Shown here one piece after another: positions 1 through 64,000 of a stretch of DNA of 64,000 bases (the first letter of the stretch is position 1; each line of letters starts with the position of its first letter). This DNA is from Corynebacterium pilosum DSM 20521 = CIP 103422 (GTDB lineage: Bacteria > Actinomycetota > Actinomycetes > Mycobacteriales > Mycobacteriaceae), in assembly GCF_000373805.1 (NCBI RefSeq), contig NZ_KB892461.1, positions 1-64,000 of the forward strand, written 5' to 3'. The notes beneath the pieces were generated by a model. That model was not told the DNA's origin, did not search any database, and saw only the letters and a program-made list of their open reading frames with translations. The position numbers and the translations under genes are program-made.

Positions 1-222
1 GTTCCGGTCGCCGTGCTGGTAGCCGAGGTGGGCATCCATCTCGGCGTTGAGGCCCCGGTTGATCGAGGCCTGGAGCAGGCCCCGGACGAGATCGTTGGCA
101 TCCGTGGTGGAGGTGCCGAGCTCGTCGATCAGCTTCGCCATCTCAGGATTGGCGAGGAGCTTTTCCTCGATCGCTTTGATCTTTGCGGAGTCCTCTGGGT
201 TTCGTCGTGCCACGGTAGTCAT
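1..222 (-). CDS. IS256-family transposase, N-terminal part
   Basis: The first 74 codons of a mutator-type transposase begin at an ATG on the minus strand (222), with AAGGAG about 12 nt upstream. The protein starts [16 protein letters not shown] and continues through a [21 protein letters not shown] region and an [11 protein letters not shown] segment, both typical of the N-terminal region that precedes the DDE catalytic domain. The catalytic residues lie outside the window, so intactness cannot be judged. The enzyme would cut and paste the element within the cell's DNA. Confidence 0.88.
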
Positions 223-282
223 TCTGGTTCATCTCCTTGGTGTGAGGGGAATCCCTCACACACAAACCATCTGACACCCTCG
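1..282 (-). mobile_element. IS256-family insertion sequence, one end (partial)
   Basis: This is the 5' end of an IS256 (mutator) family element read on the minus strand; the rest lies beyond the window start. It comprises the transposase start and about 60 bp of leader ending near 282, where the sequence on the minus strand begins GAGGGTGTCAGATGG, the kind of terminal repeat expected for this family. From about 283 the sequence becomes ABC-transporter coding sequence. The exact outer end and any target-site duplication cannot be fixed because the other end is not visible. Confidence 0.85.
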
Positions 283-810
283 GCTTCGGGCGTGCGCCTA
301 CGCAGCATCTTGGGTGCAGATTTCGCTATCGCGCGTGACGACGAGCACGTGCCCGCTTTGGCTGCTGGGGTCACGGTGGTGACCGGTGATATTCCGGAGG
401 ACCTGTTGACCGCTCCGCGTGACCGAGTAATCGTGGCTCCGCACTCCGCTGACTTATTTTCGGGCACGGTGGCCAGCAATATCCACGAGGACCAGGATGT
501 GATTAACACGGCCTTGTACGTTGCTGCTGCCGACGATATCCCTGGAGGTGCCGAACGCGAGGTAGGGGAGAACGGCGGGCAACTGTCCGGCGGCCAGCGC
601 CAACGCGTGGCCCTTGCCCGCGCAATTGCGGCTGATCCAGATATTTTGGTGCTGCAGGACCCGACCACCGCCGTGGACTCCATCACAGAACAGCGGATCA
701 CCGAACGCGTGGCACGCCACCGCGGCGAAAAACCTACCGTGGTCTACACCAACCAACCGGCCTGGAAACGTGTGGCCACCCGCGTCGAGGAGGAGGTGGA
801 GCAGCCATGA
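283..810 (+). pseudogene. ABC exporter subunit, 5'-truncated by the IS (ATPase C-terminal part only)
   Basis: Only the end of an ABC transporter ATPase remains. It has the signature [15 protein letters not shown], a Walker B-like [13 protein letters not shown] and the C-terminal helical part. The transmembrane domain and Walker A loop are missing and coding sequence begins at the insertion-sequence border, so the protein is very probably dead. Walker B has Gln where Asp is usual and Asp at the catalytic Glu position. The stop overlaps the next gene's start (ATGA), showing that the two once formed a translationally coupled heterodimeric exporter. An open frame running in from the IS makes a chimeric reading frame that is probably meaningless. 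Confidence 0.88.
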
Positions 811-2561
811 GGTTTCCCCTCGCTACTTTTGGAGAGGTGCGCCGGACCCTGGGGCAGCACATGCGGCAGGTCCCAGGCGCTCGTCGTGACGCGTCCATCG
901 CCCTGATCCTGCTGACGATCGGAGCTTTTGCCAACGTGTCGGTGCCGCGGATCTTGGGCGGGATCGTCGATATCGTCATCGAAGGCCGCGGGGTTGGGGC
1001 ACTTGCCGCAGCCGGCGGGGTGTTGGTGGTCGTGGCTTTACTGGCGGCGGCACTGAGCGCTGCGGGTTTTTACCTTGTGGCGCGCATCGCTGAACGCGTG
1101 ATCGCGGACCTGCGCGAGTCCATGGTGGGAACGGCGCTCGGCCTGCCGGTGCACCGCGTCGAAGAGGCCGGCACGGGCGATCTGGTGTCGCGGTCCACCG
1201 ACGATGTCTCTGAGCTGTCCAAGGCCGTGACCGAAACGATCCCCGTGATGGCGTCCAGTGCGTTTACGCTTGGGGCGACACTAGTGGCCCTGGTCACGCT
1301 GGATTGGCAGTTCCTGCTCGTCCCCGTGGTGGCCGCGCCTGTGTATATCATCGGCGCGCGGCGTTACCTGCGCGTGGCCCCGCAGCGCTATGCCGGGGAG
1401 CGCGCTGCCATGGCCGAGCGTGCCCGACGCATCCTGGAGGCGATCCACGGCCGCGAGACAGTGCGCGCTTTTCAGATGGAGAAAGCGACGCACGACCGGA
1501 TCTATAGCTCATCGATGGACGTGGTCACCCGTGGGTTTTCCGCACGTTCGACGATGACCACATTGCAGGTGTGGATGAGTTGCGGAGAATTCCTCATGAT
1601 CGCCACGGGGCTGTTCGTCGGGTTCGTGACTGTGCAGTCGGAGGCGTTGTCGGTCGGCGCGGTGACCGCCGCGATGCTCATGCTGATTCGGTTGCGCGGC
1701 CCGATCATGGGCGTGATGCGCGTGCTCGACACCGTCCAATCCGGTTATGCCTCTTTAGCCCGTATCGTCGGAGTGACCGTGCACCCACCGGCCCCGGTGC
1801 CACCGGTTGGTGCTCCCGAACCGCGCGGGGAGGTCGTGATGGATCACGTGAGCTTTGCTTACAACGACACCGGCCTCGCCCTCGAGGACGTGAGCTTGCA
1901 CATCGCGCCAGGCCAGACCGTCGCCGTCGTGGGCGCATCGGGCGCTGGCAAAACCACCGTGGCTGCCTTGGTGGCGGGCCTGCGCGTGCCGATGACCGGC
2001 TCTGTCACCATCGATGGCGAGCATGTCCACGAGCTTTCCGACGATGAACGCGTGGCACGTATCGCGCTGGTGTCGCAGGAGGTCTACGTCTTTTCTGGGT
2101 CGCTACGCGATGACCTCACGTTGGCGCGCCCCGAGGCGACCGACAAGGAGCTGGTAGAGGCCCTTCGTGCGGTGGGTGCCCAGTGGTACGAGGAGCTTGC
2201 CGATGGGCTGGATACTATTATCGGGGCCCGCGGCCACCAGCTTGAGCCTTACGAGGCGCAGCAGCTAGCGCTTGCCCGCATCCTATTGCTGGACCCGGCC
2301 GTGGTGGTGATGGATGAGGCCACCGCGGAGGCAGGCTCCTCGCACGCAGCGAACCTGGAGCACGCCGCGGCTCTGGTGGCGCGCGACCGGGCAGCGCTGG
2401 TTGTTGCGCACCGCTTGGACCAGGCTCGGCAAGCAGACACCGTCATCGTGATGGATAATGGTCGTATTATCGAGTTGGGGACCCACGATGACTTGGTGAC
2501 GCGCGGTGGCGCGTACGCCCGCATGTGGGACGCGTGGCAAGAAGGACGAGACGAGCAGTGA
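807..2561 (+). CDS. ABC transporter, fused permease/ATP-binding protein
   Basis: This 584-residue exporter half has an N-terminal six-helix membrane domain (about residues 25-310) and a C-terminal ATPase. The ATPase shows Walker [10 protein letters not shown] (near 378), Walker [11 protein letters not shown] and the switch His in AHRLDQ. The signature loop is degenerate (LEPYEAQ instead of LSGGQ), as in heterodimeric exporters where one composite ATP site is inactive; the partner with the good LSGGQ is the neighbour cut by the IS. With that partner truncated, this protein may be non-functional unless it pairs elsewhere. ATG overlaps the upstream TGA. The substrate cannot be predicted. Confidence 0.9.
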
Positions 2562-3568
2562 AAAACAGGCACAAGACACCGTGGTTGAAGCGCACAGCCG
2601 CGGTGCTGAGTGTTCTCGGTGTGTTGGGGGTGGCCGGCTGCGGTTTTCCTTATGATGACGATGAGCTGCGTGACATCAACGACGCTTTTAGCGACACGCT
2701 GCAGCCGGAAGAGACATCAACAGAGAGCCCTACTGAAGCCGCCACGGAGACCAACACCGAGACCGAGACGCAGACGACCAGTGCGCCGAGCAACTCCAGC
2801 CAGTCGATCACCGTCGACGGCAAGAAGCGGACCTACTCGGTGACTGTCCCGCCGGAGGCCTCGGAGGGGACCCGGCTCCCGCTGATTTTCGCCTTTCACG
2901 GCAAGGGCGAAACCTCGGATGTACTGAGAGACTATTCAAACCTGGACCGCGCTCGCGCGTACGTGGTCTACATGGATGGGATTGATAAGGCATGGGCACC
3001 CGCGCCCTATGCACAGACCACGGGTGAGGAAGACTTAAAGTTTGTCGACGAAGTGCGCAAGAAGATGATCGCCGACTACAACATCGATACCGCACGTGTC
3101 TTCGCCACCGGGTTGTCCAACGGCGGTGGCTTTGCTGCATACGTGGGATGCCAGCGGCCCACGGCCTTTACTGCAGTGGCTACCGTATCGGCGGCGTACT
3201 ACTGGAAAGTCTCCGATAATTGCTCCGTGATCCCCATGAAATTATTGGACATTCATGGCACGAACGATTCCGTTATCTCCTATGAGGGAGGCAGCCGGCA
3301 TGGCACCGCCTATAGCTCGATCCCACAGATCCTGGACGATGCAGCGCGGCGCAATCATTGCACAGACTCAGTAACCATCAGCCAGATGGGCAGCAACGGG
3401 GTCAAGCAAAAATGGGATGACTGCGATGCGCCACTGGAACACATCCGGATCGGCACCGGCACTCACACGTGGCCGGGTGGGGAACGGGACCCGAATGAGA
3501 ATGCGCCGAAAGACATTGGGACGGAACAGATTCTGCAGTTCTTCGGCGTTTCCATGCGTGAGAAATAA
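2558..3568 (+). CDS. LpqC-like lipoprotein esterase (PHB depolymerase family)
   Basis: This is a 336-residue secreted lipoprotein. The GTG start overlaps the upstream stop (GTGA) and is preceded by AAGGACG. A signal peptide ends in the lipobox VAGC (about residues 24-27). A Thr/Glu/Ser-rich linker (about 45-85) leads into an alpha/beta hydrolase of the esterase/PHB depolymerase family. Its nucleophile Ser is in GLSNGGG, the acid is in DIHGTND and the His is in GTHTWPGG. Such enzymes cleave ester bonds at the cell surface; the natural substrate is unknown. It follows the ABC genes in one apparent operon. Confidence 0.87.
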   Translation: MKNRHKTPWLKRTAAVLSVLGVLGVAGCGFPYDDDELRDINDAFSDTLQPEETSTESPTEAATETNTETETQTTSAPSNSSQSITVDGKKRTYSVTVPPEASEGTRLPLIFAFHGKGETSDVLRDYSNLDRARAYVVYMDGIDKAWAPAPYAQTTGEEDLKFVDEVRKKMIADYNIDTARVFATGLSNGGGFAAYVGCQRPTAFTAVATVSAAYYWKVSDNCSVIPMKLLDIHGTNDSVISYEGGSRHGTAYSSIPQILDDAARRNHCTDSVTISQMGSNGVKQKWDDCDAPLEHIRIGTGTHTWPGGERDPNENAPKDIGTEQILQFFGVSMREK

Positions 3569-3604
3569 TGCTTCATTCTCCGGGATGGGGTAGTGCCAGG
3601 TAGT

Positions 3605-4591
3605 ATGACGCCCATGGCACCTGAGGACGGACCACGCTTCGCAACCATCATCTACAACCCTGTCAAGGCCACACGACGTGAGCTTGAGGCGCTTGCCATG
3701 CAGTACGGCGATGGTTACAGCGAAATCCATTGGGAAGAGACCACCGAGGAAGACCCCGGCTACTCTCAGGCGCAAAAAGCAGTTGCAGAGGGTGCCGATG
3801 TCGTCGTTGCGTGCGGTGGTGATGGCACCGTGCGCCTTGTCGCTGCAGCGCTTGCGCACACCGATACCTCGCTGGGCATCATCCCCGCAGGAACAGGTAA
3901 TTTGCTCGCGCGCAACATCAAGCTTGATCCCGAATTCGACAAGTCAATGGAAACAGCACTCCAGGGCGCGGAGCGTTCTATTGATGTGTGCTACGCGAAG
4001 GTGGATCGCCCCAATGCCGACGAGGAGACGTTTCCCTTCGTCGTGATGGCGGGTGTCGGTATCGATGCGCAGATGATCAAGAACACCGACGATGATCTGA
4101 AGGCGAAGATCGGATTCCTGGCCTACGGCGTGGCTATTGCGAAGTCGCTCAAGGGCGGCGATCGGATCAAGTTAATGCGTCGCATTGATCGCGGACGCTG
4201 GCGCACGGCACGAGCACACAGCGTGATCGTCGGCAACTGCGGTGACCTAGTGAACAATATCGTGCTGTTACCGGACGCGATTCCCGACGATGGCAAGCTT
4301 GACGTGGTCATCATGCGCCCTAGGGGACTCTTCGGGTGGCTCCATATCTTCGGCCAACTGGCGTACCAGATGGTCCAAAAACTTTTTTATACCCTCCGGG
4401 GCCGCGGTGCCGAGGTCGATGGCGAGGACAATAATTCGAAGTCTTTGCGCTACCTGCAGGGAAAGCGGATCGACGTGAAATTCTCCCACCCCGAAGAATT
4501 CGAAGTTGACGGCGACCCCGCAGGAACAGTCGATGGTTTCAGCGTGACCGTGGACCCTGCGGCACTACGGGTGCGTGTACCACGGCGCTAG
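3605..4591 (+). CDS. Diacylglycerol kinase family lipid kinase
   Basis: About 328 residues with the DAGK catalytic fold. The nucleotide-binding CGGDGTVR loop is near residue 80, followed by GIIPAGTGNLLARN, both diagnostic of the DagK/YegS/sphingosine-kinase group. The mycobacterial relative Rv2252 phosphorylates lipid acceptors used in phosphatidylinositol mannoside metabolism; the substrate here is inferred only by family. Start choice is uncertain: GTG 3593, ATG 3605 and ATG 3614 are in frame, and there is no convincing Shine-Dalgarno, so a leaderless start is possible. Confidence 0.87.
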   Translation: MTPMAPEDGPRFATIIYNPVKATRRELEALAMQYGDGYSEIHWEETTEEDPGYSQAQKAVAEGADVVVACGGDGTVRLVAAALAHTDTSLGIIPAGTGNLLARNIKLDPEFDKSMETALQGAERSIDVCYAKVDRPNADEETFPFVVMAGVGIDAQMIKNTDDDLKAKIGFLAYGVAIAKSLKGGDRIKLMRRIDRGRWRTARAHSVIVGNCGDLVNNIVLLPDAIPDDGKLDVVIMRPRGLFGWLHIFGQLAYQMVQKLFYTLRGRGAEVDGEDNNSKSLRYLQGKRIDVKFSHPEEFEVDGDPAGTVDGFSVTVDPAALRVRVPRR

Positions 4592-4595
4592 AGCT

Positions 4596-4973
4596 TTAGG
4601 ACTTGCGCACGATCGAGGACTTCAACGTCATGGCGCCGAAACCGTCGATTTTGCAATCAATATTGTGCTCGTCGGTCGTATCGATGAGGCGGATGTTGCG
4701 CACTTTCGTTCCGGCCTTGATGGGCTGCTGAGCGCCTTTGACCTTGACGGTTTTTACCACGGTGACGCTGTCGCCGTCGGCAAGCTCGTTTCCTACGGAA
4801 GCCTTAATCACTACGGGTCCGTCGGCGGCATCTGTGTCGGCCCTAGCCGCGTCAGCGCTCCACTCATGGGCGCACTCGGGACACACCAACAGAGGATCCA
4901 TCTCATAGGTGTACTCACTGCCACATTCTGGGCAGGGCGGCAAAGTGTCTACTGTGTTTGCAAAGTCAGTCAT
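4596..4973 (-). CDS. yjdM: YjdM/PhnA zinc-ribbon domain protein
   Basis: This 125-residue protein has an N-terminal zinc ribbon (CPECGSEYTYE and CPECAHEW, two CxxC pairs) and a C-terminal beta-rich domain with VKGAQQPIKAGTKVRNIRL and DCKIDGFGAMTLKS. That arrangement is characteristic of YjdM (formerly PhnA). Despite the old name, a role in phosphonate use is not established. The ATG at 4973 is chosen because the zinc ribbon begins just after it; an open frame upstream has no family similarity. It converges tail to tail with the lipid kinase, 4 bp apart. Confidence 0.88.
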   Translation of the reverse strand: MTDFANTVDTLPPCPECGSEYTYEMDPLLVCPECAHEWSADAARADTDAADGPVVIKASVGNELADGDSVTVVKTVKVKGAQQPIKAGTKVRNIRLIDTTDEHNIDCKIDGFGAMTLKSSIVRKS

Positions 4974-4990
4974 AGCTTTTGACCATACAG

Positions 4991-5601
4991 CTAGACCATG
5001 CAAAAGGCAGACGGCAGGGGACTGCGCCCGGTGGCCGCTAATACCAGGTCCAACTTCTCTTCTGGGGTAGCGATGTCCGCGATCAACGCCAGACACTGTT
5101 TCAGTGTCTCCATCGTCGTTTCGGGAACCTGGACTCCGATTGCCTTGGCTAGGTCGATCGTATGGACGCTGATTTCGAAAGCTCGGGTCTCGATATACGT
5201 TTCGATGTTGATGGTGCCGGACCCCGTATCAAGTAGCGCAGTAATAGCAGTTTTATCGAGGCGAGCCATGACTCGCTCGATGATCTCGCGGATGGTTGTT
5301 ACGGGCTCGTCGCCAAGCTTCTCTCCGGCACCAGGCCCACGCTCAAAGTCGAACTGCGGGTCGGAGGCCACGTGCCTGGCTGCACGATAGTACCCCCGGC
5401 AGACTTCAGCTTGGGCAGCCCGGTCATCCCGTTCGCTTCGTCGAGGAAGTGCTCGATAAGCAGATAGGCCCGGGACGTGTGCCCCAGCAACGCGCGGACT
5501 GACCAGTCACCGATCGCCGGCTCGTCGAGGTGCTCGTGCACGGCTGGCAGAATCTCGATGAGTCCGCCGGTTGCAGCATTAAGCCAAGAACGTGAATCCA
5601 T
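4991..5601 (-). pseudogene. Mycothiol-dependent maleylpyruvate isomerase-like (DinB fold), frameshifted
   Basis: Two consecutive reading frames together give one DinB/MDMPI protein of about 200 residues. The first part starts at ATG 5601 (MDSRSWLNAATGG, then IGDWSVRALLGHTSRA, typical of the metal/thiol-binding N-terminal bundle). It runs out of frame at LPKLKSAGG. The continuation in the +1-shifted frame reads YYRAARHVASDPQFDFERG and proceeds to the stop at 4991. The break falls in a run of five C (5393-5397); one extra C would restore a single frame. It is either a recent single-base loss, a slippage-prone tract or an assembly error. Confidence 0.82.
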
Positions 5602-5667
5602 ACGCCATAGGCTAGTGGGTTAACGAGGCCCTCGGGAGGAATTAGGTGTGTGCTTTCCAACAGAAAG

Positions 5668-5692
5668 GCGCCGTGGCCTCTGGCCACGACGC
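5668..5692 (-). terminator. Hairpin downstream of tRNA-Pro
   Basis: On the minus strand, CGTGGCC and GGCCACG pair around a 3-nt loop (5672-5688). After one mismatch the stem extends by three further pairs (GCG/CGC), and CTTTCTG follows. It lies 11 nt past the tRNA 3' end and is the likely transcription terminator of the tRNA. Confidence 0.7.
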
Positions 5693-5703
5693 AATAATCT
5701 TTG

Positions 5704-5777
5704 TCGGACTGACAGGATTTGAACCTGCGACCCCCACACCCCCAGTGTGGTGCGCTACCAAACTGCGCCACAGCCCG
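5704..5777 (-). tRNA. tRNA-Pro (anticodon GGG)
   Basis: The minus strand folds as a standard 74-nt tRNA. The acceptor stem is CGGGCTG/CAGTCCG, the D arm GCGC/GCGC, the anticodon stem CCACA/TGTGG with loop CTGGGGG (anticodon GGG), and the T arm GCAGG-TTCAAAT-CCTGT, with discriminator A. The CCA end is not encoded. It would read CCC and CCU proline codons. Confidence 0.95.
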
Positions 5778-5849
5778 TCTTCACCGCGCATGCAGTGTTA
5801 ACAGGTTACAAGGTTACAACACTGTCATCTGCTATACCTAATCGGCACC

Positions 5850-6233
5850 TCAATCGACCTCGCCGGAGGAATAGACCCACTGGCCATCATCTAGCCGCCG
5901 GAAAGCAGAGCGCTCTCTTTGAGATCCCACCTGCCCGTCCACAGTGTAGAAAGCTTCAAACTCGACTACACCTTCGGCATCGAAGAAGCCCCCGGCGCGC
6001 TTATCGATGATCACAAGCCGCTCGAACTGCACGGGTGAATCTGCCCAACCGAGAGAATCCGGCCGCGTGTCAGGGTCCCAGGTGCGCAGCAAATAGTCCT
6101 CATCCCCAGTCACGAAAGCGGAGAACCGCGAGCGCATCAACGCTTCAGCGGTCGGGGCTGCTGTGCCGCGGTGGAAAGGGCCGCAGCATTCGTCGTAAAG
6201 CATTCCTGTGCCGCATGGGCAGGACTTATCCAC
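5850..6233 (-). CDS. ychJ: YchJ family SEC-C motif protein
   Basis: This 127-residue protein begins with a Cys-rich SEC-C-type metal motif (CPCGTGMLYDECCGPFH) followed by the conserved EALMRSRFSAFVTGDEDYLL block of the UPF0225/YchJ family. The C-terminal half is an NTF2-like barrel. The function is unknown; Zn binding through the cysteines is expected. Its start overlaps the stop of the upstream hydrolase-OsmC gene by 8 bp, so the two are probably co-translated. Confidence 0.9.
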   Translation of the reverse strand: MDKSCPCGTGMLYDECCGPFHRGTAAPTAEALMRSRFSAFVTGDEDYLLRTWDPDTRPDSLGWADSPVQFERLVIIDKRAGGFFDAEGVVEFEAFYTVDGQVGSQRERSAFRRLDDGQWVYSSGEVD

Positions 6234-7398
6234 GGGGCTGGCCTTCCACGTCGACGATCTTGTGCTTGTCCAGGATGGCGTTCGCCTCTGAGTTTCGGGC
6301 GGCGTCGAGGAGGGTGCGTCGCTCGGTGTCGGTCAGGTTGCCGATGAATGTGAACCTGCGCTCGAAGGTGGCGCCGGTGATGTGGGTGACTTCGACGCGA
6401 ACGTCCTCAAGCTTCATGCCCTTGGCTGCCTCGCGGACGGCCTGGGACGCGGAGGTAGCGATCGCAGCCATGAACAGGCCCTTGGATGTTACGCCTTGAC
6501 CCTTGCCGCCCTTGTTCTTGGGCCGGTCGGTGGTGATCGCGCGGTTCGAGGTGCGCACAATATCGCCGTACCTGGTGCCGCGGGCGGTATAGGAGATGGC
6601 GTTGTCGTCCCCGGTGGGTTCAGGCGTGAACTCAGGGACGATGTATTGCTTGGCCCAGGAGACGATCATGTCGGCGGCGCGCTGCGCGGTGCCTTGGCGG
6701 GTGACTAGGTGGTCGGCCTTGTCTAGCGCCACAAGCGACTTCGGGTAGCGGGTGGCAAGGAAAATGTTCTGGGCGTTGTCGATGCCCACGGTTTGGTCGA
6801 TGGGGGAGTGCACCAGCAACAGTGGCGCGCGCAGGCCGGGCAGGTAGGCCTCCGGATTGGTGTCGGCGAGGTCCTCTAAGAAGCCGCGGGAAATCACCAG
6901 GTCCTTGCCGCCTAGGGTGACCGTGACGGCGCCGTTTTCGTCGGCTTCGGAAATTTTATCGGCGTAGTGCAGGACGGAGTGCGCGGGATCGAAGGGAGCG
7001 CCCAGCGTCGCCACGGCCTTCAAGGAGGGGATGCGGTTGGTGGAGGCGGCTTTCAGTGCGGCTGCACCTCCCAGTGAGTGTCCCATCAGCAGCTGCGGAG
7101 CGCGGTGGTTCTCAGCCAACCACGCGGCGGCAGCAGCGATGTCATCGACGTTGTGGCTAAAAGACGTGTCAGCGAAATCGCCCTCGGACTGTCCTAGGCC
7201 CGGGAAATCGAAACGCAGCGTGGCGATTCCAAACTCCGTCAACCGCTTTGAAATTCGCGACGCGCCCGGCGTATGGCGTGAGCCGGCGAAGCAGTGCGCA
7301 AAGATCGCGTAGGCCTCGGCGGGCCCATCGGGCCGGTCGATCGTGCCGGCCATCTTCAGGCCTGTCGATGATGGGACGATGACGTTCTCTGACTTCAT
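6226..7398 (-). CDS. Bifunctional alpha/beta hydrolase - OsmC fusion protein
   Basis: A 390-residue fusion. Residues about 1-250 form an alpha/beta hydrolase with nucleophile motif GHSLGG, preceded by FDFPGLGQSEGD. Residues about 260-390 form an OsmC-like peroxidase domain (SKGLFMAAIATSASQAVREAAKG is cut short by a glycine-rich linker at about 295). OsmC domains reduce organic hydroperoxides with an active-site Cys pair. Here I see Ala/Ser in that stretch and no obvious Cys, so peroxidase activity is doubtful. The divergent intergenic region with secA2 must hold both promoters. Confidence 0.88.
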   Translation of the reverse strand: MKSENVIVPSSTGLKMAGTIDRPDGPAEAYAIFAHCFAGSRHTPGASRISKRLTEFGIATLRFDFPGLGQSEGDFADTSFSHNVDDIAAAAAWLAENHRAPQLLMGHSLGGAAALKAASTNRIPSLKAVATLGAPFDPAHSVLHYADKISEADENGAVTVTLGGKDLVISRGFLEDLADTNPEAYLPGLRAPLLLVHSPIDQTVGIDNAQNIFLATRYPKSLVALDKADHLVTRQGTAQRAADMIVSWAKQYIVPEFTPEPTGDDNAISYTARGTRYGDIVRTSNRAITTDRPKNKGGKGQGVTSKGLFMAAIATSASQAVREAAKGMKLEDVRVEVTHITGATFERRFTFIGNLTDTERRTLLDAARNSEANAILDKHKIVDVEGQPRG

Positions 7399-7524
7399 AG
7401 TGGGTTTCCTCCGCGCGATAGTGATTATCTGTAACGAGTTTAGGCGAAGCAGTTCTGAAGACGCGCAGCCTTGTCACGTAAAGTCGTGGGGAGAAGATTT
7501 TATCGCGGAAAGGGTTGCGCAGGT

Positions 7525-9816
7525 ATGGCTGCATTCGACTGGTTCTGGAAGGCGCTCGGCGCTTCGTCGGAACGCAATACGAAGAAGTCCAAGGGGATCG
7601 TCGACAAGGCGCATTCGCGTATCGACGAGCTCAGCTCGCTTTCCGACGAGGACGTATCCCAGCGTGCCCGAGCGCTTGTCGAAGGCGGTCAGATTACTGA
7701 CAAGGCGGAGTTTCTCGCGCTGCTGACGGTTGCCTCGCAGCGGACTTTGGGCATGACGCCGTTTAACGTGCAGAACCAGGCGGTGCTGCGCCTGCTGGAA
7801 GGCGACGTGATCCAGATGGCTACCGGTGAGGGCAAGACGCTGGTCGGTGCGATGGCTGCTACCGGCTTCGCGCTGACGGGCAAGCGCACGCACGTGATCA
7901 CGGTGAACAACTATCTGGCTGAGCGCGATGCGGAATGGATGCGCCCCCTGGTCGAGTTCTTCGGCTTGAGCGTGGGCGCGGTGACGGAAAAGACCCCGCG
8001 CGAGGCACGTGCTGAGATTTATCGTCGCGACGTGATCTACGCCCCAGTGACCGAAATCGGCTTCGACCACTTGCGCGACAACCAGATCACGCACCGCTCC
8101 CAACTTGTCCAGGCCCCGGCCGAGGTGGCGCTCGTCGACGAGGCCGACTCCGTGCTTGTCGACGAAGCCCTCGTGCCTCTCGTGCTGGCCGGTTCGGAGC
8201 CTGGTGTGCAGTCCACCGGCCTGATCACCGATGTAGTCAGCCACCTGCGTGAAAAAGAGCACTACACGATCGACACTGAAGGCCGTAACACGTTCCTCAC
8301 CGATGCCGGCGCAGACGCGGTGGAACGCGCCTTGGGAATTGACTCGCTGTACTCCGACGAACACATCGGCACCACCCTGGTGAAGGTCAACCTGGCACTT
8401 CACGCCAAAGCGTTGCTGCTGCGGGACGTGCACTATATCGTCGCCGACGGCAAGGTCGCGCTCGTCGACGCCTCCCGCGGACGTGTGGCTGAGCTGCAGC
8501 GGTGGCCGGACGGGCTCCAGGCCGCTGTGGAAGCCAAAGAAGGCCTTGATGTCACCGAGGGTGGCCGCATCCTCGACTCGATTACACTGCAGGCCCTCAT
8601 GCGCCGCTACCCAACGGTGTGCGGCATGACGGGTACAGCGGTGGAGGCCACCGATCAGCTACGACAGTTCTATGATCTGCATGTCTCTGTCATCGATCGC
8701 GACAAGGAGCTGCAGCGTTTCGACGAAGCCGACCGCATTTACCACACGATGGAGGACAAGAATCACGCGATTGTGGAGGAGATCGTCCACATCAACTCCA
8801 CAGGCCAGCCGGTGCTCGTCGGCACGCACGATGTTGCGGAGTCAGAAGCCTTGGTCGATGCGCTGCAGGAACGCGGCATCGCGGTCAACGTGCTCAACGC
8901 CAAAAATGACGCGGAGGAGGCCCGCATCATTGCCGAGGCCGGCGACTTGGGGCGCGTGACCGTGTCCACGCAAATGGCCGGCCGCGGCACCGATATCCGC
9001 CTGGGCGGGGCCGACGAATCTGATCATGATGCCGTAGCTGAGCTCGGCGGATTGGCAGTGATTGGCACTGCACGGCACCGCACGGCACGTCTGGACAACC
9101 AGCTGCGCGGGCGCGCCGGACGCCAGGGTGACCCCGGCCTGAGCCTCTTCTTCGTCTCGCTGGAGGACGACATCGTGACCACCGGTGGGGCTGACGAGGA
9201 ACTCACCGTTCACCCAGCAGCCGACGGGCGCTTGACCTCCAAGCGTGTGCAGGACTTCGTCGAGCACTGCCAGCGCGTCACCGAAGGTCAACTCCTGGAG
9301 ATCCACGCCCAGACCTGGAAGTACAACCAACTGCTCGCAGACCAGCGCGAGATAATCGACGAACGCCGCGCCACTCTTCTGGACAGCGACAAAGCTTGGC
9401 AGGAATTGGCCCAGCGCGCCCCGGAACGCGCGGCTGAGTTGGAGGCGCTGGATTCGTCGATATGCGAACAAGCAGCCCGCGACATCATGCTCTTCCACCT
9501 CGACAACGAGTGGAGCGAGCACCTGGCTCACATGGATGACGTGCGCGAATCGATCCACCTACGCGCGATCGCACGTGAGACACCGATCGACGAGTACCAC
9601 CGCATTGCAGTCGGCGAGTTCAAGCAGCTGGCGCAGCGCGCGGTCGACGCCGCGGTGGACACCTTCCGAGAGGTGCTTATCGACGAGGATGGCGCGCACC
9701 TTGAGGATGCTGGTTGGAAGCGCCCGAGCGCAACGTGGACCTATATGGTCTCCGATAATCCGCTCGCGGGAAGTGGAAATTCGGTAATCTCGGGTATTAG
9801 CAATATGTTCCGTTAA
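7525..9816 (+). CDS. secA2: Accessory Sec translocase ATPase SecA2
   Basis: 763 residues, shorter than housekeeping SecA1 and lacking the C-terminal zinc-binding tail. Walker A is MATGEGKTLV, the DEAD-like box is VDEADS, and motif VI is QMAGRGTDIRLGG with QLRGRAGRQGDPG. The ATPase powers export of a limited set of proteins through SecYEG in Actinobacteria. ATG 7525 is preferred because the protein then starts MAAFDWFWKALGASSERN, matching SecA2 proteins; an in-frame ATG at 7471 would add 18 residues without family similarity. It is divergent from the hydrolase-OsmC gene. Confidence 0.93.
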   Translation: MAAFDWFWKALGASSERNTKKSKGIVDKAHSRIDELSSLSDEDVSQRARALVEGGQITDKAEFLALLTVASQRTLGMTPFNVQNQAVLRLLEGDVIQMATGEGKTLVGAMAATGFALTGKRTHVITVNNYLAERDAEWMRPLVEFFGLSVGAVTEKTPREARAEIYRRDVIYAPVTEIGFDHLRDNQITHRSQLVQAPAEVALVDEADSVLVDEALVPLVLAGSEPGVQSTGLITDVVSHLREKEHYTIDTEGRNTFLTDAGADAVERALGIDSLYSDEHIGTTLVKVNLALHAKALLLRDVHYIVADGKVALVDASRGRVAELQRWPDGLQAAVEAKEGLDVTEGGRILDSITLQALMRRYPTVCGMTGTAVEATDQLRQFYDLHVSVIDRDKELQRFDEADRIYHTMEDKNHAIVEEIVHINSTGQPVLVGTHDVAESEALVDALQERGIAVNVLNAKNDAEEARIIAEAGDLGRVTVSTQMAGRGTDIRLGGADESDHDAVAELGGLAVIGTARHRTARLDNQLRGRAGRQGDPGLSLFFVSLEDDIVTTGGADEELTVHPAADGRLTSKRVQDFVEHCQRVTEGQLLEIHAQTWKYNQLLADQREIIDERRATLLDSDKAWQELAQRAPERAAELEALDSSICEQAARDIMLFHLDNEWSEHLAHMDDVRESIHLRAIARETPIDEYHRIAVGEFKQLAQRAVDAAVDTFREVLIDEDGAHLEDAGWKRPSATWTYMVSDNPLAGSGNSVISGISNMFR
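9675..9686 (+). repeat. Repeated 12-mer motif copy (T form)
   Basis: GCTTATCGACGA, preceded by GT. Inside secA2, read as Leu-Ile-Asp-Glu. Confidence 0.9.
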
Positions 9817-9867
9817 GAACAGCTGTTGTTGATCACCGCTGGTGGTAGCCACTTGGGGTGATTAAAT

Positions 9868-9918
9868 AACACAAGATTGTGTTGCAATCGGCACGATCGG
9901 GCTACGTATCGCTATGAT
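9868..9918 (+). promoter_or_regulatory. odhI promoter region with palindrome
   Basis: A 7-bp inverted repeat AACACAA-GA-TTGTGTT (9868-9883) lies upstream of a likely -10 box TATGAT (9913-9918). The odhI start at 9962 has AGGAG 7 nt before it. The palindrome has the right place for an operator, but the binding protein is unknown. Confidence 0.45.
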
Positions 9919-9961
9919 TGTAAGCAGCACTCAAAAGTTGAAAGAACCGTCAGGAGATGTA

Positions 9962-10387
9962 ATGAGCCAAAACACCGGTACCCCCGAGCAGCAGGTTGAA
10001 ACCACCTCGGTCTTCCGCGCCGATTTGCTGAAGGAGATGGAAAACGGTGCAGGCACCAGCTCTGAGAACCAGGGTGTCGATAACCTTCCTGAGGGCGCGG
10101 CGCTGCTGGTAGTAAAGCGTGGCCCGAACGCTGGTGCCCGCTTCCTGCTCGACCGTGAAACCACCACGGCAGGCCGCCACACTGAGGCAGACATCTTCCT
10201 GGATGATGTCACCGTTTCTCGTCGTCACGCGGAGTTCCGCAACAATGGCGGCGAGTTCGAGGTAGTGGACGTGGGCTCCCTCAACGGCACTTACGTCAAC
10301 CGTGAGCCACGCAACTCCCAGGTTCTGGCATCGGGCGATGAGATCCAGATTGGCAAGTTCCGCTTGGTTTTCATTACCCAGGGCTAA
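9962..10387 (+). CDS. odhI: OdhI/GarA, FHA-domain inhibitor of 2-oxoglutarate dehydrogenase
   Basis: 141 residues, close to C. glutamicum OdhI. The N-terminal tail reads VETTSVFRADLL with Thr14 and Thr15, the sites phosphorylated by PknG and PknB-type kinases. The C-terminal FHA domain (about 45-141) shows GRHTEADIFLDDVTVSRRHAEF (shortened: GRHTEAD, SRRHAEF) and GSLNGTYVN. In C. glutamicum the unphosphorylated form binds the OdhA subunit and inhibits the TCA-cycle step, pushing carbon towards glutamate; phosphorylation makes it bind its own FHA domain and releases inhibition. The start is set by the Shine-Dalgarno and by exact Thr14/15 numbering. Confidence 0.96.
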   Translation: MSQNTGTPEQQVETTSVFRADLLKEMENGAGTSSENQGVDNLPEGAALLVVKRGPNAGARFLLDRETTTAGRHTEADIFLDDVTVSRRHAEFRNNGGEFEVVDVGSLNGTYVNREPRNSQVLASGDEIQIGKFRLVFITQG

Positions 10388-10400
10388 GGTGGCCCGAAAG

Positions 10401-10444
10401 GATCACGGTCGCCGCACGCCGCGTCGGCGGCGGTGGGCGTGATC
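10401..10444 (+). other. Structured hairpin between odhI and ftsR
   Basis: The outer arms GATCACG (10401-10407) and CGTGATC (10438-10444) are exact complements, and an inner stem CGCCGC (10410-10415)/GCGGCG (10427-10432) stacks inside. There is no T-run, so it may be a Rho-type pause, an attenuator between odhI and ftsR, or a protein site rather than a classical terminator. Confidence 0.5.
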
Positions 10445-10532
10445 GACGCATGAATCAATAAGACCGTTAATACCGATGATGGATCCGCCCAGGAATGGAT
10501 GCGGATCCCCGAGATAGAGCAAGAGACCTTTA

Positions 10533-11279
10533 GTGAGCGCAGTCCGTAAGACCCAATCGCGTCCCACCCCTTCTCGGGCAGGGAAGAAACAGGGCAAAAA
10601 GACCATGTCAATCGGCGTGGTCATTGAGCGCCTGCGCGAGGAATTCCCGGACGTCACCGTCTCTAAAATCCGGTTTCTCGAATCGGAAGGTCTCATCACC
10701 CCGCAACGCACGGACTCCGGATATCGCCGCTTTACCGACGATGATGTTGAGCGGCTGCGCTACATCCTGGTGACCCAGCGCGACAATTACCTGCCGCTGA
10801 AGGTGATCCGCGAGCAGCTAGAGGCCATGGACTCCGGCCAGGTCACGGCTATCCTGTCGGCCGCGGACGCGGAGCCCATCATCTCGCCGGAAAGCTTCCG
10901 GGCCCCGGCGCCGACTCGGTTGACTGATACCGATGTGGCTGAACAGGCAAACACGACTGGTGAGCAGATTCTTGAACTGGTCAACATTGGTGTCTTGAGC
11001 CCCGATGCTTCCGGCCTATTTACCGCCGATGACGTACGTACGGCGACTACCGCGCTGGCGCTGATGGAGTTCGGTTTTGATGCGCGGCACCTGAAGTCTC
11101 TGCGCAATGCCGCGTCCCGGCAAGCGGACCTGATCGGGCAGGTCGCTGGGCCCGTCGCGAAGTCCCATAAGGAGACCGCTAAGGCACAAGCCGAGGAAAT
11201 CGGCCAGCAGATGTCCGCGCTGGTTGTTTCCCTGAACGCGTCACTGGTAAAAAACGAACTGCGCAACCGACTGGACTAA
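10533..11279 (+). CDS. ftsR: MerR-family regulator FtsR
   Basis: 248 residues with an N-terminal MerR winged helix (about 25-95; SIGVVIERLREEFPDVTVSK, then FLESEGLITPQRT and GYRRF). A long C-terminal region has helical segments, unlike small metal-sensing MerR proteins. The position directly after odhI matches C. glutamicum ftsR, whose product activates ftsZ expression. The GTG at 10533 is the probable start; the internal Met in KKTMSIGVV is an alternative. Confidence 0.85.
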   Translation: MSAVRKTQSRPTPSRAGKKQGKKTMSIGVVIERLREEFPDVTVSKIRFLESEGLITPQRTDSGYRRFTDDDVERLRYILVTQRDNYLPLKVIREQLEAMDSGQVTAILSAADAEPIISPESFRAPAPTRLTDTDVAEQANTTGEQILELVNIGVLSPDASGLFTADDVRTATTALALMEFGFDARHLKSLRNAASRQADLIGQVAGPVAKSHKETAKAQAEEIGQQMSALVVSLNASLVKNELRNRLD

Positions 11280-11297
11280 TACCAGGACGGCTAGACT

Positions 11298-11321
11298 AGG
11301 GGACCATGACTATGGTCCCCT
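11298..11321 (+). promoter_or_regulatory. Perfect 10-bp inverted repeat over the start codon of the DUF151 gene
   Basis: AGGGGACCAT and ATGGTCCCCT are exact complements around a GACT loop. Both candidate start codons (11306 and 11312) lie inside it. A possible -10 box TAGACT (11292-11297) just upstream would place the transcript start at or near the ATG (leaderless). The repeat could be a DNA operator, or an RNA hairpin that hides the start codon in read-through transcripts from ftsR. Confidence 0.6.
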
Positions 11322-11917
11322 TAGATTTTTATGGCGTACACACGCTTGGCCCCGAGAATTTTGTTTGCGTGCTGTTGCATAGTCGCGAACGCGACCGTGT
11401 CCTGCCGGTGTGGATCTCGCCGGTCGAGGGAGCTCGTCTTGCTGCACGGCAGGCCCAGTGGGAGCCCGACCGCCCCGATACCTATGACCTGTTGGCCTCA
11501 ATTATTACGCAGAGCACGTCCGGGGCGACCGCGGTGGAGATCACCAGCTACTACAACGGCACGTTTATTGCTGAGATCCAGATGCAGGATGGGGAAGAGA
11601 TTGATTCCCGAGTATCTGACGCGGTCCTGCTCGCGCAGTTGCTAGATCTGCCGATTTCTGCCGATGGGCTCGTCGTTTCTCAGGCCGGCATTTGGGTCTC
11701 CCGCGAGGACGCGCGCCAGCATTTCGGTATCGATCTGCCAGAGCCTTTTGAGGACGTGGGGCAGGCTGACGCATCGGCTAGTGGTGACGCAACCGCGGAT
11801 GAGGAATTCGCGGAAATGATGCGCAACATGGGCGTTGATGCAAGTGATCTTGGCGCCGATGACGCGGATGGTGCAAATGATACGGATGTGACTAAAGATG
11901 ACAACGATGAAAGTTAA
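11306..11917 (+). CDS. Bifunctional nuclease family protein (DUF151)
   Basis: 203 residues. Residues 1-140 match the BFN/DUF151 family: PLDFYGVHTLGPENFVC, then RVLPVWISPVEGARLA and the SRVSDAVLLAQLLDLPISA block. The remaining 60 residues are acidic and low-complexity (Asp/Ala/Glu), probably disordered. Plant BFN proteins have RNase and DNase activity; the bacterial role is unsettled. The odhI-ftsR-DUF151-merR order is conserved in Actinobacteria, including mycobacteria. Confidence 0.88.
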   Translation: MTMVPLDFYGVHTLGPENFVCVLLHSRERDRVLPVWISPVEGARLAARQAQWEPDRPDTYDLLASIITQSTSGATAVEITSYYNGTFIAEIQMQDGEEIDSRVSDAVLLAQLLDLPISADGLVVSQAGIWVSREDARQHFGIDLPEPFEDVGQADASASGDATADEEFAEMMRNMGVDASDLGADDADGANDTDVTKDDNDES

Positions 11918-11922
11918 GTCTA

Positions 11923-11933
11923 AACTTGAAGTT
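11923..11933 (+). promoter_or_regulatory. Palindrome upstream of the second merR gene (possible autoregulatory operator)
   Basis: AACTTGAAGTT is a perfect palindrome centred on G. It is flanked by wider TCTAA (11919-11923) and TTAGA (11939-11943) arms and has a related AAGTTAAG just upstream. A TTGACA box follows at 11987-11992. MerR-family regulators often bind palindromes of this kind near their own promoters; the link to the adjacent merR is inference. Confidence 0.4.
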
Positions 11934-12038
11934 GAGGGTTAGAGTTCGGCGTGTTATCGGCGCTAGGGCTTGACCAACGTCTACGCTTGACATTTAATAG
12001 CCATAAGGCGCTTTGCCAAACACCACGGGAGTAATTAC

Positions 12039-12596
12039 GTGACTAGCAACGAAAACGACAAGGGCAACCAGCCCGTCCAGGAGTCCCTCTTCGACCTCGG
12101 CCCCTCCGACGAGGTGGGGTACCGCGTGCCCATCGCATGCCAGGTCGCCGGCATCACCTACCGCCAGCTCGACTACTGGGCACGCACGGATCTGGTGAAG
12201 CCGTCGATCCGTGGCGCGCAAGGCTCCGGTTCCCAGCGTCTCTACTCCTTCAGGGACATCTTGGTCCTGAAGATTGTGAAGCGCCTGCTGGATACTGGTA
12301 TTTCGCTGCAGAACATTCGCCTGGCCGTCGATAAGCTACGCGACCGCGGTGTCAACGACATCGCAGAGATCACGCTCGTGTCCGATGGCACGACTGTCTA
12401 CGAGTGCCGCAGCACCGACGAGGTCATCGACCTGCTCGGCGGGGGACAGGGCGTGTTCGGAATCGCTGTTCCGGGCATCATGAAGGAACTCACTGGCACG
12501 ATTTCTTCCTTCCCATCTGAGCGAGTGGTCCCAGAGGAAGACAACGTTGTTTCCATGGACGAACTCGCGGCACGTCGTCGTCGGAAGTCCTCTTAA
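12039..12596 (+). CDS. MerR-family transcriptional regulator (Rv1828-like)
   Basis: 185 residues starting at GTG. The MerR DNA-binding domain occupies about residues 25-100 (GYRVPIACQVAGITYRQLDY, then SGSQRLYSFRDILVLKIVKR). The C-terminal part includes LVSDGTTVYECRSTDEVIDLLGGGQGVF (shortened: TTVYECRSTDEVIDLL), conserved in the mycobacterial Rv1828 group. No metal-binding Cys set is visible. A palindrome and a TTGACA box lie in the 121-bp gap upstream. Confidence 0.88.
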   Translation: MTSNENDKGNQPVQESLFDLGPSDEVGYRVPIACQVAGITYRQLDYWARTDLVKPSIRGAQGSGSQRLYSFRDILVLKIVKRLLDTGISLQNIRLAVDKLRDRGVNDIAEITLVSDGTTVYECRSTDEVIDLLGGGQGVFGIAVPGIMKELTGTISSFPSERVVPEEDNVVSMDELAARRRRKSS

Positions 12597-12638
12597 GGAA
12601 TCGTTTGCCGTCACTCCCGCGGCACGATCAGCCACAAT

Positions 12639-12673
12639 AAACCCCGTAACCACTTCTCGTGGCTATGGGGTTT
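12639..12673. terminator. Bidirectional terminator between merR and the VWA gene
   Basis: AAACCCC (12639-12645) pairs with GGGGTTT (12667-12673) and, inside, ACCAC pairs with GTGG. The stem is A-rich on one side and T-rich on the other, so it can stop transcription from both converging genes. Confidence 0.8.
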
Positions 12674-12681
12674 CCGCGTTC

Positions 12682-14055
12682 CTAGTTCACTTCGGCGGCT
12701 GCCTGGACTGCGGCGGGGATGTCCCCTGCTGCATCTACGGTGGTAGCGCTGGTGGCCAGGCGTGCCAGAGCATCATCGGCGGGCGCATCGCCCACATGAA
12801 CCACTGAGAGGCTCACCCCCTGAGCCAGGAGAGGCTCAAGCGCGGAGACATAGGCCTCATCGCTACCTGCATCACTTGTTCCGGCAGTCATCACGACGAT
12901 GCGGACATCCTCATCGAAGCCAGCCACCGCCTCGACTGCCGCGCGTACCGCCTCCCGCGTGTTCGACTGTCCGCCAACACCAAGCCCTGCCGCGCTTTGT
13001 CCGACAGCATCCTTCTTAGAGGTGAACTGGACGTTGGAGCGCCAGCTCTTCGTCACACCAGGGTTCAACGGTGACGAGTAGTTCCACAGCGCTACCTCAT
13101 GGCCCTCATCAATCACGGCGTTGGCGGCCTCACCGACTGCTCGGCTCGCGCTGTTCACGTATGGGTCCATCGCGAGCGAAGTATCAAGAAGGAAGAGGGT
13201 GTCGATCGCCTCTCCATCAGCACTAGACTCGGTTACCCCAGAACTGGGGTTCGGCGACGCGGCGGAAAAACCTCCCGCGACTTCAGCTGCGGCCGTCCAT
13301 ACGGCAGGATCGATCTCTACGGCCTCCTGTCCACCTTCGAAGGCTTCGGCGGCGAATTCAGCAAAGTCTGAGCCTGCCCGTGCTTGGTCTTCGCTCACCC
13401 CATCGCTGGCGGCCAAGGGGATCGCGGAGTACACGACCTGCGAGTCACCCAGTGCGGCGAAGTTCTCACCGGAACCGGACTCGGTTGCGGCTTGGTAGGC
13501 GCCGCCGGTCGTCTCCAGCGCGGTGCGCGCCTGCTCCGGTGTGTCCGTCAATACGGTTGCTACAGTCGCAGCGACAGCAGCATCGGATGCGGCAGAGTAA
13601 TCCACGTCCTCGGCGGTGACGGCTTCAGGGTTCTGGATCGGCGAGCCAGCAGTCAAGCCCACACGCTCGGCGGCCGCGGCCTCGCGCTCCGAGGTCGAGG
13701 CGGCGCGGGAGGCATCCTCGAGTGCCTGGTCAGTCAGCGGCGAATCAGGAGCAACGACAACCGCAGCGGCTGCGATGTCGTCGACAAGTTCCGGCTGAAC
13801 ACAGTAATCGCGCACCACCGGCTGCGACTCGGCGTACTTATCGACGATCGGACGTGCGACCTCCTGATTCACCGCGGCGATCGGCAAGGTGAGATCCCCG
13901 GAGACGCAATCCGGCTGCGCGTTGGTGTCGGCGGTGTCATCACGGACGAAAAAGAACCATACCGCAATCGCGATAATCGCAGTGATCGCGATCAACGTTG
14001 CGATGGCACCTTTCGACAGGCTGTAGTTATTCTCACCGCTGCTGTGACGACCCAC
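12682..14055 (-). CDS. Membrane-anchored VWA-domain protein
   Basis: 457 residues: a short cytoplasmic N-terminus, one transmembrane helix (about 16-36, IATLIAITAIIAIAVWFFFV), an Ala/Glu-rich extracellular middle region resembling a substrate-binding domain, and a C-terminal von Willebrand A domain (about 280-457). The metal site is non-canonical, with DTSLA where DxSxS is usual, but has a Thr in QSNTREAV and a later Asp in TAGTSDAG. Expected to act at the cell surface in adhesion or complex assembly; no partner is evident from the neighbours. Confidence 0.82.
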   Translation of the reverse strand: MGRHSSGENNYSLSKGAIATLIAITAIIAIAVWFFFVRDDTADTNAQPDCVSGDLTLPIAAVNQEVARPIVDKYAESQPVVRDYCVQPELVDDIAAAAVVVAPDSPLTDQALEDASRAASTSEREAAAAERVGLTAGSPIQNPEAVTAEDVDYSAASDAAVAATVATVLTDTPEQARTALETTGGAYQAATESGSGENFAALGDSQVVYSAIPLAASDGVSEDQARAGSDFAEFAAEAFEGGQEAVEIDPAVWTAAAEVAGGFSAASPNPSSGVTESSADGEAIDTLFLLDTSLAMDPYVNSASRAVGEAANAVIDEGHEVALWNYSSPLNPGVTKSWRSNVQFTSKKDAVGQSAAGLGVGGQSNTREAVRAAVEAVAGFDEDVRIVVMTAGTSDAGSDEAYVSALEPLLAQGVSLSVVHVGDAPADDALARLATSATTVDAAGDIPAAVQAAAEVN

Positions 14056-14098
14056 ATTGCCTCCTCAAGCAAAAATTGCGCTATTACCCGCATCTTAC

Positions 14099-14947
14099 CT
14101 AGTCAAGCGCGTGATCGAGTACAGCGACAAGCTGAGTTCGCAGATCTTTCCCGCGCCGCGCCAATTCGCGCTGTCTACGCACATACTCCGCCTTACCTGC
14201 AGCCGTCTCAATGGCCACCACACCCCACCCAAGCGCGGCGCAGTCATAAGGCGAGGCCTCCATGTCCAGCCGACGCGCCGCCACTGCCAGCTCAAAACAA
14301 TCTAAGAGCAATTCGCCTGGGCATGCGGGACCCAGTTTGAACGCCCACTTGTATAAATCCATCGTCGCGTGCACACATCCGGGCTGCTCATGGCAGGTGC
14401 GTTCGTCGGAACGCAACACAGTCAGGTTCAGCGGGCGGGCAGGTTCGGTGAAGAAGCGATACGCATCGTAGTGCGTGCAGCGCAGGGTGTGCTTATCGAC
14501 GACCGCATCAGTTCCTTCCGCACCCAAACGCAGCGGGAGACTGTGGCGTGGTTGACCGTGGTAGACCATCGCCCACTCGTGCAGCCCGAAGCAATCAAAT
14601 TGTGCCGGTCGTGAGGCCGTGGCCACGAGTAACTCGCGGATCTGTTCAAAGGCGCGGCCCCGGCGCGCGAGCAAACTGTCGCGGTCCACCCGCACGGTCG
14701 ATTTTTCTGTGACGTAATCGCGCCAACCAGCATGTTTGCTGTCGGCGGCATCGCAAAGATCGACTCCGATGCCAGGGTGCCACTTATATAAGTGGCTTGC
14801 CCGCATCCGGTAGTAATCGAAGAGGAAATCAATCCCCGCGTGGTTCTCGCCCCTGCGGCGGCGAGAGAGGTAAGGCTCCACCCAGGTGGCGGCACGCGCA
14901 AGGTGATCGTCGTTAAGCGCGCGCCACTGCTCACGTGCAAGTTGCAT
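14099..14947 (-). CDS. Conserved corynebacterial protein, often annotated 3-methyladenine DNA glycosylase
   Basis: 282 residues, highly charged, starting MQLAREQWRALNDDHLARA. Distinct features are a SRRRRGENHAGIDFLFDYY segment, AQFDCFGLHEWAMVYHG, and HTLRCTHYDAYRFF. I recall this family being labelled 3-methyladenine DNA glycosylase in corynebacterial genomes, but I see no helix-hairpin-helix with the catalytic Asp that would support it, so the activity is unproven. It ends 1 bp before the CNNM gene region begins and may share its transcript. Confidence 0.65.
   Translation of the reverse strand: MQLAREQWRALNDDHLARAATWVEPYLSRRRRGENHAGIDFLFDYYRMRASHLYKWHPGIGVDLCDAADSKHAGWRDYVTEKSTVRVDRDSLLARRGRAFEQIRELLVATASRPAQFDCFGLHEWAMVYHGQPRHSLPLRLGAEGTDAVVDKHTLRCTHYDAYRFFTEPARPLNLTVLRSDERTCHEQPGCVHATMDLYKWAFKLGPACPGELLLDCFELAVAARRLDMEASPYDCAALGWGVVAIETAAGKAEYVRRQRELARRGKDLRTQLVAVLDHALD
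14491..14502 (+). repeat. Repeated 12-mer motif copy (T form)
   Basis: GCTTATCGACGA, preceded by GT. Antisense to the glycosylase-like gene, where the complement reads Val-Asp-Lys-His. Confidence 0.9.
14907..14918 (-). repeat. Repeated 12-mer motif copy (A form)
   Basis: GCTTAACGACGA on the minus strand, preceded by GC. In the glycosylase-like gene as Leu-Asn-Asp-Asp. Confidence 0.9.
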
Positions 14948-14948
14948 G

Positions 14949-16001
14949 CTACTGGTCTTCGTGCGTCCAGTCGGAGACCGTGCCGACGTACTCCTCGATG
15001 AGGTCTTCCAAAGCGATCAGGCCGACCAGTTCTCCCTTGACGCGGACCTGGCCCATGTGTGCGCTGCGGCGGTGCATGGCGGTCAGGGCCTCGTCGAGGG
15101 CGCCGGTGCCGTCGATGATGGTCAGCGGGCGAATGCGGTCGTAGGGGATCATGGTGTCCTCGGAGCCCTCCTCCAAGAGGTCGAGGACATCCTTGACGTG
15201 CAGGTAGCCCAGCAAGGCGTTGGATTGCCCGGAGATGGGGTAGCGGGAGTAACCGGTTTCTTGCACCCCGGTGATCACATCGCTGAGCGCCACGCCGCGC
15301 GAACGGTAGGGGATGGTGTACACGTCGTCGATGGGGATCATCACGTCCCGAAGGCTGAGCTGGTCGTTCTGCAGCGCCTTCGCCAGGCGCTCGGTCTCCT
15401 CGGCGTCGAGAAGGCCCTCTTGGCTGGACTCCTGGATCATCGTTGCCAACTGCACTTCGTCGACTGCGGAGTCCAGCTCGTCCTTTTGCTCCACGCCTAC
15501 CGCGCGCAGGGTGATGCGGGCGACCCAGTTCAAAAACTCGATGAGGGGGCGGGTGATCTTCACCCACACGTCCATGGCGGGCGTCAGCCACATCGCCAGC
15601 GATTCTGGGCCGGCGATCGCGATATTCTTCGGGATCATCTCGCCAAACAAAATGTGCAGGTAGGTGATGAACGCTAGGGCGATCACGAAGGAGATCGGGT
15701 GCAGGAGATTGTCCGGAATGCCGAGGGCAACCATCGGCGCTTCCAGGAAGTGGGCGACGGCAGGCTCAGCGACCTTACCTAGCACCAGCGAACAGATCGT
15801 GATGCCGAACTGCGCTCCGGCAAGATAAATCGACAGGTGCTCGGTGGCGTTCTCCACGCGCCGTGCCGCCGGCTTGCCTTGGGCGACCAGTGCTTCGAGG
15901 CGGTCTCGTCGAGAAGAAATCAGCGCGAACTCGGCGGCCACGAAAAACGCGTTAGCAAGCAGCAACGCGACGATCAGAATTATGGTGGTCCAAACTCCCA
16001 T
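14949..16001 (-). CDS. CNNM/HlyC-CorC family transporter with CBS pair (short paralogue)
   Basis: 350 residues: an N-terminal DUF21 membrane domain with three to four helices (about 5-160; FVAAEFALISSRRDRLEAL, LFGEMIPKNIAIAGP) and a CBS domain pair (about 210-340; SGQSNALLGYLHVKDVLDLL). CNNM proteins are linked to Mg2+/Co2+ efflux. It lacks the C-terminal CorC-HlyC domain that its upstream paralogue has. Its ATG overlaps the paralogue's TAA by one base, so the two are translationally coupled and may form a heteromer. Confidence 0.9.
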   Translation of the reverse strand: MGVWTTIILIVALLLANAFFVAAEFALISSRRDRLEALVAQGKPAARRVENATEHLSIYLAGAQFGITICSLVLGKVAEPAVAHFLEAPMVALGIPDNLLHPISFVIALAFITYLHILFGEMIPKNIAIAGPESLAMWLTPAMDVWVKITRPLIEFLNWVARITLRAVGVEQKDELDSAVDEVQLATMIQESSQEGLLDAEETERLAKALQNDQLSLRDVMIPIDDVYTIPYRSRGVALSDVITGVQETGYSRYPISGQSNALLGYLHVKDVLDLLEEGSEDTMIPYDRIRPLTIIDGTGALDEALTAMHRRSAHMGQVRVKGELVGLIALEDLIEEYVGTVSDWTHEDQ

Positions 16002-17380
16002 TACTTATACTCCTCCGCGGCCTCGTTGCTGATCGGTGTCAAGATTGCGCGGTCGACGCGGCGGTCATCCATCACAGTGACACGCGCGATCCATCGTCCG
16101 CTGATACCGGATTCAAATTCCTCCATCGCATCGTTTTCCGTCTGGGGCAGCAAGACCACATCGCCGACCTCGGGCACAGCACCCTTGGCGGCCATGATGA
16201 GCCCGCCAAGGGTTTCGTAGGGCCCGTCCGCGGCGGTATAGCCGATCTTGTCCGGTAGCTCGTCGAGACGCACCAGCCCGGCGACCTCCCAGGAAGCGCC
16301 GAAGCGCTGGAAGTCACGCTCTGATTCGACGTCATCGTACTCGTCGTAGACCTCGCCCAAAATTTCCTCGACGAGGTCCTCGATGGTCACCAGCCCCTGG
16401 GTGCCGCCGTATTCATCGGCGACCAAGACCACCTGGGAGCCCGCGGAACGCACCTTGTCCAGCACGGAGTCCCCGTCGAGGGTGCCAGGCACGAAAGGCA
16501 CGGGCTTCGCAAGCGTTTCCAGGCGCGTGGTGGCGCGTTCGGACTTGGGCACCGAAAAGGCGTCCTTGATGTGCACCACGCCGACCGTTTCATCGAGGTC
16601 GCCGCGGCGCACGGGGAAGCGGGAGTGCCCGGTTTCGCGGGCTAAGGCAATGAGGTCGTCGACATTGTCATCGGCATCCAGCGAGTTAATCGTCGAACGC
16701 GGTGTCATCACCTCGTCGGCAGTGGTCTCGCCGAAGCGCAGCGAGCGGTCCAGCATGGCTGCTGTGGACGCGTCCAGCCCGCCGGCCTCGGCCGAGTTGC
16801 GCACCAAGGCACCCAGCTCGTTAGCCGTGCGTGCCGACGCCGGCTCATCCGAAGGCTCAAAACCCAGCTTGCGCACGAAGAAGTTCGCGGACTTATTCAT
16901 CGCCTGGATAAACCACTTGAATATGGTGTTGAACCAGTGCACCGGTGGGACAACGAATCGCGCGACGGTCAGCGGGTCTGTAATCGCCCAGTTCTTTGGC
17001 ACGAGTTCGCCGAAGACCATCGACAGGAATGTCGCCACGATCAGGGCGAGCACGAGGGCTACGGCGCTTGAGGACGATTCACTCAGCCCAATCAGTTCCA
17101 GCAGGGGAGTGAAGTACTGGGCCAACACTGGCTCTGCGAGGAAACCCGTGGCCAAAGTAGTCACGGTGATGCCTAGCTGCGCGCCTGACAGAACGAAAGA
17201 GAGGTTCTGGTAGTCGCGCTGGACTGCCTTCGCCCGACGGTCGCCCTTTTCCTTAACGTGATTGTTAATGGTGGAGCGTTCCATACCGGTGAGCGCGAAC
17301 TCAATGGCGACGAACATACCTGTCGAGGCCGTGAGCAGCACGAAACCGATCAACGAGAGAATCGATATGACTATGTCCAT
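16001..17380 (-). CDS. CNNM/HlyC-CorC family transporter (long paralogue)
   Basis: 459 residues: a DUF21 membrane domain (about 1-190; GMFVAIEFALTGMERS, VFGELVPKNWAITDP), a CBS pair (about 215-340; DDNVDDLIALARETGHSRF) and a C-terminal CorC-HlyC domain with EDLVEEILGEVYDEYD. Proteins of this kind act in divalent-cation export or resistance. It is the first gene of a pair with the shorter paralogue downstream. Close to the usual length for the family. Confidence 0.9.
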   Translation of the reverse strand: MDIVISILSLIGFVLLTASTGMFVAIEFALTGMERSTINNHVKEKGDRRAKAVQRDYQNLSFVLSGAQLGITVTTLATGFLAEPVLAQYFTPLLELIGLSESSSSAVALVLALIVATFLSMVFGELVPKNWAITDPLTVARFVVPPVHWFNTIFKWFIQAMNKSANFFVRKLGFEPSDEPASARTANELGALVRNSAEAGGLDASTAAMLDRSLRFGETTADEVMTPRSTINSLDADDNVDDLIALARETGHSRFPVRRGDLDETVGVVHIKDAFSVPKSERATTRLETLAKPVPFVPGTLDGDSVLDKVRSAGSQVVLVADEYGGTQGLVTIEDLVEEILGEVYDEYDDVESERDFQRFGASWEVAGLVRLDELPDKIGYTAADGPYETLGGLIMAAKGAVPEVGDVVLLPQTENDAMEEFESGISGRWIARVTVMDDRRVDRAILTPISNEAAEEYK

Positions 17381-17405
17381 TAGTTGTTCGACGCCACATC
17401 AGGGT

Positions 17406-18746
17406 TTAGGTCGAGCGTCCATTCTTCCTTGGTTTCCGTCGCCCGGATCTCGAGCGTCCGTTATTCCTACCACGGTTCGACCCCGATCCACCGCGTAGGG
17501 AACGATTCTGGTTGCGTTGATTGCGGCCAGCACCGTTACCCTTCTTCGGGTGTGTCGCCTGCCCGGGAGGAGGAAGCGGAGACCCTTCGGGTTTCCGCGC
17601 TGAGGTAATTCTAACCAACTCCTCTGAGTCAGGGGTGACCCGCACCGCCTTTGCCTCGACCCCAGCCTTTTTCAACAGTGCGGCGACTTCTTTTTCCTGG
17701 TCATCCATGACCAAAGTGACGACAGTTCCGCTGGTTCCTGCACGCGCGGTGCGTCCCGCACGGTGCAGGTAGGCCTTGTGCTCCGCAGGCGGATCGAGGT
17801 GGACGACGAGCGAGACATCGTCGATGTCAATGCCGCGCGCAGCAATGTCGGTAGCCACCAGAACCGGGGTGCTGCCGTCAGCGAAGCCCTCGAGGGCGCG
17901 CGTCCGGGCACCCTGGCCCTTATCGCCGTGGATGCCATCGGCGTGAATCCCTACGCGGCGTAGCTTCTTCACTTGGCGGTCCACACCATGTTTGGTGCGC
18001 ATGAACATAATCGTCTTGCCCTCGCGCGCCGCGATGCGCAAAGCGATTTCGTTACGCTGCTCCCTGCTACCGACAAGCAGCCGGTAGTGATCCATCGTGT
18101 CCACGGAGGCCTCAACGGGCGCGGTGGAGTGAGTCACGGGGTTGTGCATGTAGCGCTGGACGAGCTTATCGACGTCCCCATCCAGCGTTGCCGAGAACAG
18201 CAGCCGCTGCCCATCTTTCGGGGTGCGGTCTAGCAGCTTACGGACCTGGGGGAGAAAGCCCATATCGGCCATCTGGTCGGCCTCGTCGATCGCGGTGATC
18301 TCCACCTGGTCGAAAAACAGCTTCTTCTGGTTGAGCAAGTCTTCGGCACGCCCGGGCGTTGCGACGAGCACATCGACCGGTGAGGCCAGCGCACGAATGT
18401 GCTGGTTGATGTTGACACCACCCACGATGTCGAGCATCCGCATGCCCAGTGCTGCTGCAGGCTCGTCGAGACGCTCGCGGACCTGGCTTGCAAGTTCGCG
18501 GGTAGGGGTCAGGATGAGACCTCGCGGATGCCCGGGGCGTGAGGGTGCGCCGGCGAGGCGGGCCAGCATCGGCAAGCCGAAGGTGAAGGTCTTGCCAGAA
18601 CCGGTAGGCCCGCGGCCAAGCACGTCCTTACCGGCGAGAGCGTTGGGGATCGCCGCCTCTTGGATGGGAAATGGTTCAGTGATTCCTTGCTTGTTAAACA
18701 CGTTAACGATCTCACGTGGCAAGCCAAGGTCGGCGAAAGTAGTCAT
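17406..18746 (-). CDS. DEAD-box RNA helicase
   Basis: 446 residues. The Q motif is FADLGLPREIVNVF with EPFPIQ, motif I is GPTGSGKT, motif II is DEAD, motif III is SAT, and motif VI is HRAGRTARAG. A basic, Gly/Asn/Arg-rich C-terminal tail (about 400-446) should help bind RNA. Likely roles are rRNA maturation or cold adaptation. ATG 18746 is chosen because the protein then begins MTTFADLGLPRE; a TTG further upstream would add 26 residues and run towards the gnd terminator. Confidence 0.9.
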   Translation of the reverse strand: MTTFADLGLPREIVNVFNKQGITEPFPIQEAAIPNALAGKDVLGRGPTGSGKTFTFGLPMLARLAGAPSRPGHPRGLILTPTRELASQVRERLDEPAAALGMRMLDIVGGVNINQHIRALASPVDVLVATPGRAEDLLNQKKLFFDQVEITAIDEADQMADMGFLPQVRKLLDRTPKDGQRLLFSATLDGDVDKLVQRYMHNPVTHSTAPVEASVDTMDHYRLLVGSREQRNEIALRIAAREGKTIMFMRTKHGVDRQVKKLRRVGIHADGIHGDKGQGARTRALEGFADGSTPVLVATDIAARGIDIDDVSLVVHLDPPAEHKAYLHRAGRTARAGTSGTVVTLVMDDQEKEVAALLKKAGVEAKAVRVTPDSEELVRITSARKPEGSPLPPPGQATHPKKGNGAGRNQRNQNRSLRGGSGSNRGRNNGRSRSGRRKPRKNGRST

Positions 18747-18828
18747 TGTCGCGAGTGTAGCCGGAATAGCCCACCCACCGTTAATGAACGGGACTGTGTT
18801 CGGACCGTGTTCACTCAGGCCCAAAAGG

Positions 18829-18886
18829 TCTAGCGCGGGCAGGTCCCCGACATTCCGTGGAAGATCAGGAACCTGCCCGCGCTAGA
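18829..18886 (-). terminator. gnd terminator (16-bp perfect stem)
   Basis: TCTAGCGCGGGCAGGT (18829-18844) and ACCTGCCCGCGCTAGA (18871-18886) are exact complements; CCTTTT follows on the minus strand. It lies about 20 bp past the gnd stop and separates gnd from the helicase. The 26-nt loop is long for a terminator. Confidence 0.75.
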
Positions 18887-18906
18887 GAGCAGGGAACTTT
18901 TCGGCC

Positions 18907-20367
<1,461 letters not shown>

Positions 20368-20458
20368 AGTCTCAACCATACTCGTGAGTGAGACGCTTTT
20401 CAGCAATAATTCCCTAAACGTACTACCTATTCCCATTTGGGGGTAGAAAGAGCGAACA

Positions 20459-20899
20459 ATGATGTACGAAACTCTTATCAACGCAGGGCAGCGCGCGCTT
20501 AACGACGAAGAGCTCGCCGCAGTCAACGCCCAACGCCCAGTCTTCGACACCTTCATCGGCACGACATTTACTTCTATCGGGTGCGATGGCGTCGATGCCG
20601 AAACCAAGGTCACCGAGAACGTGCTCCAGCCAGCAGGCCTGGTCAATGGGGGAGTCCTCGCTGCCATCGCCGAGTCAGTCGGATCAGTCGCAGGCGTGAA
20701 AGCGGCGCTGGCGCCCGTGGTCGGCATGAGCAACTCGACGGACTTCCTCCGCGGCGTTAAAGACGGCACCATCGAGACCCAGGCGCGCCCCGTCCACATC
20801 GGCAAGACCACTCAGCTGTGGCGAATCGAAATGCGCAACAACGGGAGACTCGCCGCGGTGAGCCAACTGCGCACCATGGTCCTGCGGGAGAAAAACTAG
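20459..20899 (+). CDS. PaaI-type hotdog thioesterase
   Basis: 146 residues of the hotdog fold. The core motif VLQPAGLVNGGVLAAIAES contains the NGG/Glu arrangement of PaaI-like acyl-CoA thioesterases, and the end HIGKTTQLWRIEM plus RLAAVSQLRTMVL is typical. Substrate unknown; aromatic acyl-CoA or a menaquinone-pathway intermediate is possible. GGGGGTAGAAAGAG precedes the double ATG (20459, 20462). A motif copy (20497-20508) sits inside the coding sequence. Its stop is immediately followed by the corA stop on the other strand. Confidence 0.85.
   Translation: MMYETLINAGQRALNDEELAAVNAQRPVFDTFIGTTFTSIGCDGVDAETKVTENVLQPAGLVNGGVLAAIAESVGSVAGVKAALAPVVGMSNSTDFLRGVKDGTIETQARPVHIGKTTQLWRIEMRNNGRLAAVSQLRTMVLREKN
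20497..20508 (+). repeat. Repeated 12-mer motif copy (A form)
   Basis: GCTTAACGACGA, preceded by GC. In the thioesterase gene as Leu-Asn-Asp-Glu. Confidence 0.9.
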
Positions 20900-21972
20900 C
20901 TAGATCCAGTCATTGCACTTGAACCACCACAGCATCAGCAACACCACTGCCAGCATGAGCAAAAGCGCGAAAGGGTAGCCCAAGTCCCAGGCCAGCTCCG
21001 GCATGTCCTCAAAGTTCATGCCGTACACACCCGCGATGAGGGTGGGCCCAGCGACCATACCGACCACGGCCGAAATGGTGCGCATATCCTTATTCTGCTG
21101 CAAGGTCACCTTCGCCACCGAGGCATCAAGCAGCGAGGACAGTCGCTCGTCGAAACCCGTGACCTGGTCCGTCACGCTTAAAACGTTATCCTGCACATCG
21201 CGGAAGTAGCTCCGCAATGGCTTCGACAGGAGGTCCTTGTTCGCACTCAAGCCTGTCCGCAAGGCGGCCCGAGCGGACGGACGGCGTGACGCATCTCCAG
21301 GATCTCACGCTTATACATGTAGATCTTGTCGATATTGATCTTCTTCTGGGGCGTAAACACCTCATTTTCAACCTCGTCGACGTCCTCCGAAAGCTCCTGA
21401 GTAATCCGCGCATAACCCTCGACGATGGCATTGGCGATCTTCCACGCCACAGCGCCCGGCCCCAGCGCCGCCGTTTCCGGTTCCCGGTCGAGCTCATCAG
21501 CAACGTCTGGCAACGCAGCTTTGTGGCGCACCGTGATGATGAAATCCGGGCCCACGAGCATCTGCACTTCACCTGTTGAAATGATCTGGCGCGTATCGAC
21601 GACCTCTTCATCATCCGTGTACTTCACCGAGTGGACGACGAAGAACAGTTGATCGTCGTAACGCTCCACCTTCGGCCGTTGATGCGCAGTCACCGCATCC
21701 TCGACGATTAACTCATGGATCCCGAAAGCGATCGCAACCTTGGTCATCTGCTCGTCGCTCGGCTCATGCAGGGCAAGCCACACAAAGCCGTTGTCATGTT
21801 CGCGGGCTTTCTCCAAGGCGGAATCGATCTGGTAATCGCCGGCTAGGCGCAGACCGTCGTGAAAAACACGGCAATGGTCGATGGCACGTTCAACGGGCAC
21901 CGAAAAACGCGTACGAGGATCACCAGCAGGTTCACTGGGCCTCAACATTCGTCGCGGTAAACGAGGTGGCAT
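20900..21972 (-). pseudogene. corA: CorA-type magnesium/cobalt channel, frameshifted
   Basis: Two frames together encode one CorA protein of about 357 residues. The N-terminal soluble funnel (MPPRLPRRMLRPSEP through EILEMRHAVRPLGPP) runs from 21972; it shifts and stops at 21247. The next frame continues exactly with LRTGLSANKDLLSKPLRSYF and includes the pore motif YGMNFEDMPEL (GMN) and two membrane helices to 20900. One base is missing at about 21265-21268. Both halves look otherwise conserved, so this is either a very young lesion or a sequencing error. The GMN loop is intact. Confidence 0.87.
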
Positions 21973-22003
21973 GTCAAGACCTTTCCGTCAAAGGGTTAAG
22001 ACA

Positions 22004-22030
22004 AAGCGTAAGTTTACGCTTCCCTATACT
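22004..22030 (+). promoter_or_regulatory. Palindrome plus -10 box of the methyltransferase gene
   Basis: AAGCGTAA-GT-TTACGCTT (22004-22021) is an 8-bp-arm palindrome. It is followed by TATACT (22025-22030), a good -10 box whose transcript would begin at or near the ATG at 22038 (leaderless). The palindrome occupies the -35 region, where a bound protein would block RNA polymerase. It also lies 32 bp upstream of the corA start on the other strand. Confidence 0.6.
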
Positions 22031-22037
22031 GGGCTCC

Positions 22038-22640
22038 ATGCCTACCTGGAAAGAAGTCACCGCAGCCAACCCCGACCATTCTGAAAACTATGCACGGCGT
22101 TGGCAAAATATGATCGATGCTGGCGACGACATCGATGGCGAAGCCCGTCTTGTCGATGCTATTGCACCACAGCGCGGATCCCGCATTCTCGACGCTGGCT
22201 GTGGCCAAGGTCGCCTTGGTGGCCGCTTGGCAGCGCTGGGTCATGAAGTTGTTGGCACAGATATCGACGAGGTCTTGATCGACCATGCGAAGCGCCAATT
22301 TCCCGATGCCACGTGGTATGTCGGCGACCTGGGAACCGACCCTATTGCTGAAAGCGGCTTCGATATTGCGGTCTCCGCCGGCAACGTCATGGGCTTCCTG
22401 GCCCCAGAAGGACGCGAGCCCGCCCTCCAGCACATTTATGATTCGCTGATCGGTGGTGGCCGCTTCGTCGTCGGCTTTGGCGCGGGTAGGGGATGGGCGT
22501 TCCCCGATTTCCTCGATACGGCGGCGCAGGTCGGCTTCACCCAGGACTACGTGTTTGAATCCTGGGACTTGAAGCCTTTCAGCAAGGACTCTCATTTCCT
22601 GGTCGCACTGTTCACGAAGCCAGCTTCGCTGGATTTCTAG
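22038..22640 (+). CDS. Class I SAM-dependent methyltransferase
   Basis: 200 residues with the Rossmann methyltransferase fold. Motif I is ILDAGCGQGRLGG, the acidic ribose-binding residue is in VVGTDIDEVLI, and motif IV is FDIAVSAGNVMGFL. Substrate unknown. ATG 22038 is chosen because a -10 box ends 8 nt upstream and the protein then begins MPTWKEVTAANPDHSE; the longer in-frame extension would span the promoter and palindrome. Confidence 0.85.
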   Translation: MPTWKEVTAANPDHSENYARRWQNMIDAGDDIDGEARLVDAIAPQRGSRILDAGCGQGRLGGRLAALGHEVVGTDIDEVLIDHAKRQFPDATWYVGDLGTDPIAESGFDIAVSAGNVMGFLAPEGREPALQHIYDSLIGGGRFVVGFGAGRGWAFPDFLDTAAQVGFTQDYVFESWDLKPFSKDSHFLVALFTKPASLDF

Positions 22641-22650
22641 GCGCCGGCCT

Positions 22651-23541
22651 TTAGAACGTGGTCAAGCCACGGCTGCGGAAAATCTCGCGGGTGGCCTCCA
22701 CGGACTCAGGGGTGGGAGGATCCACGTCCCCCAACTCGTAGTCCAGACCTAAATTCTCCCACTTATCGGCGCCCATGTTGTGGAAGGGGAGGACCTCCAC
22801 GCGTTCGACATTATCTTTCCAGCGCGCGGCGATGTCCGCGACGTTCTCCACGTTAGCGGGATCGTCCGTCAGGCCTGGGACGAGGACGAAACGCACCCAC
22901 ACCTTCTTGCCAAGTGCTTGGAGCCGGTCGCCGAAATCGATGGTGGGCTGCAGTTGCCTCCCGCCGGTGACCTTGGCATATGTTTCCTCATCGCCGGACT
23001 TCAGGTCCAACAATATGAGGTCGATATTGCCTAAGTCTTCGTCGGAGAGGCGCGAGCCCAAGAAGCCAGAGGTGTCGATCGCCGTGTGCACACCCGCCTC
23101 ATGCACCTCGTCGAGGACCCGGCGGGTAAAAGCGATCTGAAAGAGGGGCTCGCCGCCGGAAATCGTGAGGCCACCGCCGGAGGCGTTGAAGACGGGGCGG
23201 TATCGCAGGACACGCTTCACGACGGCAGACACCTGCTCCAGGGTGCCTTCTTTCATCCCCATGGTGTCCGGGTTGTGGCAATACATGCAGCGCAGGGGAC
23301 AGCCCGACATGAAGATAGTCATCCTCGTGCCGGGGCCGTCGACCGCGGTGACAAGTTCCCACGAGTGCACTAGGCCAACGTCGCCGGTGCGGCGTGCTTC
23401 CATGAGTTCGCCGCGGGTGAAATCATCAGCCGTGTCGTAGGGGGTAGCTCCCAACCCTGCAGCGACACCACGGACTTTTTCACCCTCCTCTGGGGTAAGA
23501 GTGACGACGCCGGTTATACCGTCTTGAGCGGGTGTAGACAC
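22651..23541 (-). CDS. pflA: Pyruvate formate-lyase activating enzyme (radical SAM)
   Basis: 296 residues, longer than E. coli PflA by an N-terminal extension of about 45. The radical-SAM cluster motif is CPLRCMYC (near 80-87), followed by SGGEPLFQ and a VDGPGTRMTIFMSGC entrance. It takes a hydrogen from SAM to place the glycyl radical on PFL; here the target glycine is on the separate small protein encoded next. GTG start. Oxygen-sensitive, cytoplasmic. It is the third gene of an apparent pflB-small subunit-pflA operon. Confidence 0.92.
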   Translation of the reverse strand: MSTPAQDGITGVVTLTPEEGEKVRGVAAGLGATPYDTADDFTRGELMEARRTGDVGLVHSWELVTAVDGPGTRMTIFMSGCPLRCMYCHNPDTMGMKEGTLEQVSAVVKRVLRYRPVFNASGGGLTISGGEPLFQIAFTRRVLDEVHEAGVHTAIDTSGFLGSRLSDEDLGNIDLILLDLKSGDEETYAKVTGGRQLQPTIDFGDRLQALGKKVWVRFVLVPGLTDDPANVENVADIAARWKDNVERVEVLPFHNMGADKWENLGLDYELGDVDPPTPESVEATREIFRSRGLTTF

Positions 23542-23568
23542 GGTGGGGAACTGCCCTACTTTCTTGGT

Positions 23569-23820
23569 TTACTTGCCTTGGTGGAAGGTGCGCGAGATCA
23601 CGTCGCGCTGCTGTTCCTTAGTCAGCTTCACGAAGTTCACGGCGTAGCCGGATACACGAACGGTGAGGTTCGGGTAGTTTTCTGGGTTCTCCATTGCGTC
23701 TTCCAGTGTGGACTCGTCGAGGACGTTGATATTTGCGTGGAAGAGGCCGGACTCCATGTTGTTTGCCTCACGGTTGGCCTTCATGGATGCGAGGCGTTCA
23801 TCGAAAGTCTTGGTAGTCAT
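23569..23820 (-). CDS. Stand-alone glycyl-radical domain of pyruvate formate-lyase (GrcA/YfiD-like)
   Basis: 83 residues. After a 25-residue leader with no counterpart in PFL ([20 protein letters not shown]), it is collinear with the last 55-60 residues of E. coli [23 protein letters not shown], the radical loop RVSGYAVNF (Gly58), then [16 protein letters not shown]. It has its own strong Shine-Dalgarno (AAAGGAG) and lies 37 bp after the pflB stop. In E. coli a similar protein (YfiD/GrcA) only repairs oxygen-cut PFL; here it seems to be the only source of the radical glycine, because the large protein ends before this region. Confidence 0.9.
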
Positions 23821-23857
23821 TGTGTTCTCCTTTGAATGTGAAGGGGGGGTGTGCGTG

Positions 23858-25954
23858 TTATGCGATAGGTTCTGGGTCCATGATGAACCCGGCGTCGAGG
23901 ACACCAACCAGGTTGGTGATCTGCTCGTCCTTCGTGCGTCCCAGGCCCGATGGGGTGATTGTGTTCGTCAGCGAGATACCGTCCAACGCATCGTTGTAGT
24001 CCAGCTTGCCCACTGAGAGCATCGAGGCGACCATGCCGTGGTTGTCGGCGCCGTTTTCTGGGTTAGCACCCGGTGCGAACGGCGTGCCGGCGCGGTGGCC
24101 GGATGGGAAGTTGCCGGTGGCCTTGCCGTACACCACGTTCGAGGTGATGGTCAGAACCGACTGGGTGGGGATCGCGTCGCGGTACATCGGGATGGCCTTG
24201 ATCTTCTCCATCACGGTGTGCACGATGGTCGCGGCGATGTCGTCGGCACGATCATCGTCGTTGCCGTAGAACGGGAAGTCACCTTCCGTACGGTAATCGA
24301 CGACCAGGCCGGTCTCATCACGCACTGGGTACACCTTGGCATACTTGATTGCGGACAGCGAGTCCGCCACGATCGACAGGCCTGCGATGCCGCACCCCAT
24401 GGTGCGGATGATGTCCGAATCGTGCAGCGCCATCTCCATGGCCTCGTAGGCGTACTTGTCGTGGCAGTAGTGGATGATGTTGAGTGCCTCAACGTACGTG
24501 CCGACGACCCAATCCAGCATCAGCTCGTACTTCTCCCAGACTTCATCGAAGTCCAGCGGACCATCGCCCTCGATGGGGGTGTGTCCCTTCGTGACCTGCT
24601 TGCCGGTCATCTCATCGCGACCACCGTTGATGGCGTACAGCAGCGACTTTGCCGCGTTCACGCGTGCGCCGAAGAACTGCATCTGCTTGCCCACCTTCAT
24701 CGGGGACACGCAGCAGGCAATGGCGGCGTCATCGCCCCATTGATCGCGGATCTGCTTGTCAGACTCGTACTGGATCGACGAGGTTTCAATCGAAATCGCC
24801 GAGCAGAATTCCTTATAACCGTCCGGCAGCTGCGGATCCCAGAAGATGGTGATGTTCGGTTCTGGTGCAGGCCCCAAGTTACGGAGGGTCTGCAGGAGGC
24901 GGAAAGCCGTCTTCGTCACCTGGTGGCGACCGTCTTCGGAGAAGCCGCCGTCAGACCAGGTGGCCCAGTAAGGATCGCCGGAGAAGATCTGGTCATAATC
25001 CTCAGTCCGCAGGAAGCGGACGATGCGCAGCTTGATCACCAACGCATCGATGATCTCCTGGGCGTCTTCCTCGGTGAGGGTGCCGTTGGCGAGATCGCGT
25101 TCGAAGTAGATATCGAAGAAAGGGGAGAGGCGACCGAAACTCATGGCGGCGCCGTCCTGGCTCTTCACAGAGGCTAGGTAACCGAAGTAGGTCCACTGCA
25201 CAGCTTCCTGCGCGGTGGTGGCCGGTCCGGAAATGTCGAAGCCATAGGACTCCGCCATGGCCTTGAGCTTCTTCAGGGCCTTGATCTGTTCAGAGTGTTC
25301 CTCGCGGTAGCGTGCCCAGTCTTCTGAGAAGGGCTGATCAACGGTCCGATCCTTTGCGGCGACCTTTTCGTCGATAAGCGCGTCCACGCCGTAGAGCGCA
25401 ACGCGACGGTAATCGCCGATGATACGCCCGCGGCCGTAAGCGTCCGGGAGGCCGGTGATGATGTGCGAGGAGCGCGCAGCTCGAATCCGCGGGGTGTAAA
25501 TATCGAAGACGGCGTCGTTATGCGTCTTCCGGTACTTCGTGAAGACCTCTTCGACGTCCGGGTTAACCTCTTCGCCAGCTTCGAGGATGGCCTGCTTGAC
25601 CATGCGCCAGCCGCCGTTGGGCATCATGGCGCGCTTGAGTGGCTCGTCCGTTTGCAGACCGACGATGATGTTGTCGTCCTCGGAGATATAACCAGGGCCG
25701 AAAGCATCGACATCAGCGGGTGTATCGGTATCCACAGCGTACACGCGGCGTTCGCGCTCGACTGAGAGATAGTTCTTCTCTAGATGATCCCACGTGCGCA
25801 GGGTCTTTTCGGTTGGCCCAGAGAGGAAAGAAGCATCCCCGTCATAAGGGGTGTAATTGCGCTGAATGAAGTCGCGCACATTAATGCTGGCTGTCCAAGG
25901 GCCTTCTTCGAAGCCTTCCCATGCGGTGTGGCTCGGTGCGGTGACTGTAGTCAC
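23858..25954 (-). CDS. pflB: Formate C-acetyltransferase (PFL) large part, without glycyl-radical domain
   Basis: 698 residues versus about 760 in E. coli. The ten-strand barrel with the paired catalytic cysteines IACCVSPM (about 414-415) and the conserved [20 protein letters not shown] region (about 628-647) are intact. The protein stops at [18 protein letters not shown], just before the point where other PFLs continue into the radical loop. It converts pyruvate plus CoA to acetyl-CoA plus formate under anoxia, here presumably only in complex with the 83-residue radical protein. GTG start. An exact motif copy is embedded at 25368-25379. Confidence 0.93.
25368..25379 (-). repeat. Repeated 12-mer motif copy (T form)
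   Basis: GCTTATCGACGA on the minus strand, preceded by GC. In pflB as Leu-Ile-Asp-Glu. Confidence 0.9.
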
Positions 25955-26065
25955 AGGCGGTGCCTTTCAGTAGATTTTCGCTAAAACCATTCCGGAGTAC
26001 ACGCTACCCAAGTCCCATACCATCAGCTTCCTGCTGTTTTAAGCGTGGACCCCACTACATGCCCC

Positions 26066-26071
26066 ATTATA
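26066..26071 (-). promoter_or_regulatory. -10 box of the pfl operon
   Basis: TATAAT on the minus strand, 112 bp upstream of the pflB GTG, in an unusually AT-rich stretch (26059-26120). A weak -35 (TGTGTC) lies about 16 bp before it. The remaining 25955-26058 leader holds no gene that I recognise. An oxygen- or redox-responsive site is expected, but I could not match a known consensus. Confidence 0.5.
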
Positions 26072-26132
26072 TAGGTGGTATTTAAATGACACAGTATTGC
26101 TTTAGTTATTAGAGGTCAGGCTTGCACGAAGA

Positions 26133-26166
26133 AGCCCGATCCCCCTCAAACAGGGGAGATCGGGCT
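26133..26166 (-). terminator. ndh terminator
   Basis: AGCCCGATC-CCCCT and AGGGGAGATCGGGCT pair with one bulge around CAAAC. On the minus strand CTTCTTCG follows. It lies 33 bp beyond the ndh stop and insulates the pfl promoter. Confidence 0.8.
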
Positions 26167-26198
26167 GTATCGCTATTTATGCGGGCTGGAGTCGAGAT

Positions 26199-27605
26199 CT
26201 ACTTGTCGCCGAGCTTCGTGGTGTCACGAATCTCTGGCAACTCCTTGGCGTCCTTGTCGGTCGACTGCTTCAGCTTGCCCAAGCCGGTACGGCCGTGCAT
26301 CTGTTGGGAGGTCGTCGCCAAGTTATAGCGGCGAGGCGACAGGGCATTGAGGCCCCACGTGATCATAGAGACGAAACGATTGCGGAATCCCACCAGGAAC
26401 ATGACGTGAACAACCAGCCACATAATCCAGCCGATGAAGCCAGTGACTTCCACCTTGCCCATCTTCACAACGGCGGAGAAGCGAGACACGATCGCCATGG
26501 AACCCTTGTCGAAGTACTCGAAAGGCTCGCGCTCGCGTGGGTCCTGATCTTCCTCGACGAACGCCTTGATGGACTGAGCGGCATACTCGCCGGTCTGGAT
26601 GGCTACCTGGGCTACGCCGGGCAGGTTGTCCAGGCTCATCATGTCGCCAACCACATAGATGTTGTTAGTTTCGCCAACCAGAACCTGTGGGGTGACAGCG
26701 ACGCGGCCTGCACGATCGACCTCAGCGTTGGTTTGATCAGCAATCATCTTGCCCAGTGGCGATGCCTGCACGCCAGCGGACCAGATCTTCGTACCTGACT
26801 CGATCGTGACTTCCTCGTCGGTCTTGGTGTCACGGAAAGTCACGGTGTCTGCGTCGAGGTCGGTCACCATCGCGTTCAGACGCACGGTCACACCCAGCTT
26901 CTCAAGCTGGCGCTGTGCGTTGCGGCCTAGGCGCTTACCGAATGGGGGCAGGACTTGGGGAGCGCCGTCGAGCAGGATGATCTTCGCCTGGCTCGGCTCG
27001 AAGCTATCGTAATCGTCCTTGAAGGAACGGTTCGCCATTTCGGCGATCTGGCCTGCGATCTCCACACCGGTGGGGCCGGCGCCCACGATCACGAAGGTCA
27101 GCAGCCGCTCGACCTCAGCTGGATCCTGAGCTACTTCTGCGCGTTCGAAAGCGGTGATGATACGTGCACGCAGCTCAAGCGCGTTGTCCACGGTCTTCAG
27201 GCCTGGTGCGTGCTGCGCAAAGTGGTCGTTGCCGAAGTAGGACTGGCCAGCGCCGGCGGCGACGATCAAAGAATCATACTCAAAGCTGCGCTCGTACTGG
27301 CTGGAGTTAATGGAGACAACCTGGTCTTCAACGTTAATGTCGACGACGTCACCTTTAATCACACGCGCGTTCTGCTGCTGTGACAAGATCTGGCGGGTGG
27401 AGACGGCAATTTCACCAGAAGACAGGATGCCGGTAGCCACCTGGTAGAGCAGCGGCTGGAACAAGTGGTGGTTGGTGCGATCGATCAAGGTGACGTCGAC
27501 ATCGGCGTCTGCTAGTTCCTTCGCCGCAAAAATGCCACCAAAACCGGATCCAATAATGACGACGTGGTGGCGATTTCCTGGTGGGCGAGTGGGTGTGTGA
27601 GACAC
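26199..27605 (-). CDS. ndh: Type II NADH dehydrogenase
   Basis: 468 residues, the usual length for NDH-2 of Corynebacterium. The FAD Rossmann motif is HVVIIGSGFGGIFAAKEL (residues 14-31), the NADH Rossmann motif is FVIVGAGPTGVEIAGQIA, and a VYVVGDMMSLDNLPG-like FAD site follows (IYVVGDMMS). A hydrophobic segment near 375-400 anchors it to the membrane. It moves electrons from NADH to menaquinone without pumping protons. GTG start, inferred from the N-terminus MSHTPTRPPG. Confidence 0.94.
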   Translation of the reverse strand: MSHTPTRPPGNRHHVVIIGSGFGGIFAAKELADADVDVTLIDRTNHHLFQPLLYQVATGILSSGEIAVSTRQILSQQQNARVIKGDVVDINVEDQVVSINSSQYERSFEYDSLIVAAGAGQSYFGNDHFAQHAPGLKTVDNALELRARIITAFERAEVAQDPAEVERLLTFVIVGAGPTGVEIAGQIAEMANRSFKDDYDSFEPSQAKIILLDGAPQVLPPFGKRLGRNAQRQLEKLGVTVRLNAMVTDLDADTVTFRDTKTDEEVTIESGTKIWSAGVQASPLGKMIADQTNAEVDRAGRVAVTPQVLVGETNNIYVVGDMMSLDNLPGVAQVAIQTGEYAAQSIKAFVEEDQDPREREPFEYFDKGSMAIVSRFSAVVKMGKVEVTGFIGWIMWLVVHVMFLVGFRNRFVSMITWGLNALSPRRYNLATTSQQMHGRTGLGKLKQSTDKDAKELPEIRDTTKLGDK

Positions 27606-27782
27606 AGATAAAACTCCTTGTACAACAGTGTGATCCGCAATGTATTAAAAATTCGTCTTCATTCTACGGGCGATTTCCCGAATCGGCTGAAGACGGTCAT
27701 CTGCGATGATACGCTTCGCCATCGCAAGTGATGTCGACGCGCCTTACGAAGAATACCGCCCGTACTGGTTAAGGTGAAAAGC

Positions 27783-29099
27783 GTGACAGAAACTCCCCAC
27801 ACCCAAAGCATCGACGCCGCCGCGTGGCCCAGCGTCGCGCACGTACCTGATGGTTGGGGGATTCGCCTGCGCGCCCGCAGGTCAGAGGCCGCATTTGCGC
27901 GCGCCTGCGCTTCGGCAGGTCTCACGTTGGTGCCTAACGACGAGCAACCCACGCCAGACCTCGTCGTTAAGCACGAAGCTCTCTTTTCTCGTATCGCGGC
28001 GCACGGCTGGGTGGGGCTGGCGGAAGGATATCTAGCCGGGGAGTGGATGACCGAAACGCTGGAGACGCTTGTCGACGTTCTCGCCGCACTCCTGGCCGCC
28101 GATTACCACCCGAAGACGGCCCATGTTGATCCGGGAAGTGATTATCAGGGTGGGGAAGTGCCCCCTGAGCTCACCGAGCGGTATTCCGGTGATGGAATGA
28201 GCGCTTTTGCAGGCCGTTTCGCTACGGGCGTGCCGACGACGCAACGCATTAGCGTGCCTTCTCACGTTCGTGGCGCGGGCCGCGGTAGTGAACCGGCAAC
28301 GCATTTCGTCGATATCACGGAGATCAGCGACCCGCTGGACATCCGACGAGTGGATCTGGGGGACGCGCAGCGTCGTGCAGCCATGGAGCTTCTTGACGCC
28401 GTGGGGGCCGGAGCTGGAACTCATATCCTTGAGTACCCCTCGGCTGGGGGTGCCATCGCCATCGAAGCTGCGCGCCGCAACACCACGGTGGATGCCGTCA
28501 CCGCTGATCCGGACATGTTTGATGCACTGGATGAGCGGTTGACGTTTGCCGGTGTTGCAGACGCAGTTCATACCGAACTGATCGAACCGCCCATCTTTGC
28601 GCCAGGTCGCTGGCATGGGCGTTACGACGCAGTGGTCAGCGCCGAGAAGCTAGAGACGATTCCTGAGAATCAGCGCGCCAAATTTGTCTCAGCGGTGGAC
28701 AAGCTGGTTGCACCGGGCGGAAAGGCCGCGCTGCAGACTGTGACGGCGACTGAGCGATTTTCGCCCGCGGCTGGTGCGGCTGTGGAATCTCTTCGCGCGT
28801 TCATTTGGCCGGGGCTGAGTTATCCGCAGTCCGACGACGTGCACAAGCTTGTCGACCGGAATACCGGCCTGCGCGTGATCGGCCAGGTGCACGCGCCAGG
28901 ACATTTAATGTTATCGCTGAAGCTGCAGCGCGAGACATTTGTCAGTCAGCTTCGTGAGGCCGCCGCGGATGGTTTCGATGCGGTGTATCGCCGCCTGTGG
29001 TTGTGGCAGTTGGCGTTGCGTGAGGCGATGGCGCGGGAGGGCATGCTGGACGTCACGCAATTTACTCTGACGCATCGGCATCGGCGCGGCCTGCGTTAG
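27783..29099 (+). CDS. CFA-synthase-like SAM-dependent methyltransferase
   Basis: 438 residues. An N-terminal domain (about 20-120) of the cyclopropane/mycolic-type synthase family contains AHGWVGLAEGYLAGEWMT, typical of CFA synthases, followed by a methyltransferase domain (about 195-430). The SAM-binding loop is unusual: HILEYPSAGGAIAIEA where the family has a Gly-rich VLEIGxGWG. So SAM binding or activity may be altered. The start is GTG 27783, with AAGG nearby; GTG 27774 is an in-frame alternative. It ends 33 bp before the dif site. Confidence 0.75.
   Translation: MTETPHTQSIDAAAWPSVAHVPDGWGIRLRARRSEAAFARACASAGLTLVPNDEQPTPDLVVKHEALFSRIAAHGWVGLAEGYLAGEWMTETLETLVDVLAALLAADYHPKTAHVDPGSDYQGGEVPPELTERYSGDGMSAFAGRFATGVPTTQRISVPSHVRGAGRGSEPATHFVDITEISDPLDIRRVDLGDAQRRAAMELLDAVGAGAGTHILEYPSAGGAIAIEAARRNTTVDAVTADPDMFDALDERLTFAGVADAVHTELIEPPIFAPGRWHGRYDAVVSAEKLETIPENQRAKFVSAVDKLVAPGGKAALQTVTATERFSPAAGAAVESLRAFIWPGLSYPQSDDVHKLVDRNTGLRVIGQVHAPGHLMLSLKLQRETFVSQLREAAADGFDAVYRRLWLWQLALREAMAREGMLDVTQFTLTHRHRRGLR
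27961..27972 (-). repeat. Repeated 12-mer motif copy (A form)
   Basis: GCTTAACGACGA on the minus strand, antisense to the CFA-like gene, whose codons here read Val-Val-Lys-His. Confidence 0.9.
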
Positions 29100-29132
29100 C
29101 GGGTAGCGGTAGTGCCGGTCGCCCTCAACTTT

Positions 29133-29160
29133 AGTTGACATAATGTACATTATCGGACAA
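29133..29160 (-). other. dif: dif site, XerCD chromosome-dimer resolution site
   Basis: Read on the minus strand this is a 28-bp site made of TTGTCCGATAA (XerC arm), TGTACA (centre) and TTATGTCAACT (XerD arm). It has the 11-6-11 plan of E. coli dif and matches my recollection of the actinobacterial consensus (CCGATAA...TTATGTCAA). It sits in the 183-bp gap between convergent genes, and most genes to the right are on the minus strand, as expected at a terminus. Nothing else that I recognise lies in the gap. Confidence 0.88.
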
Positions 29161-29282
29161 TTATTGAAGCGAGGGTGCCCTAGGCGGGTTCTCCAGCGAA
29201 CGGCCCCCCCTTTGGCCAATTAACGTAACAGTGACTTAAAAGAGTGACCCTCCACTATGTCCGCAGAAAGCCACTTTTCGGC

Positions 29283-29987
29283 CTATTCCGCCCGAATCAG
29301 GTTCAGTCGCACATTCACTTCGCCTTCTTCGGCGATCTTCGCCGCAACGAACTCAGGCGACTCCACTCCGTAGTCCAAGCGGTTGATCGGAATGTCACCC
29401 GCGACGACAAGATTGTTCCCATCGCGCGCCACATCAAAAATCTGCGTAATCGAATTGGTCTCTCCGTGGATCGTCATATCGCCGGTCAGCTCCACCTGGC
29501 CCACGGTGCCATCTTCCGGTAGCCCGGAGACGTCCGCGGGCTCGGTGACCTTAAAGGTTGCTACTGGGAATGTGTCGGTGTGCAAGATCTTCATTCGTAC
29601 ATTTACGTCACGGTTGTCCCGGTCTGTGACGATATTGCCCATGCCGACCTCAATCTCTCCTTCAGTCAGCGTGTCATTCTCAATCACCACACCGCCGGAG
29701 ACGTCCTGGGTTGAGCCCGAGGTGCTCGTTCGCTCACCAGGCAAGACCTCGTCGAAAGTAAACCCAGCTGAGGTCGAATTGTGCCCGGCTCGCGTTGTCA
29801 CGGTCCACTCGCCATTCACATCGGTAACTGCGGGCTGGACCTGCTGTTCGTTGATACCTTCGGTTTTGACACCCCCGCCCATCGCCAAGGTATACACCAC
29901 GGGGCCAATGGCGACGGCGGCCAAGCCCAAGATGATGACAAGCGCTACCGCCAAGACTACCTTCGTGGTCGCGGTCATTTTCTGCAC
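29283..29987 (-). CDS. YceI family membrane-anchored protein
   Basis: 234 residues: an N-terminal transmembrane or uncleaved signal segment (about 8-35, VVLAVALVIILGLAAVAIG) followed by a YceI lipocalin-like domain. The domain shows GEWTVTTRAGHNSTSAGF, MKILHTDTFPVATFKVTEP and GDMTIHGETNSITQ. YceI domains bind long isoprenoid or fatty chains. It lies 5 bp after the small zinc-finger gene, so the two form an operon on the minus strand next to dif. Confidence 0.9.
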   Translation of the reverse strand: MQKMTATTKVVLAVALVIILGLAAVAIGPVVYTLAMGGGVKTEGINEQQVQPAVTDVNGEWTVTTRAGHNSTSAGFTFDEVLPGERTSTSGSTQDVSGGVVIENDTLTEGEIEVGMGNIVTDRDNRDVNVRMKILHTDTFPVATFKVTEPADVSGLPEDGTVGQVELTGDMTIHGETNSITQIFDVARDGNNLVVAGDIPINRLDYGVESPEFVAAKIAEEGEVNVRLNLIRAE

Positions 29988-29992
29988 GTTTT

Positions 29993-30331
29993 CTACCTCA
30001 GTTTCTCGATTTGTTTCGCCATGGACACCAACTCTTCACACAGGTGTTGAATCTCCGCGTGGGAAGCATTCTCAGAGCACGCCGTCGAAATATCTTCTGC
30101 GGCACAGCGTAGTGCATATAATTCGTCACGCAGCGATTCCGCTTTCTCCGGCGCCATTATTACCGCCTTTTGTGGGATGCCGGTACCGGTGATGTTATGC
30201 CGCTGCTCGTAGGCCCGTTGTTTGCACGCTGGGCTGCAGTATTTCCGCCGCCGGCCTCTCCCCTTCTGGACGGCCATCTCTCGCCCACACCACTGACAGG
30301 TGGGGCGCGAGTTGGTCTGGGGTTGTGTCAC
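29993..30331 (-). CDS. Small zinc-finger protein of unknown function
   Basis: 112 residues. The N-terminal zinc finger is CQWCGREMAVQKGRGRRRKY with CSPACKQRAYEQR (CxxC...CxxxC), and a C-terminal helical segment is rich in Glu/Ala/Cys. It could bind DNA or RNA through the basic finger, but no function is known to me. GTG 30331 is preferred: TAAGGT about 8 nt before it could be a -10 box of a leaderless mRNA. TTG 30340 and GTG 30337 are in-frame alternatives. Confidence 0.75.
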   Translation of the reverse strand: MTQPQTNSRPTCQWCGREMAVQKGRGRRRKYCSPACKQRAYEQRHNITGTGIPQKAVIMAPEKAESLRDELYALRCAAEDISTACSENASHAEIQHLCEELVSMAKQIEKLR

Positions 30332-30381
30332 GGACACCAACCTTAGCCCAACCGAGGGAACAAACTAAACAGCCCTACCGT

Positions 30382-30420
30382 TATAATGGGTAGACTGCCT
30401 GTACAGTGAAGCGAGCAGGC
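30382..30420 (+). promoter_or_regulatory. rbpA promoter -10 box and leader hairpin
   Basis: TATAAT (30382-30387) is a consensus -10. In the expected 5' leader GCCTG and CAGGC pair (30397-30420), forming a small hairpin before the Shine-Dalgarno GAAGGGATG. The leader structure might tune rbpA translation. Confidence 0.5.
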
Positions 30421-30448
30421 AACACTGATTTGAAGGGATGGATGCAAC

Positions 30449-30826
30449 ATGGCCGATCGCGTATTGCGCGGAAGCCGTATGGGTGCCGTCAGCTACGAGA
30501 CTGACCGCGACCATGATCTGGCACCACGTCAGATGGTCAAGTACAAGACTCCATCGGGTGAGATTTTCGATGTTCCTTTCGCGGATGACGCAGAAATCCC
30601 CGAAGAGTGGATGTGCAAGAACGGCCAGCTAGGCACCCTGGTCGAAGGCGAAGGCGTTGAGTCGAAGCCGACCAAGCCACCACGCACCCACTGGGACATG
30701 CTTCGCGAGCGTCGCTCCATCGAAGAACTGGACGTCCTTCTTGAAGAGCGTCTCGAGCAGCTGCGCAAGCGTCGTCGTCACGCGGCACGGATCGCCAAGG
30801 AGCAGCAACAGCAGCAGGAAAGCTAG
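30449..30826 (+). CDS. rbpA: RNA polymerase-binding protein RbpA
   Basis: 125 residues, the family length. The sequence MADRVLRGSRMGAVSYETD forms the disordered N-terminal tail, a core domain contains EIPEEWMCKNGQ, and a basic linker plus sigma-interaction helix follows (HWDMLRERRSIEELDVLLEE). RbpA binds RNA polymerase beta and group 1/2 sigma factors, stabilising open promoters in Actinobacteria. A poly-Gln run ends the protein. A motif copy and a terminator follow directly. Confidence 0.96.
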   Translation: MADRVLRGSRMGAVSYETDRDHDLAPRQMVKYKTPSGEIFDVPFADDAEIPEEWMCKNGQLGTLVEGEGVESKPTKPPRTHWDMLRERRSIEELDVLLEERLEQLRKRRRHAARIAKEQQQQQES

Positions 30827-30832
30827 GCGCGC

Positions 30833-30844
30833 GCTTAACGACGA
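30833..30844 (+). repeat. Repeated 12-mer motif copy (A form), intergenic
   Basis: GCTTAACGACGA, preceded by GC. Lies after the rbpA stop and 3 bp before the rbpA terminator stem. Confidence 0.9.
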
Positions 30845-30847
30845 ATA

Positions 30848-30890
30848 ACCCCGGGCGGCTCAACCGAAAAGAGCTACCCGGGGTAATTTT
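30848..30890 (+). terminator. rbpA terminator
   Basis: ACCCCGGG (30848-30855) pairs with CCCGGGGT (30877-30884), with a shorter GCTC/GAGC inner stem, then AATTTT. Converging ppm1 may use it as well. The 12-mer motif copy at 30833-30844 abuts its 5' side. Confidence 0.85.
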
Positions 30891-30898
30891 GTGCCCGT

Positions 30899-31903
30899 TT
30901 AAGAGTTCTTGCGCTTGGCGTAGTCGATATCGTGCTTGAGCAGTTTGGTGCCCTCGTCGACAAGCCCGGTCGCGGTCTCTGCCGTGTCCTTCACGGTACC
31001 CGGCACCTTGGCCAGCGGGGAATGGCGCACCTCATAGTCGGCGAGCTTGCCCAGCTCCGCAGTTAGCCCGACTGCGTCGCGGAACAGGTTCTTCGTCTTG
31101 CGTGGCAGGCTCGCCAGTGGCGAACGCTTCAGCTCGTACAGGGCGAAGTCCTTGGTGTAATTGGCGATCTCCGCCAGCTGAGCACCGCGGTGCTCCAGGC
31201 CCCATTTGGTCACCTCGGCCAGGGAATCCTTCGCGAAGCTTGCATCAAGCTTGGACTCCCCCAGCTCGCGCTCGGTGAACGTGATGGGCACCTCGCGCAC
31301 ATCGAAACCAGCCTGGATGGCGCGGAAGGCCAGCTCCACCTGGAAGATGTACCCCTTCTTCGACAGCTCGTCCAGGTCCAGCGTTTCCAGCACTTCACGA
31401 CGAATCGCGCGGTAGCCGGCGGTCATGTCCTTCACGTCACCTGAGAGCGCCAGGGAGATATAGAGGTTGCCGCCCTTGGACAGGATGTAGCGGTCCTTTG
31501 GCCAGTTGACCACCTTGCCACCGTCGACATAGCGGGAACCGATGACGAGGTCTCCGCCCTCCTCGATGGCCTCCAGCAGCAGGTGCAGCTGCTCGGGTGC
31601 GTGCGAGCCGTCAGCATCCATCTGGCAGAGCACGTTGTAGTCGCGTTCTAGGCCCCAATCGAATCCGGCGCGGTAGGCGCCAAGGAGGCCGCCTTTACCT
31701 TCGCGGTGGAGTACGTGGATGGAATCGTCGTCACGCGCCAGCTCATCGGCCTTCTCGCCGGTGCCATCGGGAGAGTTATCGTCGACGATGAGGACCTGGA
31801 CCTCTGGGGTGGCCTTGCGGACCCGGCCGACGATCAGCGGAAGGTTCTCCAGCTCGTTGTAGGTGGGGATGATCACGAGCGTTTCATCGCAGACCTTGGC
31901 CAC
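30899..31903 (-). CDS. ppm1: Polyprenol monophosphomannose synthase
   Basis: 334 residues. The GT2 domain occupies about residues 1-245: LVIIPTYNELENLPLIVG, DDNSPDGTG, and QMDADGSHAPEQ (the DxD-like metal site). It makes the lipid-linked mannose donor for lipoarabinomannan and protein O-mannosylation, at the inner face of the membrane. The remaining 90 residues are an extra C-terminal region with two similar blocks (YELKRSPLASLPRKTK and YEVRHSPLAKVPGTVK). GTG 31903 has GGAG 6 nt upstream; TTG 31924 is less likely. Partner lnt is upstream. Confidence 0.92.
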   Translation of the reverse strand: MAKVCDETLVIIPTYNELENLPLIVGRVRKATPEVQVLIVDDNSPDGTGEKADELARDDDSIHVLHREGKGGLLGAYRAGFDWGLERDYNVLCQMDADGSHAPEQLHLLLEAIEEGGDLVIGSRYVDGGKVVNWPKDRYILSKGGNLYISLALSGDVKDMTAGYRAIRREVLETLDLDELSKKGYIFQVELAFRAIQAGFDVREVPITFTERELGESKLDASFAKDSLAEVTKWGLEHRGAQLAEIANYTKDFALYELKRSPLASLPRKTKNLFRDAVGLTAELGKLADYEVRHSPLAKVPGTVKDTAETATGLVDEGTKLLKHDIDYAKRKNS

Positions 31904-31956
31904 GGTGACTCCAATCTTTGTCAAACATCTTCAAAAACTTACTAGCGAGAATTAGT

Positions 31957-33429
31957 TTACCCGCGCCGGCGCAGGATCACCGACGCGACCATCGCTAGGA
32001 CGCCAAGAGCGACGAGGATCCACTCCACATACTTGCCGTAGCGGGCCGAGAAAGTGATCGAATCACGCAGCGGCAACGTTTCGGTCAACGTATCTGCCTC
32101 GAAGATCTTAGTGTGCTGGGAGACGGTGCCGTCGGGGTGCACCATCGCCGACACGCCAGAGGTGGCCGCGACGACGAGCGCCCGGTCAAGTTCGATGGCG
32201 CGGAGGCGGCTCATCGCCAACTGCTGGTACGTCATGTCGGTAAAGCCGAAGGTGGCGTTATTGGTCGGCGTGGTCAAGATCTGGGCACCGTTGAGCACCG
32301 CGTCGCGGTAGGCTGCGTCGAAAGCGACCTCGTAGCAGGTGGCGATGCCAACGATGATGCCGCGCATCGACACGGTGCCGTCGCCGTTACCTGGCTGGAA
32401 ATTGCCGGCGGCATCGACATAGGGGGAAAAGAGGCGGAAGAACTCGCGCATCGGCATCGTCTCGCCGAAAGGCTGCAGGTAAATCTTGTGGTGATAGTCC
32501 CCCGGCCCGGTCTCTGGGTCGAAAACGACCATCGTGTTGCGTGGCCCCACATGGTCTTCGGTGATCGTTCCGACCAGTACCGGCGTGTCCACAGCGGCAA
32601 CGGCGTCGTCGATAAGCTCACGCGCCTGGGCGTCTGTAAAGGGATTGACGTCCGAGGAATTCTCGGGCCAAATCACGATGTCAGGCTCCGCGCCCGACGC
32701 GGCGAGCTCCTCCGTCACACGGGCATGATTGGCAAGCACGGCTCGGCGTTGCGCGTTGAAATCCAGGCCCATGCGCGGAACGTTGCCCTGGATCGCTGAG
32801 GCGGTGACCTCATCGGTGGTGTGCTCCGGGTTGTTCACACCCAGGCTTGCGATAAGGCCCAAGACGATGGGGACGATGACCGCCACCGCCCCTCCGACCT
32901 TCGAGGTACGGAAAAAGGCGACGATGCCACAGGCCACCAAGGCGGCCGCCAACGTCACCAGTGCGGGGCCTCCCCACGGCGCAAGAAACGCGAGCGGGCC
33001 GTTGATCTGGCCCCAAGCAAGACGCACCCACGAAAACCCGCCAAAGGGGAAGGAGGAACGCGCGAACTCCACCGCCAGGTAGATGAAGGGGAAAGCCACG
33101 AATCCCCAGCGGTGACGGGCAGCCCACGCACCGAAAGCCCCGGTGCCCAGCGCGTACAGCGCGCACGCGACCGCAAGGGCCACCCAGGGCAGCGGGCCGA
33201 CGAACTCACCAATCCACGGCAGCAGAAAGATATACAGCACAAACCCGTGGGCGAAGCCGAGGCCTGCCCCACCCCACCCGGTGGGCTTGTGACGGCCCCA
33301 CGGAATCAGGCTGGCGTACAGCAGCGCAATGCCGGCGATGCCAGCCCACCAGAATCCGTGCGGCTCGAAGGACCCGTAGGTGATAAAGCCGGAGAACGCC
33401 GCCAGAATTAGGCGCAGCACGTAGACCAC
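31957..33429 (-). CDS. lnt: Apolipoprotein N-acyltransferase
   Basis: 490 residues: six or so membrane helices in the first 210 residues and a periplasmic nitrilase-type domain. The catalytic triad is visible as Glu in WPENSSD, Lys in HKIYLQPFGE and Cys in IATCYEVAFD. It adds the third acyl chain to lipoproteins. In mycobacteria Lnt and Ppm1 are fused or neighbours; here they are separate, 53 bp apart. The GTG start follows the fxsA stop directly, so translational coupling is likely. Contains a motif copy at 32606-32617. Confidence 0.94.
   Translation of the reverse strand: MVYVLRLILAAFSGFITYGSFEPHGFWWAGIAGIALLYASLIPWGRHKPTGWGGAGLGFAHGFVLYIFLLPWIGEFVGPLPWVALAVACALYALGTGAFGAWAARHRWGFVAFPFIYLAVEFARSSFPFGGFSWVRLAWGQINGPLAFLAPWGGPALVTLAAALVACGIVAFFRTSKVGGAVAVIVPIVLGLIASLGVNNPEHTTDEVTASAIQGNVPRMGLDFNAQRRAVLANHARVTEELAASGAEPDIVIWPENSSDVNPFTDAQARELIDDAVAAVDTPVLVGTITEDHVGPRNTMVVFDPETGPGDYHHKIYLQPFGETMPMREFFRLFSPYVDAAGNFQPGNGDGTVSMRGIIVGIATCYEVAFDAAYRDAVLNGAQILTTPTNNATFGFTDMTYQQLAMSRLRAIELDRALVVAATSGVSAMVHPDGTVSQHTKIFEADTLTETLPLRDSITFSARYGKYVEWILVALGVLAMVASVILRRRG
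32606..32617 (-). repeat. Repeated 12-mer motif copy (T form)
   Basis: GCTTATCGACGA on the minus strand in lnt, read as Leu-Ile-Asp-Asp. Confidence 0.9.
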
Positions 33430-34020
33430 TTACTTGTCCTCGTCCTTGACAGAGTCAGAATCCTTCTTGGGATCCTGGAAATCTTCAGGGTCTAGGTCGC
33501 GGGTCCAGCGTTCGATCTCGTCGGCATCGATCACCATGTCTTCGGCGTCCCCGGCGCCCGTGTCCTGCGCCCCGTGCGAAGGGTGCGTCGGGTGGGCGGC
33601 AGCGGTGGATCCGCCGAAGGAGCCGTAGTGGTCGTGGCGTTTCGCCATGGGCGAATGCTCGTACACGCTTACCCCGAAGTTTTCGATGTCGCGCGTCAAT
33701 TTGGTTGCCACCGAGCGACGAATGATCGAGCGAGTGGGCCCGAACAGCAGAATCAAGCCCACAACGGAGCTGACGATGCCCGGGATCATGCTCATCGCCC
33801 ACCCCGCCATAATCAGGCCGGAGTCCCCCGCCACTTTGCCAGGCGTGTCCCTGCCGGATCGCGCGCGCAGCATCGTCGCGCGTAACGACGCGCTTCCTGC
33901 AAGACCGCCGACGAGCATGAGCCCCAGCACGAGCAAAATTGCCCAGCCATAGCCGATCCAGGCACCGACGGCGATGAACACCAGTGCTTCCAGAAACACG
34001 AACCCTAGCAGTAATCGCAT
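33430..34020 (-). CDS. fxsA: FxsA family membrane protein
   Basis: 196 residues. The first 130 match FxsA: MRLLLGFVFLEALVFIAVG, GLMLVGGLAGSASLRATML and ARSGRDTPG with four predicted membrane segments. The acidic, Asp/Glu-rich C-terminus (about 165-196) is cytoplasmic and unusual. FxsA proteins are linked to phage-exclusion suppression in E. coli, but the general role is unknown. ATG 34020 is chosen because it gives the family N-terminus; a longer in-frame extension has no similarity. Confidence 0.85.
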   Translation of the reverse strand: MRLLLGFVFLEALVFIAVGAWIGYGWAILLVLGLMLVGGLAGSASLRATMLRARSGRDTPGKVAGDSGLIMAGWAMSMIPGIVSSVVGLILLFGPTRSIIRRSVATKLTRDIENFGVSVYEHSPMAKRHDHYGSFGGSTAAAHPTHPSHGAQDTGAGDAEDMVIDADEIERWTRDLDPEDFQDPKKDSDSVKDEDK

Positions 34021-34030
34021 GTGGGTAACA

Positions 34031-35227
34031 CTACCTGCCCAATCGGCCCATAAGCCATTGGGCATCACTAATCACGTGTTGAAAATAGGGCAGAAAATGG
34101 TTCAGCGCTTGGCGCCCAGGAATCCGTGGCATGCGGCGGGTGTGCAGGTCGACACCCCAGGCGTCGGCAAGTTCGACAACGGAGGGATAGGGCACGATGT
34201 CGTCGTTAATGCTGCCCCATAGCCGCACCGGGATCAGTGGCCGGCGGGAGCCCAGCCGGCGTTCATCGAGGATCTCGCTGGTGAGCGAGAGGTCGTCGAG
34301 AAGCTCCGCGAGCGGACGACCGGACTTAGTCCAAGCCGCTGTGGCCTGTCGTGTCACGCGCCTGGCTGCTCCCGAGACGCACACGTCGGCGGCGGCGCCC
34401 AGCAACGCGCGCCCGTGGTCGTTGAGGACAGAGTCAACCTCAGCACGGACCTCGGGGCCCAGGGCTGCCAAACCGGCCACGGCATAGGCGATAACGACGG
34501 TAGCCAGGCCGCCGTCGACATGGTTGAGCGTAGCGACGAGGTCTGCTGGCGGCGCACCCACCACCGCGGCCTGCGGCTGCAGATCAGGCGCGTATTCCGG
34601 CTGCTCAACGAGGGCACCCACTGCCCCACCGCCCTGGGAAAAGCCCCAGAAGCCCAGGTTCTCGTGGCCGACCCCAAGGTGGGTTGCGGCGCGGACGGCG
34701 TCGGCAAGCGCGTGCGAGGCAGCAATGTGGTCGCAGTAGAGCTGCACGTTGTCTTCCGGATCGCGGGGGTAGTCGGTGATAACCACGTGCGCACCAAGGG
34801 CGACGAAATAATTGATCACGGGTTGCTCGTAGGCGGCAATGAAGTCGAAATCCCCGCGAAACTGCAGGCCGACCGTACTGGAAAATGAGGGATCGCAGTG
34901 CGGGGCCACGCCCTGAGTGGAGGGAGCAAAGGCGATGGTCGGGCGAGGGCCTGGGCCGGACCACGGATTATTGGAGCGAAACACCGCGCCCGTGGTGGTC
35001 AGGGTGCGTTTCTCCGTATCGGTGGTGACGTAGTCGATGCGCCACGCGTGCGCGTCGTTCAGCCTGGTACCCAAACCCAGCGCGGGAATCCTCCGCGCGT
35101 TGATCAGCGTGCCGGGGCTATGGCCGATTACCCAGGTGGCGTGGCCGAAGTCGGGGTCGGCGCGCCGACGGTTGCGCGCGAGGTCGACGAGGAAAGGAAT
35201 CAGCGTTCGGGCGAGCACAGCGGCCAT
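34031..35227 (-). CDS. Secretory-lipase-type alpha/beta hydrolase
   Basis: 398 residues of the LIP (secretory lipase) family. The nucleophile motif is GFSQGGG (near residue 185), an Asp in WGSINDDIVPYP fits the acid, and a His in LNHFLPYF may complete the triad. I see no clear signal peptide, only a hydrophobic N-terminus (MAAVLARTLIPFLVDLA), so location is uncertain. ATG 35227 lies 8 bp after the SDR stop, with AGGGG before it; a longer frame would overlap the SDR gene. Confidence 0.82.
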   Translation of the reverse strand: MAAVLARTLIPFLVDLARNRRRADPDFGHATWVIGHSPGTLINARRIPALGLGTRLNDAHAWRIDYVTTDTEKRTLTTTGAVFRSNNPWSGPGPRPTIAFAPSTQGVAPHCDPSFSSTVGLQFRGDFDFIAAYEQPVINYFVALGAHVVITDYPRDPEDNVQLYCDHIAASHALADAVRAATHLGVGHENLGFWGFSQGGGAVGALVEQPEYAPDLQPQAAVVGAPPADLVATLNHVDGGLATVVIAYAVAGLAALGPEVRAEVDSVLNDHGRALLGAAADVCVSGAARRVTRQATAAWTKSGRPLAELLDDLSLTSEILDERRLGSRRPLIPVRLWGSINDDIVPYPSVVELADAWGVDLHTRRMPRIPGRQALNHFLPYFQHVISDAQWLMGRLGR

Positions 35228-35235
35228 GGTAGCCC

Positions 35236-35955
35236 CTAGCGCGGCATGTGGCGCCAGATCGAACGCGGCACCAGCCGCATCACCGCAGCTAAAAGGGCAA
35301 GTTGGCGCGGGATCCACACCGTGCGGGAGCCGGATTTCTCCATGGCGGCCACAACGTGCTCCGCGACGACATCGGGGGTCACCGACATGATCGCAGGCTT
35401 CATCCCCTCCGTCATCGATCCAATAACGAATCCGGGCCGCGCGGTAATCAAGGACAGCTCAGTGCCGTGCAGGCGGTCGGCCAAGCCCTGGCAGAAAGCG
35501 TCGAGGCCCGCCTTCGTAGAGCCGTAGACATAGTTCGCCCGGCGCGCACGCCAGCCCGCGATCGAGGAAAACGCGATGATGTGGCCGCGCGGCATTTCGT
35601 CGGCAAGCACGGTGAGCATGCTGACCTGGGCTGTGTAGTCCACGGTGGCGATGTCCGCGGCGTGGGTTTCGTCATGTTCGGCGCGTTGTTGGTCGCCGAG
35701 GATTCCGAATGCGACGATCGCCGTGGTCGGGGCTGCGTCGCGCACGATCTGTCGGTGCGATGCCAGGTCAGTCGCTTCGAAGGCGACGGTGTGCACATCG
35801 GTGGCGCCAGCTTCGCGCAGGCGCTTATCGACGAGTGCGAGCGCGTCCGGGCGGCGGGCCGCAAGGATGACGTCGCGGCCGGCACAGATGCGTGCTGTGA
35901 TCTCTATGCCGATGTCGCTGGTGCCGCCGAGTAGGAGGATGGGTCCGGAACTCAT
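35236..35955 (-). CDS. Short-chain dehydrogenase/reductase (DprE2-like)
   Basis: 239 residues: Rossmann motif LLGGTSDIGIEI (residues 7-18), NAG-like VAFGILG, and catalytic Tyr/Lys in YVYGSTKAG with Ser in FSSIAG. The overall pattern resembles DprE2, which with DprE1 makes decaprenyl-phospho-arabinose for the cell wall. No dprE1 neighbour is present, so the substrate is uncertain. It is within a tight minus-strand run with the dioxygenase (4-bp overlap) and lipase. A motif copy lies at 35823-35834. Confidence 0.85.
   Translation of the reverse strand: MSSGPILLLGGTSDIGIEITARICAGRDVILAARRPDALALVDKRLREAGATDVHTVAFEATDLASHRQIVRDAAPTTAIVAFGILGDQQRAEHDETHAADIATVDYTAQVSMLTVLADEMPRGHIIAFSSIAGWRARRANYVYGSTKAGLDAFCQGLADRLHGTELSLITARPGFVIGSMTEGMKPAIMSVTPDVVAEHVVAAMEKSGSRTVWIPRQLALLAAVMRLVPRSIWRHMPR
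35823..35834 (+). repeat. Repeated 12-mer motif copy (T form)
   Basis: GCTTATCGACGA, preceded by GC. Antisense in the SDR gene, whose codons read Val-Asp-Lys-Arg. Confidence 0.9.
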
Positions 35956-36743
35956 GCAGGCGAGTCTACGGTAAACCCGGTCATCGATAGGGAGCCCCAG
36001 GTGCGCTTCTTGTTGAACTCTGTCACGTCGGTCTCCCCTAGCCCGGCGGCTGCACCTGCGACATAGGCCAAGGGCAGGAAGTGGTCCGGGGTGGGGACCG
36101 CGCGGGAGTAGGCGGCGTGGTCGGCTAGTGCGTTGAGGCGCTCCGGGTCGGTTTTCATGATGGCGGCGGCGTCCTCGTCGAACTGGTCGGCCCAGTCGAA
36201 GCCGGTATCTCCTGCGTGGCGCTGCACCATGTGCAGGTTGTGCACCACGTTGCCGGAACCGACGATCAGCACGTTCTTCTCCTGCGCGAGGCGGGCTAGC
36301 TTTGTGCCCATCTCTACGTGATGGGCTAAAGGCTTGGTGGCGTCGATGGAGAGCTGAACCACGGGGATGGTCGCGTCGGGGAACATGTGCTTGAGCACGC
36401 TCCAGGTGCCGTGGTCGAGGCCCCAGTTGTAGTCCTGGGCGACCAGGGTGGGCTTAACGATATCGGAGACTAGTTCGGCTACTTCCGGATCGCCGGGAGC
36501 GTTGTATTCCACGGCGTGCAGCTCCGGTGGGAAGCCCCAGAAGTCGTGGATCGTCTTCGGGTCCGTCATGGCGGTGACCCCGGTGCCGCGGGTGTACCAG
36601 TGCGCAGAGACGCTCACGATTGCCCGCGGGGTGCCGTCGGTGCGGATCTGCTCCCCTAGCTGTGCCCACTTCCGGGTGTAGTCGTTGTCTTGGATAGCGT
36701 TCATCGGCGTTCCGTGGCCGACGAAGAGTGCGTGAGTGGTCAT
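35952..36743 (-). CDS. ygiD: YgiD/LigB-type extradiol dioxygenase (4,5-DOPA-type)
   Basis: 263 residues starting [17 protein letters not shown], with the first metal His in GHGTP. Other conserved groups are SVSAHWYTRG, LDHGTWSVLKHMFP and VGSGNVVHNLH. These are the Zn/Fe-binding residues of the LigB/DODA family. The family opens aromatic rings; E. coli YgiD acts on L-DOPA, while the native substrate here is unknown. Start overlaps the following peptidase stop by 4 bp. Confidence 0.9.
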   Translation of the reverse strand: MTTHALFVGHGTPMNAIQDNDYTRKWAQLGEQIRTDGTPRAIVSVSAHWYTRGTGVTAMTDPKTIHDFWGFPPELHAVEYNAPGDPEVAELVSDIVKPTLVAQDYNWGLDHGTWSVLKHMFPDATIPVVQLSIDATKPLAHHVEMGTKLARLAQEKNVLIVGSGNVVHNLHMVQRHAGDTGFDWADQFDEDAAAIMKTDPERLNALADHAAYSRAVPTPDHFLPLAYVAGAAAGLGETDVTEFNKKRTWGSLSMTGFTVDSPA

Positions 36744-37846
36744 CGAAGTTCCTTTGGTTGAAAGTTAAAGGGTTCGCTGCCAGTTGATGTTACAGCAACA
36801 ATGTCTTCGATGCGCATTCCCCAGCTCCCAGGCTTATAAATGCCCGGTTCAATAGAAAACACCATGCCTTCCTCCAGCACCTGCGACGCCCCATCGATAA
36901 TGAACGGCGCCTCATGCCCCGCCAGGCCAATGCCGTGACCCAGCCGGTGCGTAAACCACTCACCGAAGCCTGCTTCCGCAATGATGTCGCGGGCCACTGC
37001 ATCCAACTCACCAGCAGTCATCCCCGGCCGCACTGCTGCCACGGCCGCCTCCTGCGCCTTCAACAGCACCTCATAAGCGCGCGAGGCTTCGTCGTCAAGC
37101 ACAGGCGTGCCGCCCACCACATAGGTCCGCGTGCAGTCCGAGTGGTATCCCGCGCCCAGCGTGCCGCCCAGGTCCACTACGACCAGCTCGCCGTCGACCA
37201 ACGGCCGATCCGAAAAGGAGTGGTGCGGGTTCGACCCATTCGGCCCCGAACCCACGATGATGAAATCCACCACGTCATGCTCCATCAGGATCAGCTTCTC
37301 AATCTGCTCCGCCACCTCGCTTTCCGTCTGGCCCGCCCGCAGCAGCGAGGGCACCTGCGCGTGCACCCGATCAATCGCCGCGCCCGCAAAACGCAACTGC
37401 TCGATCTCAGCGGCGTCCTTGACCATGAACACCTCAGCGAGCGCGTCGGTAGCAAGGACGGTGGCATCGTCGATACGCGACTGCAACGCAAAGACATGGT
37501 CCGCCGTCAGCGAAGACCCAAGCCCCACCGTGCCCGCGCCCAGAGGGGCGACAGCCATCTGGTGCGCATCCTCGCCGTCGCGCCACCCGCGCACCTTAAT
37601 ACCGGGCAGCGTGAGGTCCCCGATATCCGTCATCGGCGCGACCACCTGCGCTGTGCCCTCGGCGGGGATCGTCAGCGCCGTCAGCCGCTCATGCGACGAC
37701 ATCCACGAACCGGTGAAGAACGCGAACTCCGGGCCCGTCCCCACGATCACCCCGGCAAGACCACGATCGCGCGCGGCTTCCTGGGCCGCGGAGATCCGGC
37801 CCGCGTAGGTGGAGGAAGGAAATTCAGAACCAATACGAGTACTCAT
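36740..37846 (-). CDS. M24 aminopeptidase P / Xaa-Pro dipeptidase
   Basis: 368 residues: an N-terminal creatinase domain (about 1-140) and a C-terminal pita-bread domain. The two-metal site residues are seen in [20 protein letters not shown] (Asp, Asp), [12 protein letters not shown] (His) and [13 protein letters not shown] (Glu), with the last Glu in [10 protein letters not shown]. It removes N-terminal residues before proline. It is the first gene of the run pepQ-like - ygiD - SDR - lipase. Divergent from the serine-protease gene, 6 bp apart. Confidence 0.92.
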
Positions 37847-37852
37847 GCCCCC

Positions 37853-38455
37853 ATGCTAGATCCACTACCATGGCCAAGTGTGCTGCCCTCTACACTCGTG
37901 CGGATCACCAACGGCCGAAAATACTGCAGCGGCGTGCTGATCACCCCCACCGAGGTACTCACCTGCGCTCACTTCTTCCGTGACCTGCGCTACCACACCT
38001 ATCTGTGGGTGGCCGGCGTGCGGCGCGTGCCCCGCGAGATCGAAACGATCCCAGGCACAGACCTGGCCATCGTCCACGTGCCGACGATCACCCACGTAGC
38101 CCCCGAGGACATGCCACAGATCGGGCCCACCCCCGCCCCTTTGACGCAGACCGTGACCGTCGGATTCGGCGGTACGGTACGTGGGCGCGGCTCCTTCCGG
38201 ATGCGCCGTGGCCGATTCCTGCTGCGCTCCCCCATCGCCGTGTCCCGCGGCATGGCCACAGTGGTGCGCCCGGCCGGCTTCATCTTCAACTACAACCCGG
38301 CTATCAAGGGTGATTCCGGCGGGCCCGTCTTCGCCGACGGACGAGTGATCGGCGTGCAGTCGCTCATCGTCGACCCGGCCGGGATCAACCTCCACGTGGC
38401 CGCCACCGCGCTGCTGGAACCGCTGGCGGGCAGGTGGCACACACCGCAAGACTAA
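37853..38455 (+). CDS. Trypsin-like serine protease, no obvious signal peptide
   Basis: 200 residues with the chymotrypsin fold. His is in LTCAHFFRD, Asp in PGTDLAIVHV, and Ser in IKGDSGGPVF. The N-terminus MLDPLPWPSVLPSTLVRITNG lacks a recognisable signal peptide, so either the protein is intracellular or the true start or export route is different. There is no Shine-Dalgarno and the gap to the divergent peptidase gene is only 6 bp, so the promoter must lie inside that gene. Its 3' end overlaps helY by 4 bp. Confidence 0.82.
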   Translation: MLDPLPWPSVLPSTLVRITNGRKYCSGVLITPTEVLTCAHFFRDLRYHTYLWVAGVRRVPREIETIPGTDLAIVHVPTITHVAPEDMPQIGPTPAPLTQTVTVGFGGTVRGRGSFRMRRGRFLLRSPIAVSRGMATVVRPAGFIFNYNPAIKGDSGGPVFADGRVIGVQSLIVDPAGINLHVAATALLEPLAGRWHTPQD

Positions 38456-41241
38456 TTGCCGATGGCCACCACACCGCGCTGGATCGCGTCAATCGCGCGC
38501 CGCGCGTTGCGCCGGATGTCATCGGTATAGCCCGTCTTCGCGATCTGCCCCAGCAAATCCACCACCTGGCGGCACCAGCGCACGAAATCACCCGGGGTGA
38601 GTTCCGCACCGCTCTCCGCGGCCGCGGCCAGGCAGTAGCCCAGGGGCGCGCCCGCGGCCCACTGGTGCATCGACAGTGCAAAGCCCGCCTCCGGCTCCTT
38701 CGTCACCGGCAGGTTGTGGCGGCGTTCGTCGGCGATCAGCTCGTCGTAAATGCGCATGGTGTCGTTCATCGCATCCGCCATCCGGTCCGTCGCCGCATCG
38801 GGGCTGCCACCGCTGATCTTCCGGTTTTCAAACACGCATAACGACGAGACACCCGCCAACTCCGCCGGGTCCAACTCATTCCAGATCCCGCGCTTCAAAC
38901 ACTGGGCGACAAAGAGATCGGACACGTTGTGGATCTCCGCCAGGCGGGCGCCCTCGTCGGTGATCTGCGGTTCGCCGTCGACAATCTCCACGTAGTCCAT
39001 CTCCGTCAGCAGCCCGACGATGCGCTCAAAGGTGCGCCCCAGCGAATCGGTGGCCGTGTCCACACGCTTTTCCAGCCGGCTGAGCTTGCGCTTCTCACGC
39101 GCTAACTCGTTGCCCACGCGCGCCAACATTTCGCGGTCCGTGGCCGGCCAGCTATGCACCGGGTGCTCGCGCAGGGCTGCCCGCAGCGCCACCACCTTCT
39201 TATTCGGGCGCGTGCGCGCCTGCTCCTTCAGCTTCTTTGGCCTGCGGAAATGCCCCTTGTGCAGCTGGTCGACGACGCGCCGCGTGTGCTTCCGCGGGCG
39301 TTCAGAAATATGGCGCGGCAGCCTGATCTCCCCGACCACCATCGGAATATTGCGGAATGACGCCGCATCGATCCGCCCCGACCAACCACGCTCCGTAGTG
39401 ATCCACGGCCGCGGATCATCCTGCCGGCCAGCCGGCGCAACCACAGCAGCCAGCTCCGGGCGGCGCTTCGACGGCAGAACAATCACCTCGCCCACCCGCA
39501 AACGGCCAAGAATCTTCTTAATCTCCTCCTGCCGGTCTTCGACAGCCTCCCGCTTGGACTGCTTCTCCGCCTCCGACAATTCGGCGCGCAGCTCCACATA
39601 GTCGATCAACGATTCGGCCAAAGCATCGGTGTTGGGGTCGGTATCGGTGTGAAGGCCCTCGTCGTTAAGTCCGAAGCTCTCGACGTCACGACGCAGCTGC
39701 TCGCGGAGCTTATCGACGCGCACTCGGGCACGCTCAATCTCACGTACCTCGTCCACGACCGACCCGTCCGTCTGGTACTGGGCGAAAGACTTCTCAATCA
39801 GGCGCAGCGAATCCTCGTACCCATTCATGGAAATCAGGTTGACCGCCATGTTGTACCCGGGTGAGAAGGTCGAAATCAGCGGGTACGTACGTGTCGACGC
39901 CAGGCCCGCCACCGCGTGTGGATCCATCGCCGGCGCCCACTGCACCACCGCGTTACCCAACGCGTCGATCCCGCGGCGGCCCGCGCGCCCGGTCAGCTGC
40001 GTGTACTCGCCGGGGGTGAGATCCACGTGCGCCTCACCATTGAACTTGACCAACTTCTCCAGAACGACGGTGCGCGCCGGCATATTAATACCCAGCGCGA
40101 GCGTCTCCGTGGCGAAGACCGCCTTGACTAGACCTTTAACGAAAAGCTCCTCCACGATGTGGCGAAAACCGGGCAGCATTCCCGCGTGGTGGGCAGCGAA
40201 ACCACGCGACCAGACCGACCGCAGCTGACGGAAGTTCAGTACAGCAAGGTCCTCCTCGGGAATGCCCTCGACGCCCTTGTCGACGATCTCCCGGATCTGC
40301 TGCGCTTCCTCCTTCGTGGTCAGCTCCATGCGGGAACGGTGACACTGCGCCAACGCCCCATCGCAGCCGGCGCGCGAGAAGATGAAGGTGATCGCAGGCA
40401 GCATGTCCTGGCCACCCAGAGTACTAATCACTTCAGGCCGGCCGAGGGGCCGGTAGCGGTCCTGGGGCCGGTCTTTGCCGCTGCGGCGACCTTCAGTGCG
40501 GGCGCGGAAGCCGCGGCCTTCCTCAAAGTCGCTGCGGCCCTCGGCGGCAAGGCCCGATTCGAGGCGCTCTATCTTGCGTTCCAGGGTGCGGTTGACGCGC
40601 CCGTCCTCCCCCGGTTCGAACAGCGGATAGAGGTTGCGGCCGACCATCATGTACTGGCTCAGCGGCACCGGGCGGTGTTCGGACACGATCACCCTGGTAT
40701 CCCCGCGCACGGTCGATAGCCAGTTGCCGAACTCCTCCGAGTTGGACACGGTCGCAGACAACCCGATGATCGAGATGGATTCGTCCAGGTTGAGGATGAT
40801 TTCCTCCCACACCGCACCGCGGTCACGGTCTGCGAGGTAGTGGATTTCATCCATGACCACGTGGGTGAGCCGATCCAGCTGCGGTGAGCGGGCATAGATC
40901 ATGTTCCGCAGCACCTCGGTGGTCATGACGACGATCTCGGCAGAACCATTGATCGATACGTCGCCGGTGAGCAAGCCCACGGCATCCTCGCCGTGCTCGT
41001 CGACAAGATCGTGGTACTTCTGGTTGCTCAGCGCCTTGATCGGGGTGGTGTAGAAACACTTCGTGCCCCGTGAGAGCGCTAGGGACACGGCGAACTCGCC
41101 GACAACGGTCTTGCCGGCACCGGTGGGTGCGCAGACCAACACCCCCCGATCCTCCTCGACGGCCTGGCAGCCGGCGATTTGGAAGTCATCGAGGGGGTAT
41201 GGTCGTGAAGCTCTAAACGTGTCCAAGTGGGTAGAGGTCAT
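38452..41241 (-). CDS. helY: Ski2/Mtr4-like DEAD/DEAH RNA helicase HelY
   Basis: 929 residues. Motif I is APTGAGKTVVGEFA, motif II is DEIH in MDEIHYL, motif III is SAT, and motif VI is QLTGRAGRRGID. An insertion of charged residues (about 225-270, EEGRGFRARTEGRRSGKD) and a long C-terminal arch and DSHCT-like end (about 480-929) follow. It resembles RNA helicases that act with 3'-5' exonucleases. It is the first of the helY-tatC-tatA group in this order and lies on the minus strand. Normal length for actinobacterial HelY. Confidence 0.93.
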   Translation of the reverse strand: MTSTHLDTFRASRPYPLDDFQIAGCQAVEEDRGVLVCAPTGAGKTVVGEFAVSLALSRGTKCFYTTPIKALSNQKYHDLVDEHGEDAVGLLTGDVSINGSAEIVVMTTEVLRNMIYARSPQLDRLTHVVMDEIHYLADRDRGAVWEEIILNLDESISIIGLSATVSNSEEFGNWLSTVRGDTRVIVSEHRPVPLSQYMMVGRNLYPLFEPGEDGRVNRTLERKIERLESGLAAEGRSDFEEGRGFRARTEGRRSGKDRPQDRYRPLGRPEVISTLGGQDMLPAITFIFSRAGCDGALAQCHRSRMELTTKEEAQQIREIVDKGVEGIPEEDLAVLNFRQLRSVWSRGFAAHHAGMLPGFRHIVEELFVKGLVKAVFATETLALGINMPARTVVLEKLVKFNGEAHVDLTPGEYTQLTGRAGRRGIDALGNAVVQWAPAMDPHAVAGLASTRTYPLISTFSPGYNMAVNLISMNGYEDSLRLIEKSFAQYQTDGSVVDEVREIERARVRVDKLREQLRRDVESFGLNDEGLHTDTDPNTDALAESLIDYVELRAELSEAEKQSKREAVEDRQEEIKKILGRLRVGEVIVLPSKRRPELAAVVAPAGRQDDPRPWITTERGWSGRIDAASFRNIPMVVGEIRLPRHISERPRKHTRRVVDQLHKGHFRRPKKLKEQARTRPNKKVVALRAALREHPVHSWPATDREMLARVGNELAREKRKLSRLEKRVDTATDSLGRTFERIVGLLTEMDYVEIVDGEPQITDEGARLAEIHNVSDLFVAQCLKRGIWNELDPAELAGVSSLCVFENRKISGGSPDAATDRMADAMNDTMRIYDELIADERRHNLPVTKEPEAGFALSMHQWAAGAPLGYCLAAAAESGAELTPGDFVRWCRQVVDLLGQIAKTGYTDDIRRNARRAIDAIQRGVVAIGN

Positions 41242-41260
41242 GCCACCAGACTAGGTCACG

Positions 41261-42229
41261 TCAGAGGACATCGTCGAAGTCCGAACGCTCAATGTTGTCG
41301 CGTGTCTGCGCAACGTCGCTTGACGACGACACCGGCTCCGCCCGACTGACAGGTGCGGGACGGTGGTTTAGCTCGCTGGTTTCCTCGTCATCCAGGTCCA
41401 TCCACTCTGGGCGTTGTCGCGCCTGGCGCTTGTCGTTCCAGCGGCAGAACTGGAAAGAGAGCTCTACCAGCACACAGATGGATAGGGCAAGGACAATCAT
41501 CGAAAACGGATCTTGGCCCGGTGTCATGAATGCGGCGAAGATGAACACGATGACGATGATCATTCGGCGCTTGTCTTTGACATGCTCATATTCCAAGATG
41601 CCCAGAATATTGAGCATGACGATGATCAGCGGAATTTCGAAACTCACGCCGAAAATCACTGTGAGTCCAAGGACGAAATCATAATATTGCTGACCTGTGA
41701 GCCACGCCTGTTGGAACTCATCACCGATGGTCAGCAGTACTGCCAGACCAACGTCCAAAATGAAGTACGCAAGCAAAGCACCTGCTACGAAGAGAAGCAC
41801 TGCCAGAGTGACGAAGGTGAAAGTGTAGCGTTTTTCCTTCTTGTGCAGGCCAGGCACGATGAACAGCCAGATTTGTGTCAACCAGACCGGCGATGACAAC
41901 ACCAAGCCGGCCAGAGCGCCAACCTTGAGACGAAGCATGAACATCTCAAATGGGCTGGTTGCCAACAGGCGGCATTCCTCCCCGTCATTGAAGCTCACGC
42001 GCATGTCTTCGGGCAGATTACAGTAAGGGCCGCGAATGATTTCGCCGAGCGAAAACATGCCGAATGGCGCGTTTTGATACCAAATGAACCCAATAATCGT
42101 TCCGACCAGCAGGGCGGCAAGCGAAATCATCAAGCGACGCCGGAGCTCGACTAGGTGCTCACGAAGCGCCATCGAGCCGTCGTGGTTCTTTGGCTTTTTC
42201 TTCTTGCTGCGGAACTTCTTCTCAGCCAC
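41261..42229 (-). CDS. tatC: Sec-independent translocase subunit TatC
   Basis: 322 residues with six membrane helices. Conserved features are LREHLVELRRRLMIS (E/R pair of the signal-recognition region), FEMFMLRLKVG and the SPVWLTQIWLFIVPGLHKKE loop. The N-terminal Lys-rich leader and a 60-residue Asp/Glu/Ser-rich tail are extensions. It binds twin-arginine signal peptides. GTG start with AGGATCC upstream. tatA precedes it by 9 bp in the same operon. Confidence 0.95.
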   Translation of the reverse strand: MAEKKFRSKKKKPKNHDGSMALREHLVELRRRLMISLAALLVGTIIGFIWYQNAPFGMFSLGEIIRGPYCNLPEDMRVSFNDGEECRLLATSPFEMFMLRLKVGALAGLVLSSPVWLTQIWLFIVPGLHKKEKRYTFTFVTLAVLLFVAGALLAYFILDVGLAVLLTIGDEFQQAWLTGQQYYDFVLGLTVIFGVSFEIPLIIVMLNILGILEYEHVKDKRRMIIVIVFIFAAFMTPGQDPFSMIVLALSICVLVELSFQFCRWNDKRQARQRPEWMDLDDEETSELNHRPAPVSRAEPVSSSSDVAQTRDNIERSDFDDVL

Positions 42230-42238
42230 GGATCCTGA

Positions 42239-42496
42239 CTACTGGTTCTGCGTGTTCTGTTGCTGCTGCTGTGGCTGATTTTCTGGACGGTCCCAGAAGT
42301 CCTGCTCCTGCTGAGCCTGGGTTATCTGGCCCTGCTGAGGTTGCTCGTTCTCATTCTGAAGTTCCTTGACCTCGGACTTGAAGATGCGTGCGGAACGCCC
42401 CACGGAACGCGCCAGATCCGGCAGCTTCTTTGCACCGAAGAGCAGGAGAATGACGACGAGGATGAGAATGATTTCCATCCAACCAAGGTTCGGCAT
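42239..42496 (-). CDS. tatA: Sec-independent translocase subunit TatA
   Basis: 85 residues: one membrane helix with the hinge FGAKKLPDLARSVGRS (near 20-35), an amphipathic helix and a Gln/Asn-rich tail ending QPQQQQQNTQNQ. It forms the pore of the Tat pathway. Upstream is pafC after a 54-bp gap; tatA follows the pafB-pafC pair as in other Actinobacteria. Confidence 0.95.
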   Translation of the reverse strand: MPNLGWMEIILILVVILLLFGAKKLPDLARSVGRSARIFKSEVKELQNENEQPQQGQITQAQQEQDFWDRPENQPQQQQQNTQNQ

Positions 42497-42550
42497 GGTA
42501 TTAGACCTTTCAAAAATTGAGCTATGCCCTATGAGTTACCAACTTAGCAG

Positions 42551-43504
42551 TTACTCAATGCTGTCCGGTTGATCATAGCGCTTGCGTGCCGAATCCGCTC
42601 GCCGAGCAATCTCCTCCGCCACATCCTGAGGGGAAACCACCTTCACACGGTCAGCTTGGCTGAGTGCGAACCGAACAAGCCACTCTGGTGAGCCAAACGG
42701 CATTGTGGCGGTCCACCACCCACCATCATCCGGCGTGCGGCTCCGCTCCCCGAGTTCGATGTCCCAGTAGTCGATCAGCCACGTGGCATCGGGCGCGATC
42801 AGCAACTCGGCGACCTGCTTATCGGTGAAACCGAAAGGATCCTCCGCGTCGAAACGGCTCCCTTTAGCGGCGGAGGGTTCGTCGAGAAGCGATGCGCGGC
42901 GCACCCGATCTAAACGGAACGACTTCTGCTCGCCATCCTCCCAGGCATTCAGGTAGGTGTACCCGTCGCGGTGGAAAAGCTTTTCGGGGCTGACCTGCCT
43001 GGTGCGGGTGGAGTTCGATGACGTTGAGTAGTAGTCGAGTTCTAGCTGGCGTTCGTCGGCAAGTGCCTGACTGATGACGGTGGCAGGTCCCGGATCAGTG
43101 TCGGCGATGGTGTCGGTCACGCCTGGTGCCTTGACGGCAGCGCGGATTTTTGCGGCGGCAGAGGTCACAGCGTCCTGATCGACAAGCCCAGGGATCGTCT
43201 CAAGTGTCTCCAGGGTGAGCAGCAGCGCGTTGGCCTCCGTGGGAGTCAAGCGCAGAGGCTTGTCGAGGCCTTGGTCGTCGATGAGGGTGACCCGCCTCCA
43301 GTCCGCGACGAGGTCGATCATCTCGCCGGGCCCCTTGCCCACGCCCGAAACGTGCAGGCGGTTGAGCGCATCCATGACGTGCTGCGGGCTGAGGTTGAGG
43401 TCGCGAGCAATCTCCATCACCGTCGCCTCAGGATGCTGCCGCAGATACGGCACGAGGTTCAGCGATCGGACCAGATCAGTGATCTTTTCGGGACTATCCT
43501 TCAT
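42551..43504 (-). CDS. pafC: WYL-domain regulator PafC
   Basis: 317 residues: a winged-helix N-terminal part (about 1-75; LVPYLRQHPEATVMEIARDL, LSPQHVMDALNRL) and a WYL domain (about 140-260; QLELDYYSTSSNSTRTRQVS, YLNAWEDGEQKSFRLDRVR). The PafB-PafC heterodimer activates the RecA/LexA-independent DNA-damage response in mycobacteria, sensing single-stranded DNA. The start overlaps the pafB stop by 11 bp, which ensures co-translation. Confidence 0.93.
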   Translation of the reverse strand: MKDSPEKITDLVRSLNLVPYLRQHPEATVMEIARDLNLSPQHVMDALNRLHVSGVGKGPGEMIDLVADWRRVTLIDDQGLDKPLRLTPTEANALLLTLETLETIPGLVDQDAVTSAAAKIRAAVKAPGVTDTIADTDPGPATVISQALADERQLELDYYSTSSNSTRTRQVSPEKLFHRDGYTYLNAWEDGEQKSFRLDRVRRASLLDEPSAAKGSRFDAEDPFGFTDKQVAELLIAPDATWLIDYWDIELGERSRTPDDGGWWTATMPFGSPEWLVRFALSQADRVKVVSPQDVAEEIARRADSARKRYDQPDSIE

Positions 43505-44408
43505 GTGCAGCCTCCAACAGCGCTAAGACATCTGCGCGCACATCATCAGGCTTGACGACGACCACCTGGTCGGCATAACTAGCAACGGTGCGCACCAACC
43601 AATCCCGTTCAACATCACGCAGCACCCAGTGCTCGCCATCGCCGGTGGCCTTGTCTGTCAGCTCGGGGGCGGGCTCGTCGATAAGCAGCGTAGCGGTGGT
43701 CGTGGGACCGCGAAGGGACTCCTCGACGACCTCTTGGAGATCACGGTCGGTGGTGATGAATTCGTCGGAACGCACCTTGCGCACGTTGCTCACGCGGATG
43801 GCGCGGAAGCTGCGCGGGGCGCCGCGTTCTATGTCCCAGCCGGCGATATAGGCCTTATTGTGCAGCGCGACGATCCCCCACGGGTCCATCACGCGGCGCT
43901 GCACCTCGGCGGTGGGACTGGGCCGATAGTCAAAACTCATGCGGGTATGCGTCCGGATGCACGCGGTGACAGCTTTGACCAAATCGGCCGACAAACGCAG
44001 CACGTCATTATCCATAGAGGCCAAAGGGGCATCGTCGAAAGAGCGGGTCGCCCCGGAGGCGGCCAGCTTCGTCCACCCCGAGCGGGCGAAGGCACCCAAA
44101 CTGCCGGCTTGGCCGAGGTCGCCGGCAAGGCCCAGCACGGTGGCCTCGGCATCGGTGAACTCGATGGGTGGCAGCTCGTAGGAGTCTTTATCCACCCACA
44201 CCAGCCCGTTCTCGCTGCGTGCGGGCACCCCGGCGCGGCGGATGCTGGCCACGTCGCGCTGAATCAGCCGCTGGAAAGCTTGGTCGGTGCGGTCTTCGTA
44301 GCCGGCGACGTTGGCGCGCACCCAGTCATGCGTGCGCGGTGTTTCTGCGCCCAGCAGGCCGAAGGTGAGGTTGGTCAGGCGTGCGACGGCATCGTCATCA
44401 GCTGTCAC
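43494..44408 (-). CDS. pafB: WYL-domain regulator PafB
   Basis: 304 residues: an N-terminal winged helix (about 1-70; YEDRTDQAFQRLIQRDVASI) and a WYL domain (about 150-250; RMSFDYRPSPTAEVQRRVMD, AYIAGWDIERGAPRSF). It pairs with PafC. GTG 44408 begins MTADDDAVARLTNLTF. It is close to pafA (6 bp) and shares its operon, as in mycobacteria. The exact motif copy at 43675-43686 reads Leu-Leu-Ile-Asp-Glu. Confidence 0.93.
   Translation of the reverse strand: MTADDDAVARLTNLTFGLLGAETPRTHDWVRANVAGYEDRTDQAFQRLIQRDVASIRRAGVPARSENGLVWVDKDSYELPPIEFTDAEATVLGLAGDLGQAGSLGAFARSGWTKLAASGATRSFDDAPLASMDNDVLRLSADLVKAVTACIRTHTRMSFDYRPSPTAEVQRRVMDPWGIVALHNKAYIAGWDIERGAPRSFRAIRVSNVRKVRSDEFITTDRDLQEVVEESLRGPTTTATLLIDEPAPELTDKATGDGEHWVLRDVERDWLVRTVASYADQVVVVKPDDVRADVLALLEAAHEG
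43675..43686 (-). repeat. Repeated 12-mer motif copy (T form)
   Basis: GCTTATCGACGA on the minus strand in pafB, read as Leu-Ile-Asp-Glu. Confidence 0.9.
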
Positions 44409-44414
44409 GGGTGC

Positions 44415-45809
44415 CTAGCCTTTCTTTTCGTGGTGGGCGTCCATGTAGGCGATCAGTTCGTCGACACGCGGGTCTTCGTTAGCGAACGGGTCCAGCAGGT
44501 CCACCGTGCGCGGTTCCGGCCGGTCCACTTTCATGTGGACCCAGTCCACAGAGATTGGTGCGCCGAGCTCCTGTGCGGTGCGTAGGAACTTTTCGCGCAG
44601 GGCGGCGCGGGTGGTGTCTGGGGCGTGTTCGGCGGCGTGCGCGATGGCCTCGTCCGTCGTCCAACGCAGTACGCGCCCTTTGCGCTGCAGGAGGTAGAAC
44701 AGGCTGCGCTCGGGGTGAATGTCGTGGTAGGTCAGGTCGATCTGGCGCAGTTTGGGGTGGTCGTAGCCCACGCCCAGCTTGTCGCGGTAGGCGTCCAGCA
44801 GCGTGCGTTTGATCACCCAGTCGATCTCGGTATTAACCTGGCTGAAGTCCTGCGTCTCGATCGCGCGCAGGACCCTGCCCCACAGATCGACCACACGCGC
44901 CATTTCCTCGTTCGGGGTGCCTTCGTCGGGACGGACCTCGAGCCAGGCGCGTGCCGACGAATAAATCGCCTGCTGCACCTCTAGCGCGGTAACGGTGGAG
45001 CCATCCTTCAGCTTCAGTACCGTGGAGCCTGTCGCATCGTCGGCGATGTCGCGCACGTGCTTGATCGCGTTCTCCAACTCGAAATCGGGCAGGTCAAAGC
45101 CGGCCTCAAGCATCTCGATGACCAGCAGCGTGGACCCGACCTTGAGAGCGAAGGTGGGCTCCGCCATGTTGGAATCGCCGGCGATCACGTGCATGCGGCG
45201 GAAGCGGTGTGAATCCCCATGCGGCTCATCGCGGGTATTGATGATGGGACGGGTCCGCGTGGTGGCCGAAGATACGCCCTCCCACACCTGGTCCGCCCGC
45301 TGCGAAAGCACGAAACGGCCATCCTTGATCAGGCCGGCGCCGCAGATCAGTTGGCGGGTAATCATGAAGGGAAGCAGCTGCTTGCCCAGGGACTTCAGCA
45401 CCATTTCCCGGCTGATCAGGTAGTTTTCGTGTGCGCCATAAGAGTTACCGGCGGAGTCCACGTTGTTTTTGAACAAGTAGACGGTGCCGCCGATGTGATC
45501 GTCGGCAAGCGCCTGCTCCGCCTGAAGCGCCAGCTCGTGGTAGATCCGCTCCCCGGCCTTGTCGTGGTTGAGCAGTTGGGTGAGGCTATCGCACTCGGCG
45601 GTGGCGTACTCCGGGTGGCTGCCCACATCCAGGTAGAGGCGCGCGGCCGATGGGGTAAAGATATTCGATGACTGGTATTTCGCAACCACCGGCCGAAACA
45701 GGTAGCGGGCTACCTCCTCGGGGCCGAGTACCGGCCGCCCATCGCGGGTGGCGGTCACGCCGAATTCGGTCTCGACGCCCATGATGCGCCGCGCAAATAC
45801 CTCACCCAC
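44415..45809 (-). CDS. pafA: Pup-protein ligase PafA
   Basis: 464 residues with the carboxylate-amine ligase fold. IMGVETEFGVT gives the Mg-binding Glu, and LYLDVGSHPEYATAECD the catalytic Asp and neighbouring residues. It joins the C-terminal Glu of deamidated Pup to lysines of target proteins with ATP. GTG 45809 directly follows the pup stop with AGAAGGGCGG before it; an internal ATG at 45782 (MGVETEF) is less likely given the coupling. Confidence 0.95.
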   Translation of the reverse strand: MGEVFARRIMGVETEFGVTATRDGRPVLGPEEVARYLFRPVVAKYQSSNIFTPSAARLYLDVGSHPEYATAECDSLTQLLNHDKAGERIYHELALQAEQALADDHIGGTVYLFKNNVDSAGNSYGAHENYLISREMVLKSLGKQLLPFMITRQLICGAGLIKDGRFVLSQRADQVWEGVSSATTRTRPIINTRDEPHGDSHRFRRMHVIAGDSNMAEPTFALKVGSTLLVIEMLEAGFDLPDFELENAIKHVRDIADDATGSTVLKLKDGSTVTALEVQQAIYSSARAWLEVRPDEGTPNEEMARVVDLWGRVLRAIETQDFSQVNTEIDWVIKRTLLDAYRDKLGVGYDHPKLRQIDLTYHDIHPERSLFYLLQRKGRVLRWTTDEAIAHAAEHAPDTTRAALREKFLRTAQELGAPISVDWVHMKVDRPEPRTVDLLDPFANEDPRVDELIAYMDAHHEKKG

Positions 45810-45812
45810 GGC

Positions 45813-45998
45813 CTACTGGCCGCCCTTCTGCACAAACGAGCGCACGAACTCCTCGGCGTTCGTCTCCAGCAGGCCGTCGATTTCATCGAGCAGATCATCG
45901 GTGCCCGTGGTGTTGATCTGGACGCTGCCCGCGGCTTCCTCGCCGATGTTTTCGTCCTCGCCGGCGCCGCCGGTGCCGTGAACTTGTTGCTGTGCCAT
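45813..45998 (-). CDS. pup: Prokaryotic ubiquitin-like protein Pup
   Basis: 61 residues, disordered and acidic, ending [13 protein letters not shown]. The terminal Gln must be deamidated to Glu by Dop before ligation by PafA. The helix-forming region around residues 30-52 ([19 protein letters not shown]) binds Arc/Mpa and Dop. Dop, Pup and PafA are encoded in that order. Confidence 0.97.
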
Positions 45999-46018
45999 GA
46001 AAGTCTCCTTTTTCTTTT

Positions 46019-47539
46019 CTAGTGTACGTCTACGATGTCGTGACCCGCGTCGCGCAGGGCGCCCAGCAGGTCATCGGTGGAGGCGGCTGCATCGACGAGT
46101 GCGCCGACCTCCTCTTCGGTAAAGCCGTCCACGGCGTCGATGTTGATCTTGGCAACACCGTGCTCGTGCTTAACGACGATCGTCTGCCAGCTTGAGGCGA
46201 CGACCTGTTCGGGGAACTTCGCCGCGACCGCACCGCGCAAAAAGGCGCGAGAATTCTTCGGAGGATGCTCAGCAGCCCGGCGGATGGTGTCCTCGTCGAC
46301 AAGCGTGCGCATGCGTCCCGCCCGCACCAACGCGTGGTAGAGGCTTTTGGCGGGGTCGATGTCCGAATACTGGATATCCACCAGCTTCAGCTTCGGGTCG
46401 CTCCACGCCACTCCCCGATCGACATAGCCCTTGATCAGGGCGTATTTGGCGGTCCAATCAAGGCGGTCGGCGGTGGACAGCGGGTCGCGCTCCAGATCGT
46501 CCAATATCTCGGACCACAGTGCGATGACGCGCTGGTCGTGCTCGTCCTCGGCTGTCACGCGGGTGAGGTACTCGCGCTGGAGTTGGATGGCGGTGAGCTG
46601 GCGATCGTCGACAAGCGACATCTTGTGCGTGCAGCTGGGGTCATGCGAAATTGCCTTGAGCTCGGCCACGGGATCCTTGAGTGCAAGATCGCTGAAGTCC
46701 ATGCCGTTCTCGATTGCATCGATGACCAGCTTCGTCGTGCCCAACTTGAGCACGTTGGAGAACTGGCTCATGTTCGCATCGCCGATAATCGTGTGGAAAC
46801 GGCGGAAGTGGGCAGCATCCGCGTGGGGTTCATCGCGCGTGTTGACGATGCCGCGGTTCAGCGTGGTCTCCAGTGAGACCTCCTGCACGAAATAGTCCGC
46901 GCGCTGCGAAATCTGGAACCCATCGCGCTCCCCCGCCTCGCCGATCCCCACACGGCCCGCGCCAACGACGACCTGGCGGGAGACGAAAAACGGGATGATC
47001 GCCTTGGTCAACACATCGAAGTCCGTGGCGCGGAGGTACTGGTAGTTCTCGTGTGAACCATAGGACGCGCCCTTGCCGTCCACGTTGTTCTTATAAAGCT
47101 TTAGCGGCGGGCACGGATCATGGTTCTTCACCACGCTGGTTCCCTGGGCGGACAGATCGGCGACGGTCTGGGCTGCCTCATTCAGAATGATATCGCCGGC
47201 GGCGTCATAGACCATGGCGTCGAAAGCGTTATCCACCTCCGGGGAGGCATACTCCGGGTGGGCATGATCCACGTAGAAGCGCGCACCATTGGTGGGTACA
47301 ACGTTGGCCACGCCGATCGCATCCCAGTCCACCACCGGCACCGTGCGGTAACGCCGCAGGTCAAAGCCGCGGGCGTCCGCGAGGGGGTGCTCATCTTCAT
47401 AATCCCACCGGGCGCGCGCACCAGTTTTCATCGCCGCGTAGGCCACCACCGCGTGGGTGGAACTCACGATCGGGCTCAAGTCCGGCTGCTCGGGCGTAGA
47501 GATGCCGTACTCAGTTTCGGTCCCCATAAAACGGGCCAT
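46019..47539 (-). CDS. dop: Deamidase/depupylase of Pup (Dop)
   Basis: 506 residues. It shares PafA's fold: [11 protein letters not shown] (metal-binding Glu) and [15 protein letters not shown] (active-site Asp), plus the longer Dop-specific loop after residue 40 ([21 protein letters not shown]). It deamidates Pup's Gln and removes Pup from proteins. ATG 47539 is chosen because GAAAGGAAAAC immediately precedes it; ATG 47554 would include that site. It precedes pup by 20 bp. A motif copy is at 46168-46179. Confidence 0.94.
46168..46179 (+). repeat. Repeated 12-mer motif copy (A form)
   Basis: GCTTAACGACGA, preceded by GT. Antisense in dop, whose codons read Val-Val-Lys-His. Confidence 0.9.
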
Positions 47540-47559
47540 GTTTTCCTTTCTCATCGCGC

Positions 47560-49071
47560 CTAGGGCGCCACTTCAGCCGACACGACACGCTTGCCCTGGC
47601 GGCCAGAAATCCGCGACCACTCATCCGGGCTCGCGGTATTCGGCAGGTCTTCACTCTCATTCTGTTCTGCCGTGACCGCTTTGCGCAGGTGATCGGCACT
47701 CAAACCTGACGACGACACGCCAGCGATATGGTCCTTGATCGCCAGTTTCTTCGCCCGGTCCACAATATTGGCGATCATCGCGCCTGACACAAAGTCCGAG
47801 TAGTTCAGCACCTCAGAGGTGCCGTCAATAAGCTCCAAACGCACATAAGGACGCGGCGCAAACAGGGCCGCCACCGCGGAATCGATCAACTCCTCCACCG
47901 GCTGCGCCAGAGGAATCTCTTCGCTTAGGTGGCGCGAGAAAATATCTGCGGCGCCCGCCCGGTCCGGCCGGTCGATGCGCACCTTAATGTCTAGGCGCCC
48001 CGGCCGCAGGATCGCCGGATCGATCAGCTCCTCACGGTTCGTCGCGCCGATCACGATCACGTTCGCCAGCCCCTCCACGCCATCAATCTCGGTGAGAAGC
48101 TGCGGGACCACCGTCGTCTCCATATCCGAAGACACGCCCGAGCCACGGGTGCGGAAAATCGACTCCATCTCATCAAAGAAGATGATCACCGGGCGGCCCT
48201 CGTCGGCGAGCTCCCGTGCGCGCTCAAAAATCAGCCGAATGCGACGCTCCGTCTCGCCGACAAACTTATTCAGCAGCTCCGGACCCTTCACATTGAGGAA
48301 ATAAGCGCGGCCACCATCGCCGATGCGCTGCGACAAAGAATTCGCCACCGCCTTCGCGATCAACGTCTTGCCACATCCCGGAGGCCCATAGAGCAGCAAG
48401 CCCTTCGGCGGCAGCAGATCGTACTGTTTGTACAGGTCAGGGTGGGCGAAAGGCAGCTCGACAGAATCCTTAATCGTCTCAATCTGCGCGCCCAACCCGC
48501 CGATATCGTCATAAGACACATCCGGAATCTGCTCGAGGCTCAGCTGCGAAACCTCCGTCTTCTCCACGCGCTCCACCGCAAAGCCAGCCTTCACGTCGAT
48601 CAGCACCGTATCGCCCGCCCGCGCCTTCGTCCGCAGCGGAATAGTCAGGTGCACCAAGGACTCATTGCCCAGCTGATCAGCGACAATGGCGCGCCGGGTG
48701 CCCACCTTTTCGATCAGCGTGGCAAGCGAGCCGCTCGTCGGAAAGCCGCACGATTCGACGACCACCAAGCCCTCACCCAGGCGCACAAGGTGACCGGGCT
48801 CGAGCGTGCCAGGCTCCAGATTCGGCGAGACCTTCACGCGCATCTGCCGGCCGGACGTAAACACCTCAGCCTCCTGGCCGCGGTGCGCAGCGGCCAGAAA
48901 AATGCCGTAGGTCGACGCCGGCTCGCCGAGCGCCTCGACCTGCGCGTGCAAATCCTGCAACTGATCGCGCGACTGACGCAGCAGCTGCGCCAACTTCGCG
49001 TTGCGGGAACTTAGCGTCTGGTTGGTGCGCTTCAGCTCCTTGTTCTCGTTAACGATCTCCTCGTTGGCCAT
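47560..49071 (-). CDS. arc: ARC/Mpa-type AAA ATPase (proteasome-activator homologue)
   Basis: 503 residues: an N-terminal coiled coil (about 1-48; [20 protein letters not shown]), two OB domains (about 60-190) and an AAA module with Walker A GPPGCGKT, Walker [10 protein letters not shown] and sensor [12 protein letters not shown]. The C-terminus ends RVVSAEVAP, without the terminal QYL-like motif that docks Mpa on the 20S proteasome. Corynebacteria lack 20S genes, so it is thought to unfold pupylated proteins (such as ferritin) without degrading them. Confidence 0.93.
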
Positions 49072-49091
49072 GGCCCTAGCTTACAGCGTGC

Positions 49092-49103
49092 GCTTATCGA
49101 CGA
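49092..49103 (+). repeat. Repeated 12-mer motif copy (T form) spanning the trmI stop codon
   Basis: GCTTATCGACGA, preceded by GC. On the gene strand it supplies Arg-Arg-stop (CGT CGA TAA), a reading frame unlike the other coding copies. Confidence 0.9.
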
Positions 49104-49927
49104 GCCTTGCGCTGCGGACGAGGTGGCGTGACACCGTCGGCAAGCCGACGCGTCCACACCAAAAAGGCGGTGTGCGCATTCATCCGGTGCTCCGGGCGGG
49201 TAGCCAGGCCGTCGACCTTCCACTCGCGCAACAACGTCTCCCACGCGCGCGGCTCGGTGAAGCACTTGGCCTCACGGATGCCTTCCATGATGTTCATCAG
49301 CTGCGGCACCGTGGCCACATAGGTCATGAACACCCCGCCGGGGATGAGGATATTCTTCACCGTCTCGACGAAGTGCCAGGGCTCCACCATGTCCAGGATG
49401 ACGCGGTCGACCGGTCCGCCAAGGTCCTCAGGGGTGACTTCGCCGAAGTCGCCCAGGCGCGGCGACCACCACTGCGGTGCCTCACCGAAGTACTCCGCGA
49501 CGTTGTCCTTGGCGAACTGCAGGTGATCGTCGCGGATCTCATAGGAAAACACGTGGCCCTCAGGGCCCACGGCGCGCAGCAGGCTCATCGACAGCGCACC
49601 GGAGCCCGCGCCGGCCTCGAGCACGCGCGCACCCATGAAGATATCGCCCTCGACGAGGATCTGGGCGGCATCTTTCGGGTAGATGACAGCGGCGCCGCGC
49701 GGCATCGATAGCACGTGGTCCACCAGCAGGTGGCGGAAGCAGAGATAGTCGCTGCCCATGGTGGACTTGACCACGGAGCCTTCGTCGGAACCGATGATGT
49801 CATCGTGGAGAATCGCACCCTTATGGGTGTGGTACTCGGCCCCCGGCACCAACTCGATGGTGAAATGGCGACGCTTCGCGTCAGTCAACTGCACTTTGTC
49901 GCCTGCCTGGAAAGGTCCAGAATACAA
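49094..49927 (-). CDS. trmI: tRNA (adenine-58-N1) methyltransferase TrmI
   Basis: 277 residues. The Gcd14/TrmI features are VLEAGAGSGALSMSLL (SAM site), DDIIGSDEGSVVKSTMG, and ILDMVEPWHFV. It methylates A58 of tRNA T-loops. TTG 49927 with AAGGAGG 6 nt upstream is the start. Its stop codon is part of an exact copy of the repeated motif (49092-49103), which also lies between it and arc. In mycobacteria trmI stands in the same neighbourhood. Confidence 0.94.
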   Translation of the reverse strand: MYSGPFQAGDKVQLTDAKRRHFTIELVPGAEYHTHKGAILHDDIIGSDEGSVVKSTMGSDYLCFRHLLVDHVLSMPRGAAVIYPKDAAQILVEGDIFMGARVLEAGAGSGALSMSLLRAVGPEGHVFSYEIRDDHLQFAKDNVAEYFGEAPQWWSPRLGDFGEVTPEDLGGPVDRVILDMVEPWHFVETVKNILIPGGVFMTYVATVPQLMNIMEGIREAKCFTEPRAWETLLREWKVDGLATRPEHRMNAHTAFLVWTRRLADGVTPPRPQRKARR

Positions 49928-49960
49928 CGGCGGCCTCCTTGAAACGGGAAAATGTACCGA

Positions 49961-51178
49961 TTAGTTACCGGTCAAGTATGCCGTAAGAGCCCGCGCAAAC
50001 CATAGTTGGTCCTGGGTACCGGCCAGCTCCCGTGCCGAGTGCATCGACAACAGTGGCACGCCCACATCCACCGTTGGGATACCCAGTCGCGTCGCCGCGA
50101 TCGGCCCGATCGTCGACCCGCACGGCACCGAATTATTCCCCACGAACGTCTGCACCGGCACATCGGCCGCGCGGCAGGCGTTAATCCACAGCGCCTCCGT
50201 CACCGCGTCCGAGGCATAGTGCTGCTTTGCGTTGATCTTCAACACCGGCCCCTCGTTGAGCAGCGGGCGGTGGGTCGGGTCGTGCTTGGCGGCATAGTTG
50301 GGGTGCACCGAGTGGGCGGCATCGGCAGACACCATGGTGGACGCCGCGAACATGGTGAACGGATCCCCGAAGGCGCGGGCGATCGTCGTTAAGCACCGTT
50401 CAAGCAGCGGTCCCCCGGCACCCGTCGTGGACTGCGAACCCACCTCCTCATGATTAAACGCGGCCAGGACCAGGATGTCCTTCGCGTCCGCGGTGGCGTC
50501 CAGCAACGCCGTGACGGACGCATGCACGCTGCTCAGGTTGTCCAGACGGCCGGCGGCCAGCATGTCGTTGAACACCGCGCCCTCCTGCGCCTCGGCGCTA
50601 ATCAGCTCATGCGCAAGGATCGAGTGCTTATCGACGCCCGCCGCCTCAGCCACCACATCCATGATCGACTCCGCGTGCCCCGCCCCCATGATCGGCTGCA
50701 TGTGCGCCTGCTGGTCCGGCTTCAACTCATTGGAACGCTCCAGGTGGATCGCCAAGTGCGGGATGCGGGCGACGGGACCGGTGTTGACGAGGCGGGAGGT
50801 GCCGTCGTCAAGCACGATGCGCCCCGCGAAGGTGAGCTCCCGGTCGAACCACGACGCAAGAATCGGCCCACCGTAGACCTCCACCGCCAACTGATGGAAA
50901 CCATGCGCGTGGAAATCCGGCGTGGGCTTCAGCATGAACCCCGGCGAATCCGTATGCGAGCCGATGATCCGAAACGCCGGGTTCGGGTCCTCCGGGATCC
51001 AATAGGCGATCACCGCACCGCCGTCGACAAGCACATGCCCGCCCGGCTGCGTTCCCAGCGCGCCGGGGCCGTGCTCGGTGAATCCGGCGGCTGTGAGGCG
51101 GTCTGCCACCTCGCGCGCGGCGTGGAAGGCGGAGGGGGAAGCGGCGATGAAATCGATAAGGTCGCGAATCTGGCTCAT
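49961..51178 (-). CDS. M18 family metallo-aminopeptidase
   Basis: 405 residues of the M18 (ApeB/DAP) family. Metal and catalytic residues are visible as IIGSHTDSPGF (His, Asp), AFNHEEVGSQS (Glu-Glu), and a His in LLSMHSAREL; GRLDNLSSVHA provides the bridging Asp. It removes N-terminal acidic or neutral residues in the cytoplasm. ATG start. Divergent from the recB-like gene. A motif copy at 50383-50394 encodes Cys-Leu-Thr-Thr with a rare TTA codon. Confidence 0.92.
   Translation of the reverse strand: MSQIRDLIDFIAASPSAFHAAREVADRLTAAGFTEHGPGALGTQPGGHVLVDGGAVIAYWIPEDPNPAFRIIGSHTDSPGFMLKPTPDFHAHGFHQLAVEVYGGPILASWFDRELTFAGRIVLDDGTSRLVNTGPVARIPHLAIHLERSNELKPDQQAHMQPIMGAGHAESIMDVVAEAAGVDKHSILAHELISAEAQEGAVFNDMLAAGRLDNLSSVHASVTALLDATADAKDILVLAAFNHEEVGSQSTTGAGGPLLERCLTTIARAFGDPFTMFAASTMVSADAAHSVHPNYAAKHDPTHRPLLNEGPVLKINAKQHYASDAVTEALWINACRAADVPVQTFVGNNSVPCGSTIGPIAATRLGIPTVDVGVPLLSMHSARELAGTQDQLWFARALTAYLTGN
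50383..50394 (-). repeat. Repeated 12-mer motif copy (A form), unusual frame
   Basis: GCTTAACGACGA on the minus strand in the M18 peptidase gene, preceded by GT. Read as Cys-Leu-Thr-Thr with a rare TTA leucine codon. Confidence 0.9.
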
Positions 51179-51205
51179 ACCTCACACTCTATGATGGAGA
51201 CCATC

Positions 51206-52027
51206 ATGACACCACGACCACTCGCCCTGTCCCCCTCCCGCGCCTCCGACTACCAGCAGTGCCCGCTGCTCTACCGGTTCCGCGCCATCGACAAACTGCC
51301 CGAGGAACCCACCCTCGCGCAAGTCCGCGGCACCCACGTGCACGCCGTGTTGGAGGACCTCCACTCGTGGCCTCGCGAACAACGCACCTACCCCGCCGCC
51401 GTCAAGCGCATCAAGCCGAATTGGGAGGCCCTCGTCGATAAGCACCCTGAATACGCAACGCTTGTCGACGACGAAACCGCCTATTTCGTCGAAGTCCGCA
51501 GTCTTGTGCGCGGCTACTTCGAAATGGAAAACCCCCAAGGTTTCGATTCCTCATCGCAGGAAATGTACGTGAACACCGTCTTGCCCAACGGGGTGCCCGT
51601 GCGCGGATTCATCGACCGCGTCGACGTAGCACCCACCGGCGAAGTACGCGTCGTCGACTATAAAACCGGCAAAAAGCCCCTGCCGCGCTACTCGGCGTCC
51701 GCGCAATTCCAGATGCGCTTCTACGCGCTGGTCTACTGGAGGCTTTACGACGAAATCCCCACCCAACTGCGGCTGATGTACCTGAAGGTCATCGATTCGA
51801 TGTTCCTCAGCCCCTCGCGCGAGGAACTCGAATACTTCGAACGCGACCTAGGCGAGCTGTGGGCCAAAATCGAAGCCGACGGCCAGCAGGGAAATTTCCG
51901 CCCCAAGACCTCCAAGCTGTGCGGATGGTGCAATTTCCAAGAATTATGCCCCGCCTTCGGAGGGGTGCCGCCCGAGTACCCAGGCTGGCCAGGCAGCGTG
52001 GCCGATAAACCTACAGATCCTAGCTAA
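51206..52027 (+). CDS. RecB-like nuclease (PD-(D/E)XK, Fe-S type)
   Basis: 273 residues. The PD-(D/E)XK core is FIDRVDVAPTGEVRVVDYKT, with an upstream LSPSRASDYQQCPLLYRF segment and a C-terminal CGWCNFQELCPAF that with the earlier Cys can hold a 4Fe-4S cluster, as in AddB/Cas4-type nucleases. It probably trims DNA ends; no helicase partner is next to it. ATG 51206 has GGAG before it; ATG 51191 and 51194 are in-frame alternatives overlapping a TATGAT box. Confidence 0.87.
   Translation: MTPRPLALSPSRASDYQQCPLLYRFRAIDKLPEEPTLAQVRGTHVHAVLEDLHSWPREQRTYPAAVKRIKPNWEALVDKHPEYATLVDDETAYFVEVRSLVRGYFEMENPQGFDSSSQEMYVNTVLPNGVPVRGFIDRVDVAPTGEVRVVDYKTGKKPLPRYSASAQFQMRFYALVYWRLYDEIPTQLRLMYLKVIDSMFLSPSREELEYFERDLGELWAKIEADGQQGNFRPKTSKLCGWCNFQELCPAFGGVPPEYPGWPGSVADKPTDPS
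51432..51443 (-). repeat. Repeated 12-mer motif copy (T form)
   Basis: GCTTATCGACGA on the minus strand, antisense in the RecB-like gene (Val-Asp-Lys-His), preceded by GT. Confidence 0.9.
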
Positions 52028-52066
52028 GTAGCCGGCGCCCGCAACCGTTGTGATCTGCGCCACCGA

Positions 52067-52102
52067 AAATCTGTGGATAACAATGTTGTTTTCCACAGAT
52101 TT
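52067..52102. promoter_or_regulatory. Near-perfect 17-bp inverted repeat containing a DnaA-box-like pair
   Basis: AAATCTGTGGATAACAA (52067-52083) and TTGTTTTCCACAGATTT (52086-52102) are complementary except at one position, with a TG centre. The left arm contains TGTGGATAA, a perfect DnaA box on the other strand; the right arm has TTTTCCACA, one base off. It lies 58 bp upstream of the DUF222-HNH gene and may be an operator, a hairpin or a DnaA-type site. Confidence 0.65.
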
Positions 52103-52159
52103 CGGACATTTGCGGCTTGTGTCCGGCGGCGTTGGGGGCAGCGTTTTAGCGTTGGGGCC

Positions 52160-53359
52160 ATGAACCTGATCGACGCGCTGGTACAGATGGGCACCGCAGC
52201 CATGACGCTGCTGGGCCAGCTTGCCGACGTGCCCGCCGACAACCTCCTCGCCCGCGGTGCCGAGGCAGACACCGTGCGTGGCTACTACAAGCTCGTCGAC
52301 GTCTACTACGGCACCACCGGGTCAAGGAAGCAGCAGCGCCTGGCTCGGGAGGCCGCGGTGCGCAATGGCCACGGCATGGACCGGCTGCGCCACATCGAAA
52401 ACTACGTTGCCCGGGCGCACAACAACGCCGACAAGTGGCCGCTGCGCCGCCGGCTCGCCGAGTTCTCCGGGCACACGAAGGATTTCCGGGTGTTTGCTCG
52501 GGAGCAGCTCGCGGCGTTGAGCAAGCCCGGCAAGGAGGCTGGCACCCGCGACTACCGCGTGACCAAGCACGCCGACACCAACGATGCCACCATGAGCCTG
52601 CGCGGCACTCAGGCCGAAATCAGCGAGATTGACGCCCGGATCCGCGACTATGCGGAGCAGAACGACGTGCCTGTCGACGAGGCCGCCGTCGCTGTGATGA
52701 GCACCGGGGGCGGCGAGGCGATCTATGGCGCGAAAATTTTGATCCCGCTCGATGTGGGTCTGGCTTTGCTCAATGGCGAAGGCGACGATGCGATCCTGAC
52801 CACCAGCCTGGGCGCCACCATCACCGGGCACGAGGCGATGGCGATGAAACTTGGCCCGATCGCCGAATTCGTCGGCCTGACCAACGTCGACGGGCCCATC
52901 AGCTTATCGACGGGGCACCTGACCGAAGGCAACGAACCCATCACCACGCGAGAAGCGCTCGAGCGGCTGCTGGAGGCGTGCAAAAAGTCCGGGGCCGAAC
53001 CTCCACCGCCCGAAGCCATCGAGGTAGCGCTGCGGCGCACCCCCACCCGAAAGCAACGCGCGCTGCTCGAAGCTTCGCAGATCGTGTGCGGTGGCGAGGA
53101 GTGCACCGTGCCCGCCCACCGCTGCGAAGTCAACCACAACGTGCCCTATTCGCGCGGTGGGCTGACGGTCATGTCCAACTTGTCGAAGCTGTGCGGCTAC
53201 CACAACGGCAAAGCGGGCGCTGCGGAGCAATACCGCAACGTCGCGGGAGAGGTACACCGGATTCTGCCGGGCGGGCGCCTCGTACGCAACGAACACCCAG
53301 TAGCGCAGCGCAACCCGATCCGCACCCTGTTCGAGACGGGGTTTAGGACAGGCCCGTGA
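52160..53359 (+). CDS. DUF222 (13E12 repeat family) HNH endonuclease
   Basis: 399 residues. An N-terminal DUF222 region (about 1-300, charged helices such as WPLRRRLAEFSGHTKDFRV) is followed by an HNH domain with two outer cysteines (CGGEECTVPAHRCEVNHN) and NLSKLCGYHN. Proteins of this type are related to 13E12 repeat proteins that are multicopy in mycobacteria and corynebacteria. The role is unknown; a selfish or phage-like origin is possible. The tail overlaps the fhs stop by 17 bp, convergent. Confidence 0.87.
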   Translation: MNLIDALVQMGTAAMTLLGQLADVPADNLLARGAEADTVRGYYKLVDVYYGTTGSRKQQRLAREAAVRNGHGMDRLRHIENYVARAHNNADKWPLRRRLAEFSGHTKDFRVFAREQLAALSKPGKEAGTRDYRVTKHADTNDATMSLRGTQAEISEIDARIRDYAEQNDVPVDEAAVAVMSTGGGEAIYGAKILIPLDVGLALLNGEGDDAILTTSLGATITGHEAMAMKLGPIAEFVGLTNVDGPISLSTGHLTEGNEPITTREALERLLEACKKSGAEPPPPEAIEVALRRTPTRKQRALLEASQIVCGGEECTVPAHRCEVNHNVPYSRGGLTVMSNLSKLCGYHNGKAGAAEQYRNVAGEVHRILPGGRLVRNEHPVAQRNPIRTLFETGFRTGP

Positions 53360-54998
53360 TCTCCCCGTCGTCGTCGATGTCGATGCTGTAAGCGGCAGGC
53401 GTCTTGCCCAGGCCCGGCATCGTCATGACATCGCCGGTGAGCGCTACGACGAAACCCGCACCAGTACGTGGCTGCAGCTTGCGCACGTGCAACGTGTGGC
53501 CCTCGGGTGCGCCCAGCTGCTTTGGATCGTCCGAGAAGGAGTACTGGGTCTTCGAGATACACACAGGAAGGGTGTCCCAGCCGTTGTTCTTGAGCACCTG
53601 CAGGTCTCGGGCGGCGTTGACTGAGTACTCCACCTTGTCCGCGTGATAGATTTCGCGGGCGATGGTTTCGATGGAGGCCTCGATGCCGTCGGAGGGATCG
53701 TAAAGTTGGCGCGACCCGCTGGACAGGTTCGCGACCACCTTCTCGGCCAAGTCGATGGCTCCGTCTCCGCCATCGGCCCAGGCTGAGGTCTCAGCGACAT
53801 CCACGCCAAACTCTGCCGCCCAGTCGCGCATGAACTCGCGTTCCGCATCGGTATCAGAGGTAAAGAGGTTCACAGCCACCACCGGCTTCACGCCGAACTT
53901 GCGCACGTTGTCCACGTGACGCTCTAGGTTGCAGATGCCTCGTTTTAAAGCGTCGAGGTTCTCGTCGGTCAGGTCCTCTCGGGCTACACCGCCGTTGTAC
54001 TTCATGGAGCGGATCGTCGTCACGATCACCGCGCCCGCAATATCCAGCTCACCGTAGCGGGCCTTGATGTCGAAGAACTTCTCCGCGCCAAGGTCCGAGC
54101 CGAAACCGGCCTCGGTGCACACGATGTCGGCGTACTGCTGCGCCGTCGTCGTCGCGATCAGCGTGTTGCACCCGTGGGCAATATTGGCGAACGGGCCGCC
54201 GTGGATGAAGGCCGGGGTGCCACCCAAAGTCTGGACCAAGTTCGGGTTGATCGCGTCCTTCAGCAAGACGGTCAACGCGCCCTCGGCACCCAAGTCGCCT
54301 GCGGTCACCGGCGCGCCGTCATAGGTCAGGCCGACAGTCAGGCGGGCCAGGCGCGCCTTGAGGTCCTGCAGGTCGGTGGCAAGACCCAGCACCGCCATGA
54401 TCTCGGAGGCGGCGGTGATGGTGAAACCGGTCTCCGTCGGCGTACCCTGCTTGGGGCCACCCAGACCGGTAACGACCTCACGCAGCGAACGATCGTTGAC
54501 ATCGAGGCAGCGGCGCCACGTGATGCGGCGCGGATCGATGCGCAGCTCATTGCCCTGGTGAATGTGGTTGTCCACCAGCGCCGCGAGGGTGTTATTGGCG
54601 GCGGTAATCGCGTGGAAATCGCCGGTGAAGTGCAGGTTGATATTCTCCATCGGCACCACCTGGGAGTAGCCGCCGCCGGCCGCACCACCCTTGATGCCGA
54701 AGACGGGACCCAGCGATGGCTCACGCAAGGCCACCATCGCCTTGTGGCCCAGGGAGGCCAGGGCGTCGGTAAGCCCGATCAGGACGGTGGATTTGCCCTC
54801 CCCCGCCGGTGTGGGTGAGACCCCGGTGACCAGGACGATCTTTCCGGGGTTCGAGGATTTTTGAACGTGAGCCAAGTCCACCTTGGCCATGTGCTTGCCA
54901 TATGGGACAAGGGCGTCGTCGGAAATGCCCGCCTTCTCGGCGATCTCGGTGATCGGCCGGAGCGTGTGGGCTTGAGCGATAGATACGTCTGAGAGCAT
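53343..54998 (-). CDS. fhs: Formate-tetrahydrofolate ligase
   Basis: 551 residues, the family length. The ATP-binding motif is VTGVSPTPAGEGKSTVLIGL (residues about 56-75), followed by REPSLGPVFGIKGGAAGGGY. It uses ATP to join formate to tetrahydrofolate, giving 10-formyl-THF for purine and formyl-Met synthesis. Its position in a genome with PFL means formate made under anoxia can be fed into C1 metabolism. It directly precedes the Dcu gene in chromosomal order, separated by 4 bp, and is on the same strand. Confidence 0.95.
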   Translation of the reverse strand: MLSDVSIAQAHTLRPITEIAEKAGISDDALVPYGKHMAKVDLAHVQKSSNPGKIVLVTGVSPTPAGEGKSTVLIGLTDALASLGHKAMVALREPSLGPVFGIKGGAAGGGYSQVVPMENINLHFTGDFHAITAANNTLAALVDNHIHQGNELRIDPRRITWRRCLDVNDRSLREVVTGLGGPKQGTPTETGFTITAASEIMAVLGLATDLQDLKARLARLTVGLTYDGAPVTAGDLGAEGALTVLLKDAINPNLVQTLGGTPAFIHGGPFANIAHGCNTLIATTTAQQYADIVCTEAGFGSDLGAEKFFDIKARYGELDIAGAVIVTTIRSMKYNGGVAREDLTDENLDALKRGICNLERHVDNVRKFGVKPVVAVNLFTSDTDAEREFMRDWAAEFGVDVAETSAWADGGDGAIDLAEKVVANLSSGSRQLYDPSDGIEASIETIAREIYHADKVEYSVNAARDLQVLKNNGWDTLPVCISKTQYSFSDDPKQLGAPEGHTLHVRKLQPRTGAGFVVALTGDVMTMPGLGKTPAAYSIDIDDDGEITGLS

Positions 54999-55002
54999 GC
55001 TC

Positions 55003-56313
55003 CTAGAGTATTACGGCGCCGAACAGATAACCCAGCAACACGGCGATCGCGATGCACAAAACACCGGGGACAAGGAACGGGTGGTTGAAGACGAACTTGC
55101 CGATGCGGGTGGAGCCTGTGTCGTCCATCTCCACGGCGGCCAGCAGCGTCGGGTACGTCGGCAGCACGAATAGAGCCGAGACTGCGGGGAAGGCTGCCAC
55201 GGCGGTCAGCGGGGACACGCCAATCGCCAGCGCGGCGGGCATCAGGGCCTTCGCGGTGGCAGCCTGGGAGTACAGCAGTGCCGCGGCGAAGAAGAGGACC
55301 ACGGCCAGCAGCCACGGCTGGGCGCTGAGCACGTCACCGGCGAGCACCTGGATGTCGTCGAGGTAGTGGTTGATGAAGGTGGTGCCCAGCCACGCCACGC
55401 CCAGCACGCACACCGACGCCGACATGCCGGAGCGGAATACCTGGGTGGTCAGGATGTCTGCGGCCGGAACCTTGGTGATCAACAGGATGACGGTGGCGGC
55501 TGCCAGCATGATCGTCATGATGGCTTCGTTGCGCGGCAGCGTTGGGTCGGCGATCAGGCCCACTTGCTCGGAGATGGCGGTGGCGTACAGCATCACCGCG
55601 ATGATCGCGACGAGGAACACCCCCACCGAGGCCTTAGCGCCCTTCGGTGCAACGTAGTCACCAGCCGCCTGCGGCTTGCCGACGAGCCCTCGGGCCACAC
55701 GGTCCTGGTACACGGGGTCGTCGTCAAGCTCCTTGCCCAGCCGGTTGGCAACGAATGCGGTGGGGAAAATCGCGAGGAAGGTGGATAGCATCATGATGCC
55801 GACCAGCTGGAGGTAGCCCACTCCGTAGGGCTCCAAAAGGTCCGCCATGAACACGACGGCGGCTGAAATCGGCGAGGCGACAATGGCCATCTGGGAGGCG
55901 ATCACCGCCACCGACAGCGGGCGCGAGGGGCGCACGTGGCCTTCTTTGGAAACTTCGACGATGACCGGCAGCGTCGAGAACGCGGTGTGGCCGGTACCGG
56001 CGAAGACCGTCATCAGCCACGTCACGATCGGCGCGTAGAGCGTGATGCGCTTCGGGTTGCGGCGCAGGAAACGCTCCGCCAGGTGCACCAGGTAGTCCAT
56101 GCCGCCGGCGCGCTGCATCGCGGAGATCGCGGCGATGACACACATGATGATGCCGATCACGTCGAACGGAATATCCTCCGCGGACACCGTCATGCCCGTT
56201 GCACCCAGAAGGAGCACGCCAAGGCCGCCGGCGAAACCGATCGCGATTGACCCCAAACGCGCGCCCAGAATGATCGCGCCAAACAAAATAATCAGGTGGA
56301 TGAGGAAAAGCAT
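55003..56313 (-). CDS. Anaerobic C4-dicarboxylate transporter (DcuA/DcuB family)
   Basis: 436 residues with 10-12 membrane helices. The start region MLFLIHLIILFGAIILGARLG followed by GFAGGLGVLLLGATGM matches DcuA of E. coli. Further conserved groups are APIVTWLMTVFAGTGHTAFS and the C-terminal LFGAVIL end. DcuA/B proteins exchange fumarate, malate, aspartate and succinate. It follows aspA, so the pair can import aspartate and export succinate. The start was moved to ATG 56313 from a longer frame. Confidence 0.92.
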   Translation of the reverse strand: MLFLIHLIILFGAIILGARLGSIAIGFAGGLGVLLLGATGMTVSAEDIPFDVIGIIMCVIAAISAMQRAGGMDYLVHLAERFLRRNPKRITLYAPIVTWLMTVFAGTGHTAFSTLPVIVEVSKEGHVRPSRPLSVAVIASQMAIVASPISAAVVFMADLLEPYGVGYLQLVGIMMLSTFLAIFPTAFVANRLGKELDDDPVYQDRVARGLVGKPQAAGDYVAPKGAKASVGVFLVAIIAVMLYATAISEQVGLIADPTLPRNEAIMTIMLAAATVILLITKVPAADILTTQVFRSGMSASVCVLGVAWLGTTFINHYLDDIQVLAGDVLSAQPWLLAVVLFFAAALLYSQAATAKALMPAALAIGVSPLTAVAAFPAVSALFVLPTYPTLLAAVEMDDTGSTRIGKFVFNHPFLVPGVLCIAIAVLLGYLFGAVIL

Positions 56314-56427
56314 GAGATCCACTTTCCAAAACAAAGAGATAGTACCTACCTACAAGTATCATGGAAGCACGATGTCCGAAACAACTCAGTCGGGCGTGAT
56401 CTAAAGCACCCACACCCCCAGATCTAC

Positions 56428-56439
56428 GCTTAACGACGA
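56428..56439 (+). repeat. Repeated 12-mer motif copy (A form), left arm of terminator pair
   Basis: GCTTAACGACGA, intergenic, inverted relative to the copy at 56489-56500. Confidence 0.92.
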
Positions 56440-56488
56440 AAAACCCGCCGAGCCGGAGGCAACTGGGCACATCCGGAGGCGGCGGGAA

Positions 56489-56500
56489 TCGTCGTTAAGC
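56489..56500 (-). repeat. Repeated 12-mer motif copy (A form), right arm of terminator pair
   Basis: GCTTAACGACGA on the minus strand, intergenic, pairs with the copy at 56428-56439. Confidence 0.92.
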
Positions 56501-56504
56501 GTGC

Positions 56505-57929
56505 TTATTCTTCGTCGAGGTAAACCTTGCCCCGGTACTCTGGGTGCATCAGATTCGACTTGGACAGCACCTTGTCCAGGGTCTCTTCGTCGAGAAGTTC
56601 CTTCTCCAGCACGAGCTCGCGCACGCCACGACCGGTCGCTGCGGCCTCCTTGCCGATCAGGTCGCCGTTGTGGTGGCCGATGAAGGGGTTGAGGTAGGTG
56701 ATGATGCCGATCGAGTTGTCCACGTAGCCCTGGCACACGTCCTCGTTGGCGGTAATGCCGTCGACGCACTTCTCGCGCAGGGTCTTCGCGCCGTTGCCGA
56801 GGATGGAAATGGACTCGAACAGGGACTCCGCGATGACCGGCTCCATCACGTTGAGCTGCAGCTGGCCTGCCTCCGCGGCCCAGGACACCGTGACGTCGTT
56901 GCCGAAGACCTTGAAGCAGATCTGGTTGACAACCTCTGGGATGACCGGGTTGACCTTGGCCGGCATAATCGACGAACCGGCTTGGCGTTCTGGCAGGTTG
57001 ATCTCGTTCAGGCCGGCGCGCGGGCCGGAGGATAGTAGTCGCAGGTCATTGCAGGCCTTCGAGACCTTCATCGCGGCACGCTTGATGGCGGCATGGGCGG
57101 AGACGTAGCCGCCGGTGTCGCTGGTCGCCTCGATCAGGTCCGGGGAGGAGCTGATGTTCAGGCCTGTGACCTCGCGCAGGGCCTCGATGACCTTGTCGCG
57201 GTAGCCGGACGGGGTGTTCACGCCGGTGCCGATCGCCGTCGCGCCCAGGTTGACCTCCAGCAGGTCCTCCGCAGCTTCCTTTAGAGTTTTCTGCTCCTCC
57301 GCCAGGTTCGCGCCGAAGGCCTTGAACTCGGAACCGAGCGTCATCGGCACGGCGTCCTGCAGCTGGGTGCGGCCCATCTTCAAGATGTCGACGAACTCGT
57401 CGCCCTTGTCGCGGAAGGAGCTCTGCAGCTGGTCCAGCTGGTCGATGAGTTCCTGCATCGCGTAGTACAGGCCGAGGCGCAGGCCGGTTGGGTATGCGTC
57501 GTTGGTGGACTGTGCCAGGTTGACGTGATCGTTCGGGTTGATCACGTCGTAGGAACCCTTCGGCTTACCCAGCTTCTCCAGCGCTAGGTTGGCCACGACC
57601 TCGTTGGTGTTCATGTTCAGGGAGGTACCTGCGCCGCCCTGGAATGCGTCGATCGGGAACTGATCCATGCAGCGCCCCTCGTCGAGAATCTGGTCGCAGG
57701 CCCACACGATCGCTTCCGCGATGTCCTTCGGCAGGGCGTGGAGCCGGCGGTTCGCGATGGCGGCGGCCTTCTTCACCTGCACCATGCCACGTACGAAGTG
57801 CGGGAAGTCATTGATGTGGGTGCGTGAGATCTGGAAGTTGTCCACGGCGCGCATGGTGTGCACGCCGTAGTAGTACTCGTTGGGCACCTCGACGGTACCT
57901 AGGAGGTCTTCTTCTGTCCGTGTTGACAC
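56505..57929 (-). CDS. aspA: Aspartate ammonia-lyase
   Basis: 474 residues of the fumarase/aspartase superfamily. The signature [16 protein letters not shown] (about 320-335) contains the catalytic Ser loop. It splits aspartate into fumarate and ammonia, supplying fumarate for anaerobic respiration. GTG start with AAAGGAAC upstream. It is followed by a terminator and then the Dcu gene on the same strand, so the dcu gene is likely transcribed separately or by read-through. Confidence 0.96.
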
Positions 57930-58011
57930 GATTGCAGGTTCCTTTCATTGGTTTCATCACACCTTACTTCCTAGGGCGTGATCTTCACCAGAAAAATCGT
58001 TGAGGAATATT

Positions 58012-58857
58012 TTAAAGCCGCGCGATACGCAGTTCGGAGGCCAGGATCGCCTCGCCACCAACCGCCGCGAGTTCGTCCATCACAGCGTTGGCGTTTTTCT
58101 TCGGCACCATGGCGCGCACTGCGACCCACCCCTCGCGCGAGAGCGGCGAAACCGTCGGCCCCGACAGTCCCGGCGTAATCGCCGATGCCGCCGCCAAATT
58201 GTCGCGCGCGATGTTGTAGTCGATCATCAGGTACGTGCGCGCCGCTAGGATACCCCTGATGCGCGCGAGCACCACCTGCATTTCTTTGGTGGTTTCGGCA
58301 TCAGCGCGCTTTACGACGACCGCCTCGCTAGTCACGATCGGCTCGGAGAAAGGGGCGAGCCCCTGCTGCCGCAATGTGGCACCGGTGGAGACAACGTCAG
58401 CAATCGCATCAGCGACACCTAGCTTGATGGAGATCTCCACGGCACCGTCGAGGCGGATCACTTCGGCAGACATGCCACGCTTAGCGAGGTAATCTTCCAC
58501 CAGGTGCGGGTAGGAGGTGGCGATGCGCTTGCCGTTCAGCTTCTCCAGCGACCATTCCTCCCCTGCGGGTGCTGCGAAGCGGAACGTGGAGCCACCGAAG
58601 CCGAGCTCCATGACCTCGTCGACCTCTGCGCGTGAGTCGAGGGCTAGGTCGCGGCCGGTAATGCCGAGGTCAAGGTGGCCTCCGGCAACATAAATGGCGA
58701 TATCCGTGGGGCGCAGGTAAAAGAATTCTACCTGGTTTTCTTCGTCGAAAACGTTTAGCGCCTTGGTGTAGCCGCGCGATTTGTAGCCGGCTTCGGCAAG
58801 GATCTCGGTGGCGGCCTCTGAGAGAGAGCCCTTGTTGGGCACGGCGATCTTAATCAT
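58012..58857 (-). CDS. hisG: ATP phosphoribosyltransferase, long form
   Basis: 281 residues with the C-terminal ACT-like regulatory domain, so histidine feedback inhibition is expected and no HisZ is needed. The N-terminus MIKIAVPNKGSLSEAATE and the PRPP/ATP motif DAIADVVSTGATLRQQGL are typical. First step of histidine synthesis. hisE lies 15 bp upstream in the same operon, as in other corynebacteria and mycobacteria. Confidence 0.96.
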   Translation of the reverse strand: MIKIAVPNKGSLSEAATEILAEAGYKSRGYTKALNVFDEENQVEFFYLRPTDIAIYVAGGHLDLGITGRDLALDSRAEVDEVMELGFGGSTFRFAAPAGEEWSLEKLNGKRIATSYPHLVEDYLAKRGMSAEVIRLDGAVEISIKLGVADAIADVVSTGATLRQQGLAPFSEPIVTSEAVVVKRADAETTKEMQVVLARIRGILAARTYLMIDYNIARDNLAAASAITPGLSGPTVSPLSREGWVAVRAMVPKKNANAVMDELAAVGGEAILASELRIARL

Positions 58858-58872
58858 GAAGCGGGCTCCTTA

Positions 58873-59136
58873 CTAAAGGTACTTGTAGATGTCGTCGGGG
58901 CTGAGGCCGCGGGAGACCATCATCACTTGTGTCCAGTAGATGAGCTGGCTCATTTCCTCGGCCAGCTCCTCGTCGGACTGGTACTCAGAAGCGATCCACA
59001 CTTCGCCGGCTTCTTCGATGATCTTCTTGCCGATGAAATGTACTCCCTTGTCCAGCGCGTCGACGGTGCCGGAGCCTTCGGGGCGTTCCTGCGATTTCTG
59101 TGTAAGTTCAGCAAAAAGGGTATCGAAATTTTTCAC
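58873..59136 (-). CDS. hisE: Phosphoribosyl-ATP pyrophosphohydrolase
   Basis: 87 residues of the MazG-like HisE fold, with [21 protein letters not shown] (metal-binding EExxE) cut short as [10 protein letters not shown] and then [14 protein letters not shown]. It performs the second step of histidine synthesis. GTG start. It is followed by hisG. Confidence 0.95.
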
Positions 59137-59146
59137 GCCGTTAACT

Positions 59147-59833
59147 CTAGTCGATGGACTCCCACCATGTGATCACATCCTCGGCTCCAGCCCTGACAAA
59201 ATTGGCCGCGTCGAAGCGCACTACCCCGTCAGGGACAGGCCGATCTTCCCCAGGAAGACCAAGCACCCGGCACCCCGCCGCCGCAGCAGCCGACATCCCC
59301 GCCCAAGAGTCCTCAAAAACCAAGCACTCCGCAGGGTTAGCGCCCACCCGCCGGGCCGCCTCAAGGTACATGTCTGGGGCAGGTTTGCCATGGGGCACTT
59401 CGTCGCCGGTAATCGTGTCGGTGAACAGTTCACGGCCAATGGCGTCGATGCAGTAGTCGGCCAGTTCGCGCTCCGTGTTTGTGGTGACGAATTGGACCAC
59501 GCCCTCGTCGTAAAGCGAACGAAGCAGAACTGCGATACCGGGAAGCGGTTCGATATCGCCGGACAGTAACTGGCCCATGCGCTGGTACATCCAGGCGCGG
59601 TCGCGTTCGAGGTCGCCGTCGACAAGCGTGACCCCGGCCCAGTCCGCGCAGACTTGCAGCGTGTTGGCGAAGCTGCCGCCGATCGTCTCTTCCCGCTTGG
59701 CGGTGCTGAGGCGGCGGCCGAGGCGCTCGGAGAGTTCGTAGGTAGCGATGCCCCACAGCGGCTCCGTATCGATCAGCGTGCCGTCCATGTCCCAGAAGAT
59801 CGCGCGGAACGGGAAACGTGCGGGAGTTGTCAT
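59147..59833 (-). CDS. HAD-superfamily hydrolase (phosphatase)
   Basis: 228 residues: motif I is [10 protein letters not shown] (nucleophile Asp), motif II Thr is in VTTNTERE, the Lys is in PHGKPAPD, and motif IV is [13 protein letters not shown] helical cap lies between. Likely a phosphosugar phosphatase or beta-phosphoglucomutase-type enzyme. Its stop precedes hisE by 10 bp, so the two may be co-transcribed. Confidence 0.9.
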
Positions 59834-59834
59834 G

Positions 59835-60212
59835 CTACTCCAGCTCCGGAAGCTCGCTCAGCGCTTCCTCGTCGGCACCCGTCGCAGCTGAAGCATTGAA
59901 GATCAGCTCGGAGAGGTCCTCTTTCTCCTCCGGCTCCAGCACCGCGCCGTGATGTTTGGCGTTGAACTCATGCAAGTTGGTGTGGAAGGCCTCCACCACG
60001 GCGAGCAGCTCGGTAGCACTCGGATCCTCCAGGGTCTCCAGTGCGTCGAGGAACATTTCGATCAATTTTTTCAGATCCGGCAGCACCGCCGGGTCAAATG
60101 GTTCGTCCCAGAACTCCTTGTCCTCCTCGCGGAGGTAGGAGCCGGTAGCGAAGGTGTGCAGGTCGGCGATGAACTCGTCGACATCAGCTTGGAACTGTTC
60201 ACGGATCGTCAT
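59835..60212 (-). CDS. Conserved acidic helical protein of unknown function
   Basis: 125 residues, strongly acidic and predicted all-helical, with no recognised domain; segments include FWDEPFDPAVLPDLKKLIEM and ALETLEDPSATELLAVVEAF. It starts at ATG 60212 with a weak Shine-Dalgarno, and lies 1 bp upstream of the HAD gene on the same strand. It ends with SELPELE. No function can be suggested from sequence. Confidence 0.65.
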   Translation of the reverse strand: MTIREQFQADVDEFIADLHTFATGSYLREEDKEFWDEPFDPAVLPDLKKLIEMFLDALETLEDPSATELLAVVEAFHTNLHEFNAKHHGAVLEPEEKEDLSELIFNASAATGADEEALSELPELE

Positions 60213-60236
60213 GAGCTCTATTCTCACCGAAAACCA

Positions 60237-61442
60237 CTAAACGCGCACGCCGAGCAAACCATGCACCGCATTGGCGATCATGCCCTCGTGGTCGCCGCGC
60301 GCTTCGTCGACAATGCTCAACGCACGCGGAGTATCCAGGTCATCGGACAGAGCTTGACGAAGCTTATCGACGATCGCCTCTGCCTCTTCCTTGCTGGATT
60401 CCTGGGCGAAGTTCTTCCGCCACGTAGCCAGGCGCTCTTCTGCTGCGGCCAAGATTTCGCCCGAGAAGTCACGGTCAGAACGGTAATGCCCGTTGAACAC
60501 GGCCAAGCGGATCGCCGCGGCCTCGTGGCCTGCTTCGGTGAGCTTGTGTACGAAGACGAGGTTGCCTAGGGACTTGCTCATCTTCACCCCGTCCAGTCCG
60601 ATCATGCCGGAGTGCACGTAGTGACCGGCCATGCGGTCGATTCCCTTGGCAGCCTCGGCGTGCGCGGCGGAAAACTCGTGGTGCGGGAAGGCCAAATCGC
60701 TGCCGCCACCCTGAATGGCGAACTGGTTGCCCAACCGATTGGTGGCGATCGCGGAACACTCCACGTGCCAGCCGGGGCGGCCAGGGCCGAATGGGGAGTC
60801 CCAGGATGGTTCCCCTTCGCGCTCGCCCTTCCACACCAAGGCGTCGAGGGGATGGCGCTTGCCTTCACGCTCAGGGTCTCCTCCGCGTTCAGCGAAGGCT
60901 TCATTCATTTCCTCGCGGGTGTAGTTGGATTCATAACCGAACTGCGGGGTGGCGTCGATCGAGGCGTAGATATCGCCCTTGTCGATCTGATAGGCCGCGC
61001 CCTTGTTCAGCAGTTCTTGGACCAGCTCGATGACTTCGTCGACTGATTCGGTAACGGAGACGTAATGCTGTGGCGGCAGCACGTCGAGGACGTCCATATC
61101 GGAGCGGAAAAGATCGATCTGCCCGCGGCCCAGCTCGCGCCAGTCCACGCCGTCGCGCTCTGCACGCTCGAACAGGGGGTCGTCGACATCGGTGATGTTC
61201 TGGACGTAATGGACCTTGTGCCCGTTAGCCAGCAGGATGCGATACACCAAGTCGAAGGTGAGATAAGTCGCGGCGTGGCCCAAGTGGGTGGAGTCATACG
61301 GCGTGATACCGCAGACGTACATACCCACCGGGTCATCCGACACGTCGACCGGTTTAACTACCTGGTCAGCGGTGTCGAAAAGGTGTAAAGGAGCGGGAGT
61401 ACCTGCTACGTGGGGTACTGAGGGTTCTGGCCAAGTCTGCAT
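60237..61442 (-). CDS. mshC: Cysteine:GlcN-Ins ligase MshC (mycothiol synthesis)
   Basis: 401 residues, a class I tRNA-synthetase-like ligase. The HIGH-like motif is [18 protein letters not shown] is KMSKSLGN, and zinc ligands include [16 protein letters not shown] and [11 protein letters not shown]. It joins cysteine to the GlcN-inositol precursor of mycothiol, the main low-molecular-weight thiol. It resembles CysS, but the short length and Corynebacterium synteny with uppP support MshC. ATG 61442 is preferred to the GTG nine bases upstream. A motif copy lies at 60362-60373. Confidence 0.93.
60362..60373 (+). repeat. Repeated 12-mer motif copy (T form)
   Basis: GCTTATCGACGA, antisense in mshC, whose codons read Val-Asp-Lys-Leu. 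Confidence 0.9.
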
Positions 61443-61452
61443 GGCCCCCACC

Positions 61453-62310
61453 TTACATAGGTGACATCACACCGGTGGCCAAGAGGATCATGACCAGGAT
61501 GCCCACTGGGATGCGGTAGGCGGCGAACCAGGAGAAGGAGTGGTTGGCCACGAACTTCAGCAGCCAGGCAATGGAGACGTAGCCCAAGACGAAACAAATC
61601 ACCACACCGACGGTTAGCTGCGCGCCCGAGGCTGCCTGGCCCACATCCGGGTTGAAAGCGTCCGGCAGGGAGAACAGACCTGAAGCGAGCACGGCGGGAA
61701 TCGCCAGCAGGAAGGAGAACCGGGTGGCGACCTCGCGGTCGAGGTTCATGAACAGACCACCTGAGATGGTGCCGCCGGAGCGCGACACGCCGGGGATCAG
61801 GCTGAGGCACTGGAAAAGACCCATAATCACGGCGTCTTTCATGGTCATCTCGTCGTAACCGCGGTTCTTCTTACCCACGCGCTCCGCCCAGATAAAGACA
61901 AAGGAGAACAGCACAAGCACGGTGGCGGTGATCCACAAGTTGCGCAGATTGTCGCGGATCAAGTCCTTGCCCAAGAAGCCGATGACACCCACGGGGATCG
62001 TGCCGACGATCACCATCCAGCCCATCCGATAATCCAGCCCGCGGCGCTCCGGGTTGAAGAGCCCGGCGAACCACCCGGTAAGGATCTGCCAGATCTCCTT
62101 AGCGAAGTACACCAACACGGCGGCCTCGGTACCCAGCTGGATCACCGCGGTAAAAGAGGCGCCGGCGTCTTGGCCCCAGAACAGCTCAGAGACGATCCGC
62201 AGGTGCCCTGACGACGAGACCGGCAGGAACTCGGTGAGACCTTGGACGATGGATAGTACGATGACCTGCACCCACGTCATCGACTCTGCAACTTGAGCTA
62301 CTTCATTCAC
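61453..62310 (-). CDS. uppP: Undecaprenyl-diphosphatase UppP
   Basis: 285 residues with eight membrane helices. The motifs are [16 protein letters not shown] (conserved Glu, Ser-Ser-Ser-Gly-His), a later Glu in [12 protein letters not shown], and [17 protein letters not shown]. It recycles the cell-wall lipid carrier at the membrane outer face. A second in-frame start MTWVQV at 62280 is possible. Divergent from the aldo/keto reductase gene by about 30 bp. The mshC gene follows, 10 bp away. Confidence 0.95.
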
Positions 62311-62341
62311 AGCGAACCACCCTACAACTATTGTGGATGAA

Positions 62342-63202
62342 GTGAAGAAACGAAACGTGGGTCACAGCGGATTGAGAGTCTCCTCCCTAGGTTTAGACAC
62401 GAATTCGCTTATCGACGAGGACAGCGCCACCACTAACTCGATCGTCTCCGCTTTCGTCGATGCCGGCGGGGACTTGATCGACATCGCCCCCGGCACCGAG
62501 GCGCGGGTGGCGCAGGCGATACACGAGGTCGGCCGAGACACTGTGGTGCTCTCCGCATCTGCAGGCGTGGACATGTCCCTGCCGATGGGCCAACGTGTGA
62601 ACTGCTCACGTTCCCAATTGCTGCGCGGATTAGAGCAGCGGCTGCGGGATTTGGACACCGAGTATCTCGACGTGTTTCTTGCTGGCTACTGGGATCCGCG
62701 CACCCCACCAGCCGAAGTCGCCGCCACCCTGGAATCGGCCGTGGCGGCAGGAAAGGTGCGCTATGCGGGCGCGATCGGCTACGGCGGGTGGCAGTTGGCG
62801 GTCACGCCAGGGCTCACCGTGGCGCGCACTGAGTACTCCCTGCTCCAACGCGACGCGGAAGAAGAACTCCTGCCCGCGGCGAACCACCTGGGAATCGGAG
62901 TCATCGCCTCCTCCCCGCTCGCCGGCGGGGTGCTCACCGGGCACCCAGTGCACGGCACGCCATCGACCCACCCCTATGAATCTGAGAAGGCGCGCACCAT
63001 CGTCGAAGCGCTGACCACCGCTGCCGACGGCCTCGGCCTCTCCCCTGCAGCGACCGCGTTGGCCTGGGTATGCGACCAGCCTGAGGTGGCAAGCGTGCTG
63101 GTGGAGCCTTCGTCGATAAGCGAATTGGAGGAATGGCTGCCGGCCGCGGATCTGACCTTGCCGCGGGCGATCGTGGCGGCGCTGGACGACGTTTCGAAAT
63201 AG
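62342..63202 (+). CDS. Aldo/keto reductase family protein
   Basis: 286 residues starting [17 protein letters not shown]. The TIM-barrel AKR pattern is visible in [16 protein letters not shown] and [20 protein letters not shown], but the usual catalytic Tyr in NxYG and the His are not clear in the first third, so activity is uncertain. GTG 62342 lies 8 nt after TATTGT, consistent with a leaderless start; GTG 62333 overlaps that box. Two motif copies (62407 and 63110) lie inside, the second using ATA and AGC codons. Confidence 0.82.
62407..62418 (+). repeat. Repeated 12-mer motif copy (T form)
   Basis: GCTTATCGACGA in the aldo/keto reductase gene (Leu-Ile-Asp-Glu). Extends leftwards as AATTC, mirrored by the copy at 63110. 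Confidence 0.9.
63110..63121 (-). repeat. Repeated 12-mer motif copy (T form), unusual frame
   Basis: GCTTATCGACGA on the minus strand in the aldo/keto reductase gene. Codons read Ser-Ser-Ile-Ser using rare ATA. Confidence 0.9.
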
Positions 63203-63236
63203 GGGTTCAGCCTCCCAGTTGCTAGGCTTAGGCCTT

Positions 63237-64000
63237 GTGAAGAAGCTCAAGGTTATCGCCGTGGTATCAGCACTTTCTGTCGGTTTAGCGGGATGTGGGG
63301 AGGACACCGCCCCGCCGCCAAACCCAGAGATGGGCAGCGCTTCCCCGGTGGAATCCCCGGCTTCGACCAATCCAGCTGGTGAGGTCACCGAATTCGACGC
63401 GATCACTGACATGGACCTTACCGGCGACACCTTGGGCGTGCGCACTGCCGCAGGGTTATTCGTCGGCACGCTCGACGACATCCTTGCCGGCGAAGTCAAC
63501 CCCATCACCCTCGACGACAGCTGCACCGAGGTCTCTGCCCACGACGGCGTCTTCACCGTTGCGTGTGGCACCACCGTGCACATGATCGACGAGAATGGCG
63601 CCGAAGAGACCCTGGAGCTGGAAGAGCCCGCGAACGCGGCGGTGCGCATCAGCAATGGCGACGTGGTCACCGCTAGCGGCACCGAAGGCCAGGCCTGGGT
63701 GTACCGTGGCGGCGCGCTCGATGCTGATTTCAAGGTCCAGGACAGTACGGATCAGCTGATCGCCGTGACGCATGACGACGATGAAGCGGACGATGTCGTG
63801 CGCATTGGCCGAGAGATGACCACGATCCAAGACATCGACCTCGAAAATGACCGTGGCGGCGGTACGCTGCGCGTCGGCCTGGGTGTGGCGCAGATGGCTC
63901 CGGGCGAAGACGGCCTGGTCGTCGTTGCCGACAACATGGCAGACCAGCTGGCAATCTATACCGCCGGTGAAGTGATCCGTCTACACCAGACCGCCCCAGT
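63237..64000 (+). CDS. LppL-like lipoprotein (partial at the window end)
   Basis: The first 254 codons of a lipoprotein starting VKKLKVIAVVSALSVGLAGC; the lipobox is LAGC at residues 17-20. A Pro/Ser/Thr linker (about 24-45) follows, then an Asp/Glu-rich repeated beta-type region such as GVRTAAGLFVGTLDDILAGE and VVTASGTEGQAWVYRGG, resembling a propeller. Position after uppP matches M. tuberculosis lppL. Function unknown. GTG 63237 follows a possible -10 (TAGGCT) about 8 nt upstream, so it may be leaderless. The gene runs off the window. Confidence 0.85.
   Translation, partial: MKKLKVIAVVSALSVGLAGCGEDTAPPPNPEMGSASPVESPASTNPAGEVTEFDAITDMDLTGDTLGVRTAAGLFVGTLDDILAGEVNPITLDDSCTEVSAHDGVFTVACGTTVHMIDENGAEETLELEEPANAAVRISNGDVVTASGTEGQAWVYRGGALDADFKVQDSTDQLIAVTHDDDEADDVVRIGREMTTIQDIDLENDRGGGTLRVGLGVAQMAPGEDGLVVVADNMADQLAIYTAGEVIRLHQTAP

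Follow-up and report, generated by a model that had tools for sequence, protein, structure and literature searches.

A probable DnaA-box promoter of putative competence type and the multicopy HNH nuclease family apparently attached to it in Corynebacterium

Introduction

What is the role of an inverted repeat located directly upstream of an HNH nuclease gene in Corynebacterium pilosum? The repeat lies within a 64-kb stretch of the genome (hereafter the window, comprising the whole of the DNA analysed around this gene), and the original prediction described it as a DnaA-box-like element preceding a DUF222-HNH gene, proposing that a repeat shared by such genes might be the target or recombination site of their products. 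The best reading of the comparisons presented here is a DnaA-box promoter of competence type, to which a multicopy HNH family appears to be attached. With a probability of roughly 0.6, the opposed DnaA boxes would act as an activator site in the upstream part of a leaderless HNH promoter, one of a class that also serves comEA-comEC.

Architecture of the repeat and of the window promoter

The two 17-nt arms of the repeat are 94% complementary (16/17 positions) and separated by a 2-nt gap, in agreement with the earlier description of arms differing at a single position; the repeat is DnaA-box-like, the distal box matching the consensus at 9/9 and the proximal box at 8/9 positions (Table 1). The boxes face each other with 8 bp between them and are the only occurrences of TTNTCCACA in the window. 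Downstream, the -10 hexamer and the ATG at 52160 are placed such that the transcript is probably leaderless, starting at the ATG itself, with the listed open reading frame representing a longer frame with an earlier start.

Table 1 Features of the inverted repeat and the downstream HNH gene, numbered from the first nucleotide of the window.
Feature	Position	Strand	Basis
Left arm of inverted repeat	52067..52083	+	
Right arm of inverted repeat	52086..52102	+	
Distal DnaA-type box, TGTGGATAA (TTATCCACA on the minus strand, 9/9), -88 from start codon	52072..52080	-	
Proximal box, TTTTCCACA, 8/9 of DnaA consensus, -71 from start codon	52089..52097	+	
Clade-specific 3' extension of proximal box, GATTTCGGACAT	52098..52109	+	
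-10 hexamer TAGCGT, 7 nt 5' of start codon; transcript predicted to be leaderless	52147..52152	+	Sequence
HNH nuclease gene, 399 aa	52160..53359	+	Frame listing (earlier start there), HNH motif

When a 30-nt version of the repeat was searched with up to three mismatches, the window returned one match, versus 0/100 shuffled sequences. This result, together with conservation at orthologous loci, makes a chance palindrome extremely improbable. The same very low probability applies to a terminator hairpin of the upstream gene: in one relative (L103) the pair does lie within a long stem that ends in a run of T residues, but direct-repeat versions of the element (the copies at C24:144264 and C13:85686) are unable to fold in this way. 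Hairpins and terminators were therefore rejected on the grounds that the spacing varies and direct repeats occur, as was a XerCD dif-like 11-6-11 site, an idea suggested by the 28-bp length. A REP-like dispersed repeat was also discarded, as the genome contains just six close copies.

Among 15 aligned sites from three species, the proximal box TTTTCCACA was identical throughout, an invariance partly preset by the collection of these sites with a pattern near TTTTCCACA. The extension was conserved in 14 of the 15, apart from A/G changes at two positions, with locus L030 deviating.

The HNH protein

The designation of the downstream gene as DUF222-HNH proved partly right. The HNH motif is recognisable, although it scores below the Pfam threshold (14.2 bits against a cut-off of 21.4, which two paralogs exceed), while the protein has no match to DUF222 (PF02720) in Pfam. 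Residues C310, H326, N340 and C345 are invariant in 42 proteins, and C315 and H348 nearly so; the protein also matches a PHROG HNH family (E 5e-5). Profile comparison linked it to five DUF222/HNH paralogs of the genome (hhalign probability 99), most strongly in the HNH part. An AlphaFold2 model (mean pLDDT 82, pTM 0.58) comprised a confident helical first third, a weak region at approximately 190-260 and a fairly confident HNH end. Searches of the PDB yielded weak partial HNH matches by fold, with nothing at E 0.001 or better, and weak matches by sequence (best E 0.011). A plasmid or phage origin was rejected, as no relatives were found there at E 1e-5, and so was a defence role, for which the only PADLOC match, to type II restriction, was weak (E 0.0055).

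Copies of the repeat in the C. pilosum genome

Across the genome, the 30-nt repeat (up to three mismatches) occurs at six places, compared with none in the control. Four of these precede HNH genes of one subfamily, while the copy at C1:55379 precedes yraN-comM and that at C8:39955 precedes a DUF4192 gene. The yraN and DUF4192 sites were found again in two other species (G141 and G088), so that the possibility of a repeat unique to this locus and unconserved was not borne out. Within the fetched 3 kb around the six yraN and DUF4192 sites of the three species, no member of the HNH family was present. One HNH copy (L008, C30:1-420) is interrupted approximately 60 nt past its start codon, close to a contig end, by sequence that by eye resembles the end of an insertion element.

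The looser pattern TGTGGAN{4,34}TCCACA matched 25 places in the genome, versus three for the reversed control. Fifteen of these contain a full TTATCCACA arm: seven lie before HNH genes and two around dnaA, while single places precede yraN-comM-dprA, DUF4192, an ssb-type gene, an Abhydrolase_8 operon, a gene encoding a 294-aa protein and a ParD-like ORF. Of the ten places lacking a full arm, two belong to a cluster of boxes on C19 and another is intragenic (C35:89991). Several of these loci merit separate mention. At L133 (C31:16655), a box pair at -75/-59 precedes a small ORF followed by the Abhydrolase_8 gene, and a box pair in another genome (G221, L104) precedes a similar gene arrangement; the L133 arrangement is possibly a further member of the promoter class. 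At L173 (C1:284120), a pair at -76/-60 precedes the 294-aa protein, which has no match in Pfam or NCBIfam and adjoins a gene that by eye is dnaG-like. At L171 (C34:11271), a pair lies approximately 140 nt before the 86-aa ParD-like ORF, which by eye looks like an antitoxin.

Within the HNH subfamily of this genome, all nine readable 5' ends have a TTNTCCACA box at -60 to -72, whereas none of five more distant DUF222/HNH paralogs (two with PF02720, three HNH) has one within 300 nt. The proposal that the repeat is common to DUF222 genes thus holds for further genes of the HNH subfamily, here and at 45 of 66 related loci described below, but not for the two PF02720 genes or the three distant HNH paralogs. 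The boxes of the window gene lie at -88/-71, those of DUF4192 at -87/-70 and those of comEA at -109/-61; the C. pilosum comEA also has the same -10 element as the HNH subfamily promoters. The boxes of the ssb-type gene (-124/-108) and of yraN (-116/-99) lie farther from the start codon than usual. Boxes before dprA and ssb genes likewise occur in the window clade at a greater distance from the start codon, though the ssb, yraN and DUF4192 sites were all found through the motif itself and give no genus frequency. ComEA, ComM, DprA and SSB were identified by Pfam. Because the box also precedes non-HNH genes, the repeat is first a promoter element and not a dedicated HNH target; at the window gene it is the upstream part of the HNH promoter.

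Distribution and geometry at HNH loci across the genus

A genus scan for the clade motif (up to two mismatches) found it in 3/151 genomes, and a sequence-model scan gave a match at E 0.05 in 82/242, with values below 1e-7 confined to G000, G141, G088 and G085. As strong matches are restricted to so few genomes, the long form of the repeat is clade-specific; the box pair is not. Forty match places, hand-picked from the genus-scan lists and then read, contained TGTGGA..TCCACA pairs, variable in their spacers, that precede HNH genes from several subfamilies and, at six of these places, ssb-type genes (SSB was identified by Pfam in five of the six and by eye in L112). Two other patterns were encountered during these scans. 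Six fetched places in one genome (L117-L122, G149) are near-identical and carry a dispersed repeat containing TGTTTTACACAGATTTCGGGATTTTGATGTAAAAAATATC, which is different from the box pairs, and L135 (G141, C1:1877806) has a clade-type motif oriented away from the start of a nearby RtcB RNA ligase gene.

An HNH subfamily model (alignment A2) identified members in 23 of 31 genomes, with 1 to 17 matches per genome having the family (mean 8, split genes counted twice). Loci were then chosen without reference to the motif, comprising 30 returned loci (two from C. pilosum) and 40 hand-picked from eight genomes among rows starting near the protein start (G005 was omitted as close to G004); exclusion of four partial loci (L219-L222) left 66. 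A TTNTCCACA box on either strand, with its start between -110 and -40, was present at 45/66 loci versus 0/593 control windows, bearing in mind that the loci come from related genomes and are not independent. The remaining 21 loci have no exact box in this interval, including seven of the nine from genome G012. In the 40 hand-picked loci, an exact pair occurred in 18, versus 0/120 control windows and 0/40 for the reversed pattern.

The position of the box is tightly constrained, with 36 of the 42 forward boxes lying in -80 to -50 starting at -60 to -64. Start codons were set by a TANNNT at the -10 place (63/66), so the hexamer frame is built into these values, while the box position is not. The -10 form TTTAGCGT was the commonest in HNH promoters (12/41) and in comEA promoters (5/27), and as a hexamer TAGCGT, the -10 of the window gene, was the most frequent in both groups (14/27 at comEA). 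In 24 inverted HNH pairs, start-to-start spacings fell at 16, 26-31, 39, 47-49 and 59-60, with a best period of 10.9 bp (p = 0.0095 on 11 distinct values versus uniform spacing). This helical periodicity is indicative, as the loci are related. One could suppose that the boxes titrate DnaA or act as replication-control sites of the datA/DARS type whose closeness to promoters has no regulatory meaning, and the occurrence of these boxes at oriC would fit; but the narrow range of box-to-start distances at both HNH and comEA genes, the common -10 and the helical spacing make this very unlikely.

The box upstream of comEA-comEC

In an even draw of Corynebacterium genomes (G001-G030, excluding G005 as well as G020 and G026, which belong to the chosen set), ComEC was present in 27/27, and it was also found in 20/20 genomes of the chosen set, many of which had been picked for motif matches. 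The C. pilosum ComEA has HHH_3 and SLBB domains by Pfam, and the other comEA genes were found by BLAST. A TTNTCCACA box was located upstream of comEA in all 27 genomes of the even draw, while control windows within the comEA loci contained one in 3/1526 cases. Box positions cluster at -53, -60 to -63 and approximately -73, with one at -44 (G025); the comEA start is ambiguous in G013, and a later start than that of the longest frame was assumed in G024 and G017. Direct pairs 18 nt apart occurred in six of the ten comEA loci of a second batch from this draw (the first batch comprised 17), some with TTGTCCACA. In G088, from the chosen set, a box pair lies immediately 5' of comEC (L178). Beyond Corynebacterium, an uncontrolled count gave 9/20 genera with an exact TT[AGC]TCCACA on either strand between -110 and -39, measured from the comEA frame as found. 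With such a box before comEA in all Corynebacterium genomes sampled, the site constitutes a directly testable regulatory candidate.

The candidate binding protein

The 9-mer TTATCCACA is given as the DnaA consensus in the available text of PMC11317965, and the same boxes are found at oriC: 119 TTNTCCACA boxes occur in the approximately 1 kb after dnaA across 30 genomes, with none in G251. All 30 genomes encode one DnaA domain IV match each. The consensus GTTATCCACAG is alike for comEA, HNH proximal, HNH distal and oriC boxes, with a weaker flanking G at oriC, although the boxes were gathered with TTNTCCACA and the third letter and flanks alone are informative. On this basis, the binder of the repeat is probably the replication initiator DnaA.

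The assignment is made with reserve because the box letters at comEA and oriC covary weakly (rho 0.36, p 0.09, permutation p 0.044, 23 genomes) and because the pair geometry is unlike the rule for E. coli, where, in the portion of PMC11317965 available, DnaA is described as preferring direct double boxes 2-3 bp apart. The window pair is inverted with 8 bp between boxes and does not conform, and nearly all other pairs, whether inverted or direct, have at least 7 bp between boxes. Confidence in DnaA is slightly reduced, and that in another regulator slightly raised, because the logo core was preset by the search and because the ssb and yraN boxes lie farther from the start codon. A different protein could occupy a DnaA-box-like site within the same promoter architecture and gene set, either a dedicated regulator or an activator acting with an alternative sigma factor. 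In addition to the weak covariation and the divergent geometry, this alternative draws on the -10 TTTAGCGT common to the promoters, and on the window clade itself, where the TTTTCCACA variant is a weaker DnaA match and is followed by the extension GATTTCGGACAT, which is absent from the general logos of comEA, HNH and oriC boxes. Against it, the letters around the box match those of oriC boxes genus-wide, flanking G included, and the third letter is mostly A and less often G at both comEA and oriC. Such a regulator is a possibility to be taken seriously, though we consider it the less probable case.

Copied HNH units and the target hypothesis

The earlier suggestion of a target or recombination site finds some echo in the duplication of HNH genes. 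Among pairs at least 80% alike within one genome, L398/L399 are 97.9% alike from -63 to +167 past the stop, L400/L401 93.1% alike from -94 to +14, and L406/L407 94.8% alike from -76/-77 to just inside the stop. The copies in G019 are alike from between -88 and -112 until about the stop, and the similarity of L007/L008 begins 6 nt before the distal box. In other HNH pairs, from G016, the likeness is limited to the 3' half. These patterns are suggestive of copied HNH units (80-98% alike) that would begin at or near the box, end about the stop codon or beyond, and lie between unrelated flanks, though the left edge is suggestive only because a conserved box would anchor the alignments.

If the repeat were the target or integration end of an HNH element, the nuclease would cut at the box or beside it, and sites of this kind would be where the unit spreads, as the shared left edges, the ends about the stop codon, the unrelated flanks and the L007/L008 boundary might imply. 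This is improbable given that the box precedes comEA in 27/27 genomes, and, in three species, yraN and DUF4192 at sites whose fetched 3 kb contain no gene of the HNH family; no empty site was seen. Moreover, boxless HNH copies in G012 are duplicated with comparable left edges (-42 to -126, ending at +109 to +281), and a conserved edge box is enough to anchor an alignment. An HNH-specific target as the sole role of the repeat was consequently rejected, since the same site lies before comEA, yraN and DUF4192; what survives of the suggestion is that the likeness of closely similar HNH copies within one genome starts at or near the box, amid unrelated flanks. A more tentative variant combines both elements: DnaA would directly control a competence regulon, and the HNH genes would be selfish units comprising hardly more than box, promoter and nuclease gene, active alongside DNA uptake and spread by transformation or through the repair of breaks, the DnaA box serving as both switch and left end. 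We regard this variant as rather unlikely.

A putative promoter class and its relation to known systems

Returning to the favoured reading, the Corynebacterium promoter class would consist of a box around TTATCCACA at approximately -53, -62 or -72, often a second box farther upstream at helical steps, and a -10 TTTAGCGT with the start codon approximately 7 nt beyond. It would drive comEA-comEC as well as the HNH genes and, in the window clade, DUF4192, with related box pairs farther upstream of yraN-comM-dprA and an ssb-type gene. The proposed mechanism builds on the general background of class I activation, leaderless transcripts and the DnaA consensus: DnaA would occupy boxes aligned along a single side of the helix and, as class I activators do, touch RNA polymerase, activating rather than repressing transcription. 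The genes for DNA uptake, DNA processing and HNH nucleases would then be co-expressed as a competence programme responding to the state of DnaA. The common promoter suggests that a Corynebacterium nuclease-gene family may be controlled jointly with DNA uptake, and provides this multicopy family with a functional context.

Control of DNA-uptake genes in Actinomycetota is reported as little known, and for Micrococcus luteus the signal or cascade acting upstream is described as awaiting identification (both in the available part of PMC12849477). New M. luteus loci affecting the com promoter have been described, with DnaA not mentioned in the accessible sections (PMC8467076), and the word 'competence' is absent from the portion of a DnaA review that could be consulted (PMC8203912). 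Among the literature matches listed, no paper connected comEA or HNH genes of Corynebacterium with DnaA boxes.

The closest parallel for the proposed regulation is found in E. coli, where DnaA acts as a transcription factor at double boxes of nrdA, purH and polA, according to the text available of PMC11317965. As in those DnaA-regulated genes, the Corynebacterium promoters have paired TTATCCACA boxes upstream that are the same as the oriC boxes of their own genomes. Unlike them, the Corynebacterium pairs are inverted or widely spaced in helical steps and lie at a fixed position in the promoter, and the candidate targets are DNA-uptake and HNH nuclease genes.

With respect to the nuclease, the window family resembles the DUF222/13E12 repeat HNH proteins (PF02720) in being multicopy, in its C-terminal HNH and in its profile match to the DUF222/HNH paralogs, but differs in that the window protein has no PF02720 match and the two PF02720 genes of the genome have no box. 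The family is also reminiscent of free-standing HNH homing endonucleases as generally described, in that short units of promoter plus gene appear to be copied to unrelated sites. Finally, the competence regulons of Bacillota (ComK, ComX), named as background in PMC12849477, offer a parallel in that comEA-comEC of Corynebacterium and, in the window clade, perhaps also dprA and ssb-type genes have a common promoter element; in contrast to those regulons, this element is a DnaA-type box.
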